From Antedon mediterranea (lineage: Eukaryota; Echinodermata; Crinoidea; Comatulida; Antedonidae), in contig NC_092677.1 of NCBI RefSeq assembly GCF_964355755.1, positions 26,258,101 through 26,322,100 of the forward strand: a DNA stretch of 64,000 bases. Direction: 5' to 3'. The stretch's first letter is position 1. Every line of letters begins with the position of its first letter. Below, one piece after another: positions 1-64,000 of the stretch. A program made the position numbers and the translations under genes. The notes under the pieces are model-generated. The model saw only the letters and a program-made list of their open reading frames with translations, was not told where the DNA came from and did no database searches.

Positions 1-902
1 CACAGCTGATTTGGGCAGAAACACAAAAAATATAGTATATTAATATAAGCAGTGAGTTAGGCAGAAAAAAAAATTATGTCTTAGACACTTTTGTTATGAG
101 GCTGTCGATATCATCTATATACAAAAAATGCTACCTTTAAGTAACAAAATTTAATATCATCAGCTCTTCAGATTAAAATTAACACTGATGAATTTAGAAA
201 AGGAATTAAGTAGCAATAAAAGAGAAAGAATTTGTAACCAATGGGTTAAAAAATATACCATAAAAATGTATTTCTTATTTTATTAAAAAAATCATGAGTC
301 TCCTCTCCTTAATTGCCTAAGTCACACAGCTGACTTAGGCAGAAACACAAAAAACGATCTGAGCATGAGCAAATGTATATAAAAGCACTCAGATAATGTA
401 CAGAGGGCAGTATAATGATATAAGCAGTGAGTTAGGCAGACCATAAGTCACCTCTCCTTAATTGCCTAAGTCACACAGCTGACTTAGGCAGAAACACAAA
501 AAATATAGTATATTGATATAAGCAGTGAGTTAGGTAGAAAATCAAAACACAAATTAGGACTTAGACACTTTTGTTATGAGGCTGTCAATATTATCTGTAT
601 ACAAAAAATGCTACATTTAAGTAACAAAATTTAATAGCATTAGCTCTTCAGATTAAAATTAACACTGATGGTTTTAGAAAAGGAAAGTAGCAATAAAAGC
701 GAAAGAATTTGTAACAAATGGGTTAAAAAATATACTATAAAAATGTATTTCTTCTTTTATTTTAAAAATCATCAGTATTGCCTAAGTCACACAGCTGACT
801 TACGCAGAAACACACAAAAACGATCTGAGCATGTGCAAATATATATAAAAGCACTCAGATAATATACAGAGGGCAGTATAATGATATAAGCAGTGAGTTA
901 GG

Positions 903-1351
903 CAGATGATAAGTCAGCTCTCCTTAATTGCCTAAGTCACACAGCTGACTTACGCAGAAACACAAAAAAACGATCTGAGCATGTGCAAATATATATAAAA
1001 GCACTCAGATAATATACAGAGGGCAGTATAATGATATAAGCAGTGAGTTAGGCAGATCGTAAGTCAGCTCTCCTTAATTGCCTAAGTCACATAGCTGACT
1101 TACGCAGAAAAACAAAAAACGATCTGAGCATGTGCAAATATATATAAAAGCACTCAGATAATATACAGAGGACAGTATAATGTTATAAGTAGTGAGTTAG
1201 GCAGATCATAAGTCAGCTCTCCTTAATTGCCTAAGTCACACAGCTGACTTACGCAGAAACACAAAAAAACGATCTGAGCATGTGCAAATATATATAAAAG
1301 CACTCAGATAATATACAGAGGGTAGTATAATGATATAAGCAGTGAGTTAGG
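903..1351. repeat. Run of 150-bp units (array subunit B)
   Basis: Consecutive units start at 903, 1053, 1202 and 1352, so the period is 149-150 bp. Each carries ACGATCTGAGCATGTG, a TATATAAAAGCACTC box, CAGAGGGCAGTATAATG, the GTGAGTTAGGCAGA end and the central inverted repeat, here often with one mismatch (TTACGCAG instead of TTAGGCAG). Similar runs lie near 4,260-4,700, 5,720-6,200, 7,900-8,360, 9,430-9,900 and 10,600-10,920. More than 40 copies of the TATATAAAAGCACTC box occur in the array. Confidence 0.85.
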
Positions 1352-4300
1352 CAGATCATAAGTCAGCTCTCCTTAATTGCCTAAGTCACACAGCTGACTT
1401 AGGCAGAAACACAAAAATTATAGTATATTGATATAAGCAGTGAGTTAGGCAGATCATAAGTCAGCTCTCCTTAATTGCCTATGTCACACAGCTGACTTAG
1501 GCAGAAACACAAAAAATAATAGTATATTGATATAAGCAGTGAGTTAGGCAGATCATAAGTCAGCTCTCCTTAATTGCCTAAGTCACACAGCTGATTTGGG
1601 CAGAAACACAAAAAATATAGTATATTAATATAAGCAGTGAGTTATTCAGAAAAAAAAATTATGTCTTAGACACTTTTGTTATGAGGCTGTCGATATCATC
1701 TATATACAAAAAAAATGCTACCTTTAAGTAACAAAATTTAATAGCATCAGCTCTTCAGATTAAAATTAACACTGATGAATTTAGAAAAGGAAAGTAGCAA
1801 TAAAAGCGAAAGTATTTGATAAAATGGGTTAAAAAATATACTATAAAAAATGTATTTCTTATTTTATTTTAAAAATCATCAGTATTGCCTAAGTCACACA
1901 GCTGAATTACGCAGAAACACACAGAAATAATAGTATATTGATATAAGCAGTGAGTTAGGCAGATCATAAGTCAGCTCTCCTTAATTGCCTAAGTCACAAA
2001 GCTGACTTAGGCAGAAACACACAAAATATAGTATATTGATATAAGCAGTCGGTTAGGCAGATCATAAGTCTGCTCTCCTTAATTGCCTAAGTCACACAGC
2101 TGACTTGGGCCGAAACACAAAAAATGTAGTATATTGATATAAGCAGTGAGTTAGGCAGAAAAAAAATTATAACTTAGACACTTTTGTTATGAGGCTGTCG
2201 ATATCATATATATACAAAAAATGCTACCTTTAAGTAACAAAATTTAATAGCATCAGCTCTTCAGATTAAAATTAACACTGATGGTTTAAAAAAAAAGAAA
2301 GTAGCAATAAAAGCGAAAGAATTTGTAACAAATAGGTTAAAAAATATACTATAAAAATGTATTTCTTATTTTATTTTAAAAATCATCAGTCTCCTCTCTT
2401 TAATTGCCTAAGTCACACAGCTGACTTAGGGAGAAACACAAAAAACGATCTGAGCATGAGCAAATGTATATAAAAGCACTCAGATAATGTACAGAGGGCA
2501 GTATAATGATATAATTATAATAATAATATATTATTTTATTAAACAGCTGACTTAGGCAGAAACACAAAATATAGTATATTGATATAAGCAGTGAGTTAGG
2601 CAGATCATAAGTCAGCTCTTCTTAATTGCCTAAGTCACACAGCTGACTTAGGTAGAAACACAAAAAATAATAGTATATTTTTATAAGCAGTGAGTTAGGC
2701 AGATCATAAGTCATCTCTCCTTAATTGCCTAAGTCACACAGCTGATTTGGGCAGAAACACAAAAAATATAGTATATTAATATAAGCAGTGAGTTATTCAG
2801 AAAAAAAAATTATGTCTTAGACACTTTTGTTATGAGGCTGTCGATATCATCTATATACAAAAAATGCTACCTTTAAGTAACAAAATTTAATAGCATCAGC
2901 TCTTCAGATTAAAATTAACACTGATGAATTTAGAAAAGGAATTAAGTAGCAATAAAAGAGAAAGAATTTGTAACCAATGGGTTAAAAAATATACCATAAA
3001 AATGTATTTCTTATTTTATTAAAAAAATCATGAGTCTCCTCTCCTTAATTGCCTAAGTCACACAGCTGACTTAGGCAGAAACACAAAAAAACGATCTGAG
3101 CATGTGCAAATATATATAAAAGCACTCAGATAATATACAGAGGGCAGTATAATGATATAAGCAGTGAGTTAGGCAGATCATAAGTCAGCTCTCCTTAATT
3201 GCCTAAGTCACACAGCTGACTTAGGCAGAAACACAAAAATTATAGTATATTGATATAAGCAGTGAGTTAGGCAGATCATAAGTCAGCTCTCCTTAATTGC
3301 CTAAGTCACACAGCTGACTTAGGCAGAAACACAAAAAATAATAGTATATTGATATAAGCAGTGAGTTAGGCAGATCATAAGTCAGCTCTCCTTAATTGCC
3401 TAAGTCACACAGCTGATTTGGGCAGAAACAAAAAAAATATAGTATATTAATATAAGCAGTGAGTTATTCAGAAAAAAAAATAATGTCTTAGACACTTTTG
3501 TTATGAGGCTGTCGATATCATCTATATACAAAAAAATGCTACCTTTAAGTAACAAAATTTAATAGCATCAGCTCTTCAGATTAAAATTAACACTGATGAA
3601 TTTAGAAAAGGAAAGTAGCAATAAAAGCGAAAGAATTTGTAACAAATGGGTTAAAAAATATACTATAAAAATGTATTTCTTATTTTATTTTAAAAATCAT
3701 CAGTATTGCCTAAGTCACACAGCTGACTTACGCAGAAACACACAAAAATAATAGTATATTGATATAAGCAGTGAGTTAGGCAGATCATAAGTCAGCTTTC
3801 CTTAATTGCCTAAGTCACACAGCTGATTTGGGCAAAAACACAAAAAATATAGTATATTATTATAAGCAGTGAGTTAGGCAGAAAAAAAAATTATGTCTTA
3901 GACACTTTTGCTTTGAGGCTGTCGATATCATCTATATACAAAAAATGCTACCTTTAAGTAACAAAATTTAATAGCATCAGCTCTTCAGATTAAAATTAAC
4001 ACTGATGAATTTAGAAAAGGAATTAAGTAGCAATAAAAGAGAAAGAATTTGTAACCAATGGGTTAAAAAATATACCATAAAAATGTATTTCTTATTTTAT
4101 TAAAAAAATCATGAGACTCCTCTCCTTTATTGCCTAAGTCACACAGCTGACTTAGGCAGAAACACAAAAAACGGTCTGAGCATGTGCAAATGTATATAAA
4201 AGCACTCAGATAATTTACAGAGGGCAGTATAATGATATAAGCAGTGAGTTAGGTAGATAATAATTCAGCTCTCCTTAATTGCCTAAGTCACACAGCTGAC

Positions 4301-7195
4301 TTACGCAGAAACACACAAAAACGATCTGAGCATGTGCAAATATATATAAAAGCACTCAGATAATATACAGAGGGCAGTATAATGATATAAGCAGTGAGTT
4401 AGGCAGATGATAAGTCAGCTCTCCTTAATTGCCTAAGTCACACAGCTGACTTACACAGAAACACAAAAAAACGATCTGAGCATGTGCAAATATATATAAA
4501 AGCACTCAGATAATATACAGAGGGCCGTATAATGATATAAGCAGTGAGTTAGGCAGATCGTAAGTCAGCTCTCCTTAATTGCCTAAGTCACACAGCTGAC
4601 TTACGCAGAAACACAAAAATGATCTGAGCATGTGCAAATATATATAAAAGCACTCAGATAATGTACAGAGGGCAGTATAATGATATAAGCAGTGAGTAAG
4701 GCAGATCATAAGTCAGCTCTCCTTAATTGCCTAAGTCACACAGCTGACTTAAGCAGAAACACAAAAAATATAGTATATTGATATAAGCAGTGAGTTAGGC
4801 AGATCATAAGTCAGCTCTCTTTAATTGCCTAAGTCACACAGCTGACTTGGCAGAAACACAAAAAATATAGTATATTTTTATAAGCAGTGAGTTAGGCAGA
4901 AAAACAAAAACAAATTATGTCTTAGACACTTTTGTTATGAGGCTGTCGATATCATCTATATATAAAAAATGCTACCTTTAAATAACAAAATTTGATAGCA
5001 TCAGCTCTTCAGAATAAAATTAACACTGATAAATTTAGAAAAGGAAAGTAGCAATAAAAGAGAAAGAATTTTTAACAAATGGGTTAAAAACACACCATAA
5101 AAATGTATTTCTTATTTTATTAAACAGCTGACTTAGGCAGAAACACAAAAAATATAGTATATTGATATAAGCAGAGAGTTATGCAGATCATAAGTCAGCT
5201 CTCCTTAATTGCCTAAGTCACAAAGCTGACTTAGGCAGAAACACACAAAATATAGTATATTGATATAAGCAGTCGGTTAGGCAGATCATAAGTCAGCTCT
5301 CCTTAATTGCCTAAGTCACACAGCTGACTTGGGCCGAAACACAAAAAATGTAGTATATTGGTATAAGCAGTGAGTTAGGCAGAAAAAAAATTATAACTTA
5401 GACACTTTTGTTATGAGGCTGTCGATATCATATATATACAAAAAATGCTACCTTTAAGTAACAAAATTTAATAGCATCAGCTCTTCAGATTAAAATTAAA
5501 ACTGATGGTTTAAAAAAAAAGAAAGTAGCAATAAAAGCGAAAGAATTTGTAACAAATAGGTTAAAAAATATACTATAAAAATGTATTTCTTATTTTATTT
5601 TAAAAATCATCAGTATTGCCTAAGTCACACAGCTGACTTACGCAGAAACACACAAAAACGATCTGAGCATGTGCAAATATATATAAAAGCACTCAGATAA
5701 TATACAGAGGGCAGTATAATGATATAAGCAGTGAGTTAGGCAGATGATAAGTCAGCTCTCCTTAATTGCCTAAGTCACACAGCTGACTTACGCAGAAACA
5801 CAAAAAAAACGATCTGAGCATGTGCAAATATATATAAAAGCACTCAGATAATATACAGAGGGCAGTATAATGATATAAGCAGTGAGTTAGGCAGATCGTA
5901 AGTCAGCTCTCCTTAATTGCCTAAGTCACATAGCTGACTTACGCAGAAACACAAAAAACGATCTGAGCATGTGCAAATATATATAAAAGCACTCAGATAA
6001 TATACAGAGGGCAGTATAATGATATAAGCAGTGAGTTAGGCAGATCATAAGTCAGCTCTCCTTAATTGCCTAAGTCACACAGCTGACTTACGCAGAAACA
6101 CAAAAAAACGATCTGAGCATGTGCAAATATATATAAAAGCACTCAGATAATATACAGAGGGCAGTATAATGATATAAGCAGTGAGTTAGGCAGATCATAA
6201 GTCATGTCTCCTTAATTGCCTAAGTCACACAGCTGACTTAGGCAGAAACACAAACATTATAGTATATTGATATAAGCAGTGAGTTAGGCAGAAAAACAAA
6301 ACACAAATTATGACTTAAATACTTTTGTTATGAGGCTGTCGATATCATCTATATAAAAAAATGCTACCTTTAAATAACAAAATTGAATAGCATTAGGTTT
6401 TCAGATTAAAATTAACACTGATGGTTTTAGAAAAGGAAAGTAGCAATAAAAGCGAAAGAATTTGTAACAAATGGGTTAAAAAATATACTATAAAAATTTA
6501 TTTCTTATTTTATTTAAAAAATCATCAGTCTCCTCTCCTTAATTGCCTAAGTCACACAGCTGACTTAGGCAGAAACACAAAAAACGATCTGAGCATGAGC
6601 AAATGTATATAAAAGCACTCAGATAATGTACAGAGGGCAGTATAATGATATAAGCAGTGAGTTAGGCAGATCGTAAGTCAGCTCTCCTTAATTGCCTAAG
6701 TCACATAGCTGACTTACGCAGAAACACAAAAAACGATCTGAGCATGTGCAAATATATATAAAAGCACTCAGATAATATACAGAGGGCAGTATAATGATAT
6801 AAGCAGTGAGTTAGGCAGATCATAAGTCAGCTCTCCTTAATTGCCTAAGTCACACAGCTGACTTACGCAGAAACACAAAAAAACGATCTGAGCATGTGCA
6901 AATATATATAAAAGCACTCAGATAATATACAGAGGGCAGTATAATGATATAAGCAGTGAGTTAGGCAGATCATAAGTCAGGTCTCCTTAATTGCCTAAGT
7001 CACACAGCTGACTTAGGCAGAAACACAAACATTATAGTATATTGATATAAGCAGTGAGTTAGGCAGAAAAACAAAACACAAATTATGACTTAAATACTTT
7101 TGTTATGAGGCTGTCGATATCATCTATATAAAAAAATGCTACCTTTAAGTAACAAAATTGAATAGCATTAGCTTATCAGATTAAAATTAACACTG

Positions 7196-10100
7196 ATGGT
7201 TTTAGAAAAGGAAAGTAGCAATAAAAGCGAAAGAATTTGTAACAAATGGGTTAAAAAATATACTATAAAAATTTATTTCTTATTTTATTTAAAAAATCAT
7301 CAGTCTCCTCTCCTTAATTGCCTAAGTCACACAGCTGACTTAGGCAGAAACACAAAAAATGATCTGAGCATGAGCAAATGTATATAAAAGCACTCAGATA
7401 ATGTACAGAAGGCAGTATAATGATATAAGCAGTGTGTTAGGCAGACCATAAGTCAGCTCTCCTTAATTGCCTAAGTCACACAGCTGACTTAGGCAGAAAC
7501 ACAAAAAAATATAGTATATTGATATAGGCAGTGAGTTAGGTAGAAAATCAAAACACAAATTAGGACTTAGACACTTTTGTTATGAGGCTGTCAATATTAT
7601 CTATATACAAAAAATGCTACATTTAAGTAACAAAATTTAATAGCATTAGCTCTTCAGATTAAAATTAACACTGATGGTTTTAGAAAAGGAAAGTAGCAAT
7701 AAAAGCGTAAGAATTTGTAACAAATGGGTTAAAAAATATACTATAAAAATGTATTTCTTATTTTATTTTAAAAATCATCAGTATTGCCTAAGTCACACAG
7801 CTGACTTACGCAGAAACACACAAAAACGATCTGAGCATGTACAAATATATATAAAAGCACTCAGATAATATACAGAGGGCAGTATAATGATATAAGCAGT
7901 GAGTTAGGCAGATGATAAGTCAGCTCTCCTTAATTGCCTAAGTCGCACAGCTGACTTACGCAGAAACAAAAAAACGATCTGAGCATGTGCAAATATATAT
8001 AAAAGCACTCAGATAATATACAGAGGGCAGTATAATGATATAAGCAGTGAGTTAGGCAGATCATAAGTCAGCTCTCCATAATTGCCTAAGTCACATAGCT
8101 GAGTTACGCAGAAACACAAAAAAACGATCTGAGCATGTGCAAATATATATAAAAGCACTCATATAATATACAGAGGGCAGTTTAATGATATAAGCAGTGA
8201 GTTAGGCAGATCATAAGTCAGCTCTCCTTAATTGCCTAAGTCACACAGCTGACTTACGCAGAAACACATAAAAACGATCTGAGCATGTGCAAATATATAT
8301 AAAAGCACTCAGATAATATACAGAGGGCAGTATAATGATATAAGCAGTGAGTTAGGCAGATCATAAGTCAGCTCTCCTTAATTGCCTAAGTCACACAGCT
8401 GACTTAGGCAGAAACACAAAAAACGATCTGAGCATGTGCAAATGTATATAAAAGCACTCAGATAATGTACAGAGGGCAGTATAATGATACAAGCAGTGAG
8501 TTAGGCAGATCATAAATCAGCTCTCCTTAATTACCTAAGTCACACAGCTGACTTAGGCAGAAACACAAAAAATATAGTATTTTGATATAAGCAGTGAGTT
8601 AGGCAGAAAAACAAAACACAAATTGTGACTTAAATACTTTTGTTATGAGGCTGTCGATATCATCTATATAAAAAAATGCTACCTTTAAGTAACAAAATTG
8701 AATAGCATTAGCTTTTCAGATTAAAATTAACACTGATGGTTTTAGAAAAGGAAAGTAGCAATAAAAGCGAAAGAATTTGTAACAAATGGGTTAAAAAATA
8801 TACTATAAAAATTTATTTCTTATTTTATTTAAAAAATCATCAGTCTCCTCTCCTTAATTGCCTAAGTCACACAGCTGACTTAGGCAGAAACACAAAAAAC
8901 GATCTAAGCATGAGCAAATGTATATAAAAGCACTCAGATAATGTACAGAGGGCAGTATAATGATATAAGCAGTGAGTTAGGCAGACCATAAGTCAGCTCT
9001 CCTAATTGCCTAAGTCACACAGCTGACTTAGGCAGAAACACAAAAAATATAGTATATTGATATAAGCAGTGAGTTAGGTAAAAAATCAAAACACAAATTA
9101 GGACTTAGACACTTTTGTTATGAGGCTGTCAATATTATCTATATACAAAAAATGCTACATTTAAGTAACAAAATTTAATAGCATTAGCTCTTCAGATTAA
9201 AATTAACACTGATGGTTTTAGAAAAGGAAAGTAGCAATAAAAGCGAAAGAATTTGTAACAAATGGGTTAAAAAATATACTATAAAAATGTATTTCTTATT
9301 TTATTTTAAAAATTATCAGTATTGCCTAAGTCACACAGCTGACTTACGCAGAAACACACAAAAACGATCTGAGCATTTGCAAATATATATAAAAGCACTC
9401 AGATAATATACAGATGGCAGTATAATGATATAAGCAGTGAGTTAGGCAGATGATAAGTCAGCTCTCCTTAATTGCCTAAGTCACACAGCTGACTTACGCA
9501 GAAACAAAAAAACGATCTGAGCATGTGCAAATATATATAAAAGCACTCAAATAATATACAGAGGGCAGTATAATGATATAAGCAGTGAGTTAGGCAGATC
9601 ATAAGTCAGCTCTCCTTAATTGCCTAAGTCACATAGCTGACTTACGCAGAAACACAAAAAAACGATCTGAGCATGTGCAAATATATATAAAAGCACTCAG
9701 ATAATATACAGAGGGCAGTATAATGATATAAGCAGTGAGTTAGGCAGATCATAAGTCAGCTCTCCTTAATTGCCTAAGTCACACAGCTGACTTACGCAGA
9801 AACACAAAAAAACGATCTGAGCATGTGCAAATATATATAAAAGCACTCAGATAATATACAGAGGGCAGTATAATGATATAAGCAGTGAGTTAGGCAGATC
9901 ATAAGTCAGCTCTCCTTAATTGCCTAAGTTACACAGCTGACTTAGGCAGAAACACAAACATTATAGTATATTGATATAAGCAGTGAGTTAGGCAGATCAT
10001 AAGTCAGCTCTCCTTAATTGCCTAAGTCACACAGCTGACTTAGGCAGAAATACAAAAAACGATCTGAGCATGTGCAAATGTATATAAAAGCACTCAGATA

Positions 10101-10275
10101 ATGTACAGAGGGCAGTATAATGATACAAGCAGTGAGTTAGGCAGATCATAAGTCAGCTCTCCTTAATTGCCTAAATCACACAGCTGACTTAGGCAGAAGC
10201 ACAAAAAATATAGTATATTGATATAAGCAGTGAGTTAGGTAAAAATCAAAACACAAATTAGGACTTAGACACTTT
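7196..10275. repeat. Two tandem 1.54-kb higher-order repeat units
   Basis: Landmarks repeat at a fixed offset: the same 63-codon open stretch starts at 7,196 and 8,736 (1,540 bp), and the related 64-codon version starts at 7,674 and 9,212 (1,538 bp). The order of 98-bp, 150-bp and 240-bp modules in between is the same. A half-length offset of 775 bp links 6,421 and 7,196. This is recent block amplification. Block edges are approximate. Confidence 0.75.
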
Positions 10276-10371
10276 TGTTATGAGGCTGTCAATATTATCT
10301 ATATACAAAAAATGCTACATTTAAGTAACAAAATTTAATAGCATTAGCTCTTCAGATTAAAATTAACACTG

Positions 10372-13300
10372 ATGGTTTTAGAAAAGGAAAGTAGCAATAA
10401 AAGCGAAAGAATTTGTAACAAATGGGTTAAAAAATATACTATAAAAATGTATTTCTCATTTTATTTTAAAAATCATCAGTATTGCCTAAGTCACACAGCT
10501 GACTTACGCAGAAAAACACAAAAACAATCTGAGCATGTGCAAATATATATAAAAGCACTCAGATAATATACAGAGGGCAGTATAATGATATAAGCAGTGA
10601 GTTAGGCAGATGATAAGTCAGCTCTCCTTAATTGCCTAAGTCACACAGCTGACTTACGCAGAAACAAAAAAACGATCTGAGCATGTGCAAATATATATAA
10701 AAGCACTCAGATAATATACAGAGGGCAGTATAATGATATAAGCAGTGAGTTAGGCAGATCATAAGTCAGCTCTCCTTAATTGCCTAAGTCACATAGCTGA
10801 GTTACGCAGAAACACAAAAAAACGATCTGAGCATGTGCAAATATATATAAAAGCACTCAGATAATATACAGAGGGCAGTATAATGATATAAGCAGTGAGT
10901 TAGGCAGATCATAAGTCAGCTCTTCTTATTTGCCTAAGTCACACAGCTGACTTAGGCAGAAACACACAAATTATAGTATATTGATATAAGCAGTGAATTA
11001 GGCAGATCATAAGTCAGCTCTCCTTAATCGCCTAAGTCACACAGCTGACTTAGGCAGAAACACAAAAAATAATAGTATTTTGATATAAGCAGTGAGTTAG
11101 GCAGATCATAAGTCAGCTCTCCTTAATTGCCTAAGTCACACAGCTGATTTGGGCAGAAACACAAAAAATATAGTATATTAATATAAGCAGTGAATTATTC
11201 AGAAAAAAAAATTATGTCTTAGACACTTTTGTTATGAGGCTGTCGATATCATCTATATACAAAAAAATGCTACCTTTAAGTAACAAAATTTAATAGCATC
11301 AGCTCTTCAGATTAAAATTAACACTGATGAATTTAGAAAAAGAAAGTAGCAATAAAAGCGAAAGAATTTGTAACAAATGGGTTAAAAAATATACTATAAA
11401 AATGTATTTCTTATTTTATTTTAAAAATCATCAGTATTGCCTAAGTCACACAGCTGACTTACGCAGAAACGCACAAAAATAATAGTATATTGATATAAGC
11501 AGTGAGTTAGGCAGATCATAAGTCAGCTCTCCTTAATTGCCTAAGTCACACAGCTGATTTGGGCAGAAACACAAAAAATATAGTATATTAATATAAGCAG
11601 TGAGTTAGGCAGAAAAAAAAATTATGTCTTAGACACTTTTGCTTTGAGGCTGTCGATATCATCTATATACAAAAAATGCTACCTTTAAGTAACAAAATTT
11701 AATAGCATCAGCTCTTCAGATTAAAATTAACACTGATGAATTTAGAAAAGGAATTAAGTAGCAATAAAAGAGAAAGAATTTGTAACTAATGGGTTAAAAA
11801 ATATACCATAAAAATGTATTTCTTATTTTATTAAAAAAATCATGAGACTCCTCTCCTTTATTGCCTAAGTCACACAGCTGACTTAGGCAGAAACACAAAA
11901 AACGGTCTGAGCATGTGCAAATGTATATAAAAGCACTCAAATAATATACAGAGGGCAGTATAATGATATAAGCAGTGAGTTAGGCAGATCATAAGTCAGC
12001 TCTCCTTAATTGCCTAAGTCACATAGCTGACTTACGCAGAAACACAAAAAAACGATCTGAGCATGTGCAAATATATATAAAAGCACTCAGATAATATACA
12101 GAGGGCAGTATAATGATATAAGCAGTGAGTTAGGCAGATCACAAGTCAGCTCTCTTTAATTGCCTAAGTCACACAGCTGACTTACGCAGAAACACAAAAA
12201 AACGATCTGAGCATGTGCAAATATATATAAAAGCACTCAGATAATATACAGAGGGCAGTATAATGATATAAGCAGTGAGTTAGGCAGATCATAAGTCAGC
12301 TCTCCTTAATTGCCTAAGTTACACAGCTGACTTAGGCAGAAACACAAACATTATAGTATATTGATATAAGCAGTGAGTTAGGCAGATCATAAGTCAGCTC
12401 TCCTTAATTGCCTAAGTCACACAGCTGACTTAGGCAGAAACACAAAAAAGATCTGAGCATGTGCAAATGTATATAAAAGCACTCAGATAATGTACAGAGG
12501 GCAGTATAATGATACAAGCAGTGAGTTAGGCAGATCATAAGTCAGCTCTCCTTAATTGCCTAAGTCACACAGCTGACTTAGGCAGAAACACAAAAAATAT
12601 AGTATTTTGATATAAGCAGTGAGTTAGGCAGAAAAACAAAACACAAATTATGACTTAAATACTTTTGTTATGAGGCTGTCGATATCATCTATATAAAAAA
12701 ATGCTACCTTTAAGTAACAAAATTGAATAGCATTAGCTTTTCAGATTAAAATTAACACTGATGGTTTTAGAAAAGGAAAGTAGCAATAAAAGCGAAAGAA
12801 TTTGTAACAAATGGGTTAAAAAATATACTATAAAAATTTATTTCTTATTTTATTTGAAAAATCATCAGTATTGCCTAAGTCACACAGCTGACTTACGCAG
12901 AAACACACAAAAACGATCTGAGCATGTGCAAATATATATAAAAGCACTCAGATAATATACAGAGGGCAGTATAATGATATAAGCAGTGAGTTAGGCAGAT
13001 GATAAGTCAGCTCTCCTTAATTGCCTAAGTCACACAGCTGACTTACGCAGAAACAAAAAAACGATCTGAGCATGTGCAAATATATATAAAAGCACTCAGA
13101 TAATATACAGAGGGCAGTATAATGATATAAGCAGTGAGTTAGGCAGATCATAAGTCAGCTCTCCTTAATTGCCTAAGTCACATAGCTGAGTTACGCAGAA
13201 ACACAAAAAAACGATCTGAGCATGTGCAAATATATATAAAAGCACTCAGATAATATACAGAGGGCAGTATAATGATATAAGCAGTGAGTTAGGCAGATCA

Positions 13301-14330
13301 TAAGTCAGCTCTCCTTAATTGCCTAAGTCACACAGCTGACTTAGGCAGAAACACAAAAATTATAGTATATTGATATAAGCAGTGAGTTAGGCAGATCATA
13401 AGTCAGCTCTCCTTAATTGCCTAAGTCACACAGCTGACTTAGGCAGAAACACAAAAAATAATAGTATATTGATATAAGCAGTGAGTTAGGCAGATCATAA
13501 GTCAGCTCTCCTTAATTGCCTAAGTCACACAGCTGCTTTGGTCAGAAACACAAAAAATATAGTATATTAATATAATCAGTGAGTTATTCAGAAAAAAAAA
13601 TTATGTCTTAGACACTTTTGTTATGAGGCTGTCGATATCATCTATATACAAAAAAATGCTACCTTTAAGTAACAAAATTTAATAGCTTCAGCTCTTCAGA
13701 TTAAAATTAACACTGATGAATTTAGAAAAGGAAAGTAGCAATAAAAGCGAAAGAATTTGTAACAAATGGGTTAAAAAATATACTATAAAAATGTATTTCT
13801 TATTTTATTTTAAAAATCATCAGTATTGCCTAAGTCACACTGCTGACTTACGCAGAAACACACAAAAATAATAGTATATTGATATAAGCAGTGAGTTAGG
13901 CAGATCATAAGTCAGCTCTCCTTAATTGCCTAAGTCACACAGCTGGTTTGGGCAGAAACACAAAAAATATAGTATATTAATATATGCAGTGAGTTAGGCA
14001 GAAAAAAAAATTATGTCTTAGACACTTTTGCTTTGAGGCTGTCGATATCATCTATATACAAAAAATGCTACCTTTAAGTAACACAATTTAATAGCATCAG
14101 CTCTTCAGATTAAAATTAACACTGATGAATTTAGAAAAGGAATTAAGTAGCAATAAAAGAGAAAGAATTTGTAACCAATGGGTTAAAAAATATACCATAA
14201 AAATGTATTCATTATTTTATTAAAAAAATCATGAGACTCCTCTCCTTTATTGCCTAAGTCACACAGCTGACTTAGGCAGAAACACAAAAAACGGTCTGAG
14301 CATGTGAAAATGTATATAAAAGCACTCAGA
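10372..14330. repeat. Segment repeated at a 2,389-bp offset
   Basis: The GGTTTTAGAAAAGG module at 10,372 recurs at 12,761, and the rare variant CTTTTGCTTTGAGG at 11,636 recurs at 14,025. Both offsets are exactly 2,389 bp. Similarity holds for roughly 1.6 kb and then breaks near 11,940/14,330, where the following units differ. The CTTTTGCTTTGAGG variant also occurs at 3,905, so an older copy lies in the left part of the array. Confidence 0.7.
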
Positions 14331-15180
14331 TAATTTACAGAGGGCAGTATAATGATATAAGCAGTGAGTTAGGTAGATCATAATTCAGCTCTCCTTAATT
14401 GCCTAAGTCACACAGCTGACTTAGGCAGAAACACAAAAAACGGTCTGAGCTTGTGCAAATGTATATAAAAGCACTCAGATAATTTACAGAGGGCAGTATA
14501 ATGATATAAGCAGTGAGTTAGACAGATCATAAGTCAGCTGTCCTTAAAATTGCCTGAGTCACATAGCTGACTTAGGCAGAAACACAACAAATATAGTATA
14601 TTGATATAAGAAGTGAGTTAGGCAGATCATAAGTCCGCTCTCCTTAATTGCCTAAGTCACACAGCTGACTTAGGCAGAAACACAAAAAATATAGTATATT
14701 GATATAAGCAGTGAGTTAGGCAGATCATGAGTCAGCTCTCCTTAATTGCCTAAGTCACACAGCTGACTTGGGCAGAAACACAAAAAATATAGTATATTGT
14801 TATAAGCAGTGAGTTAGGAAGAAAAACAAAAAAAAATTATGTCTTAGGCACTTTTGTTATGAGGCTGTCGATATCATCTATATACAAAAAATGCTACCTT
14901 TAAATAACAAAATTTAATAGCATCAGCTTTTCAGATTAAAATTAACACTGATGAATTTAGAAAAGGAAAGTAGCAATAAAAGAGAAAGAATTTGTAACAA
15001 ATGGGTTAAAAAACACACCATAAAAATGTATTTCTTATTTTATTAAACAGCTGACTTAGGCAGAAACACAAAAAATATGGTATATTGATATAAGCAGAGA
15101 GTTAGGCAGATCATAAATCATCTCTCTTTAATTGCCTATGTCACACAGCTTGACTTAGGCAGAAACACAAAAAATATAGT

Positions 15181-15230
15181 ATATGAGTCGTAAAATATAA
15201 CATATTATATACAAGCAAAAGTCAACAGCA
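15181..15230. other. Unique ~45-bp interruption inside the array
   Basis: After ATATAGTATAT the array is interrupted by a sequence containing GAGTCGTAAAATATAACA and ACAAGCAAAAGTCAACAG, found nowhere else in the array, after which CAGATCATAAGTCAG resumes. It could be a small insertion or a local replication error. There is no clear target duplication. Confidence 0.5.
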
Positions 15231-16799
15231 GATCATAAGTCAGCTCTCCTTAATTGCCTAAGTCACACAGCTGCCTTAGGCAGAAACACATAAAATAATA
15301 GTATATTGATATAAGCAGTGAGTTAGGCAGATCATAAGTCAGCTCTCCTTAATTGCCTAAGTCACACAGCTGATTTGGGCAGAAACACAAAAAATATAGT
15401 ATATTAATATAAGCAGTGAGTTAGTCAGAAAAAAAAATTATGTCTTAGACACTTTTGTTATGAGGCTGTCGATATCATCTATATACAAAAAAAATGCTAC
15501 CTTTAAGTAACAAAGTTTAATAGCATCAGCTCTTCAGATTAAAATTAACACTGATGAATTTAGAAAAGGAAAGTAGCAATAAAAGCGAATGAATTTATAA
15601 CAAATGGGTTAAAAAATATACTATAGAAATGTATTTCTTATTTTATTTAAAAAATCCTGAGTCTCCTCTCCCTAATTGCCTAAGTCACACAGCTGACTTA
15701 GGCAGAAACACAAAAACGATCTGAGCCTGTGCAAATGTATATAAAAGCACTCAGATAATGTACAAAGGGCAGTATAATGATAAAAGCAGTGAGTTAGGCA
15801 GATCATAAGTCAGCTCTCCTTAATTGCCTAAGTCACAAAGCTGACTTAGGCAGAAACACACAAAATATAGTATATTGATATAAGCAGTCGGTTAGGCAGA
15901 TCATAAGTCAGCTCTCCTTAATTGCCTAAGTCACACAGCTGACTTGGGCCGAAACACAAAAAATGTAGTATATTGATATAAGCAGTGAGTTAGGCATAAC
16001 AAAATTATAACTTAGACACTATTGTTATGAGGCTGTCGATATCATATATATACAAAAAAATGCTACCTTTAAGTAACAAAATTTAATAGCATCAGCTCTT
16101 CAGATTAAAATTAACACTGATGGTTTAAAAAAAAAGAAAGTAGCAATAAAAGCGAAAGAAATTGTAACAAATGGGTTAAAAAATATACTATAAAAATGCA
16201 TTTCTTATTTTATTTTAAAAATCATCAGTCTCCTCTCCTTAATTGCTAAGTCACACAGCTGACTTAGGCAGAAACACAAAAAACGATCTGAGCATGTGCA
16301 AATGTATATAAAAGCACTCAGATAATGTACAGAGTGCAGTATAATGATACAAGCAGTGAGTTAGGCAGATCATAAGTTAGCTCTCCTTAATTGCCTAAGT
16401 CACACAGCTGAATTAGGCAGAAACACAAAAAATATAGTCTTTTGATATAAGCAGTGAGTTAGGCAGAAAAACAAAACACAAATTATGACTTAAATACTTA
16501 GTATATTAATATAAGCAGTGAGTTAGTCAGAAAAAAAAATTATGTCTTAGACACTTTTGTTATGAGGCTGTCGATATCATCTATATACAAAAAAATGCTA
16601 CCTTTAAGTAACAAAATTTAATAGCATCAGCTCTTCAGATTAAAATTAACACTGATGAATTTAGAAAAGGAAAGTAGCAATAAAAGCGAATGAATTTATA
16701 ACAAATGGGTTAAAAAATATACTATAGAAATGTATTTCTTATTTTATTTAAAAAATCCTGAGTCTCCTCTCCCTAATTGCCTAGTCAGAAAAAAAAAAT

Positions 16800-18180
16800 A
16801 AGTCTTAGACACTTAACAAAACGATCTGAGCCTGTGCAAATGTATATAAAAGCACTCAGATAATGTACAAAGGGCAGTATAATGATATAAGCAGTGAGTT
16901 AGGCAGATCATAAGTCAGCTCTCCTTAATTGCCTAAGTCACAAAGCTGACTTAGGCAGAAACACACAAAATATAGTATATTGATATAAGCAGTCGGTTAG
17001 GCAGATCATAAGTCAGCTCTCCTTAATTGCCTAAGTCACACAGCTGACTTGGGCCGAAACCCAAAAAATTTTAGTATATTGATATAAGCAGTGAGTTAGG
17101 CAGAAAAAAAATTATAACTTAGATACTTTTGTTATGAGGCTGTAGATATCATATATATACAAAAAATGCTACCTTTAAGTAACAAAATTTAATAGCATCA
17201 GCTCTTCAGATTAAAATTAACACTGATGGTTTAAAAAAAAGAAAGTAGCAATAAAAGCGAAAGAAATTGTAACAAATGGGTTAAAAAATATACTATAAAA
17301 ATCATAAGTTAGCTCTCCTTAATTGCCTAAGTCACACAGCTGACTTAGGCAGAAACACAAAAAATATAGTATTTTGATATAAGCAGTGAGTTAGGCAGAA
17401 AAACAAAACACAAATTATGACTTAAATACTTAGTATATTAATATAAGACACTTAACAAAACGATCTGAGCCTGTGCAAATGTATATAAAAGCACTCAGAT
17501 AATGTACAAAGGGCAGTATAATGATATAAGCAGTGAGTTAGGCAGATCATAAGTCAGCTCTCCTTAATTGCCTAAGTCACAAAGCTGACTTAGGCAGAAA
17601 CACACAAAATATAGTATATTGATATAAGCAGTCGGTTAGGCAGATCATAAGTCAGCTCTCCTTAATTGCCTAAGTCACACAGCTGACTTGGGCCGAAACA
17701 CAAAAAATGTAGTATATTGATATAAGCAGTGAGTTAGGCAGAAAAAAAATTATAACTTAGACACTTTTGTTATGAGGCTGTCGATATCATATATATACAA
17801 AAAATGCTACCTTTAAGTAACAAAATTTAATAGCATCAGCTCTTCAGATTAAAATTAACACTGATGGTTTAAAAAAAAAGAAAGTAGCAATAAAAGCGAA
17901 AGAAATTGTAACAAATGGGTTAAAAAATATACTATAAAAATGCATTTCTTATTTTATTTTAAAAATCATCAGTCTCCTCTCCTTAATTGCCTAAGTCACA
18001 CAGCTAACTTAGGCAGAAACACAAAAAACGATCTGAGCATGTGCAAATGTATATAAAAGCACTCAGATAATGTACAGAGTGCAGTATAATGATACAAGCA
18101 GTGAGTTAGGCAGATCATAAGTTAGCTCTCCTTAATTGCCTAAGTCACACAGCTGACTTAGGCAGAAACACAAAAAATAT
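16800..18180. repeat. Direct duplication of ~640 bp with an internal deletion
   Basis: ACTTAACAAAACGATCTGAG occurs near 16,810 and again near 17,450. The downstream order of modules (98-bp units, then the 240-bp module) is the same in both. The first copy jumps at about 17,300 from ACTATAAAAAT straight into CATAAGTTAGCTC, losing a segment that the second copy keeps near 17,940. This region also has the most scrambled modules of the array. Confidence 0.65.
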
Positions 18181-19796
18181 AGTATTTTGATATAAGCAGT
18201 GAGTTAGGCAGAAAAACAAACACAAATTATGACTTAAATACTTTTATTATGAGGCTGTCGATATCATCTATTTAAAAAAAATGCTACCTTTAAGTAACAA
18301 AATTTAATAGCATTAGCTCTTCAGATTAAAATTAACACTGATGGTTTTAGAAAAGGAAAGTAGCAATAAAAGAGAAAGAATTTGTAACAAATGGGTTAAA
18401 AAACACACCATAAAAATGTATTTCTTATTTTATTAAACAGCTGACTTAGGCAGAAACACAAAAAATATAGTATATTGATATAAGCAGAGAGTTAGGCAGA
18501 TCATAAGTCATCTCTCCTTAATTGCCTATGTAACACAGGTGACTTGGGCAGAAACACAAAAAATATAGTATATTGATATAAGCAGTGAGTTAGGCGGATC
18601 ATAAGTCCGCTCTCCTTAATTGCCTAAGTCAAACAGCTGACATAGGCAGAAACACAAAAAATGTAGTATATTGATATAAGCAGTGAGTTAGGCAGATCAT
18701 AAGTCAGCTCTCCTTAATTTCCTAAGTCCCACAACTGACTTGGGCAGAAACACAAAAAATATAGTATATTGATATAAGCAGTGAGTTAGGCAGATCATAA
18801 GTCAGCTCTCCTTAATTTCCTAAGTCCCACAACTGACTTGGGCAGAAACACAAAAAATATAGTATATTGATATAAGCAGTGAGTTAAGCAGAAAAAAAAA
18901 TTATGTCTTAGACACTTTTGTTATGAGGCTGTCGATATCATCTATATACAAAAAAGTCTACCTTTAAGTTACAAAAGTTAATAGCATTAGCTCTTCAGAT
19001 TAAAATTAACACTGATGATTTTAGAAAAGGAATGTAGCAATAAAAGAGAAAGAATTAAAAAAGCATGAGTCTCCTCTTCTTAATTGCCTAAGTCACACAG
19101 CTGACTGAGGCAGAAATACAAAAAACGATCTGAGCATGTGCAAATGTATATACAGGCACTCAGATAATGTAGAGAGGGCAGTATAATGATATTAGCTGTG
19201 AGTTAGGCAGATCATATGTCAGCTCTCCTTAATTGCCTAAGTCCCACAGCTGAATTAGGCTGAAACACAAAAAATATAGTCTTAAAAACATTGACGCTGT
19301 CATTTGGCGTCCACGTAATGATTATTGTTTAAACGTTTGTATTATAGCATGACAATGATTCGCGCTGTTATATCCTTGGATTGAATGAATATGGTAGTTT
19401 AAAATAAGTAATATGTGCAGTTTTAAATATATATATTTTTTTATTTCTCTGTCTTGCATCTTGTATGACCCCGGTGTTTAGAACACGCATTGTGATTGTA
19501 AGACGACGCTGTTCTCTCTTTGGTTGTAAACTGAAAATATTGACGCGCGCAGTCAATGGCGTCGAAGTAGGGCTTCCATGTCTCTATACCTGGCTGGTTG
19601 TTATTGCATTATTCTATAAAACGACGGTGTTCTGTCTCAGTTTGGTAAACGGAATGCTTGAAAAAATTGACGCGCGCCCTGTCATTTGGCGTCGAAGTAA
19701 ATCTTTTTATTTTTCTAAAGAATTATCGAACGAATACTAGATGTTCATTGCCACATGTTGAATGCTTTAACAATAAGACACGCACTGTCCTTGGAG

Positions 19797-19811
19797 GGGG
19801 GGGGGGGGGGT
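19797..19811. repeat. Poly-G tract
   Basis: A run of about 14 G residues lies inside the second repeat family. Such tracts are prone to length error and to G-quadruplex formation. Confidence 0.9.
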
Positions 19812-20463
19812 GGATGTCTTGAAGATGAGTTTTTCATAAATGTTTAATGTCATTACATACATCGAATGAATTGTGTTAAATACCCTGTCCACGTTGCGCG
19901 CCTTGCTAGCTGTATCGAGGGAGGTCTTGAAGATGAGTTTTTCATAAATATTTAATGTCCCAATGCATTATGTACATCGAACGAATACCCATTGAAGTAA
20001 ACACAATCAAAGGCTTTGACTTCTTCCCGAAGTAAAACAGATTTTAATTCGTTCTCTCAGTATACAACACGCGACGAATTCACAGCATGTTACGTCTGCC
20101 ATTAATTGCGCGCCCTTATCAGTTCGTTGAGCAAAGAGACGGTGTATTGCTTCTTCACGAAGTAAAAAAGATTTTAATTCGTTCTCTCAGTGTACATCAC
20201 GCGCCGAATGGCCATCGTTTGCCTCGTATCAAGTCTAAACCAATTTCCACTCACCCTCCTTCGTTACAAGATTATCATGAGTCAAAACGGTAGAGGCAAT
20301 GGATGTAATAAATTACCATTCCCTAACATAATACAGTAACATCTACATGAGCATTCTAGAATGAAAACATTATTATAAGAACAATCAGAACCATTCCAAA
20401 AAGTATGCTTTTAATAGGAACTGTAATACCAATAGAGTAAGACCTGTGATCTAGATGATATAT

Positions 20464-20493
20464 TCAGGGAGTTGTCTAATAACAACTCCCTGA
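20464..20493. repeat. Perfect 12-bp inverted repeat with 6-nt loop
   Basis: TCAGGGAGTTGT is followed by six bases and then its exact complement ACAACTCCCTGA. A hairpin can form on either strand. There is no T-tract or other terminator context; it lies within the second repeat family. Confidence 0.85.
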
Positions 20494-23420
20494 TATATTG
20501 TTTACAAGGGGAAGGGTATGTTCTCTCTCGGTTTAGGTGAACTGAATGCTTAAAAACATTGACGCGCGCTGTCATTAGGCGTCGAAGTAATGAATATTGT
20601 TTAAACGTTTGTATTATAGCATGCCTAACAATGATTCGCGCTGTTGTATCCTTGGATTGAATGAATATGGTATTTGAAAATAAATAATATGTGCAGTTTA
20701 AATAATGTATTTTTTTTATTTCTCTGTCTTGCATTTTGTATGATCCCGGTATTTTGAACACGCATTGTGATTGTGTAAGACGACGCTGTTCTCTCTTTGG
20801 TTGTAAACTGAAAACATTGACGCACGCTGTCATTAGGCGTCGAAGTAAAAATGTTGGGTTTATTTTCTAAAGAATTATCGAACGAATGCTAGATGACCAT
20901 GTTGAATGATTTTACAATAAGATACGCACTGTCCTTGGTGCGAGGGTCTTGAAGAATGGATTGTCATAAAAAGTTTACGGTCATTTCATACATCGAACGA
21001 ATGCAATTGTCTTAAACGGCAAGTTAGGTATTATACCGCACCTATATGCGCGCCTTTGCCAGCTGTATCGGTATTGAAGATGTTTGACATCGTCAACGTT
21101 TGCCATCGTATGGACCTTGGTATCAAGTCTAAATCAATACGAATGCTATTGTGTTAAACGGCAAGTTAGATATTATACCGCGCCTATATGCGCGCCTTTG
21201 CCACTCGGTATTGAAGATGTTTGACGACATCGTCATAAATTACCATTTCCTAACATATATACAGTAACATCTACATGAACATTCTAGAATGTGTTTAGAT
21301 TTTAAGAAACCATGTATAATTATTATAAGAACAATCAGAACCATTCTAAAGTATGCTTAGAAATTGTAATACCAATAGAGTAAGAAGTATCATCTAGAAG
21401 ATTACGAACATATCGTATACAAGAAGAGGGAACGGGTAGTGTTCTCTCTCAGGTGAACTGAATGCTTAAAAACATTGACGCGCGCTACCATTAGGCGTCG
21501 AAGTAATGATATGGTTTAAACGTTTTGTATTATAGCATGCCTAACAATGATTCGCGCTGGATTCAACGATTAGTACAGGGATTTTGTCGAAAAATGGCCA
21601 ATTTTCGACCTTTTTATTTTTCGACATAATTGGGTTCTATGGTACTATAAGATGATCATAAAGCAATAAAAAAAACCCGGATAATTGAATTTTAAAAACT
21701 TGATATTTTGGACATTTTTAAAAATTTTTTTGTCGATTCACGTTCGAGTTGAATACAGCTACTTCCAGATTTGGTCTTGAAATTAATAATATTAATATTA
21801 AGTCTAGAGGATTTGTAAAAAGATGCTGTCGCATATAAGTCTGGACAAAATCTCATCATTGTTTGTGTTGTGAAAAACTTGTGGAAGTCAGATATTAATT
21901 ACGTCACTTTTCAGTGTTCTGATTGGTCAAAATGACAACTTTTGGAACAATTTTTCTGCTGCTCTGATTACGTCACTTTTCAGTGCTCTGATTGTTCAAC
22001 TTTTGGAACGCTTTCCGCTGCTCTGATTGGTCAATCAGTTGTTCAATTCATTGTCCAATTCTACAGCACACATTGGGTTATTTGTAGCGCAATAGTAAGG
22101 GAAATTTTGTGTAAGACGATGTTAACAATGTTATCATAACATGTACTGTAGGTTTATACCGTACCATCTAAATAATATCCCTCTTAGCTTTGAAAACAGT
22201 TCATCATCAGCAGTAACATGTTACAGCATTTTTATATACAAAAAAGCATTGAAATTAAACATGTATTTCAATAGATACATTAAAAGTAGACGCTCTTTTG
22301 CGCTCCATAGAAACGAAAATATTGAAATTCGAGTATGCGAAGTTCGTGAACAGTATGCGAGAAACACGTCTGTAAAATCATAAATTTAAAGGACTTTTTA
22401 TGCGATTCTTCTAATGTGTGGTTACGTAACAAGTTTGTAGTCGCAGGTGCGAAACGGAACTTGCGCCAGGGGAGCGGAGGTTCTACTGTAATTGAATAAT
22501 AGAGGGCAGCAGATTCTTACTAGTGCACTTTTATTCTTTTATAATTTCATACACAATCCCCATTAAAATAGTTAAAATAATACAAGTGTAAATACAAAAG
22601 AAATAGATAATATTTACAAAATTAAAAATACATGTATACATTTTCAGATAAGAATTGGCATTTTAAAATTACATAAATCTTCATCCGCAAATACATATCA
22701 AATACCATTACGTCTATTCAATGCATTGAGCTATTTTTTATGGAATTATGAATGAATTAATAGAGGATCGAATTACGTAAACAATAACAATGTTTAATCA
22801 CATTTAAAAAAAAAAACATACAAGTTGGGTTTTATTTTTTAAATAAAATATTAAAGCAATTTGCACCAATAGATGTAATTAAAACTTTAATATTTGTTTT
22901 GTTTTGATGCCAAAAAAAACCCCCTGATACTGTACCTAAAAGGAGAGAATAAAAACTAAATATATAGTAACATAACATGTTTGACATTTAACGTCAAAAT
23001 AAAAGGCACTAGATAAGATTAATTCTTAAGTATCTACCATCAGAAAATATATATAACAATATATCATATGCCAATAAGTGTTTCAATTCATTAAAAGTTA
23101 CATACATACAATTAGAAAATACAAAATTCATTCAAACTTTTTACATCATACTCCTATTGCTATGGAAACCATAGAAGTCTAGGAAATTGTGTGCAATTTT
23201 TGCAATCTATTTTATACACAAATTCCATAACTAAAAAAATTAACTATGTATTTGGAACTTTTAATTTATTAGTAATAAAGATAATTAATCTAGGCTATTA
23301 CATTGAGATTTTAAGACCATAGCTGAACCAACAAACTTCTAGATTACTTTTGTACCTGTATATAAATACAGTAATAGCATTATAGTACAGTAATAAACTT
23401 GGTGTGAAATAATTTAAAAT

Positions 23421-23500
23421 AAATGGTAGGTATGGGGCGCAAATGGTAGGTATGGGGTGCAAATGGTAGGTATAAGGCGCAAATGGTAGGTATGGGGCTC
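23421..23500. repeat. 20-bp minisatellite, four copies
   Basis: AAATGGTAGGTATGGGGCGC is repeated four times in exact 20-bp register, with substitutions in the last bases (GGTGC, AAGGCGC, GGGCTC). Confidence 0.9.
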
Positions 23501-24529
23501 ACAACCACACCGATGACCTGTCATGCTCAGCATATCGGGTTAAATTAAGACTTTAGTACAGCATTGCTATAATTTATGCAAAATTTAAGAATATCATCTT
23601 AATACTACATCTTGCTACATGTGTTATGCGGAATGTATTTACGTGAATCTGTGGTAAAGCAGGTTTTTAAAATAATCGAAATAGAACTACTGTAAAGATT
23701 AAGAAGTCTTTAAAAAAAATATAAAAAACCAATCATTACTGTAGGGTGAGCACACAAACAGATTGCGCAGTTTATAAAAACATTGTAAATGTTCTATTGG
23801 TTGGCTGTCCAACTACAGTATAAAGCTTAGTTCGCACTAAGACATATACGCAACAAAAACGAGTTGACCGATGACAAGCGACTTTTGTTGCGATACGTCC
23901 TAGCATTGCATCTCTATACTAAAACCATATTGCGACTCAGGTATAAGCCCATATTCAGATTGTCCCATGTCAGTATGGTAGTAAGTATAATCAAGATAAG
24001 TTACAGTACTACAGCAATGTGTCATTACTGTAAGTGTCAAAGGTCAATGACATTTTATTACGGTTTGCTCAAACAAGAAGTTGTTGATGTACACAATATT
24101 AACAATACATTCTTTTATCAAATATTATTGGTTACAGCAGCTATTTATTTGTTTCCTGTATATTAAGGATTCATATTGTTTACTGTACATAATAGGCAGT
24201 ATATTATTCTACGAATATTAACAAGTTTTAAATCAAAATATGATTAGGAAAAAACACTTTTAATATGTAGCTGACAATGTAACCAATTGAAAGCTATAAA
24301 TTAAAAATAGACTATCCTTCACTTGTTGTATTATTTTAATAAATTACTTGTACACAATATCCATCCCATAATATCAAGTATGTTTATAAGGAGAGGACAG
24401 ATTTTACAGGTAGTATAAAGGTCAGATGAGGTCAGGCAACTATTAAAATGAGTTTGAGTGTAAACTAAAGGTGATGTTTGATTATCCCAGTACTGCAGTA
24501 ATTGTAATCCTTCCATCTACAGTAGCAGA

Positions 24530-24735
24530 ATATCATATCTCAGTACTGCAGCAGTAGCAGAATATCCCCGAACTGTACTGCAGAATATCCCAGTACTGCA
24601 GTAATAGCAGAATATCCCAATACTGCAGCAGTATCAGAATATCAAAGTACTGCAGCAGTAGCAGAATATCCCAGTACTGTACTGCAGAATATCCCTGTAC
24701 TGCAGTAATAGCAGAATATCCCAGTAATTGCAACC
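24530..24735. repeat. Minisatellite of CAGTACTGCAG / GCAGAATATCC units
   Basis: Alternating CAGTACTGCAG(CAGTA) and GCAGAATATCCC segments form about seven irregular copies. Both ends are flanked by related ATTGTAATCCTTCCATCTACA-like sequence, which suggests growth between two copies of a larger unit. The leucine- and tyrosine-rich frame on the minus strand is a by-product. Confidence 0.8.
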
Positions 24736-26087
24736 CTTCCATCTACATACAGTGTTATGTTTAACAAACATATTCCAATAATGGGTTTCTTGGCGAATAG
24801 CAATAATATATTTATCATTACAGTGTACAGTAATTTGTAGCTCGTTTACAGTATTACAAATTACAGTTTAAAAGAATCTTACTGTTGAAATTATAACGAA
24901 CCAACAACATAATGTGTGCACATCTCAACAACTACAGTATCAATCATGCATCATAAAAACAATAGTGTCTGAGATGTTGGAATGGAATATGGACGTTGGA
25001 ATACAGTAGAGTATACTGAATATAAAATTGAATACTATCTAAGAGTTTTAAAATCTTATTAAAATATACTGTACAATGGTGTTTGACGAATGTATTATTA
25101 TTATTTGTACAAATGAATTTCATTTCAATTAAGCTTGATGTCGCATATTGACACAGTGCAACGACGTAGGCGTAACACAAGTTAGTTGACCAATCACAAA
25201 TGGTTGATGATCTATCGTGTCGCTATTGGCCAAATTGCTTTTGGTGAGTTTACATCCTTGCATTGCGTCAAAATTGAAAGCAAACTTTAACAGAACTGTT
25301 TAAAAATAATGTACATCTTAAATTTGTTCTTAAAAATATTTTGTCAAGGTACAGTACTTATCTTATTTAAAACTTATTGCTACAATTAAGAACTTTAAAA
25401 AACAATTGAATGCCATTTCATTTTGATTTAAAAAAGTATAATTATTAAAATTATTTTTATTCTATAAGGCTACAATATCCCAAAAATGCATAATGAATTT
25501 GACAAGGTGATTTCAATTTTAAGAAAGAGATTAATATTTATAGTAAAATCAATGTCTCTCTTCTACTACAGATGAATGGACATACAGTACAATTCTGTCT
25601 AACCCCTTTTATGCCGATTTCTTCCTGTTATTGGTTTCCCAACTAGCAAACAGTGAAAAGTGACAACATTTCCATAATTTTGGCGAAATTTCATTTTTTA
25701 TGGTGAAACTATTAATGTGTATATTGCAAAATGACAGTGTTGCATTTTAGACGAAACTTGGATTAAACATTGTTAGTTTAGTATAAACACCTCAGGCTGA
25801 GCGTTGCAAACACTTTGATGGCCTATTGAAGAAAACATCAAGCTCAAATTGATCTTGCCTTGTTTTCCCTTTTCAACTGGAATGATTACTTTGTGTACTG
25901 GCTACAAACAATTTTGGAGCAGTACAATCGTGATAGCGAATAGGTTTTGGTATTACTGTATAGTTGTACATCCAATCTCGTATTTAATAATGAACAATAA
26001 TCGTACTGTACAGTACAATATAGCTGGTGTTCATGTTTTGGCACAGTATTCAAAAGCTGGTATTAATAGTTTAAAAATTCTTTAAAA

Positions 26088-29000
26088 TTAAAGAGTTAAC
26101 GCTGATGTTTCCTTTTCCAGCAAGTTTTCTTGCGAGGAGTGTAAAGCGTTTCCGTTGTGAACGCCATTTCTTAAGGAAGCACCAGATCCCTTCGGATCCT
26201 CGTATGACTTGTCATTTCTTTCTAAATCCATCACCTCATCTTCATCGCTATCAATGTCATTGTGGTGATGTTGATGTTGATGTCTCCCTGCATCCACCAA
26301 CGACGGTAACGAACGATTTAAATGAGTCGACTGCGACGCCAAAAGGGCCGTCGGTTTACGATGCGATCGTGAGATTGTGTTGCGTTGATTGACCGGTTTC
26401 ACCGTGATGATAAGGTTTGAACTATTGGCTACCATCATGTCTGTGACCTGATCTAAAGTCTTTCCAATCACCTCAATACCGTTAACCTCTAAAACTTCAT
26501 CATTAACCGCTAATAAACCCGTACTCTCCGCAAGACCTCCAGGCACTAATCGCGAAATAAAAATCCCCGGAACTTTTTCAAGACCTTTTGGCGTGACACG
26601 AACACTCGTTCCATCGCGGATGTAAAACCCGAGAGGCTTGTCCGACCCATGCTTGTGTAGACGTACCCTCCTGTGCGTGTCTGGTACGATATCAACGTCA
26701 ATAATCGCTGATACTCTTCGGAAGTCCTGTGGCATTGAGATGGGCATTATTGGTCTTAAAGGTTTCGCAGTATTTCCTCCTCCAAGAATTTTTCCAATTC
26801 CTTTGTTTTTGCGTAATGTTGTACTCATGTACATACTCTCATTGGCTTCTTCTGAAAAAACAAAAAAGAGAACACATCTGAGGACGGACCAATCATATCC
26901 CCTCTTTCCCAAAACTACAAACGTTATCTTTAAACTTCTAATAGATAGAAGCGACCAATTTTATCATATATTATTATTCATTTTTTAAAAATTATTTCCT
27001 TTACCGTATATCATCTACAAATGTATATCACATATATATTCAAATTGTTATTGTTAATGTTATTTTCTATAAAATGTTACTAAATATATAAATTAGGTAT
27101 GTTCTTGCACAGAACAGGGCCTGATCAGTTTCAGCCTACTTTTTACTCAAAACACAACTGGCTTTTCATTTGGTGATCATTCATCCTACTGTACTTGGTT
27201 GCGTAATAAAATTATTATAATCCAGTTATTGTTTTTTAGTCAAATGTTTGCAACATTCAAAGATTGGGAACATGATTGCGTTTCAACTAAAAATTGCTCT
27301 ACGGAAACCTGGTTTTGACGATTGAGAATGGAAACAATTTGGGTTATTAAAAGTAAAACTATATGTATTAAGTTCTTAAATATTATATATGGATACTTAG
27401 TTTACTGTGCCATCAATAAGATAAAGTATGTCATTGCATACTAGTAAACATTACAAAGTGTTCACATTTAAAAGAGTCCTATGGTGCTTCAACATTTTTG
27501 CCCCTCAAGCATAAAACCAAAAGAAACTGCAATGGAATTCAACCAGGGACCAAGGATCGCCACAGTTCAACGCACACACAGTTGCCAATGTTTATTTGAC
27601 TGTAAACTCTCTCCAGATAGTTCAGCTACAAAGTTGCATAATTTATTGTCAAGCCTTTATAGTCAAACAATGATATTAAAACAGTACCAACAAAAAGGAT
27701 TCTTTATCCAAATGCTAAATATCTTTTTTTGCTGAAGAATATTCTTCAAGATCAGTTTTTACTTTTACACACAACCGCAGGCCAGCATAATAAAGATCTA
27801 TAATTAGATTGCACAGATGGGTTAATATTTAACGATTTAACTATGTTTTTAAACTGCCAAAAACCACTTGTTAATGTTTAATATTAAGACAACATGTAAC
27901 ACAGTAAATGTGGTGAGAAATCAATGCCACTGCTACAGTACATATTTTATTTGATTTGAGCAAGACTCTCTCTACTGCCTCTTAAACAAATATATTGTTA
28001 TGGATGCGTAATTTGCGACTAAATTAACAATGATTGTAACAGTTAATAACTTAAGCTCTGTCTACACTATCAAACTTTACATAATACGTGACAAAACAAA
28101 TGCGATGTGCCCATGGACATGATGTCATATCACTATACCATTTTTGGGCACATCATACTTTTTTGTCAAACTAGTTTGATAGTGTCGACAGAGCTTTATA
28201 TCTCACTATTTGACAAAGTTCCTTAAAACACGCTCTATTTTGCATGAAATATTTTTACCTGTTCCCCAAATTTGATCAAATCTAACTGTAATCTACAGTT
28301 TTGAAGTTATAATATTCAGATCAGAGAGTTGTCTACACTACCAAACTAGTTTGACAAAAATATGGTAGTGATATGCCCAAATATGGTGTAGTGATATGAT
28401 ATCATTATGTCCATATGGACACATCACATTTTTTTGTCACAGAGTTTGAAGTTTAGACAGAGCTTAAGCTAATATACTAGACCTACAGTACAGTTACACT
28501 TTTCATTTGATGTGGAAATATATGCAGATCAGAATCGAATACAGCTGATTATTGTGAATCTGCTGGTCCACACACAAACAGTGCATACATTACAATTAAA
28601 ATATAACAGTATCTATTACAAGGGCATTGAACTTTACTTTTCTAGAAGTTCAATAACTATTGACAGTTTTAGAATCAGTGAGGCCAAACATTGACTCATT
28701 AAATCATACACACAGATTGGTACTGTATTCAATAAATGTTGGAACTTGTCTGCTGTGGAAAAACAGTTCCGTTTGAAAAGTTAAACATTTAATTTCACAG
28801 CTTAAAGGCCAATTTACACAGACGAGCAGATACGGTAATACAAATAGAATCTATGTTATTCCTAATGACCATTTACACACAACGCGGAGCGGATGATATA
28901 CAGACTCTATGTGGGAAAAGCTACACGGTTTTCTGCTTACCGTTACTGCTGGTCTGTGTAAATTGGCCTTAACAGGCCGGCCTTTTTTAAATTTTAGTGA

Positions 29001-32000
29001 GCAAAAGAACGGTTTTTAAACAAAATTTTGAAATATAAATTATACTCTTCTTGCCAAAAGAAATGGAATTTTAAAATTAAATTCATTAAACTGGATTTTT
29101 CAATAAAAACAGGCTCTTTAGACTACTGCTACTCTAACCAAGTTACAGTATGTCACTGTGAAATTGAGGAAATTGGAAAAAGCCACCCCTGTATTAAAGG
29201 TCACACATTATGCTATGATGGTTATCTCTATACTAAACGTAAGTCTAACAGAAGTTTGATAATTTGAAAGTGTTCTTCACGTAGAAAGTTTGCTTGCAAA
29301 GGTGTACTACGGACAGACATCGATATGGCCGAAGTGCAGTATGTATCGGAACACAATCATGCAGTGAAATTGAGTTATAATAACATAAAATGAAAATATA
29401 ACTTTGTATTTTAACAGAATTGGTATGGCCTGGGTGACTAAACATGCAGACAGGGCAATCATACAACAATAGCCTGTTCCTTACTATAACTTTTGTTATA
29501 ATAGTGGTATATACAATAAGCCTTTGTTTACACAGTGGCTTAAAATTCTGAACCTTTAGTCATCTATTGAGAGTTTTACCAAGAGAGAACAAATCATGGA
29601 CCAGGGGGAGTTTTATAAAATTAACTTGAAATGTACTCAACTATATTGACTATTGTTCATCACTACAGAATATTGTATGTAATTATTATGTGTCATGAGG
29701 AGGGGCTACAGTGACGGAATTATGTGAGTCTCTATGTTGTCGCCTCGACTAAATGATACTTTGTTGTTTTTTGTTTATAATATACATACAGTATATGTTG
29801 ATTTTGGTCGAAATAAATGTTTAGTTAAATTAAAAAATTAAAATTAACAATAGAGCATATTGAATTCATTTATTTTAACAATAATTAGGCCTACAACATA
29901 ACAAAAGTTGTGAACTTTTAACACAAGTTTGAATGGTTGGGGGTCAACAAGAATTTGTTTAGAACAAAGACAAATTTTATACTCAACACTGTACACTTTG
30001 TTTGGGTACATTTCTTAATAGCCCTGAGGGTCAAATCTATCATGCCCCCTAAAACAATTTGTTTGTTAACGCCTCTGTATGAGCAGGGTAAAGAACAATG
30101 ACACACTGTTATCAAGTTCAGATAAAATAAAATTCAGTACAATTACTAATAGTGAATCAACGCTAATATGTTTCTGATAAAATAAATTTGCTAGATAACA
30201 TTAACAATATATATACACTACAGTGTTCTGTTCTTGAATGCCTTCACATAAACTGAAGAGTGATATGGTTTCCGAATTTATAGGTCTATGGGGAGGTACT
30301 GTAAGTTGATGTTTAAAAGATGAGGAACATTCTTCATGTAAAGAATATGATTTTAACCTTTTCTAAAATGTACAGTATACATTATCAGAGACGTAGTAAA
30401 TCATTGAAAACATAGACTTAAAAGACAGGTCTTATTGCAAGTCAAAGATCCGTTCAAATAAATTGAACAAAATTAGACACAAAAGCATTGTGGTTTTGGT
30501 TTAGTAGGGAATTTAAAAACCATCATTTTGAAAGACTTTTATTATTGAACTTTCTTTTCTTAAGAAACATTCCTTAGATATCATACTGTACGACCACAAT
30601 GTCTTTGTTGTTTTAAATTCCAAATTCCTTTGTTTATCCAGGTATTGTGTTTATAATAAATTGCTGATACTTCTTGATATTTTATTTATAATAAAAGACA
30701 GATTTCAACACTCAATTGTTACAAATTGTACAGTGTGAAATACAGTTATTCTTGAAATAGAAAAATGTATATGTGTCGAAAATAAAAATCCAAAGGCAAA
30801 TTACTGAAAAAATTACAATGCTGTGGGTATCAATGGCTGGATCTCAAAAGGAGATACTAAAAAAAAAAAAGCGAAAAGCTAAATCAAAACGATAAAGTAA
30901 AACAGCCAGAAAAGTTAGCAGAGCTTTCGGGCAACACTAGCCCTTCATCAGTGCATGCAAGTGTGTCGAAAATAAAAGATAGATTTCAATTCGAAATATC
31001 TATTATTGTACGCTGTACTTATACTTAGAAAACTGTGTTGGTATAAAAGTCAAAATGTCAGAATTTTAATTCATCACAATACTGTAGTACTGTAATTGTT
31101 CAGAGAAACGAAATTTCATTGTACAGTACTGTATCTGTACAGAAATAACCAAATGCCACATCAAAAGTCAAATTTTAAAATACAATTCCGTTCAATCATG
31201 CGTACCCCAATCAAAATAGTACAATCATATTCATTTTTTATCAAGGCAGAATTTTAATTCATCACAATAGTACTGCAATCGATAAGAAACAAACATGGTA
31301 TAGTATCTGTACAGTAATATTAACCATAATGCCAGGTCAAAAGTCAAATTTTAAAATACAATTCCGTTCAATCTTGCATGTACACACCCAATCAAAATAG
31401 TACAATCATATCATTTTGTAACATATATTTGACATTGAAGATAAGGAACAATAGAAAATATATCTTTAAAAAACTGCTGTTATGGAGTTACAGTAATAAT
31501 ATTTTTTGACAGCTTAAAATATTCCAAGTAGACAATAAGGAAGCCACAGGTACTGTAGTTAATACAGTATACCACTTCCTTGTATTATCAGTACTGTATG
31601 TGGGATGTCACCAAAATGGGAAGTTGTTAAAAATGTTGATCTGTACAAACAACAATATGATTGAAAAAAATATTAAAACTAAACCAACTACTGTATATAC
31701 ATATCACTAGAAACTACATTTACTTAAAAATGGGTAATCACTTTTATATCTGTCCAAAATCATTTAATCTGTGTCTGGTGGTGGAAACATGCGTTATTCG
31801 TTCAATGGGGACTTGGCATAGTATCCACAGTCATGAGTTCGTAAACTACACAGACAGTGTACAGTACCTACCAGAACATTGCATCGAATAATGCAAAGTT
31901 TAAAAGTTCAATCTTCAATAAACATTTAGTATTGGTAATTAATACAATGACTCATTAACTAACAATTCATAGAAAAGATAATAATAACATATGTAAGGAT

Positions 32001-35000
32001 GTTATTGTTAATGTTATTGTTACATTAGTCAAAAGAAAGAATTTAAGTGTGATATTGAATAATTCCACGTTATGTACTATTATTTATGTTGAAATGAATG
32101 TTGAAAAAATGATCTTTGGTCAACAAGAAAAAACAATTATTCATAACTAAAATTTAAAAAGAAATCTTATTTATACTGTACAATAATAATTGAGAATACT
32201 GTATCAAGTTTATTAAACTACAGTACGATATAACTTGTTACTGTACATTTGACGGGACTCCCTGACACAGTGAATCTCTCCTCAACTTTAGGGTACAGCT
32301 GTACAGTATAGTACAATGCCATTTTAAAATTCAATCTTCTATAAAAAAAAAATCTGCTGTTTCCGGTTCGGGGAGTTGAGAATGCACGACTCTAAATCAA
32401 TATTCTTGAGTAACATTTTAGAGATATTTTATTTTATATCTTTGCATCTCCAACATTTTAGGAGTCAGTCATGCATATCTAATGAGTTGATCAAGTGCTA
32501 TTGTAACCAATATTGTACTTGGTATAGATATTGTTCATCCCAGCAGAAACTATTCTAGTAGCACTGTGAAGCATTGATTTACTACTGTACCAGGATAAAG
32601 CAGTCAGTGAGTGTACAGTATGCATTGATATACATAGTAGCCCTATGGTTTGCAATATTCATGAGCAATTGGTAATGTACAGTACCGGACAGAATTATTG
32701 CAGATTTTGAACGCATTCAACGCATTGTTAAAGTGTTGACAACGCGTTGAAACTGCGTTGTCCGTTGGCGTTGAAAGTGTTGAGTTCGTTGAACTGTTTA
32801 TTCAACCAACACAATGTGTTGCGTTGAGTTTGCGTTGAAATAACGAACAATCGGATTCGTATGGTATTTACAGATTGCCAGTGTGTATTAGTAGTAGTAG
32901 TAATAGTATAAAATACAGTATTACAAATATTTAAGAAAACAAACATAATGTGTATTTTTCCGCGGAAACCTAGCTTAATATATTACACTAGGCTAGGCCT
33001 ACTACTAACGAGTAGGCCCCGTGTGTATGAGCCGCGTCTGCCATCGCAGTTAAAAGTAGTGTAGTGGTCATGTCCTTAATTACTGTGTGCCTATATTAAC
33101 TGGAGTATTAAATACCAAAGTTAAGGCGGCGGTGAATCTTGGAGGCTAGGTCACATCGTAATTAATTATTTCCAAACTAAAAACTTCGCAGTACTGTACT
33201 ACATTTTTCTCGATTATTTATAAAAACAACGTAGCCTACACCCGCCGCCATGGAAGGCAACAATACACCACCAACATAACGATCCAGCATGGTCGTCGTC
33301 TTTTTCACGCATGCTTTTCGTGACGTGAGGGACGAACTGATCGAAAGGTGAAGAGTTCATTCATTATGAAATAACGCGTAATTAAAAGGGAAAAAATCGT
33401 TTAGTTTTATTATTATCCATAAATATATCATTATCATGTATTATATTATAAATTAATTATTGTGATGCCTAACGTAACCCATGCAGAGAAAAGCGTTAAA
33501 TATAATAACCAAGAAATAGGAATGACCAATTTGATGACAATAGGCAATTTTAGGCGTTTTCTTTAAAATCAAAACCTGTGCCATACCACCATATTATTCA
33601 CGCCAAGGTGTAACCCACAAATATTTGAATAACCAAACAATTCAGAATAAAGAACCACTTTATTCTGATGCAAGACAATATATTATTACAGGCGAGGTTT
33701 AGGCGTTTTCTCTGTAACATACTATTGTTTTGTTTCTTAATATAATTATATTGGCCTCCTCCTGAAACTGTATGAATGGGATGGGAGTTGCGAGAATATG
33801 CGAGCGAACAGCCAACATTTAAATCAGTTTACAGTGTGATGCTTTTCAAAACGCGCAACGTTTTCAACGCGTTCAACGCTATGGGATTCAATTGTTTAAC
33901 GTCGTCAATGAACGGTCAACGGGTTCAACACATTCAACACGCTCTATTGTTAACGTATTCAAAACGCTTTTTGTACTTAAAAATGTAATGTTGTTCGATT
34001 TATAAAGATTTAAATTGGTTCATGGGTGTCGGACACGTCAAATTTTTTAGTTCTTTCAAATTACATTACAACAAACAATGGGACAATTATAAAATAAAAA
34101 CCAAAATAGAGAAACAATATTTTAACTTTATCTCTTGAATCTCGAACAGCTAAAAAATGTAGGCCTAAATAAAATTAATTACTTCGTCGTCATTAACGAT
34201 CGTTAAATACGTCATAACACACGTGGTGTTTTTCTTGAGGAAACCAGGGTGGCGGCCTCGTGGACGGGTGTTGATGTCAGTAATTTCCACGTTGTTTGAT
34301 TTTACGACGTGAGATCGTGTTTTCCCCCGGAAGGCCTACAGTACAGTGTTAACTGTTAGACTTGGCATCGACCTTATTATTCGATGTTTTCCTTCACTAA
34401 ACACTGGGAAATATCACTGTGTGTTTTACTTGGTAACTGTCCGTTCAATACTTAAAAATATATCTAAGCTTCATATATATTTTTTATTTATATTAAAATA
34501 TCTGGTAGTGACTGCCGATAGGTATTTTGCCTGTTGTTGTTACTGATCGTTCAGGCGTGCAATCGGCCAGTCTAGCGCTGCAGCAGCTAGCGTTGAAATA
34601 ACTAATTGTTTACTTGACATGCTGATAATGACTTTCGTTGAATAAACAACTAAACGTTGAAAGCCGTTCAACGCAACGCAAACACAACGCAACGACAACG
34701 TGTTGAATGCGTTGGGATTTTTGCAATAATTCTGTCCTGTACTGTATACTGCAAAACATACACACTATCTCCTGCTTTAAAATGCATTTGAACCAAAGAG
34801 GTTACATAATTAACTAGAGTCTGAACAAAACTCTACAGTTTGAACAAAACATGTAAGCTTTAAGTTGACCTCTGACTATAAAAAAAGTACTGTATAGTTT
34901 AGCTATCAACACAACAATTTGACCCCTAACATTTGACCTGATGTTACCATAGCAAAAGTCATACCTGTGCTAAAAACAAAGAGCAGAGAGATCGACTGAC

Positions 35001-37007
35001 AATCACACACTAGCATCATGTACATGATTACATATAATTGAGTAATTTGATAGATTTAATGAAGATAAATCCGCAAGATATGAACATCAAGTGTCCATCA
35101 TAGAGTGACAACAAGATGATGTCATCACTCCTATCATATCCTTCTTCGTTAGGTTATTGTGGTATTTCTCACCTGTCTGTCTAATTGCTTGTCTCAGTTC
35201 ATTGTTACAGTAGTTGTATTATTCTTACTGAGTTAAGCTCTGACCACACTATCAAACTATTTTGACAAAAAACTGTGATATGCCCAAAGATGGTAGTGAT
35301 ATGCCTAAATATAGTTAGTGATATGACATGTTCATGGGCACATCACATTTTTTTGCCACATAAAGTTTGATAGTGTAGACAGAGCTTTAGTCAGTATGTG
35401 ATTTATTATTATAACCTATTTAGTTTGGCTGTAAACAACACGAGCTGCCGACATCACTAAGCTACAGGACCCTGTCGTGATTCTTAAATATTTGTAATCA
35501 ATTCAAAATTAAAAGTTATCTCAGGTCAATTAATTGTTATCAACAAAGCATTGAGTACCCCCTTAGCTAGTTATCCTGCAGAGTGTATGGAAAGTGCTGG
35601 TATCCACTATGTTGTTTAATAAACAGGTTGTACTGCTGTAGATGTATACAAGCAGAACTAGAGCATCTCAAAATTAGTACTACCATAGAGATATTATAGT
35701 GAACTACTGTATCTGTAGACATGCCAATACAATGTCAACTATTGATCATAACACTAATTAGTGTAAGGTATTTCTCACATTCTTCACATACAATACACCT
35801 ATTGAGATGACTCTCTATTTACAGTATTAAGCTCTGTCTACACTATCAAACTAGTTTGACAAATAAAGTGTGATGTGTCCAAATATGGTAGTGATATGCC
35901 CAAATATGGTAGTGAAATGATATCATCATGGCCATATATGGGCACATCACATGTTTTTGTCACATAAAGTTTGATAGTGTAGACAGTCAAGGGTACTGCT
36001 TTCTTTTGATAGAACAAAGGGGAGAATAAGGCAAGCACAACAAAATAGAGAGGGGAGGGGGAGGGGGTACAGTCTTTGTAAAGATGCTAAAGGACAGTAG
36101 TGTATAGTGATGGTTTGATGTGTAAGAAATTGACAGTATACAGTACTAGGTTTTTGTGGACAACACTGTACATACTGTAGTTTATACTATGGATACGGTA
36201 CTGCTGTAGGGGTAAACGATTACTCGGGCCGCCATTCATTTTTTGCCACCATATCGCGATATTAATGCATTCAGTCGCTATTTAATACTACGTATGGTAG
36301 GTAGTTACATTTCAAATCATTGTACTGTGTCCAAGTGCACCAAGAAAACAATATTTAATAGTTAGTTTGTGATCGATAATATAAGTAAATGCTTACCTCT
36401 TCTTTGTACCACTAAACGTAATGGCGGTTTGAAGTTGGTCAACGCTTTGTGATAGTTATCATCATTGTTTATTGGCAGCAGATCATCCTGAGGATCCGTG
36501 TAACTCACTAAGAATTCTATATTCTCCAACTTGTGCATTTTTTCCAAGTGTGCATAAAAATTATCGAATGTTGACATTGTATTGGTGTCTACAGAGAAAC
36601 GTCTGAATTCAGCATCAAACTAGAAAATAAATTAATAATACAGAGAAAAATGTCAGTTTAGTATAAAAAAAAAACCAACCCAAAAAGAAATCATTAACTT
36701 ACAGACAGTATTGTTTGACATTAATATAAATTACTATAGTATTACTATTATTAGTAGGAGTACAGTAATTAAATTTATTTTGTCAATTAATTGAATTTGA
36801 TTAATGAATAAGCATTATGATTACTGTATATTAATTATACATGTACTGTAGGCCTGACTATATCATATGTCATGTTGAATTCCTTTCAATGTTATTCATT
36901 CAATATTATTATTATTATAGAAAGATTTGTTTTATAAATTTTACCTTGCTTTTGACTTCTTTCAGTCCAACCATCCCATTCACGTGTCTCTGCTTTCGTG
37001 TTGACAT
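26088..37007 (-). CDS. PARD6: Par-6 cell-polarity scaffold (PARD6 orthologue), complete, three coding exons
   Basis: Coding exons are 37,007-36,945, 36,619-36,397 and 26,851-26,088. All borders are GT-AG, phases fit, and the product is 349 aa, the usual Par-6 length. Residues 15-95 form the PB1 domain that binds atypical PKC, with [13 protein letters not shown] at the start (the conserved basic Lys region) and [14 protein letters not shown] later. The semi-CRIB that binds Cdc42-GTP begins at about residue 146 ([15 protein letters not shown]). The PDZ domain follows (about 160-250) with the carboxylate-binding loop PLGF at 168-171, then [20 protein letters not shown]. The tail is hydrophilic, with a His-rich patch and an acidic DSDEDE stretch. 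The known role is in the Par-3/aPKC/Cdc42 complex at apical or junctional cortex. Exon 1 has the first ATG and a short N-terminus. Intron 2 is 9.5 kb and carries most of the transposons listed below. Domain identity is seen directly; paralogue letter cannot be assigned. Confidence 0.97.
28054..28195. mobile_element. MITE family 1, copy 1 (PIF/Harbinger-like)
   Basis: The ends are complementary (AGCTCTGTCTACACTATC on the left, GATAGTGTCGACAGAGCT on the right) and both are flanked by TTA at 28,051-28,053 and 28,196-28,198. The 142-bp body has GTGATGTGCCCA-like and TTTGGGCACATCA segments that extend the hairpin. A 3-bp TTA/TAA duplication is typical of PIF/Harbinger elements. It lies in par-6 intron 2 and has no coding capacity. 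Confidence 0.85.
28323..28464. mobile_element. MITE family 1, copy 2 (decayed left end)
   Basis: The right end GACAGAGCT is followed by TAA. The left end is degraded (AGAGAGTTGTCTACACTACC). The body contains TTTGACAAAAATATGGTAGTGATATGCCC-type sequence shared with the other copies. It lies only ~130 bp from copy 1 in par-6 intron 2. Confidence 0.75.
28806..28969. mobile_element. MITE family 2, TAA target duplication
   Basis: Terminal inverted repeats AGGCCAATTTACACAGAC and GTCTGTGTAAATTGGCCT are perfect over 18 bp. TAA flanks both sides (28,803-28,805 and 28,970-28,972). The 164-bp element has no coding capacity. Its 3-bp TAA duplication points to the PIF/Harbinger group, but its ends differ from family 1. 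Confidence 0.85.
30788..30961 (-). mobile_element. 174-bp retro-insertion with 16-bp target duplication
   Basis: TGTGTCGAAAATAAAA occurs at 30,772-30,787 and again at 30,962-30,977, exactly flanking the insert, as expected for a target-site duplication. On the minus strand the insert begins with GCATGCACTGATGAAGGG, a hammerhead-like core, and continues through an internal T-rich run. Long, variable duplications are typical of LINE or Penelope-like retroelements; Penelope-like elements are known to carry hammerhead motifs. No reverse transcriptase is present, so this would be a short truncated or non-autonomous copy. Confidence 0.6.
30925..30951 (-). ncRNA. Hammerhead-ribozyme-like core (probably decayed)
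   Basis: On the minus strand: CTGATGA, one extra A, GGGC, a 7-nt loop, GCCC, then GAAA. This is the invariant hammerhead core with a 4-bp stem II. The extra A between CTGATGA and stem II departs from the usual G-C closing pair. I could not find a convincing complementary strand for stem I, so self-cleavage is doubtful. Confidence 0.4.
31059..31420. repeat. Tandem duplication, ~188-bp unit, two copies
   Basis: Starting with CAGAATTTTAATTCATCACA at 31,059 and again at 31,247, two diverged copies share AAGTCAAATTTTAAAATACA and CAATCAAAATAGTACAATCA. It lies in par-6 intron 2 and has no coding signal. Confidence 0.8.
32680..34744. mobile_element. 2.07-kb non-autonomous Tc1/mariner-type element
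   Basis: The left end CAGTACCGGACAGAATTATT matches the inverted right end (CAGTACAGGACAGAATTATT read from the right). TA lies at both edges (32,678-32,679 and 34,745-34,746). CAGT ends with TA duplication are the Tc1/mariner hallmark. Inside each end is a sub-terminal zone rich in TTCAACGC/GCGTTGAA motifs (about 32,710-32,850 and 34,610-34,715), with a third such zone near 33,845-33,970. No transposase frame was found. The middle holds GC-richer sequence, possibly captured host DNA. It is inserted in par-6 intron 2. Confidence 0.75.
35236..35386. mobile_element. MITE family 1, copy 3
   Basis: AGCTCTGACCACACTATC on the left, GATAGTGTAGACAGAGCT on the right, with TTA on both sides (35,233-35,235 and 35,387-35,389). 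It is the second copy with an intact 3-bp duplication and lies in par-6 intron 2. Confidence 0.85.
35830..35986. mobile_element. MITE family 1, copy 4 (right end worn)
   Basis: The left end AGCTCTGTCTACACTATC is preceded by TTA. The right end reads GATAGTGTAGACAG and then breaks into TCAAGGG, losing the last bases. It lies in par-6 intron 2. Confidence 0.8.
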
Positions 37008-37171
37008 TTTAATTGCTGTATTTATATTAATTTACTTTCAATTTATCATCAATTAATAAGTTCCTTTTGATAGTTAATAGGATAAAGGTAGTCCTAGGCC
37101 TCAAAGTTTCTTGTAAGTTCTGTCAACCACCGATTACCAGTCGTCAGATCGTAGGCCGGAAACGATATGCT

Positions 37172-37510
37172 TACTTCCCTACACAGATGACGGTTTGTCG
37201 CCTGTTTTCTTCCGCCTTCCAAGGCCTTACTCACGATGACGACACATTGCTGGTCCAGCACCCACACACGAAAATTTAATTAAAATATAACACCAAAAAA
37301 CACCAAAATAACTTAAAATATTGACGAAACAACTACAATATAATATAATCAAGTGAAATTTAAAAAACGCCTAAGAAAATCAGTTAAAGTGAGCCACTTT
37401 CTTCCGCCGTCAATTTGTCGGCCTAGACTGTGTGTCGAAGGTAGTTTGGTTTAGTTCCTGCGGGGGAAAATCAGACCTTTGGCCAAGCCCTGTGACGTCA
37501 TGTAAATTAT
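37172..37510 (-). promoter_or_regulatory. Probable par-6 5' UTR/promoter with CRE and ETS-like motifs
   Basis: Upstream of the par-6 start codon (higher coordinates) lie two CTTCCGCC boxes (GGCGGAAG on the gene strand, near 37,208 and 37,399), a CCGGAA near 37,156 and a full TGACGTCA cyclic-AMP response element at 37,493-37,500. No TATA box is evident. The motifs are seen; their use is inferred from position only. Confidence 0.4.
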
Positions 37511-39319
37511 AGAGGGGGTAGTCATCATTACAATTTTTATCACAACATGAATAAGGCCATTTATTGTGATAAAAAAAACTTGCTCGCATACTAATAATAA
37601 TAATAATACAGTAATAATAATAATAATATATTTTGAGATGTATATCAGTGTATCTAACTATCGATGATGACTCACCCATTAGTTATGGAGATTTACGCTA
37701 ATTTTAGTTTCATTGTAAAGTATAATTAATGGCAAATCCAGAAATTTTAATTGTGGCTAAACATGTTTATGTTATTAAAATCAAAAGCACAGTTTAATAC
37801 ACAGAGGCTGTTGACTCACACAATCAATTTATTCAATAATTAATAATTCACATTTAATCATCATGTTAGGCCCAAATAAACAACTATCAATCCCTATTAT
37901 AATAGAGCGCGGTAAATCATGATTGTTCCCCGACTTTCATGCATCTTCAAGACAATACGAGCTTACTTGTTTACACTAAATCATCGTATCATGACGGACA
38001 CAAAGAAGACGTGCGCGTACAAAAATTGTGCCATTTCTATCATCAACGTTTAGTTGTTTTTTTCATATTCTTCTTATGCGCAGCATTTAATTCAGTACAA
38101 TGAATACATGAGTCATTTAGAGCATACGCGCGCATGCGCTCCGATCATTATGTGTCCATATTATTACGTAACCTTTACATACATGCATGCTTCTAACCCG
38201 CCCCCGGTAAAGGCCTATTGACCATTTTGTAATAAAACAAATAAATACAGCATATTCCCATTATTGAAATGTCAGATCATAGAGATTTTAATGTATATAA
38301 TATATATATAATATCTCTATGGTCAGAAAGATTTTATAACTATACTAAAAATAAATAAATTGTACATTGTTAAAATAGGCTTATATTATAATTATTACAA
38401 ACGAAGTTATTTTTAGATACATTGTTAAAGAAATACAAATTTACTTTAAAATAGATAAAATTACAATAAATACAATTACCATAGCAACGCGTACAAACTT
38501 TAAAAAAAAACTGTATTGTCTCGATATACCATGATGATTTGTACCATTTTTGTTGTGACGTCACTGTACCCGATAATTGCCGGTTTTACGATTCCGATGT
38601 GCGCATTTTTCTTGGGGTAATTTTATATTGTGTAATTTTCTAAAAACAAATTCTAGAGATTAAAAATCTAAAATTCTTCAATTTCATTCTAAAATATCGC
38701 GACAAAAAATGGGTATAAATATTACAAACATTTTATAATTCTTTCGAGGCTCACTTCTGGTAGAGTCTTCGGATAAATATGAACTATAAACCTTATAGGT
38801 CCAGTGTACATAAAATGCTCGTGTGCACTTCCGCGATGACGAGTAGGGGCCATCCCTGTAGGCCTACTAGATAAAAAACCACAGCCATTGTCACCTACCA
38901 CCACACCCGGTCGCGAGACTACAGTAGTAGGGCTAGGCCTACATGTTTCTTTTTTCAAATCGATCAATTCCTTTAACAGTAGGATATTTCTACTTCTATT
39001 ATACAGAGATTATATAAATTCCATGTAGGCCTATGCCTTTATATAAAATGTTCTTTTAGAACCGGCTTACTTCAATCATTGAGATTATAGTTCTCTATAA
39101 TATCTCTATGCTTAAATTCACGGCGTCACACATCTGAAATACGACTGGCATTGCTTGAAGTTCAATATATGGGACGGATGCAATACCCACGCTGAATTAT
39201 TTCTCAGCAGACACTTCTAACTGTTAGGAAGCGTTTTCGAGACTAGGAAGATAATACGTCTACACATTCAAAACACAGATGTGTATTAGGTACAAGAAGG
39301 CATTATATATAAGATCTCA
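37511..39319. other. Intergenic stretch between par-6 and the NPC1-type gene
   Basis: No supported exon on either strand. It includes an imperfect inverted repeat with CATAGAGAT/ATCTCTATG arms at about 38,279-38,323, a related ATAATATCTCTATG near 39,097, and TAGGCCTA palindromes near 38,860, 38,935 and 39,025. Upstream control elements of par-6 and the end of the NPC1-type transcript should be here. Confidence 0.55.
37592..37630. repeat. AAT trinucleotide microsatellite
   Basis: Two runs of (TAA)n are separated by TACAGTAA, upstream of par-6. Confidence 0.85.
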
Positions 39320-39329
39320 AATATTTGTT

Positions 39330-39335
39330 TTTATT
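39330..39335 (-). terminator. Candidate poly(A) signal of the NPC1-type gene
   Basis: AATAAA on the minus strand, 84 nt past the stop codon of the last coding exon. It is the first such hexamer downstream, so a short 3' UTR is plausible. Confidence 0.4.
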
Positions 39336-39419
39336 ATTCTTATACAACCTATCATTATTGCAATATCCACCGCGTCTCTCGGCTAACGCAACACACCAGA
39401 AATCTATACACTTTTCATA

Positions 39420-42400
39420 TTATAGTTTGGTTGTATCATCTGGGATGCTGTTTTCCTTGTCATGAGCTGAAGGTTCATTTTCTTCAGCTTTGTTTTCTGG
39501 TTTTGCAGAAGATTCATCGGATATGTCTACGGCGGCCGGGTTATCATGACCCGATATGTTTTCTATACTTCCATAGGCTTTACTGTGGTTCTTCTTGATG
39601 TTAGTTTGTTGCTCTTCGTACAACATTGCGTTATTGACTGGAGGTCCTGTAAGTACAAATAGATGTATGAAGAACAAAATAAAGAAAAACATTGGAAAAC
39701 TACACCTTCACAATACTATTGTTGATGATTTATAAACGTAATTCGTGCTACATACGCGACAAAATGTATACGAAACATAATGAGCAGAAGGTATAGGCCT
39801 AAATAATATTGTTTCCATTCCTAAGCCTGTTTTCACACTAGGTCAATTTATTCGCGCGAATCGAAAGCCAATGAGCATACATATTTTCATCTACATTTCG
39901 TGACGCGAAAAAATGCCCAACCAATCAGAACTCAGAAATGTTTGAGTCGACCGATGTATTAGTGGAAACGGCCTTCATGATTTCAGATATATATTTCAGA
40001 TAATATTTATTTAGATAATAATGAATGAATATATACAAAATAGAAAAAAGATATTAAAGTGAACATAGATAAAGCAGTAATTGGTAGTCATTATTATCAT
40101 GGATCCCTTCTAGAAGTTGAAAACTTGTCTCGTAGGGACCCACAACATTACTTTTACATAATATTGATTTACTTACCAATAAAACTAAGTAAAACAGGAA
40201 GAAACACGAGTCCATGAAATGTTCCTACAATCGTTATTGTAAAGAACATCCGGAAGTAGAATATATTAAAAAGTTGCGATTTTGCAAAAGCTAAAACTAC
40301 AATTCCTGGTAAATTGGTCATAGCAACACCACTAAGTACCTAAAAAGAAAAACGAAAATAGTTTTTGGAAAGGAGAAACATATTTTAACGAAACTGAAAG
40401 TACTATATTTATTGTAATCAGGAAAAAACAAAAAAGATTGCGGCATACACAGGATTTTTTTATTAGCGTTTGTACGCGCGCGTTGTTGAAAAATACTTAC
40501 TGAACTCCCCGTCGTTGCTAATGCCTTCTGAGCTCTTTGCTTCCTTGTCGGCAAAGTACAAGTTCTGAATTTTCTAACAATGTGCGAAATAAACTCTACT
40601 GAAATACCAATAGCCTTGTGAAAAAAAATAAAAATAAACAATTTAGCAAGAGATGTAACGATGATTACTGACGACAAAATCGAAAAAAGAAATACCTCGA
40701 AACTATCAAACCATAGAGGGCGATATATTTTAAATCAATAATATATCCAGATATAAAGGGCGCTATTAAAAAAAAATTTGACAATATTTAACAGGGTATA
40801 CCAAGCCCTTTCTAAGTATGGGAATTTATTCACTATATTCAATCTCTTCGAAAAATTAAGCACAATGAAAAATATATCGCCCTATATCTTGTGTCTTCGA
40901 GACTAAGCATATTGAAAAATATATCGCCCTCTATATTGTGTCATCAAACTTACCATGGTTAAATTAACTAAGGAAATAGCATTGAAGTCGATGTTCCAAA
41001 AGTACATGATACCAAGCGTGTCGAATAGAATCATCAGAATGTTCAGGACGATAATGAGAGCGGATATGACGTCAAATCCTAACATCAGGAAGCTAACAAG
41101 AAATATCGGTATCAAGGAGATTCCAAGATTGAAAACAGCGACCTCAACCATATCCAGATACTGTTCATAATACACGTAAAAAAGACTGCAAAAGAAGACG
41201 TTATTCAGTTTAGAAAAATTAGAAATATGCAACCGTCAATTGGGCTGTCAGTCATTATTTCTTATTTGACTAATGTTAGTATCACTGCGCGTGTAAGAGG
41301 CGTTCCATTATTATCAATAAGTTTTTCAACGTACCTAAGAAATACGCATTTCAATTTGTTTACAAAGGGCATACGCATTGCATGTTGGGATATTCGGTTA
41401 CGGTTGAAGTAGTGGGGACCGAAAAGTCCCTACTATGCGCGTAGTATTATTATAAGCACGAATTGTGTCAATCCATGGAATTAGAAAAATGTAGTAGGCC
41501 TATAATTTTCGAAATACCTGTATGGAAATACTTTGAAATCTGGCGGAAGATCAAGTTCCTCTCGCATTGCATTTTCAATGTTCTTAGAGAGCGCCCTCGC
41601 TTGTCGTAAACCATTCGTAAACTCTTCGGAAGTTTTCAGTATAGTGTGATAAGTCATGAAATATGTTGCTGAAAAAAATTGTCAATAGATATTTCATTTC
41701 GATGATATCAAGCTGTCTGCTGTACGGTAGATTTCACGTAACCATAATATTTGGCGTTATTGCGAAAGCTATTACAACGATTGGTTTCCAACGACGTTCC
41801 TTTATAGTGTTGTAACAATTTGTTGTTGATATCACACTTAGATAATTTTAACTTTATCATTTTATAACAAAATCTGTTATTTAAATAAATAGGCCGGCAC
41901 TACCACTTAAGTGAAACACTTAATACGTACTTCCTGCTTAATTAGCACAAGTGACTTACCTCCCACCTCAGTTTTACCAGTGACATTCAAAATTTCAACT
42001 GCATCTCCATACGCAGCACGTCCTCTGAAAACAACAAGCATGAACGAAAATAGATATCACGTTTTTTTAAAATTGTTTTCTTCTTGACTTTTATGGCCTA
42101 CCTATGAACCTATGTTACAAATATGTGTTTTTAAACTTACCCTTTGCTACAAATGTCAGTGGGTGTATCATTTAAGAAGAACGGAATATAATCATTAAAA
42201 TCATCGTCAACAGGTCGTTGACCTCGTGACGTCAGAGGCATACAACTGCGACAAACTGGAAATGTTTCTTCAACTAAGAAATAAGTGAATACACGACACC
42301 AATTAATTAAATTAATTAACTTATTTCTGCATTGGTATCATTATATTGTAATAATTATAGGCTTCCAATACAACAATATTTTATGAGCCATATCAAAAAT

Positions 42401-45400
42401 AAAAGACCATAAATATTTGTTTTAAACTTTAATGTGAACAGTGAATGTACCTGAAGCTGAGCAGAATTGGCCGGCTTTATCCCGATAAGGGTTCAGCAAA
42501 TTATCTGTATAAGTTCGACAGCATGCACTTTGACCTATGTTAGGCGTTATCCAGTCCAGGTAGTCGTCGATCCAAGAGGCTGCTGGGTAGGCTATTGTTG
42601 TCCTATAGATTAAAATATATTGATCACTATTTAAATTGTAGGCCTACGTGAGGGAAAAAACGATGATGTGAAGACAACAACATGATTTCCCATATTTTAC
42701 AGTTTGAAATAACGAGACGCCAAACGAATTCAATGCTTAGCGTTACCATGTTACGACAACGCTCCCGCTGGCGTAGTTGGGTGTGATGAGAAGCTATCAC
42801 AGCTTCGATTGCTTTGTAGACATGCGCAGTAGTATGATTCAGTAAGTCATAGCGCAAGTTCAAAAGTCACAATCAATCAGTAATATTACAATTTGGTGCT
42901 TAAAATAAAGATCGAGAACTCTGGGTAAATCAAAGTTCACCTGGTTATGTAATTGTTTTACCTCAATGTAACGTACGAGTAGACTTATTTGAGTAGCTTA
43001 TCGCAGGTAAACAATCATTCCCGATAGTATTATGTTGTCCTAAGGTAGTTACACAACACAGGAATAGTTTAACTCTATTATATAAACGTAAGACTAATTC
43101 ATCTGAATTCAGTGTTTAAATAGGTAGGAAGGATTCTTTACAAGTTTCGTTATTTAATTTTTATTCTACAATTTTACTCAATAAAACTTCTGTACTACGA
43201 CATTTTAAGTCGCCATTCAATGTTATTCATAAATTCATAACAACTAATCATAATTCCTTTTCCACTCCATTTACTTATCAAAAGAAACAAACCCATGTTA
43301 CCAAAAATTGTCGACAATTTGAGGTGTGTCGCCGTACGCAACAATTCTTATAGTATTGGTGCGTTAAAACACAAAAAGAGAATTATCGATCGAGCATGCG
43401 CACTAGGTACAAAGATTGATAGTTTACAGCGATTTCCGAATATCGTTGGAATATCAAATACTGAATTGATAAAAAACACTTACTGTTCCTTGATTATGGA
43501 AGCAAAGTATATCTGTTGAGTGAGGGAGTCTTCTGCACAACCAAAGCCTCCGCAGACTTGATTTTGACCATCGATGGATGTGAAGTTGTAGCCAGAGGTG
43601 GTGACAAAGTAAACTGGAGGACCAACGCTTAAATACTTAGCAAGACCGTCAAAGTAATCTAAGACATACGAATCCTATAAAAAAAAGAAATATCATAGAT
43701 TGTTTGTTTGTTTTCTTTTTTTTAATTTCCAGTATCATTCTGTATTCATTAGTAAAAAGGTTCATCTGGATCACTGTATAGTATTTTAAGTAAATTTTCT
43801 TTTGGATGATCCAAATTAATTGGATCATCCAAAAGAAAATTTACTTAAAAATTCTGTATTCACTTATGGAGGACCATTGTCTATGATAGGCGTCACATGT
43901 CATATACATGTGAGACCATATCACAGAATTGATATGACAATTGCAGAACATTGCTATGATATTGTATACGCACTAGGGGGCCTATATATACAGTTAGATA
44001 AAATGAGTTGAGACTGTCAGTCGCATGAAGTGACTTACCTTAGGCATTGCTATATCTTGCTCTAGCCCTACTGGAAGTTTTGCCATAAACACCAAACAGA
44101 CGCATGTGAACGTTAGAAAGAACAGGATCTGTCAAAATAAAATCATTTTTTAAAAATTACTTATTATTATTATTGCAACATGTTAACTACTTGTAACGTT
44201 AAAATCGGTATCTCTACCTTATGATAACATTGGGAAATACTTCTGTTCTTTTTTTGGGGGGGGGGGGGGAACCCCCGTAAATTAATGTACTTACAATAAA
44301 TGGTCGAACCCATTTTTTAACAATGAACGGAGCGTAATGAGATGCCATGAACTGCTGTACGAAGCCAAGATCAGTTTTGGGTTTTTCGTTGTTTTTATCT
44401 CGCACAAAACAGCAAATATCATACCGATTACTCTATAAAATAAAACAAAAATTAACAATTTGATATATATGATTATTACAAGTGTATATGTGATAATTTA
44501 TTCATGTTTTGTAAACATTAATGTTGTAATCTTACTTCTTGTCGTTTGCAATCTAATGTGAGTAGAGCAACAAACGCCGTAACCTGTAGAACGAAGTCTA
44601 TGAGAACAGCTAGGCCAGCATACAAAGCGAATGTCCTTACTGCTGGCATTTCAGTCAATGCTCCTATTGAAAAGAAAAACAAAGATTGTTAAAACAATCT
44701 GTTGTACCAGTTCACTGAAAATAAAAAGTTTTCTTCGCATGTAGCACAATACATGCTACACGTAGCACAGTTATCAAAGCAAGCCATACTAAATAGCACA
44801 TTATTACCTTTAGTTGGTCCATCCTTCCTATACGTCTGCAACCGATAGAAGTACAAGTAAAAGCACCATTCACTTACCAAGAAAGAATGCGATCGATTCA
44901 GATAGACCACACATTAGCATACTGGGTCCAACCTCTCCAAGAATTCTTCCGATGTGTTCTTCTAGAGTTTCTTTCTCGCCTCGCTTACTCCTCTGTAAAA
45001 TAAAGTTCATATATTGACAGTCAATCTAGTCTATAGTATGGCATAGAACAGAACACACGCTTTGTCAAGACGTAGAGTATTAAAAAGTAGATGCGTTTGC
45101 CTCCGACCATTTTTGGTTGCTATCGACGAAGGTTTAGCCAAACCAAATATTACAAACGTTTAAACATATCAATGCAATTAAGTCGAAAAAATTTTGCTAA
45201 TTACCTGGAAATCTAGAACCAAAATGAACATGTTGTCAGCTCCAATGGCGAGAATTAAAAATGGTATCACTTCAATTATAATCAAGGTTGTCGGCACTCC
45301 AAAATAGCCATACACACCAGTAGACGCAAACACGCACATTAGGACCATCAGCACCCCACCTAATCCGAGCGTAATCTTGGAATCAATCTGTAAGACAAGT

Positions 45401-47155
45401 AAGAAAATAAGTATACTTATATAATTAAGTCCTAGCTAAAAGTACAGTGGTATAAATAAGTATTGTTATAAGTACCAACGTATAATGGATCTTTGGTAAG
45501 TAATGTAATAGCATAGGCCTACTGTATCAAGGCAATCTAACAAAAGGCATTAGGCTCGCCTTTCCAAGATAGGAACTCGAAACAGTCATTTGATCTTTTG
45601 TCTGGCCGGCTGCGACAAATACCAACGTATTCTCACATGCCGCGTGGTGTCTGTTATAAGGGGCATGGAACTGATCTGTCGCAGCCACAGATAAACCCTT
45701 TGATCTTCGGAGCCCCCTGTTGTTAGATTTCCTTGCTGTAATTAACTATAAGTAAAATAATAAGACTTAAGTATGTAACTAAGTCAATACTTACAAGAAT
45801 ACGATCGCATCGACTAAATTCACCAAGTGCCAAAGCAATATAGGCGAAAATAACAATATAACTAACGGCTATCGTGATGACATCTGATTGGCTGGATCGA
45901 ACAATTTCATCTTCAATCGAACGCTATCAAAAAATGATATAGTAATATAGGTTAATTTAAGAAGCAAAATTAAAGATTTATATACTGTATATTATTAGAA
46001 AAGGTCTAAGGCTCTGTCTACACTATCAAACTTTGACAAAAAAATGTGATATGCCCATATATGGACACGATGACATCATATCACTACCATATTTACGCAT
46101 ATCACTACCGTATTTGGGCACATAATAATTATTTAGTCAAACTAGTTTGATAGTGTAGACAGAGATTAAGACAAGATAACGAACATAGTAAAGTCTGTTT
46201 TGAAAGCATTTATTATGAAATGTATAGCGTGTATTTTTTCTAGAAATTAGCCTAATGTTTTAGCTAAAGTTTTACTTACCTCAGCATAGTACGCAATTGT
46301 CAGGTTATCATTGTGATAGCTTTGTATATATTCTAAATAAGCCTTTTCCCAAGCCAGCGACATTTGGTAGATTTCATCGTTATCCTTTTTGTTCAATACA
46401 ACAAAAGTTATACTGTGCGCCTGCGCAGTGTTGTATTCTTCTGTCCCATTGGTAACTATGTAAAATAAAAATGGCATTGTTGATATGAGAAGAAGAATTA
46501 AGACATTATGTTAATGTTTAGAAAATATCAAGTTTAGCAACAGTTTTAATTATTCCATTCCAGTTAGTATAGGAAAATTCAATGATTTTTGCGATTTCTG
46601 TTACTGCACAAAGAAGTATGAACCTTCACCATTCTGGAAATACTCATACTTTACTCGACAAAATATCGATTAATACTTGAGACACGGATACAGGACATTT
46701 TTTCTGAACGTATTTCTAATTTACGCAGTCATCACTGATAAAAAAAGGTCAAGTTAAAGGTCAAATGAACGCCTCATATTCAATACTTCAAATATGAATC
46801 TGGACAAAGTTTCTGCACGTATTTCTGGTTCTAAAATATTTGTATATTGCGGAAACTGTATCAAAAGGGACAAAGTTCGTTATTTAGTTTCACAATGATA
46901 TCAAACTCACTATTGAATCCCCCAACAATGACGTAGGGTAGCGACGGTCCTCCAAAGTCACTTATACATGGTAACGAAAGTGGCGTAGTGTCCACTGTTG
47001 AAAGTGGTGCTCTAAAAAAACGTAACAATATATATCAGAAAAGTATTGTCATAATAATGACAAAAGAGGAAGAACATTCAATATTATAATTAATGGGTTT
47101 TGAAGAATGAATACAGATGATAATAATACTGATGATAATAATAATAATGATGATA

Positions 47156-47205
<50 letters not shown>

Positions 47206-49707
47206 AATTGAATAGATTTACATATTTTGTATTGTGTTCATATTGATTTTGAAGTCTCTATTTTGAAAACTTTCTGAAGAAAAGATGAATGTGTATAGGT
47301 ACCTCATGCAGTACAAAAAGTGATCGCGATAGTCCGCCAATCTTCCGTTTGTTCCAATGTCCTCATAGTTTAATGTCTCCAGGTCGTTTTGGTAATATTG
47401 TAAGGCGCTGGTTACTGTACATTTATCATTGACAGGTTTGAAGCATACGTCACTTAGGCTGATATTCTTCTTAACGCCTTTGTATTCAAATGGTACTTGC
47501 ATGTTAGTAACGTGCAGTTGCAGTTCCAAAATCTAAAAAGGCAAAATTATAACTTTATAACTTGAAAGATATATTTTCCACCTGAAAAAACATTTTATTT
47601 TTACATTGTTTGTTGAATATTGTCACGTAATAGATATATATTCGCTTTGACCATAAATTGTATCGAAAAAAAAAAATTATTTACCTGAAAAAAACTGTAA
47701 TTTAAAGCAAAAAATAGACAATACATCTTTGAGACTTAACGTCCCATCCAAAGAAGAATATGGTACACAAGTAATTGGCACCCACTGAGAGAAAATAGTA
47801 CGTAAGATTATCTTACCTGTTCTAAAATATCTTTATCCATTACAGGTCCAAATTCGACAGGGCCTTCACTCCAACTTTCATAAATCGTAGAGGTTCTGTT
47901 TGGCGCAGTGATAATCAACTGCGCAGTCCTATAAAATGGCATAAACGCGTCATCATAGTAGTCCTTCTCCCAACGCGATTCACTATCAGGCGCAGACCAT
48001 AGTTCTACTGGATCCGTTGTAATCACCAATTGTAAATTACCGCAAGAACAAGCTACAATGAAGACAATTGATAGGAGAATTACAATGTACGGGTGTTTTG
48101 CACACCATACACCGAGAGATGTAAACATCTTCTGCAAATAGTCATCAAATATTTTACCACCTTTCTCAAATGTTCCAATGTCTTCTTGTGTTAATAGCGG
48201 TGTTATTTTTTCTGGTGGTGGTACTTTGTACTCAATTTCAGCATCAATTTTAGAGTTTTTTTCCTTAAGTTTGCTGCGCTCGTGCACAATAAAAAACGCG
48301 ATAAACATGGATGAAAGACATACGAATACCATTATTATTGTAAAAGTGAATCCAGATATTTCACCCACCTCCCATGGTTCTGGAGTCGGTGCTATTGTAG
48401 GGTTTCCACTGGAACAAACGAGTGGACAGTCCTGGCAACTGCAGGCTGTTGACGAATTACCAACTGATTCTGTACAGGCATAAGTGTACTCGTTTAATGG
48501 TTCAATACCTTTGTTAATTTCATCCTCGCTAGCGTCCCCTATTACGTACGTGATTTGGAATGGGGCATATCCATTGTCAATAGTACCAAGAAAGCCCAAC
48601 CAGATTTCAGGCGTACATTGATCAGCTGGCACACCGTCGCACATCAAATCAATCACTTTGATATTGGCGCTCGGAAACTGAACGTTCTTGCACGAATCAA
48701 AAACACCGTCTGCGTAGTCACGTGTCATGAAGTAGTTCATTTCAGCAACTGTACGCGTAGGATGTCCAGCTACGTCATACGAACGAGTTACGTTCATATA
48801 AACAGCCTGGTTCGGGTTACACGTCATTTCACAGTACATATTGACAAAGTTTTCTACACATGCGGGACATCTTTGCATCGCTTGCTGGATAAATCGAAGA
48901 CTGACCAGCAACGTCTGAAGCTGATCTGTGGAACAGCACGTCTTTATTGGTCTGGCGGACGCGTATTGTGGACATAACTCTTGTAATAGTACTATACCAG
49001 TTGGGTCTCGTAACTCTTGTGATGGTCCGTTGTAATCGCAATTTGACCTTAATCCTGTTTCAGGATTAATGCCACATTCACCGTACATTATACATGTGTC
49101 TGGTTCATGTACTTCACTTGAATATACCTGAAGAAAAAAATGACATAAAGTACCCCTATGTCTATTTTAAGATTTAGTCGAGCTTTTAAGCCCTGTCTAC
49201 ACTATCAAACCTCAAGTGACAACAAATGTGATAGCCCATATATGGACATGATGATGTCATATCACTACCATCTCAATCCACACACATAACAATATTTTCT
49301 TGATTATATAACTACTTCTTCAGAACAATCGTATGAACAAACCAAATCATGTATAGGAAATATTCAATACAGACTTAGAGAAAATAAACCAAGTAATCAA
49401 AGGGCGCTTAGTGTCTTCACGTGATATGCTATAACACATAATGTATATAATTTCAAAAGATTATTATTATTATTATTATTTATTCAGGCAAAAGATACAT
49501 TTTACAAAATATAATACAAATCAACAAATTAAACAAACACAACGCAAAAGAAAATATAAAATCAAAGTCACTAGCTGCCAGGAGGAACGCACAAAAGCAG
49601 CCTAAGCCACTGTCACCAATTAGGTGTGTACCTCCAAAAGATCTTACCTTATTCGGACAAAGTAGGAGTATAGAAAACCACAACGCTAGTTGAATTCTAT
49701 TACCCAT
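39420..49707 (-). CDS. NPC1/NPC1L1-type intracellular cholesterol transporter, complete, 20 coding exons
   Basis: Exons in order: 49707-49648, 49127-47817, 47532-47303, 47011-46911, 46455-46280, 45923-45795, 45387-45205, 44992-44878, 44663-44536, 44432-44295, 44128-44039, 43674-43484, 42602-42451, 42273-42141, 42024-41960, 41668-41518, 41185-40954, 40614-40501, 40339-40177, 39646-39420. Every intron is GT-AG, all phases join, and the sum is 1,362 aa. Exon 1 is a signal peptide ([20 protein letters not shown]). Residues 21-258 are the Cys-rich sterol-binding N-terminal domain, followed by a Pro-rich linker and TM1 (279-301). The middle luminal domain ends near 626. The sterol-sensing domain spans about 635-810 ([15 protein letters not shown]). 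Residues 888-1090 form the Cys-rich loop. The last TM bundle ends at [14 protein letters not shown]. The known role is sterol transfer out of late endosomes (NPC1) or uptake at the cell surface (NPC1L1). The tail lacks the LLNF-type ending of NPC1. The single big exon 2 resembles NPC1L1 gene structure as I recall it, so orthology is left open. Confidence 0.96.
39822..39975. mobile_element. MITE family 3, short copy
   Basis: The left end AAGCCTGTTTTCACACTAG has a decayed inverted partner ATTAGTGGAAACGGCCTT on the right. The body shares CGCGCGAATCGAAAGC and CAACCAATCAGAACTCAGAA with the longer copy at 57,628-57,988. It lies in the last intron of the NPC1-type gene. Confidence 0.65.
40705..40940. 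repeat. Inverted repeat with AGGGCGATATATTTT arms and a local duplication
   Basis: The left arm ATAGAGGGCGATATATTTT is complementary to AAAATATATCGCCCTCTAT at the right edge. A second right-arm copy (AAAAATATATCGCCCTATAT) precedes it by about 55 bp. This looks like a small hairpin element with a tandemly doubled arm, in the NPC1-type intron between exons 17 and 18. Confidence 0.6.
43784..43850. repeat. Perfect 31-bp palindrome arms with 5-nt loop
   Basis: Left arm 43,784-43,814 and right arm 43,820-43,850 are exact complements over 31 bp (center CCAA-ATTAA-TTGG). It lies in the NPC1-type intron between exons 11 and 12. The transcript would form a 31-bp RNA hairpin. Perfect arms imply recent origin or gene conversion. 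No target duplication was seen. Confidence 0.92.
44253..44270. repeat. Homopolymer T/G tract
   Basis: A run of about seven T is followed by about 13 G, then AACCCCCG. It sits about 25 bp beyond the donor of NPC1-type exon 10, inside the intron. Length calls here are likely to be unstable. Confidence 0.85.
45528..45735. mobile_element. 208-bp hairpin element (unclassified MITE)
   Basis: The left end CAAGGCAATCTAACAAAAGG has the inverted partner TGTTGTTAGATTTCCTTG on the right, with a second inner pair GGCTGCGACA/TGTCGCAGCC. The flanks carry CTGTA on both sides, a possible target duplication. It is in the NPC1-type intron between exons 6 and 7. Confidence 0.7.
46009..46165. mobile_element. MITE family 1, copy 5
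   Basis: AGGCTCTGTCTACACTATC on the left and GATAGTGTAGACAGAGA on the right, with CTA and TTA on the two sides (slightly worn). The body has the shared GTGATATGCCC and TTTGGGCACATAAT segments. It is in the NPC1-type intron between exons 5 and 6. Confidence 0.8.
47115..47208. repeat. GAT/AAT microsatellite
   Basis: Irregular (GATAAT)n passes into an uninterrupted (GAT)n run of about 17 units. It lies in the NPC1-type intron between exons 3 and 4 and is likely length-variable. Confidence 0.92.
49189..49272. mobile_element. MITE family 1, copy 6 (half element)
   Basis: A TTA-preceded left end (AGCCCTGTCTACACTATC) and body through ATGATGTCATATCACTACC are present, then homology stops at about 49,272 with no right end. 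It is in intron 1 of the NPC1-type gene. Confidence 0.7.
49457..49482. repeat. ATT microsatellite
   Basis: (ATT)n of about six units in intron 1 of the NPC1-type gene. Confidence 0.85.
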
Positions 49708-51813
49708 TGCCACCACTCTTCCTCTAACTATTATTCTCCAAAGTAAAAGGTTACTATTACAACTATACCATATACTATTGATTTTAAAGTGCAATATTGA
49801 GGTATATCAAATATGACTGTACTCGTTCTGACTGTTCTGTATGATAATATGAATATATTTATATAATGATATAATGTGCGCAATCATTAGTGTAATCTAG
49901 CTGAAGCCTTAATGATGACACGATGGTATAGTATGACGAAAGAGTGACCAATCCGACGCTACCATTAGTAAATTATTAACTAAACTTGGGTGGATCATTT
50001 CTTACAAAACAAATAAACTTGATATTATAATTATTAGGCGTTCCATAGAACGTTATTATCGAAAGCTAATAACTCGGTAATAGGTCTATATTAATTAAAA
50101 TGATAATGTTGATTTATATCACACACAAATCAAATTACCGTACAGTAACAATTACAGAATTCGAATTAAGACAATCGTGGATGGTGGTCAAAATAAAAAT
50201 ATTGGGCAGAAGTTAAAAATGAAGAAGAGGTAGTTTGGTTAAGATCAATAACCTCAAATTACACATACAAATTATATATACTATACGGAGTACTAAAGTC
50301 TTATTGTCTAATGTACTGAATAGTACTGATAAAACAAATCAGAACAGATCTGAACCCGAAAATCATAACCGAGAGAGCCAAACTAACTAATATTAGTAAC
50401 CATGAAATTGAAGGGTGTTTGGTTTAAGTGCTCGGAGAATATGTCGTATCTTCTGCAAGTTTGAGAGTTTTCTTGCTGAATCATAATCATTTTTTATATT
50501 TATATCTATTGATACTAATTCTATAAATCTATATACTTATTCTGTTTAACTTATATTTTTGTTTTCTTTGCAATGACTATGGATGTGAATTTTCGAATTA
50601 AAAGATGAAGTCAATGTGTTTTTGTATTACTATTTTGGCTAATAACGCAGGTTGCAAAATTATATATTTGAATTAGAAAATGTTGTCATTGTTCTATATA
50701 GTACATTTTCCTCTCTTATATTTCAACAATGTGAGCCGATGAAACGTCATCATCAACCTACCCCGTCCAAAGCACCTGGGTCCTATCTCTCCTTTCCATA
50801 ATTTACATAACGTGTAGCCTACAGTACATCGTTAAAACTTCGACACATTTTATAGCAATAAATGAAGCCATATCAATCAATTATTGATAACACGACAAAG
50901 GGAATTCATTGCTAATAACCTTAAATATGTTTACATTGAAGGCTGAAAAAGTTTCAGATAACGAAGTGGTATTTCTCTTTACATACGACTAAACTTAACA
51001 GCAGTTGACATTATGCAAGCTTTTAATGATTTAGATAAAATATATCTACATGTAATTACTTTGATATGGATTTTAATTGTTTTTAATTAAACTGACCAGC
51101 GACGAACAAGTGATTTCATTGGACAAGATAAATCGAACCACAACAGCGCGATCAAAACTCCGTAACTTTGGCTTACATCTGCGCATGCGTACAAATAATT
51201 TTGAACATAGCAAATAGTTAAATCACAACGCTGATTGGTCCGAAGCATGCATTTTGTTTTCTTTTTTATTACGGAAATTAGACTACAAGCCATTATTTCT
51301 TATGTACAATCTAAAAAATAACTTATGTTTTGTATAATTATATTTCTATTAACATAATTTTTGCATACAGATTCTTCTTTTTTTTTGGGTCAATTATTGT
51401 ACTTTTTGTGAAAACGTAAATCCTAGCCTGATTTGAAAACCATCTCCCTGATCCAGGACGCATGGTATTGAACGCTGCATTGTATTGAACGCTGCCTTGA
51501 AAGGCATCCCATAGTTCTGACTGTAAACTGCCCTCAACAATAATTTGTCAGTCAGACCAAAATTCAACTATACACCATTATAGCACATAACAACGATGTT
51601 AGTCATTTGTATTTGTATAAGGCATGATAAGATATTTTTAGTGCTGAAGTGTTTCAATCACCAGGCAACAATTCTATAGAGGACGCTATGAACAAAAACT
51701 ATAACCGTAGAGAAACGAAACAGTTTTCTAGGCCCATGTTTCATTGTTGCATGTTGGGTGCATTTACTATTATCTATAACCTCTAATACTCGTACCATAA
51801 ATATGCATTCTCT
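49708..51813. other. Intergenic stretch upstream of the NPC1-type gene
   Basis: It must hold the promoter and 5' UTR of the NPC1-type gene, but I see no clear TATA box or conserved site. No exon was supported. The minus-strand open frame near 51,087-51,293 has no recognisable content. Confidence 0.5.
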
Positions 51814-52562
51814 TTATGCGGTAGTTATATCTTTAGTAATACACATTCCACGTGGTTTATCAATATTATCACAGGTCTCAATAGCACATTTCTCACCCTT
51901 CAGATTATTAGATATCTCACCATATTTCTTCCCATTTGCATAATACATCATTATAGCATGTTTAAAGTCGTCCTTCAATCTTGGTTTATCATCCACGACA
52001 CTTATGAATATATTGTCTGCAGAATCAACAACCACACCTCTTACAAGATATTGAACTGGCACTGATCTTAGAAAGGTACCGGAACCATCAAATATTTGTA
52101 ACCGACCAGTGAGATAAACAACGTGACAGTTACTCCACTTCTATCATCTACTTCTTGACCGTTACGATCTTTCAGTTTCAACGTAACGATTGCACGTCTG
52201 TTGTATTTCTGGAAATTGATGTCTTTAATCTTTGATTTGGTGGCAATTCCAGAAGAGTCCACATACCTGCTAGACGAATTTTGAACTCTTCCCGGTGATT
52301 CCACACTTCTTCTTCCAGATAAATCCACGGCTTCTAACAACGCCATTCTTGTGTAATCATTTGGAAGCTGATCGACATTAATCCTACCGTATTCACGTCT
52401 GCATTCCGGACAGGTAAGAACACCATCACGCGTTCGTTGCCACTGGTTTAGGCAGTCCTCGCAGAATGTGTGTTGGCATGGAAGAACTTTCGGTCTTACA
52501 AATGGCCCGTTGTGAACTGAACATTCGGTTAGAGGTTGAATGCTACTCAAATCCATGTTAGC
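51814..52562 (-). pseudogene. RING-filamin-NHL pseudogene with internal deletion
   Basis: The exon starts after CACTTAG at 52,562 and the ATG is at 52,556. It encodes a RING-like domain (C12, H15, C27, H29, C32, C35, C49, C52), then a linker reaching the start of the filamin-like domain (DDRSGVTVTLF). Near 52,110 the sequence jumps into the late NHL region (RLQIFDGSGTFLRSVPVQYL) in another frame, so the original frame soon ends at a stop at 52,068. The NHL part ends early at RGMCITKDITTA. Compared with the intact paralogue at 61,447-62,817, the filamin domain and about two thirds of the propeller are missing. A truncated RING-only protein is possible but not likely functional. Confidence 0.8.
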
Positions 52563-53154
52563 CTAAGTGGACAAAATAACAGAACAGGAGCTTTATATTT
52601 TTAAACTAAGATTGATGTTGCCAGTACCATAAGATAAAAAAAAAATCTAAAAAGCGAAAATGATTGTGTATAAAATTAATCAAATTGATCCGCATATTTA
52701 TATCATGTCACACACATTACGTAAGCACGATACGTACTAACAGTAAGCTTTCGCATCAGAATGACGAAAGGAGGGGGTTTTACAATGACGGTTGTCTTCC
52801 GTCCTGCTGATAAATGCGTTTCAATTTCGAAACACAAGTGACGGCGGTCAGCAGTAAATGCACGGTAATAAACATACGATAACATCTATAGGCCTAAAAC
52901 AAGTTTTAGTTAATTTTTACTAACAACTAAAAATTCAAAACTAGACCTACAACGTATCAATCGTTTCATAATGATCGGCCATTTTATTTTGGACAAGTTC
53001 AAAATTACTTGTATTTGTAATTATTCAAAATATAGTAACAATAGTATTTTAATCAACTAATCTAATGATAGTGAAAACATTTAACACATTTTTATACAGG
53101 TTTACAATAAATGGACTACATATTAATACAATCTAATGAAATATAAATACCTAC

Positions 53155-53215
53155 CTTTTATGTTGCTCTTAAAACGTTCGTAGCAACTCAGCTGAAGCGA
53201 AATTGTTTCTGATTA
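53155..53215 (-). other. 5' non-coding exon of the RING-NHL pseudogene
   Basis: On the minus strand a segment with GTTGCTACGAACGTTTTAAG ends in AACATAAAAG|GTAGGT, a good donor. The same exon type occurs upstream of the other NHL genes, ending near 59,941 and 63,338. It would splice to the acceptor at 52,562. The upstream border is a guess. Confidence 0.55.
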
Positions 53216-53942
53216 TAAATGATTTATCTGATTGTTGATCTTATGTATAATTTTGATGCAAAGTCCAAATAATAAAAAATTGTAAATACACTGGAGTTTA
53301 GTTTTACACATGAATAATAATTATCAAATTATTATCAAAGAATTATATCAAGATTAGACGGAATAATCCATTAAAGAGTTTGGCAAACTCACGAGAGCGC
53401 ACGTGACCCGTGTCACAACAGGTATACGGATACGTTTGCATTTATAGTTTTATTTTATCGGGTCAAAATGATTTGTTAAAGGGCTAAAGGTAGGAGGTAG
53501 GCCTAAGCCTAGCCCTAGCCAACACTTTTTACTTATTTGTCGTTTTCTTTCGAATATTTTGTATACTAAAACCTCTGAATTTTCTTGAATAATTTATGTT
53601 TAAGTTTTGTTTTAAAATGCAATCTGTGCCACGTTTATTATCAACTGAATTTTCAACGAATAAATCTTAAAAGTGTGAAATACATCCGCACGTCGAAACT
53701 CATTGGAAATCGGTATTACGTACGGTATTGATGTCAAGCTACACAGAATGTGTGACGTAGTACATTAATTTTACTCATACGTATACGGAGGTTGTCCAAA
53801 CTATCATTGCTTATCATTTTTACGTTATTTATTGCTTACATGGAATAGTTAATTATTGTTTACTTCATACTAATTACATGAAACATAGTTTATTGGGATG
53901 CCAGAACATCACTATGCAAATTGAAATTGACGAAATATACTA

Positions 53943-53987
53943 TTGTGTGTAGTTGTATGTAAATAGTCTATTTACAACTACACACAA
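53943..53987. repeat. Hairpin with TTGTGTGTAGTTG arms
   Basis: TTGTGTGTAGTTG and TAAATAG on the left pair with CTATTTA and CAACTACACACAA on the right, with a 4-nt bulge and a 1-nt turn. The arms total 20 bp. No target duplication is clear. Confidence 0.75.
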
Positions 53988-53994
53988 CAGTACA

Positions 53995-54320
53995 TTACGT
54001 GAATAACATAGTGATTACATGAAATACGTTAATAATAATAACCTGAAAATGTTCATTATTGGTACTTTTAGTTATTACATACCAGATATTTACAGTAAAG
54101 TATTTGATAGTACAGATGTTACAGGTTATCTCCAATCTTCTTCTTGTATCATGTCTGGTTACATAAGTTATTGACCATTGTTCTCCAGAGTTCTTGGCAT
54201 CAACTGGCAAAACCACATGAATTTCAGACTTCTACCAACCCCACCAACAGAAAATTATTTGTAACCTTGCTCACATCAATTTTACCGTACTTATTTTTTG
54301 CCCTAAAAATGAATAAACAT
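53995..54320 (-). pseudogene. Filamin-like domain fragment
   Basis: On the minus strand, after a TTTTTAG at about 54,303, one frame reads AKNKYGKIDVSKVTNNFLLV and then stops. A shifted frame continues as EIHVVLPVDAKNSGEQWSIT and further. This resembles the immunoglobulin-like filamin repeat of TRIM/NHL proteins, broken by a frameshift. It lies between NHL genes, so it is probably the remnant of another family member. Similarity is from pattern recognition only. Confidence 0.45.
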
Positions 54321-55079
54321 GATAAAAAATATTTACAAATTAAATTAATTATTTAATTAACTACACAAAATATTGAAAAGGTATTGACTGAGCAATTGGT
54401 TTTACGAATAAGGCTACTATCTGCATTGCGGAATGCGGACACTGTACCTATAGATACACGGTTTGAAAGACAGACCACCATTCAACGCCCTCATTTGCAC
54501 ATCCCGAAACAATATTGTTTGTATAAATAATGATAATACGAGATATTGTGTATGTGAAGTGTTCTAACAGACGACAATCTTATAATTTCACATTTTATTT
54601 ACCGTAGAGAACGCTCATTTTAATCTACAGCCTATCTTTACCCCTAGACATACATACATAGATTCTCGCAATGCTATAGAATTGGGAGGGTAGTCTTATA
54701 AGTTTTAAGAAAATAATAGGGCATTGGCCTTTTTAGTTGTGACATATAATTTTGACGACAGAAACAGGGTGAAGGCTTTTGCAGAACAACTAAAATAGAC
54801 ATACCTGTCGAGCCAAACAGTGGACCCAAAATGGATTCATCATCGTCATTTGTCGTAGATCTATATATTCGGTAAATACACACCACAGCCAAGTCGTCAT
54901 CAAGGAATACATTGTTTAGAAACAAATTGCACAATTTAATAGAGATTATTCCGTAATTCTTAAGCTTGATTTAATGATTTTAAATACTTTACAAAGTCCA
55001 ATATCCAATATTGTAGAATAATAAAATCAATATAATTAACTAATTAATTAATATTTTTTCAAACGATGTCATTTTTTTT

Positions 55080-55945
55080 TGTAATTCTAAGCATAATAGT
55101 AAATAACGAACAGCCATCAAGCTGTTTTTCTTAAGCTAGAAAAAATATTTATACACTGCAAATATGCTAAATTAGTATTAATAATAATATTGCTATTAGC
55201 CAACCAAGTATAGAATAATTTACCATTAAACAAATGGTTACAATTAAAGTTATGCATTATTTACTATCTAATTATTTTTCTTTGGTTATTTTTACTATTC
55301 ACCAGTTCTATTACTATTAAGTGACATTTATTAATTTCATTTTATTGTATGTGTTTAAATTATTATTATGTTATATTCATTAAATAACTATCTAGCGTCT
55401 GTTAAATAATTACTTTGTATTACATTACGAGGCCAACTCCAGACTAGCGAAAGCCTTTTATTTTGTCTTTCTGTCAAATAAACTGAGCAATGTAATTACT
55501 ATTATTATTTTACATTTTTTTTAAATAAAGAGATGTGTAAAATTATCGTTTCCATAAATTTAAGCAACATGGTAAATAATGAACAGCCAGCAAATATCTT
55601 TTAATGAAGCTAGAAAACCTCCTGAACAAAGTTGTTATTTTTTAAATTAACTAAAGCTTTTTATTTGGTCTTTTTGTCAAATAAATTGAGCAATGTATTT
55701 ACTATTATTATTTTACATTTTTTGAAAATAAAGAGATATGTAAAATTATTGTTTTTTTAAATCATTTTTTCCATAAATTTAAGCAACATGGTAAATAATG
55801 AACAGCCAGCATGTATGTTTTAATGAAATTAGAAAAACTCCTAAACAATGTTATTTTTTAAAAACATTATTATCTGAAAAGATAGGCCTAATATGCCAAA
55901 TTATTATTAACTAGAAATAGCTTTATTTTGTCTTTCAATTTTGTT
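55080..55945. repeat. Imperfect ~210-bp tandem repeats
   Basis: GCTTTTTATTTGGTCTTTTTG-like, TCAAATAAATTGAGCAATGT-like and GGTAAATAATGAACAGCCAG segments recur at spacings of 200-220 bp, for example near 55,455 and 55,657, and 55,583 and 55,801. A last partial copy lies near 55,915 and supplies the sequence just past the stop codon of the SAM-like/NHL gene. Confidence 0.7.
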
Positions 55946-55957
55946 TCACTTTCTTTC

Positions 55958-55963
55958 TTTTAT
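55958..55963 (-). terminator. AATAAA overlapping the stop codon of the SAM-like/NHL gene
   Basis: The end reads ACT CAA TAA AAG, so the TAA stop sits inside an AATAAA hexamer. A second AATAAA follows at 55,922-55,927, 33 nt past the stop, and is the more likely poly(A) signal. Confidence 0.4.
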
Positions 55964-58900
55964 TGAGTAATGCTAGGAGTTAGTTTGTATTTACGTAGGC
56001 CAATTCCTATTTCGCTGTCATTTGTAACAATAAGAATGTCTTCTCCGCTACTATATTTAGTAATACACATTCCGCGTGGTCTTAGAAGATCAAAATCACA
56101 ATTTTTCTCGAGGTTATTAGATATCTCACCATAAAGTTTTTCATTCGCGTCGTACATCACTACACCATGTTTAAAGTCGTCCTTCTCTCTTGGACTATCA
56201 TCAATAACACTTAGGAATATATTGTCTGCCGAATCAACAACCACACCTCTTACAAGATGTTGAACTGGCACTGATCTAAGAAAGGTACCGGAACCATCAA
56301 ATATTTGTAAACGACGGTTGCCACTATCTCCAACAATCCATTCATCTTTGCTATTAATGGCTACAAAATAAGGGCGCCTAAACTGTCCATCGCCTCTTCC
56401 TTCAGAACCAACTTTACGCTTAAATTCACCGTCAATTCCGAAAATGCAAATGCAGCATTGCTCGTAATCTACAACTACTATTTCGTCATTTCTTGTTAAC
56501 GCAATGCCAGTTGGTTTCTTCAAGACTTCTTCACCAAAACGATGACGTACTCGACCATCTGTATCGCATACAAACACTTCGGTTTTTCTTCGGTTACCCG
56601 CACTTGGCGGATCTTCTGATTTGTCATCCTTATCGATTTTGATTTTGTGGTTATTATCGGTAATGTACAGCAAGCCTTTGTTCGATATCGCTATCCCGAA
56701 TGCGTGGAAATCTCCAAATTCAGTTTCTTTGATTTCGAACGACCGAAAATGTTCACCAGATCTGTCGATTACGTTAACGCAACCCGTACGTTTGTTTGTG
56801 ACGAAGATTTCGTCACCAAAAGCTGCGACATCATGTGCATGGTCGTGTTTCGGTTCTCCAAATACGCTACTGGGCTGACGTAACGGTGGAAATTGAATGC
56901 TATTTGATGCCACCTTGGCCTAAGTAGAAAAATCAACACCTAAGATAATCAAGTGGCTAGAAAAGTGCAAATTATCATTTAAAATGTATAAGGTGGAAGT
57001 AGGCCTACGTTTACCTAAATTCAACACGGCACGCCTTTGGGAAAAAATCAAACGAAACGAATAGAAAGAAATCGTCCATGCATTATTTAAAATAAAGTCA
57101 TTGTTACTAAGATACCGTACAGTTTTCCAAAAACATAAACCAACCTATGGTGCCAGTAGTAGGCCTACCTTGAAATATAAATACTGTATATCATATGCAT
57201 AATGCGTGTCTTTATACTTTGCCCTGAACGTCCGCTAACAACTAAAGAGAACACTTGCACTTATTTATTGATTGTATCTCATATTCGAATGCGAAGTCAA
57301 AAAGTATAAATAAATTACACCATTGTAGTCTGTTTTTATACGAAGTAATTAATTAAAATCATAGGCTTAAAACCCTTCAAAATATTTCAAAGGCATAAAC
57401 CGCCTTCCGTATTATTTTAAAATAAATGTATATTATATCGAGTGTATCGACAGACCGACATAGTGAACTATAGAGTCGTTGTGATCGATAATGTGATTCA
57501 ACACTTTGTACTCGAGGAAACCGAAACATTATATGACATTAAAATAGTTAGGCATATGCGTGCGCATTATGCGTGTTAGTATGACAATATATCGTTCCAG
57601 AGAACTAATCATCGCAGATCTTCTTTTCCTGTTTTCCACACAAGGCGAATTTGTTCGCGGGAATCGAAAGCGTCAGTTTATACGTATGTGTATTCAGGTT
57701 TTCTTCTTCCAAAACCTCCTCTCTGCTACCTCTTTGAGTTTTTCGCTTCAGCGAAATTGTAGTTCGAATTGTTTCAACTTTTTGCGAAGCAAAACATTGC
57801 GCAACCAATCAGAGCTCAGAAATGAGTTATGACGCGTTCATGAGCACTCATGCGAATCGAAAAGCTCAGCAGACACGCGATGAAAATCACAGATCCCCAC
57901 TCTTCTTGTAGTGGTGCAAAGGGTATAGGCCTATACAATTTTTATCTGCGAAACGTTGGATTCATTTGCCTAGTGGAAAACGGGCTTAAAACTAGTATCT
58001 ATTATCTTTCTGATAAAATCAATTTTTGAGGACTAAAGTTACTAACCTTTTTTTCGCTCGTTTGTTGTTTTTCAACTTCATCCTTGGGTTGTTCTTCTTG
58101 TTTCTATAGTAACAAACATGTTATCATTCATGTTAGAAACATATACATTTAATGTCATGAGGAAACAGTAAGAAATTAGAATAGTAAGGATCTGAACAAA
58201 AGAAAAATCATTGATAAACACGGTTAAAAAATTAATAATCATCATTTAATTTTCTATTTTTCAAATAATTATTATAAAAATAAATGTATTGGTCTCATTG
58301 GTGAATCCCTAGATGCGTAGGATTAGGGATCATGTTAAGACATTAATATTAATGGGGTTTCTAAGGTAGAACTACCGCCCCCACCCCACCCCGGCTCTGA
58401 TGAATAAATACTCATTTAAAACCCTTGTTTTTTTAAATACCATTCTTGGTTTGTATTGCCGTTAAGTTATGTAATCCATAATTATACAAATGCATTAATG
58501 GAGTCTAATTAAATATATATGGCATAGAATATATATTTAACCTTCCTTCAAATAATGATCTAAATAGTATGAACAAATTCGCCTAGTGGCTTTAAATTAG
58601 TTTCCTAGATATCTCGAAAACTAAGTAATCTTAGGTCTTTTTTTTATAGACACTCCTGACATAACATGTAGCTAATTATGCTTTGTATTGGTTAAAAATA
58701 CTGGATTTATTGCATTATATTGATTAAAAATAGCAAGTGGCATTTAACTGATAAAATTTATTTTTGAGGACTAAAGTTACCAACCATTTTTTTACTATGT
58801 AATTGTAGTGTTCCACGTTTGGCTTCGGCGGCTTGTTCTTTCAAGTTTTCCTCTTTCTACAATAAAAAGCATGTTATCATTCGTGTGAGAAACATATACA

Positions 58901-59579
58901 TTTAATGTCATGAGAAAACAGTAAGAAATTAGAATAGCAGGGATCTGTAAAAAAAGAAAAATCATTGATAAACACAAAATAAGAGTCCTAAAAAACCATA
59001 TTAGCTAAATACTAAATAATGAGTATGAAATATTATAATCAATAGTGCACTGTGAATCCGTATTTAGTGAAAGTCTAACCAATGTTAAGGCATTTAATGG
59101 GTTCTTTTTCCTAGAAAAGGGGAGGTCAAATTCGTCAGGCTTGCTTGCTTCAAAATAGACAAAATACAATGTGTATTTACGTAAACCGAAAAATGAAATT
59201 AGATCAATTTACCATAGATCCATCTTTAGAAGATTGTTCAACATTTTTAACTGCAGACCGAATGTTCACAATTTGGCCAGCCTTCAGTTTGCAGTTCTTC
59301 AACAGCTCATCAGAGGCATTTTTTATCTTAGCAAGAGTAACCAGCTGAAAAACAATCAACCAACATACTATATTCATTTTCGAAAGGAGGATTGTGTAAA
59401 AACATTTTAAAAGCACTCAACAAAATGTAATAAATATAGTTTTAAATTAAATGTAAGCAAATGAAAAGGTTAGTCATTATGATTGTTAATTCACCAACCT
59501 CTTCGTCTATTAGGACGTCTATAGTTTCTTCCGTGACGCCTTCGTCTATCATATGTTCATACAGGATTTTGTTTTCCAT
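55960..59579 (-). CDS. SAM-like domain / NHL-repeat protein, five coding exons (chimeric gene)
   Basis: Exons 59579-59499, 59344-59213, 58856-58785, 58103-58047 and 56919-55960 all have GT-AG borders, are all in phase 0, and give 433 aa. Exons 1-2 (residues 1-71) form a helical domain with a SAM-like signature (EETIDVLIDEE, then CKLKAGQIVNIRSAVKNV). Exons 3-4 (72-114) are a charged, coiled-coil-prone linker rich in Lys, Glu and Gln. Exon 5 (115-433) is a multi-bladed NHL propeller (EPKHDHAHDVAAFGDEIFVT, later RRLQIFDGSGTFLRSVPVQH). There is no RING or filamin domain. The ATG follows the acceptor TTATAG|AAA; a non-coding exon ending at 59,941 probably lies upstream. Exon 5 begins AKVASNSIQFPPL: this equals the ancestral AAGATGGCA start region of a RING-NHL gene with ATG changed to GTG, fused to the first codons of the propeller. 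The role is unknown; NHL propellers bind RNA or protein, SAM domains oligomerise. Donors of exons 1, 3 and 4 are weak (GTTGGT, GTTAGT). Confidence 0.75.
57160..57245 (-). pseudogene. Relic 5' non-coding exon of an NHL gene
   Basis: The minus strand has GTTGTTAGCGGACGTTCAGGGCAAAG, similar to the 5' exons that end at 53,155, 59,941 and 63,338. It sits just upstream of the propeller exon at 56,919. It suggests this exon once belonged to an independent RING-NHL gene before joining the SAM-like exons. It may still act as an alternative first exon. Confidence 0.45.
57628..57988. mobile_element. MITE family 3, longer copy
   Basis: CCTGTTTTCCACACAAGGCG on the left pairs with the inverse of GCCTAGTGGAAAACGGGCTT on the right. 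GCGGGAATCGAAAGC and CAACCAATCAGAGCTCAGAA are shared with the copy at 39,822. It is in the SAM-like/NHL intron 4. Confidence 0.65.
58000..58985 (-). repeat. Direct duplication carrying linker exons 3 and 4
   Basis: Flanks of exon 4 (about 58,010-58,230) and exon 3 (about 58,745-58,980) match closely: TTTTTGAGGACTAAAGTTAC before the donor and CATGTTATCATTC, GAAACATATACATTTAATGT and AATCATTGATAAACAC beyond the acceptor. The two exons themselves have diverged. Offset is about 740 bp. Confidence 0.85.
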
Positions 59580-59940
59580 TTTCTATAAGGTTATAGAGCA
59601 GCGTTTAATGACTATTTTATCTACTATTTTTGAAAATGTACTTTTGTAATGTAAAATTGACCAGTCTCTGACGTCACCGGATTACACCTACATTATCTAC
59701 ATTGCGCAGAGTGGTGCTCAAGCGGAGACGATCGATCGCTCACAAATTCTGAAATTCTTTAATTACAGCAGGTTAACGATATATGATAGGATAGCTTGTT
59801 TGACTTTACCAACAATTTCAAGCTAGACCACGAACTTGATTGTTAGACAATACCTAAAAATTGGCAGGACCTTAATATGACCATGGCCATTTTCAATTTC
59901 ACCAGAAATAGGCATAATATAATAAGATTTTGTTACTTAC

Positions 59941-60000
59941 CTTTTGTGTTGCTCTGAATATCCGCCAGCACCAACTGAGGCGAAGTTAATTATGCACATT
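59941..60000 (-). other. 5' non-coding exon of the SAM-like/NHL gene
   Basis: The minus strand has GTTGGTGCTGGCGGATATTC and ends AACACAAAAG|GTAAGTAAC, a strong donor. It matches the equivalent exon at 53,155. It would splice to 59,582, three bases ahead of the ATG. The upstream edge is not defined. Confidence 0.6.
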
Positions 60001-60648
60001 ATTGTCATCATTTGCATTGTTAGTATTGACGTACCATAGTTTCTATGTACTAACCAAAGTATATTTCTGAGAAGAGCATTGTATTATTGCAATCTGTAAA
60101 GCTTTTGTAAACTAGTGGCAAACGTAAACATTGATAAAACATCAAATGATCACCTGATATTTGCATAACATATCGATGTAAGATAAAACGGAAAGCATAT
60201 TTACAATGCGTGCAAATGAGTTAATTAATAAATAGGCTTACCTAAAATGTCATTTATGTCCAAATAGCCACGGCAGATGATTAATTTGCGCCGAATACAA
60301 AAAGAGCGGAACGTAATGGTCGAATAGAAAAGTGCCGAATGCTAAAAGAGCCGAATAGAACTAATATTTGCTGTCGAAGGCAGCGGTGGCGTTCCATAGT
60401 CGATTGTTTTTTTTTAATTCGACTTATTAAGTCGACATTTCGACTTACTATAAAAAAATATGTCGAATTGTCGACATACCGTAGTATATCGAAATTTTGT
60501 TATAGTAATAGGATAGTACGTTTACTCATGTGGCATGATTAGGCTTTCGTAGATCACATACGGATAAGATCTGTAATGCCATTCTCGAGTCAGCCGAAAC
60601 ATCGAAAGTTTAAAAGAAAGAACAGACCACATTACAATCTTGGCTTGC

Positions 60649-60870
60649 TCAGCCAACAGCCAGTACTCGACTATTTAAGAAAGAATCAGAGGAAATCCTT
60701 CCAAGAAATTGAATAGAACGTAGCTGATGCTGATTTACAATTATGTTGAATATATTGTCTGCAGAACTGACAACACCTCTTGCGAAATATCGAACTGATC
60801 TAAGAAATCGAAATGTACCTGAACCATCAAAGTAAACGATGGTTGTGGCAATCTCACACAATCCAGTCAC
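60649..60870 (-). pseudogene. NHL-propeller relic
   Basis: The frame keeps YFDGSGTFRFLRSVRYFARG and then VVSSADNIFNI, which align with the late blade of the neighbouring NHL genes (IFDGSGTF, SVPV, LVRGVVVDSADNIF), with small losses and no RING or start. A dead fragment from local duplication. Confidence 0.7.
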
Positions 60871-61446
60871 ACCGTGGCTAGTTACTGGAACAATACATTA
60901 TAAATAAAAGAACTTGTAATTTGTTGAGGACGCATTTTTTATTTATTTTTTAATCTTATATATTAATGATTTAAGAAGCAAATAATTTCATTCTAAGATT
61001 TTTGTTCATGCTTTCTTCTATGTTTTTTGTTACTTTAAAACTCAAAATTAAACAAAGACTTATAATTTAGGAAAATACGTCTATTTTGCTTTTGAAAGAA
61101 GAAATAATTATCTTAAGTTGCCAACTGTGTTTTGCATTAGGCACATACTTATATATATAAATACATTTCCTGAATGGGGAAAGAATACATGCAATCTCAA
61201 CCACAGAAATGAGAAAAAAATACAATATTACAAATAAAAGTTGGATATTATTTGTAGTCGACTATTTTAAGTCTACAAGTTACTCTCATGTGACGTGTAT
61301 AACGATGTAATTTAAATGAATGTCTATCAGTTTGTGTAGAAGATAGTGTATTCGTACCTAGTTCAATCCATTAAATTAAAAATTAATTTTTTGCCACTAA
61401 CACAAGTCGAACACGTTTTAGTCCTCCATGTTTTTTAAACAATTTA

Positions 61447-62817
61447 CTATTTGATCAATTTATATTTATGCAATTCCTCTCTGTCACCTGTAACAATAAG
61501 AATGTCTTCTCCGCTACCATCTTTAGTGATACACATTCCACGTGGTTGGAAAAGGTCACCTCTGAGATGATCAGATACCTCACCATAAAAGTTTCCATTC
61601 GAGTCGTACATCATAACAGCATGTTTATAGTTCCTTTTTAACCATGCTCGATCAATAACAACACTGACGAATATATTGTCTGCCGAATCAACAACCACAC
61701 CTCTTACAAGATGACCAACTGGAACTGGTTTCATAAATCGGACGGTACCAGAATTATCAAATATTTGCAAACGACGGTTGTCGCAATCTGAAACAATCCA
61801 GTCACCCTTGCTATTAATGGCTACAAACCATGGATGGTTAAACTGTCCATAGTCTTTTCCTTGAGTACAAAATGTACGTTTAAGTTTACCGTCATTTTCG
61901 AACATAAAAAGGCAGCATTGATCGTAATCTACAACTAGTATTTCGTTATTTTTGGTCAATGCAACGCCGTTTGGTTTCTTCAAGACATCTTTGCCAATAC
62001 GCTGACGTACTTTGCCACGTGTATCGCATACAAACACTTCGTGGTTGTACATATCGGTTATGTACAACAAGCCTGTTTTCGATATAGCTATCCCGAATGG
62101 TTCGAAAGCGAACATGTTGGTCTCTTTGATTTCGAACGACCGTAGATGTTTACCAGACCGATTGGTTACTACAACACAATGACCCCCCTTATCTGTGACA
62201 AAGAGTTCCTCCTCAAAAGCTGCAACATCATGTGAATGTTCGTATTTTACTTCTCCAAATACGCTACTGGTTTGACGTAACGGTGGAAATATTGTCAACT
62301 CTCTTGGCGAGTTCGAGAGGTACGTTCCATTTACAGATGCGTATATCTTGTAAGTACCACTTGAGGTCAGACGGAACGTATACTCCCGACACGTGTCTTC
62401 ATTACCATATTCTACAATACCACCACCTGGATAAACCACCTTTATAATAAGGCCTACTCCACTTCTGTCTTCTACTGCTTGACCGTTCATGTTCTTCAGT
62501 TTAAGCGTAACGGTTGCTCTTGCTTTGTGTTTCTCACATCTTACGTCTTTGATCTTCGATTTGGTGGCGTCAACTGGTGAATCTATGGCTTGTAACAAAG
62601 CCAACGTTGTACGATCATTTGGAAGATCATGGACGTCGATCCTGCCATACTCATACCTGCATGTTGGGCAAAGTAGTGATCCTCCAGATGTCTCTTGACA
62701 TCTTTTTAAACAGTCTTCACAGAATGTATGTTGGCATTCCGGTAGCAGCTTTGGTCTTTCAAATGGTCCCATGTGAATTGGACATTCGGTTAGAGGTTGA
62801 AGGCTATGCAGTGCCAT
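61447..62817 (-). CDS. RING-filamin-NHL protein (TRIM-NHL-like, no B-box)
   Basis: One coding exon, 456 aa. Residues 12-53 form a RING-like zinc finger with C12, H15, C28, H30, C33, C36, C50 and C53; the second ligand is His instead of the usual Cys. There is no B-box or coiled coil. A filamin-type immunoglobulin fold spans about 84-176 (KSKIKDVRCEKH to YLSNSPRELTIF). An NHL propeller fills 188-455 with repeating blades (HDVAAFEEELFVTDKGG, PFGIAISKTGLLYITDMYN, KPNGVALTKNNEILVVDYDQ, and so on). RING proteins usually act as E3 ubiquitin ligases; the propeller would bind the target protein or RNA. The acceptor ACTAAAG at 62,827 lies ten bases before the ATG and a 5' exon ending at 63,338 fits it. 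The paralogue at 51,814 is broken, so this is the one intact RING-NHL gene here. Confidence 0.9.
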   Translation of the reverse strand: MALHSLQPLTECPIHMGPFERPKLLPECQHTFCEDCLKRCQETSGGSLLCPTCRYEYGRIDVHDLPNDRTTLALLQAIDSPVDATKSKIKDVRCEKHKARATVTLKLKNMNGQAVEDRSGVGLIIKVVYPGGGIVEYGNEDTCREYTFRLTSSGTYKIYASVNGTYLSNSPRELTIFPPLRQTSSVFGEVKYEHSHDVAAFEEELFVTDKGGHCVVVTNRSGKHLRSFEIKETNMFAFEPFGIAISKTGLLYITDMYNHEVFVCDTRGKVRQRIGKDVLKKPNGVALTKNNEILVVDYDQCCLFMFENDGKLKRTFCTQGKDYGQFNHPWFVAINSKGDWIVSDCDNRRLQIFDNSGTVRFMKPVPVGHLVRGVVVDSADNIFVSVVIDRAWLKRNYKHAVMMYDSNGNFYGEVSDHLRGDLFQPRGMCITKDGSGEDILIVTGDREELHKYKLIK

Positions 62818-63337
62818 CTTGTACCTTTAGTTAAGAAAAAAAACATACGAATCAAATGATTTGTCTTAGAAATTAGGTAGGCCTATACTGGTGATCCAAA
62901 TGTTGATATACTTAGCTATACGAGATAACCTGTACCCAATATGTTGAAGAGGTGATACTAGGTCAGAGTTTATTGCCTATGCCTATCACGTGAATAAAAT
63001 AAATGAAAATAATATGGCTCTAAACGGACTGACCATATAGATATGCATCTACGAACCTAAGTGCGAAAACCAATTTTAATCCATACGCTATATGTAGTCC
63101 AAAACAGTTTTAATGAAAACACTTTTAACGCACACCTACAATAACAGTCCATCCCGCACGTACAATGGATCGAAAGTATTGACCACCATTTTATTTCTGA
63201 TTTCTACCATAACACCAAAGCACAGTACAGTAGATGGAACAGACTGCTCTATTTTTAAGTTTAGTAAAAATGAATACGGCTATTTAGTATTTTAAATTTA
63301 TATGTATAAACATGGTAGTCTACCGGTGGTACATTAC

Positions 63338-63395
63338 CTTTATCCTGAACGTACACATCCGACGAGCTGGCTGCAGGCTAAGGGTAGGCCTAACG
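63338..63395 (-). other. 5' non-coding exon of the RING-filamin-NHL gene
   Basis: The minus strand has CGTCGGATGTGTACGTTCAGG and ends GATAAAG|GTAATG, similar in layout to the 5' exons at 53,155 and 59,941. It would splice to 62,826. The upstream edge is a guess. Confidence 0.5.
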
Positions 63396-63946
63396 ATTGA
63401 CGGTCTTATCTTGATGTTTGATGTAAGAGCAAAGTTCAGAAATAACAACTATCACAATGGGTACGTATTATCTTTTTTGGGTATATTACGTCACTATGTA
63501 CAAATACATTGTACTGTAATAAAACGAATATTTACAGTAGTAGCCTACGTAAAATCATAAACGCGTATATTGCTTTCTTTAAATTATAAATCAAATATTT
63601 CTAAAGAATGATTTGTAATACCACTATGGAAAGATACAGTATTATACAGTAATAATACTTTCGAATACGTATTGCTTTTTCAGAAGATAAACTAAAAAGT
63701 TTGTTAGTTCAAGAAAAACAATACAAAGGTTTCGGAAGACTAAGCGTGGTTCCCATTTTGGAAAACAATTTGCCGAAACGCAACGACAGAATTTCTTCCA
63801 ATAGGTCATTTTTTCTTCCGCCTCTGTATGTTTGCGTCACGTACGTACATACGTGCGTCTATACTCACGTACATACGTACGTCTATAAATACGTATGCCA
63901 CGTGCGTCCATAACTTTATATTGATGTATTTGTTTTTAAATCACTA

Positions 63947-64000
63947 TTAAATCATTTTATATTTGTGCAACGCATTACTGTCATCTGTAACTATTAAGAT
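63947..64000 (-). CDS. C-terminal end of another NHL gene (cut by the window edge)
   Basis: The minus strand reads ILIVTDDSNALHKYKMI then stop, the same ending as the RING-filamin-NHL gene (ILIVTGDREELHKYKLIK). The rest of this gene lies beyond 64,000. It shows the NHL cluster continues to the right. Confidence 0.8.
   Translation of the reverse strand: MLIVTDDSNALHKYKMI

Follow-up and report, generated by a model that had tools for sequence, protein, structure and literature searches.

The window analysed here, a 64,000-nucleotide stretch of the 354-Mb Antedon mediterranea genome (C8:26,258,101-26,322,100), probably carries a real, rapidly evolving chimeric gene without a RING domain that arose by exon shuffling within a tandem array of RING-filamin-NHL genes; we give this reading a probability of roughly 0.63. 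The gene is of a known kind and differs by having an NHL propeller without RING and filamin, placed behind a module of no assigned family. All of its features lie on the minus strand.

The gene structure claimed in the earlier note is present at 59,579-55,960, where five exons, each a multiple of three in length, bordered by AG and GT and joined in phase 0, give an open frame of 433 aa without a stop. Exon 1 (59,499-59,579; 81 nt) contains the start codon and the first half of a module initially described as SAM-like (MENKILYEHMIDEGVTEETIDVLIDEE); an acceptor-like TTATAG precedes its ATG by 3 nt, and its ending matches those of relatives on C9 and C1, in which the intron start is also similar. 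Exon 2 (59,213-59,344; 132 nt) encodes the second half of the module (LVTLAKIKNASDELLKNCKLKAGQIVNIRSAVKNVEQSSKDGSM), which spans 71 aa once spliced, exons 3 (58,785-58,856; 72 nt; KEENLKEQAAEAKRGTLQLHSKKM) and 4 (58,047-58,103; 57 nt; KQEEQPKDEVEKQQTSEKK) encode charged linkers, and exon 5 (55,960-56,919; 960 nt including the stop) combines a former start region with an NHL beta-propeller. With their flanks, exons 3 and 4 are tandem duplicates (58,986-58,725 and 58,233-57,987), and their upstream intron flank is better conserved than the exons themselves, being 88% identical against 72% for the exons without gaps, with 15 gap columns (P = 0.012, Fisher test). Several donor and acceptor scores of the gene are modest and that of the exon 5 acceptor is good. 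As unrelated exons join in phase 0 in one third of cases by chance, the open junction between exons 4 and 5 is on its own weak evidence. Within 3 kb we found no other long phase-0 exon with a good acceptor, save for an acceptor inside exon 5 itself. There are strong indications that exon 4 is spliced to exon 5.

About 360 bases upstream of the exon 1 ATG lies a candidate 5' UTR exon (59,941-60,063), homologous to the 5' UTR exon (53,155-53,274, minus strand) of a broken RING-NHL copy at 52 kb over a 152-bp alignment (E = 1e-7) that none of 500 shuffles matched. Its donor at 59,940, AAAAG/GTAAGT, is intact and strong (score 7.9), and in the module relatives on C9 and C1 an acceptor stands 0-3 bases before the ATG. 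Given this intact donor upstream and the acceptors just before the start codons of module genes, the chimeric gene may use the candidate exon and be transcribed from a RING-NHL-type promoter.

After the acceptor CTACTTAG, exon 5 opens with GCCAAG, now read as Ala-Lys, and GTG, now read as Val (together 56,911-56,919). Similarity to the 5' ends of the local RING-filamin-NHL genes extends from approximately 20 bases within the preceding intron through the first 27 bases of the exon, and the GTG faces an ATG in all three aligned relatives. The alignment to the copy at 52.5 kb covers 46 bp (E = 3e-4) and that to the first L034 copy, past the end of the window, 56 bp (E = 3e-5), the core of the latter pairing TTTTCTACTTAGGC--CAAGGTGGCATCA with TTTTCTACTTAGGCTACAAGATGGCGTCA. 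Local alignment scores for the three copies were 22.0, 18.9 and 25.9, and 0 of 500 dinucleotide shuffles reached each of these. As the codon is aligned with three paralogue starts at scores beyond those of the shuffles, we read the GTG as a former ATG. The earlier note had proposed this change on the basis of two paralogue starts, AAGATGGCACTGC at 62,817 and AACATGGATTTG at 52,556, and we found both in place. Its reading of Ala-Lys-Val as former 5' UTR holds for Ala-Lys, while Val is the former start codon itself. Similarly, the frame is joined to FPPLRQ as claimed, though not directly, since six codons (56,893-56,910; ASNSIQ, comparable with DLSSIQ at 52.5 kb) intervene after the former start. 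They are what is left of the RING protein's N-terminus, brought into frame with the NHL part when RING and filamin were deleted. In the 52-kb copy, too, 6 bases separate the acceptor from the ATG (phase 0), against 8 in the L034 copy, so that compatibility with a phase-0 donor may have existed beforehand in the sister lineage.

The old first exon of this NHL copy can also be traced. A remnant of its former 5' UTR exon lies at 57,175-57,316 and is homologous to its counterpart in the 52-kb copy (no shuffle out of 500 scored as high). The ancestral donor, AAAAG/GTAGGT in the 52-kb copy, has become AAAG/ACACGC, its GT now being AC, and a cryptic donor, CAAG/GTAGGC, is found at 57,168 (score 5.7). 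A region at 63.4 kb was considered as a further homologue of the remnant and rejected, as the similarity was not significant. Comparison with the paralogues thus demonstrates three changes in the DNA: the deletion of RING and filamin, the loss of the start codon and the loss of the donor. Homology of the exon 4 flank stops at 57,986 and homology to the RING-NHL copy starts at 57,316, placing the boundary of the join in intron 4, between these positions; the intron phases match. The same intron contains, between the module and NHL-copy segments, a dispersed repeat of approximately 370 bp (57,600-57,990, unstranded) that recurs on many chromosomes in at least 39 further copies of about 76% identity, and recombination at this repeat is a plausible route of the join.

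The NHL part of exon 5 (55,960-56,892; 310 aa and the stop, YITDNNH being followed by a 22-aa insert that keeps the frame) is predicted to form a complete and intact propeller. A profile search of the 433-aa protein matched NHL (Pfam, 1.4e-13), and the best PDB relative was the NHL domain of TRIM2, both by sequence (phmmer, 1.6e-45) and by structure (Foldseek, 7e-20). The AlphaFold2 model of the propeller, built with 22 sequences from this genome, had a pLDDT of 86 and a pTM of 0.87; confidence was very low for the first nine residues, including Ala-Lys-Val, and reduced for the 22-aa insert. Pfam detected no RING in the 433-aa protein, whereas the paralogue scored 2.4e-06 for zf-RING_UBOX, and the product should therefore lack RING ubiquitin-ligase activity. 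The filamin domain that precedes NHL in the paralogues is deleted, ASNSIQ meeting FPPLRQ directly, and neither the chimera nor the local paralogue showed a B-box or coiled coil in the Pfam search.

The nearest relatives of exon 5 are the RING-filamin-NHL gene at 62.8-61.4 kb (61,447-62,826, minus strand; a 459-aa open frame starting immediately behind the acceptor, with the protein start ATG at 62,817), two more copies in L034 beyond the window end, and the copy at 52.5-51.8 kb (51,829-52,562, minus strand). Identity to the local copies is 62-65% in the alignment. The 52-kb copy, broken by an out-of-frame internal deletion that kept the RING and the NHL tail, is the closest of these: it has a two-residue deletion in common with exon 5 and is identical to it at 205 of 243 aligned tail bases. 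These alignments support the proposed descent of exon 5 from a RING-NHL gene that lost RING and filamin. Separately, the copy at L034:2968-4280 has lost its RING, with a stop in the remnant, and keeps an open filamin-NHL frame, so that RING loss has happened more than once in the cluster. Between the 62.8-kb gene and the chimera there is also a decayed NHL fragment (60,868-60,736).

Exons 1-4 have another source. Three single-sequence genome searches returned relatives of exons 1-2 at C9:8,816,801 (43% identity) and in three copies on C1 (8,611,844, 8,616,642 and 8,687,447). The window gene and its C9 and C1 relatives all have the module split at the same residue, and the introns that follow begin with similar bases (GTTGGTGAATTAACAAT in the window, GTTATTGAATTAACAAT on C9, GTTAGTGAATAAACATT on C1). 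The view that exons 1-4 belong to a different gene family, with its own conserved exon structure, is supported, and the NHL and module families are each found independently in the genome. An origin of exons 1-4 as a processed retrocopy was rejected, as the introns are kept. The SAM-like identity suggested for exons 1-2, in contrast, was not confirmed. Like SAM domains, the module is short, helical-looking and N-terminal, but no Pfam SAM model passed its cut-off for it and none matched the window protein at E values up to 1; the best model, SAM_EPH, reached E = 0.039 in one of the five module members. Sequence and profile searches against PDB gave no significant match. Alignment by hhalign to 11 SAM domains of the same genome was weak, though in the expected register (P = 0.037, probability 1.4%; P = 0.6 for the NHL control).

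The relatives of the module differ in what follows it. The C9 gene (C9:8,816,801-8,820,614; L035:2802-6615) has the same module and two tandemly related linker exons, with an unrelated 183-aa terminal exon that can be joined in phase 0, has a hydrophobic C-terminus and matches no Pfam family. In its first 85 residues, this exon matches a domain whose exons are repeated in tandem on C8 (26.35-26.48 Mb), at a distance of 30-160 kb from the end of the window. A fossil start codon within it (MEDAQ) was considered and rejected, as the array copies have Leu or another residue there. The three C1 copies (C1:8,611,844-8,688,248; L044, L045 and L062) lie in a repeat-rich region with ankyrin-like exons downstream. 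For the 8,616,642 copy, these exons are a few kb away in the same orientation (Ank, E = 0.00035), and ankyrin repeats are probably the C-terminus of the C1 genes, with the exons presumably spliced to the module. In all, the module seems to occur with three kinds of C-terminal part, and the fact that its C9 and C1 members keep the exon boundaries and differ in their C-termini supports fusion by exon shuffling. Extending this to a mobile N-terminal unit, consisting of two exons and tandemly duplicated phase-0 linkers, that was joined to NHL on C8, to a novel array domain on C9 and to ankyrin on C1, is a more tentative proposal that we hold to be somewhat doubtful; if true, it would describe a fast-evolving exon-shuffling family of class 0-0, probably intracellular and perhaps involved in recognition or defence.

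Taken as a history, the chimera would have started from an array copy, sister to the broken 52-kb copy, in which an in-frame deletion removed RING and filamin and left the first codons and the NHL propeller. This copy would have lost the ancestral donor of its own first exon and had its ATG changed to GTG while acceptor and frame stayed intact. A separate small family, with a two-exon helical-looking module and phase-0 linkers, would have ended up upstream of it, oriented the same way, perhaps because the repeat now found on the boundary served as a site of recombination, and exon 4 of the module gene would now splice to the old NHL acceptor. The loss of start and donor may have preceded or followed the arrival of the module.

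The main rival to a chimeric gene is that exon 5 is a young, decaying NHL pseudogene, the upstream gene ending elsewhere or itself dying and the phase-0 join, at its one-in-three chance, being coincidental. We consider this unlikely, though several points favour it: exon 5 has lost its start codon and its own donor, two neighbouring copies (52 kb and 60.8 kb) are broken, and omega is not below 1 on exon 5 after the split from the 52-kb copy or on exons 1-2 of the window gene. Codon models over 272 codons revealed constraint on the exon 5 branch as a whole, with an omega of 0.54 (below 1 at P = 0.019) against 0.32 for the rest (P = 0.07 for the difference). For the part after the split from the sister copy at 52 kb, omega was 2.3, not different from 1, and no constraint could be demonstrated with these models. 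Similarly, the family of exons 1-2 has an omega of 0.44, below 1 (log-likelihood difference 4.7), while the window branch alone is not distinguishable from 1. The fusion may be functional, as the earlier note suggested; constraint is evident over the whole exon 5 branch and not for the time after the split. Against decay, the 319 codons of exon 5 contain no stop or frameshift despite a split from the 52-kb copy approximately 16% deep in the common tail, all indels visible against other copies are multiples of three, the acceptor is intact, and exon 4 has no other long phase-0 target in the 3 kb scanned. In a neutral simulation that assumed an indel rate of 0.1 per substitution, the open frame of exon 5 survived with frequencies of 0.13, 0.0175 and 0.0003 at 2, 4 and 7% divergence; divergence over the later part of the branch amounts to some 7% per base, and the start may have been lost early or late.

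Far less probable is that exon 5 is transcribed alone from a remnant promoter near 57.3 kb and spliced from the 57,168 donor, with GTG serving as a near-cognate start. The remnant of the UTR exon is present, the cryptic donor could serve such a transcript and the context of the GTG is good (AAGGTGG), but the ancestral donor is lost and GTG is an inefficient start codon in animals. No ATG-initiated protein could contain the whole propeller, since the first ATG in frame is located far within it. We give marginally less credence still to exon 5 being an alternative last exon, with the fused form a minor isoform and another, undetected terminal exon in the module gene: the linker exons are all of phase 0-0, leaving the choice of exon free, and the C9 relative has a different type of terminal exon, but in the 3 kb scanned no exon other than exon 5 combines a good acceptor with a long open frame in phase 0.

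For the chimeric gene, the 433-aa product would consist of a short, possibly self-associating module, a charged flexible linker and the NHL propeller. NHL domains of the TRIM-NHL family can bind RNA (PMC5908797). As the likeliest activity, we infer that the propeller recognises the same RNA or protein ligands as its RING-NHL siblings while the N-terminus clusters the protein, which would then act as a scaffold or compete with those siblings. Like the TRIM-NHL and RING-filamin-NHL proteins (TRIM2/3, TRIM71/LIN-41, Brat, Thin), it has a complete propeller, and its local paralogues have RING, filamin and NHL; it differs from them in lacking RING, B-box, coiled coil and filamin, in having another N-terminal module and in taking its start codon from another gene family. 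Literature searches for SAM-NHL architectures returned nothing.

Lists of protein domains are the usual basis for inferring that a gene was born by fusion; here the steps are legible in the DNA as an in-frame deletion, a fossil start codon, a dead old donor and a repeat at the boundary. If transcribed, the gene would be a clean example of an NHL propeller freed from a RING ligase and given a new N-terminus. As in other exon-shuffled chimeric genes (PMC8001218), there are two separate parental families, and equal intron phase on both sides keeps the frame open. The domain types reviewed for metazoan exon shuffling are of class 1-1 (PMC8001218), whereas all modules here are of class 0-0 and the family of the chimera appears to shuffle exons of that class. 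The domain matched by the C9 terminal exon is itself found in about 25 tandem exons at C8:26,352,406-26,478,994 (L047-L057), whose genes we examined in 3-kb pieces. The domain, of approximately 85 aa (DCGSEITL...YSLYAGNK...FRDEDGSIKT), is uncharacterised and had no match in Pfam, and no convincing module remnants were seen beside these exons. Many of the exons are bounded by phase-0 splice sites, for example the acceptor TTTTAACACAG and the donor AAG/GTAATC.
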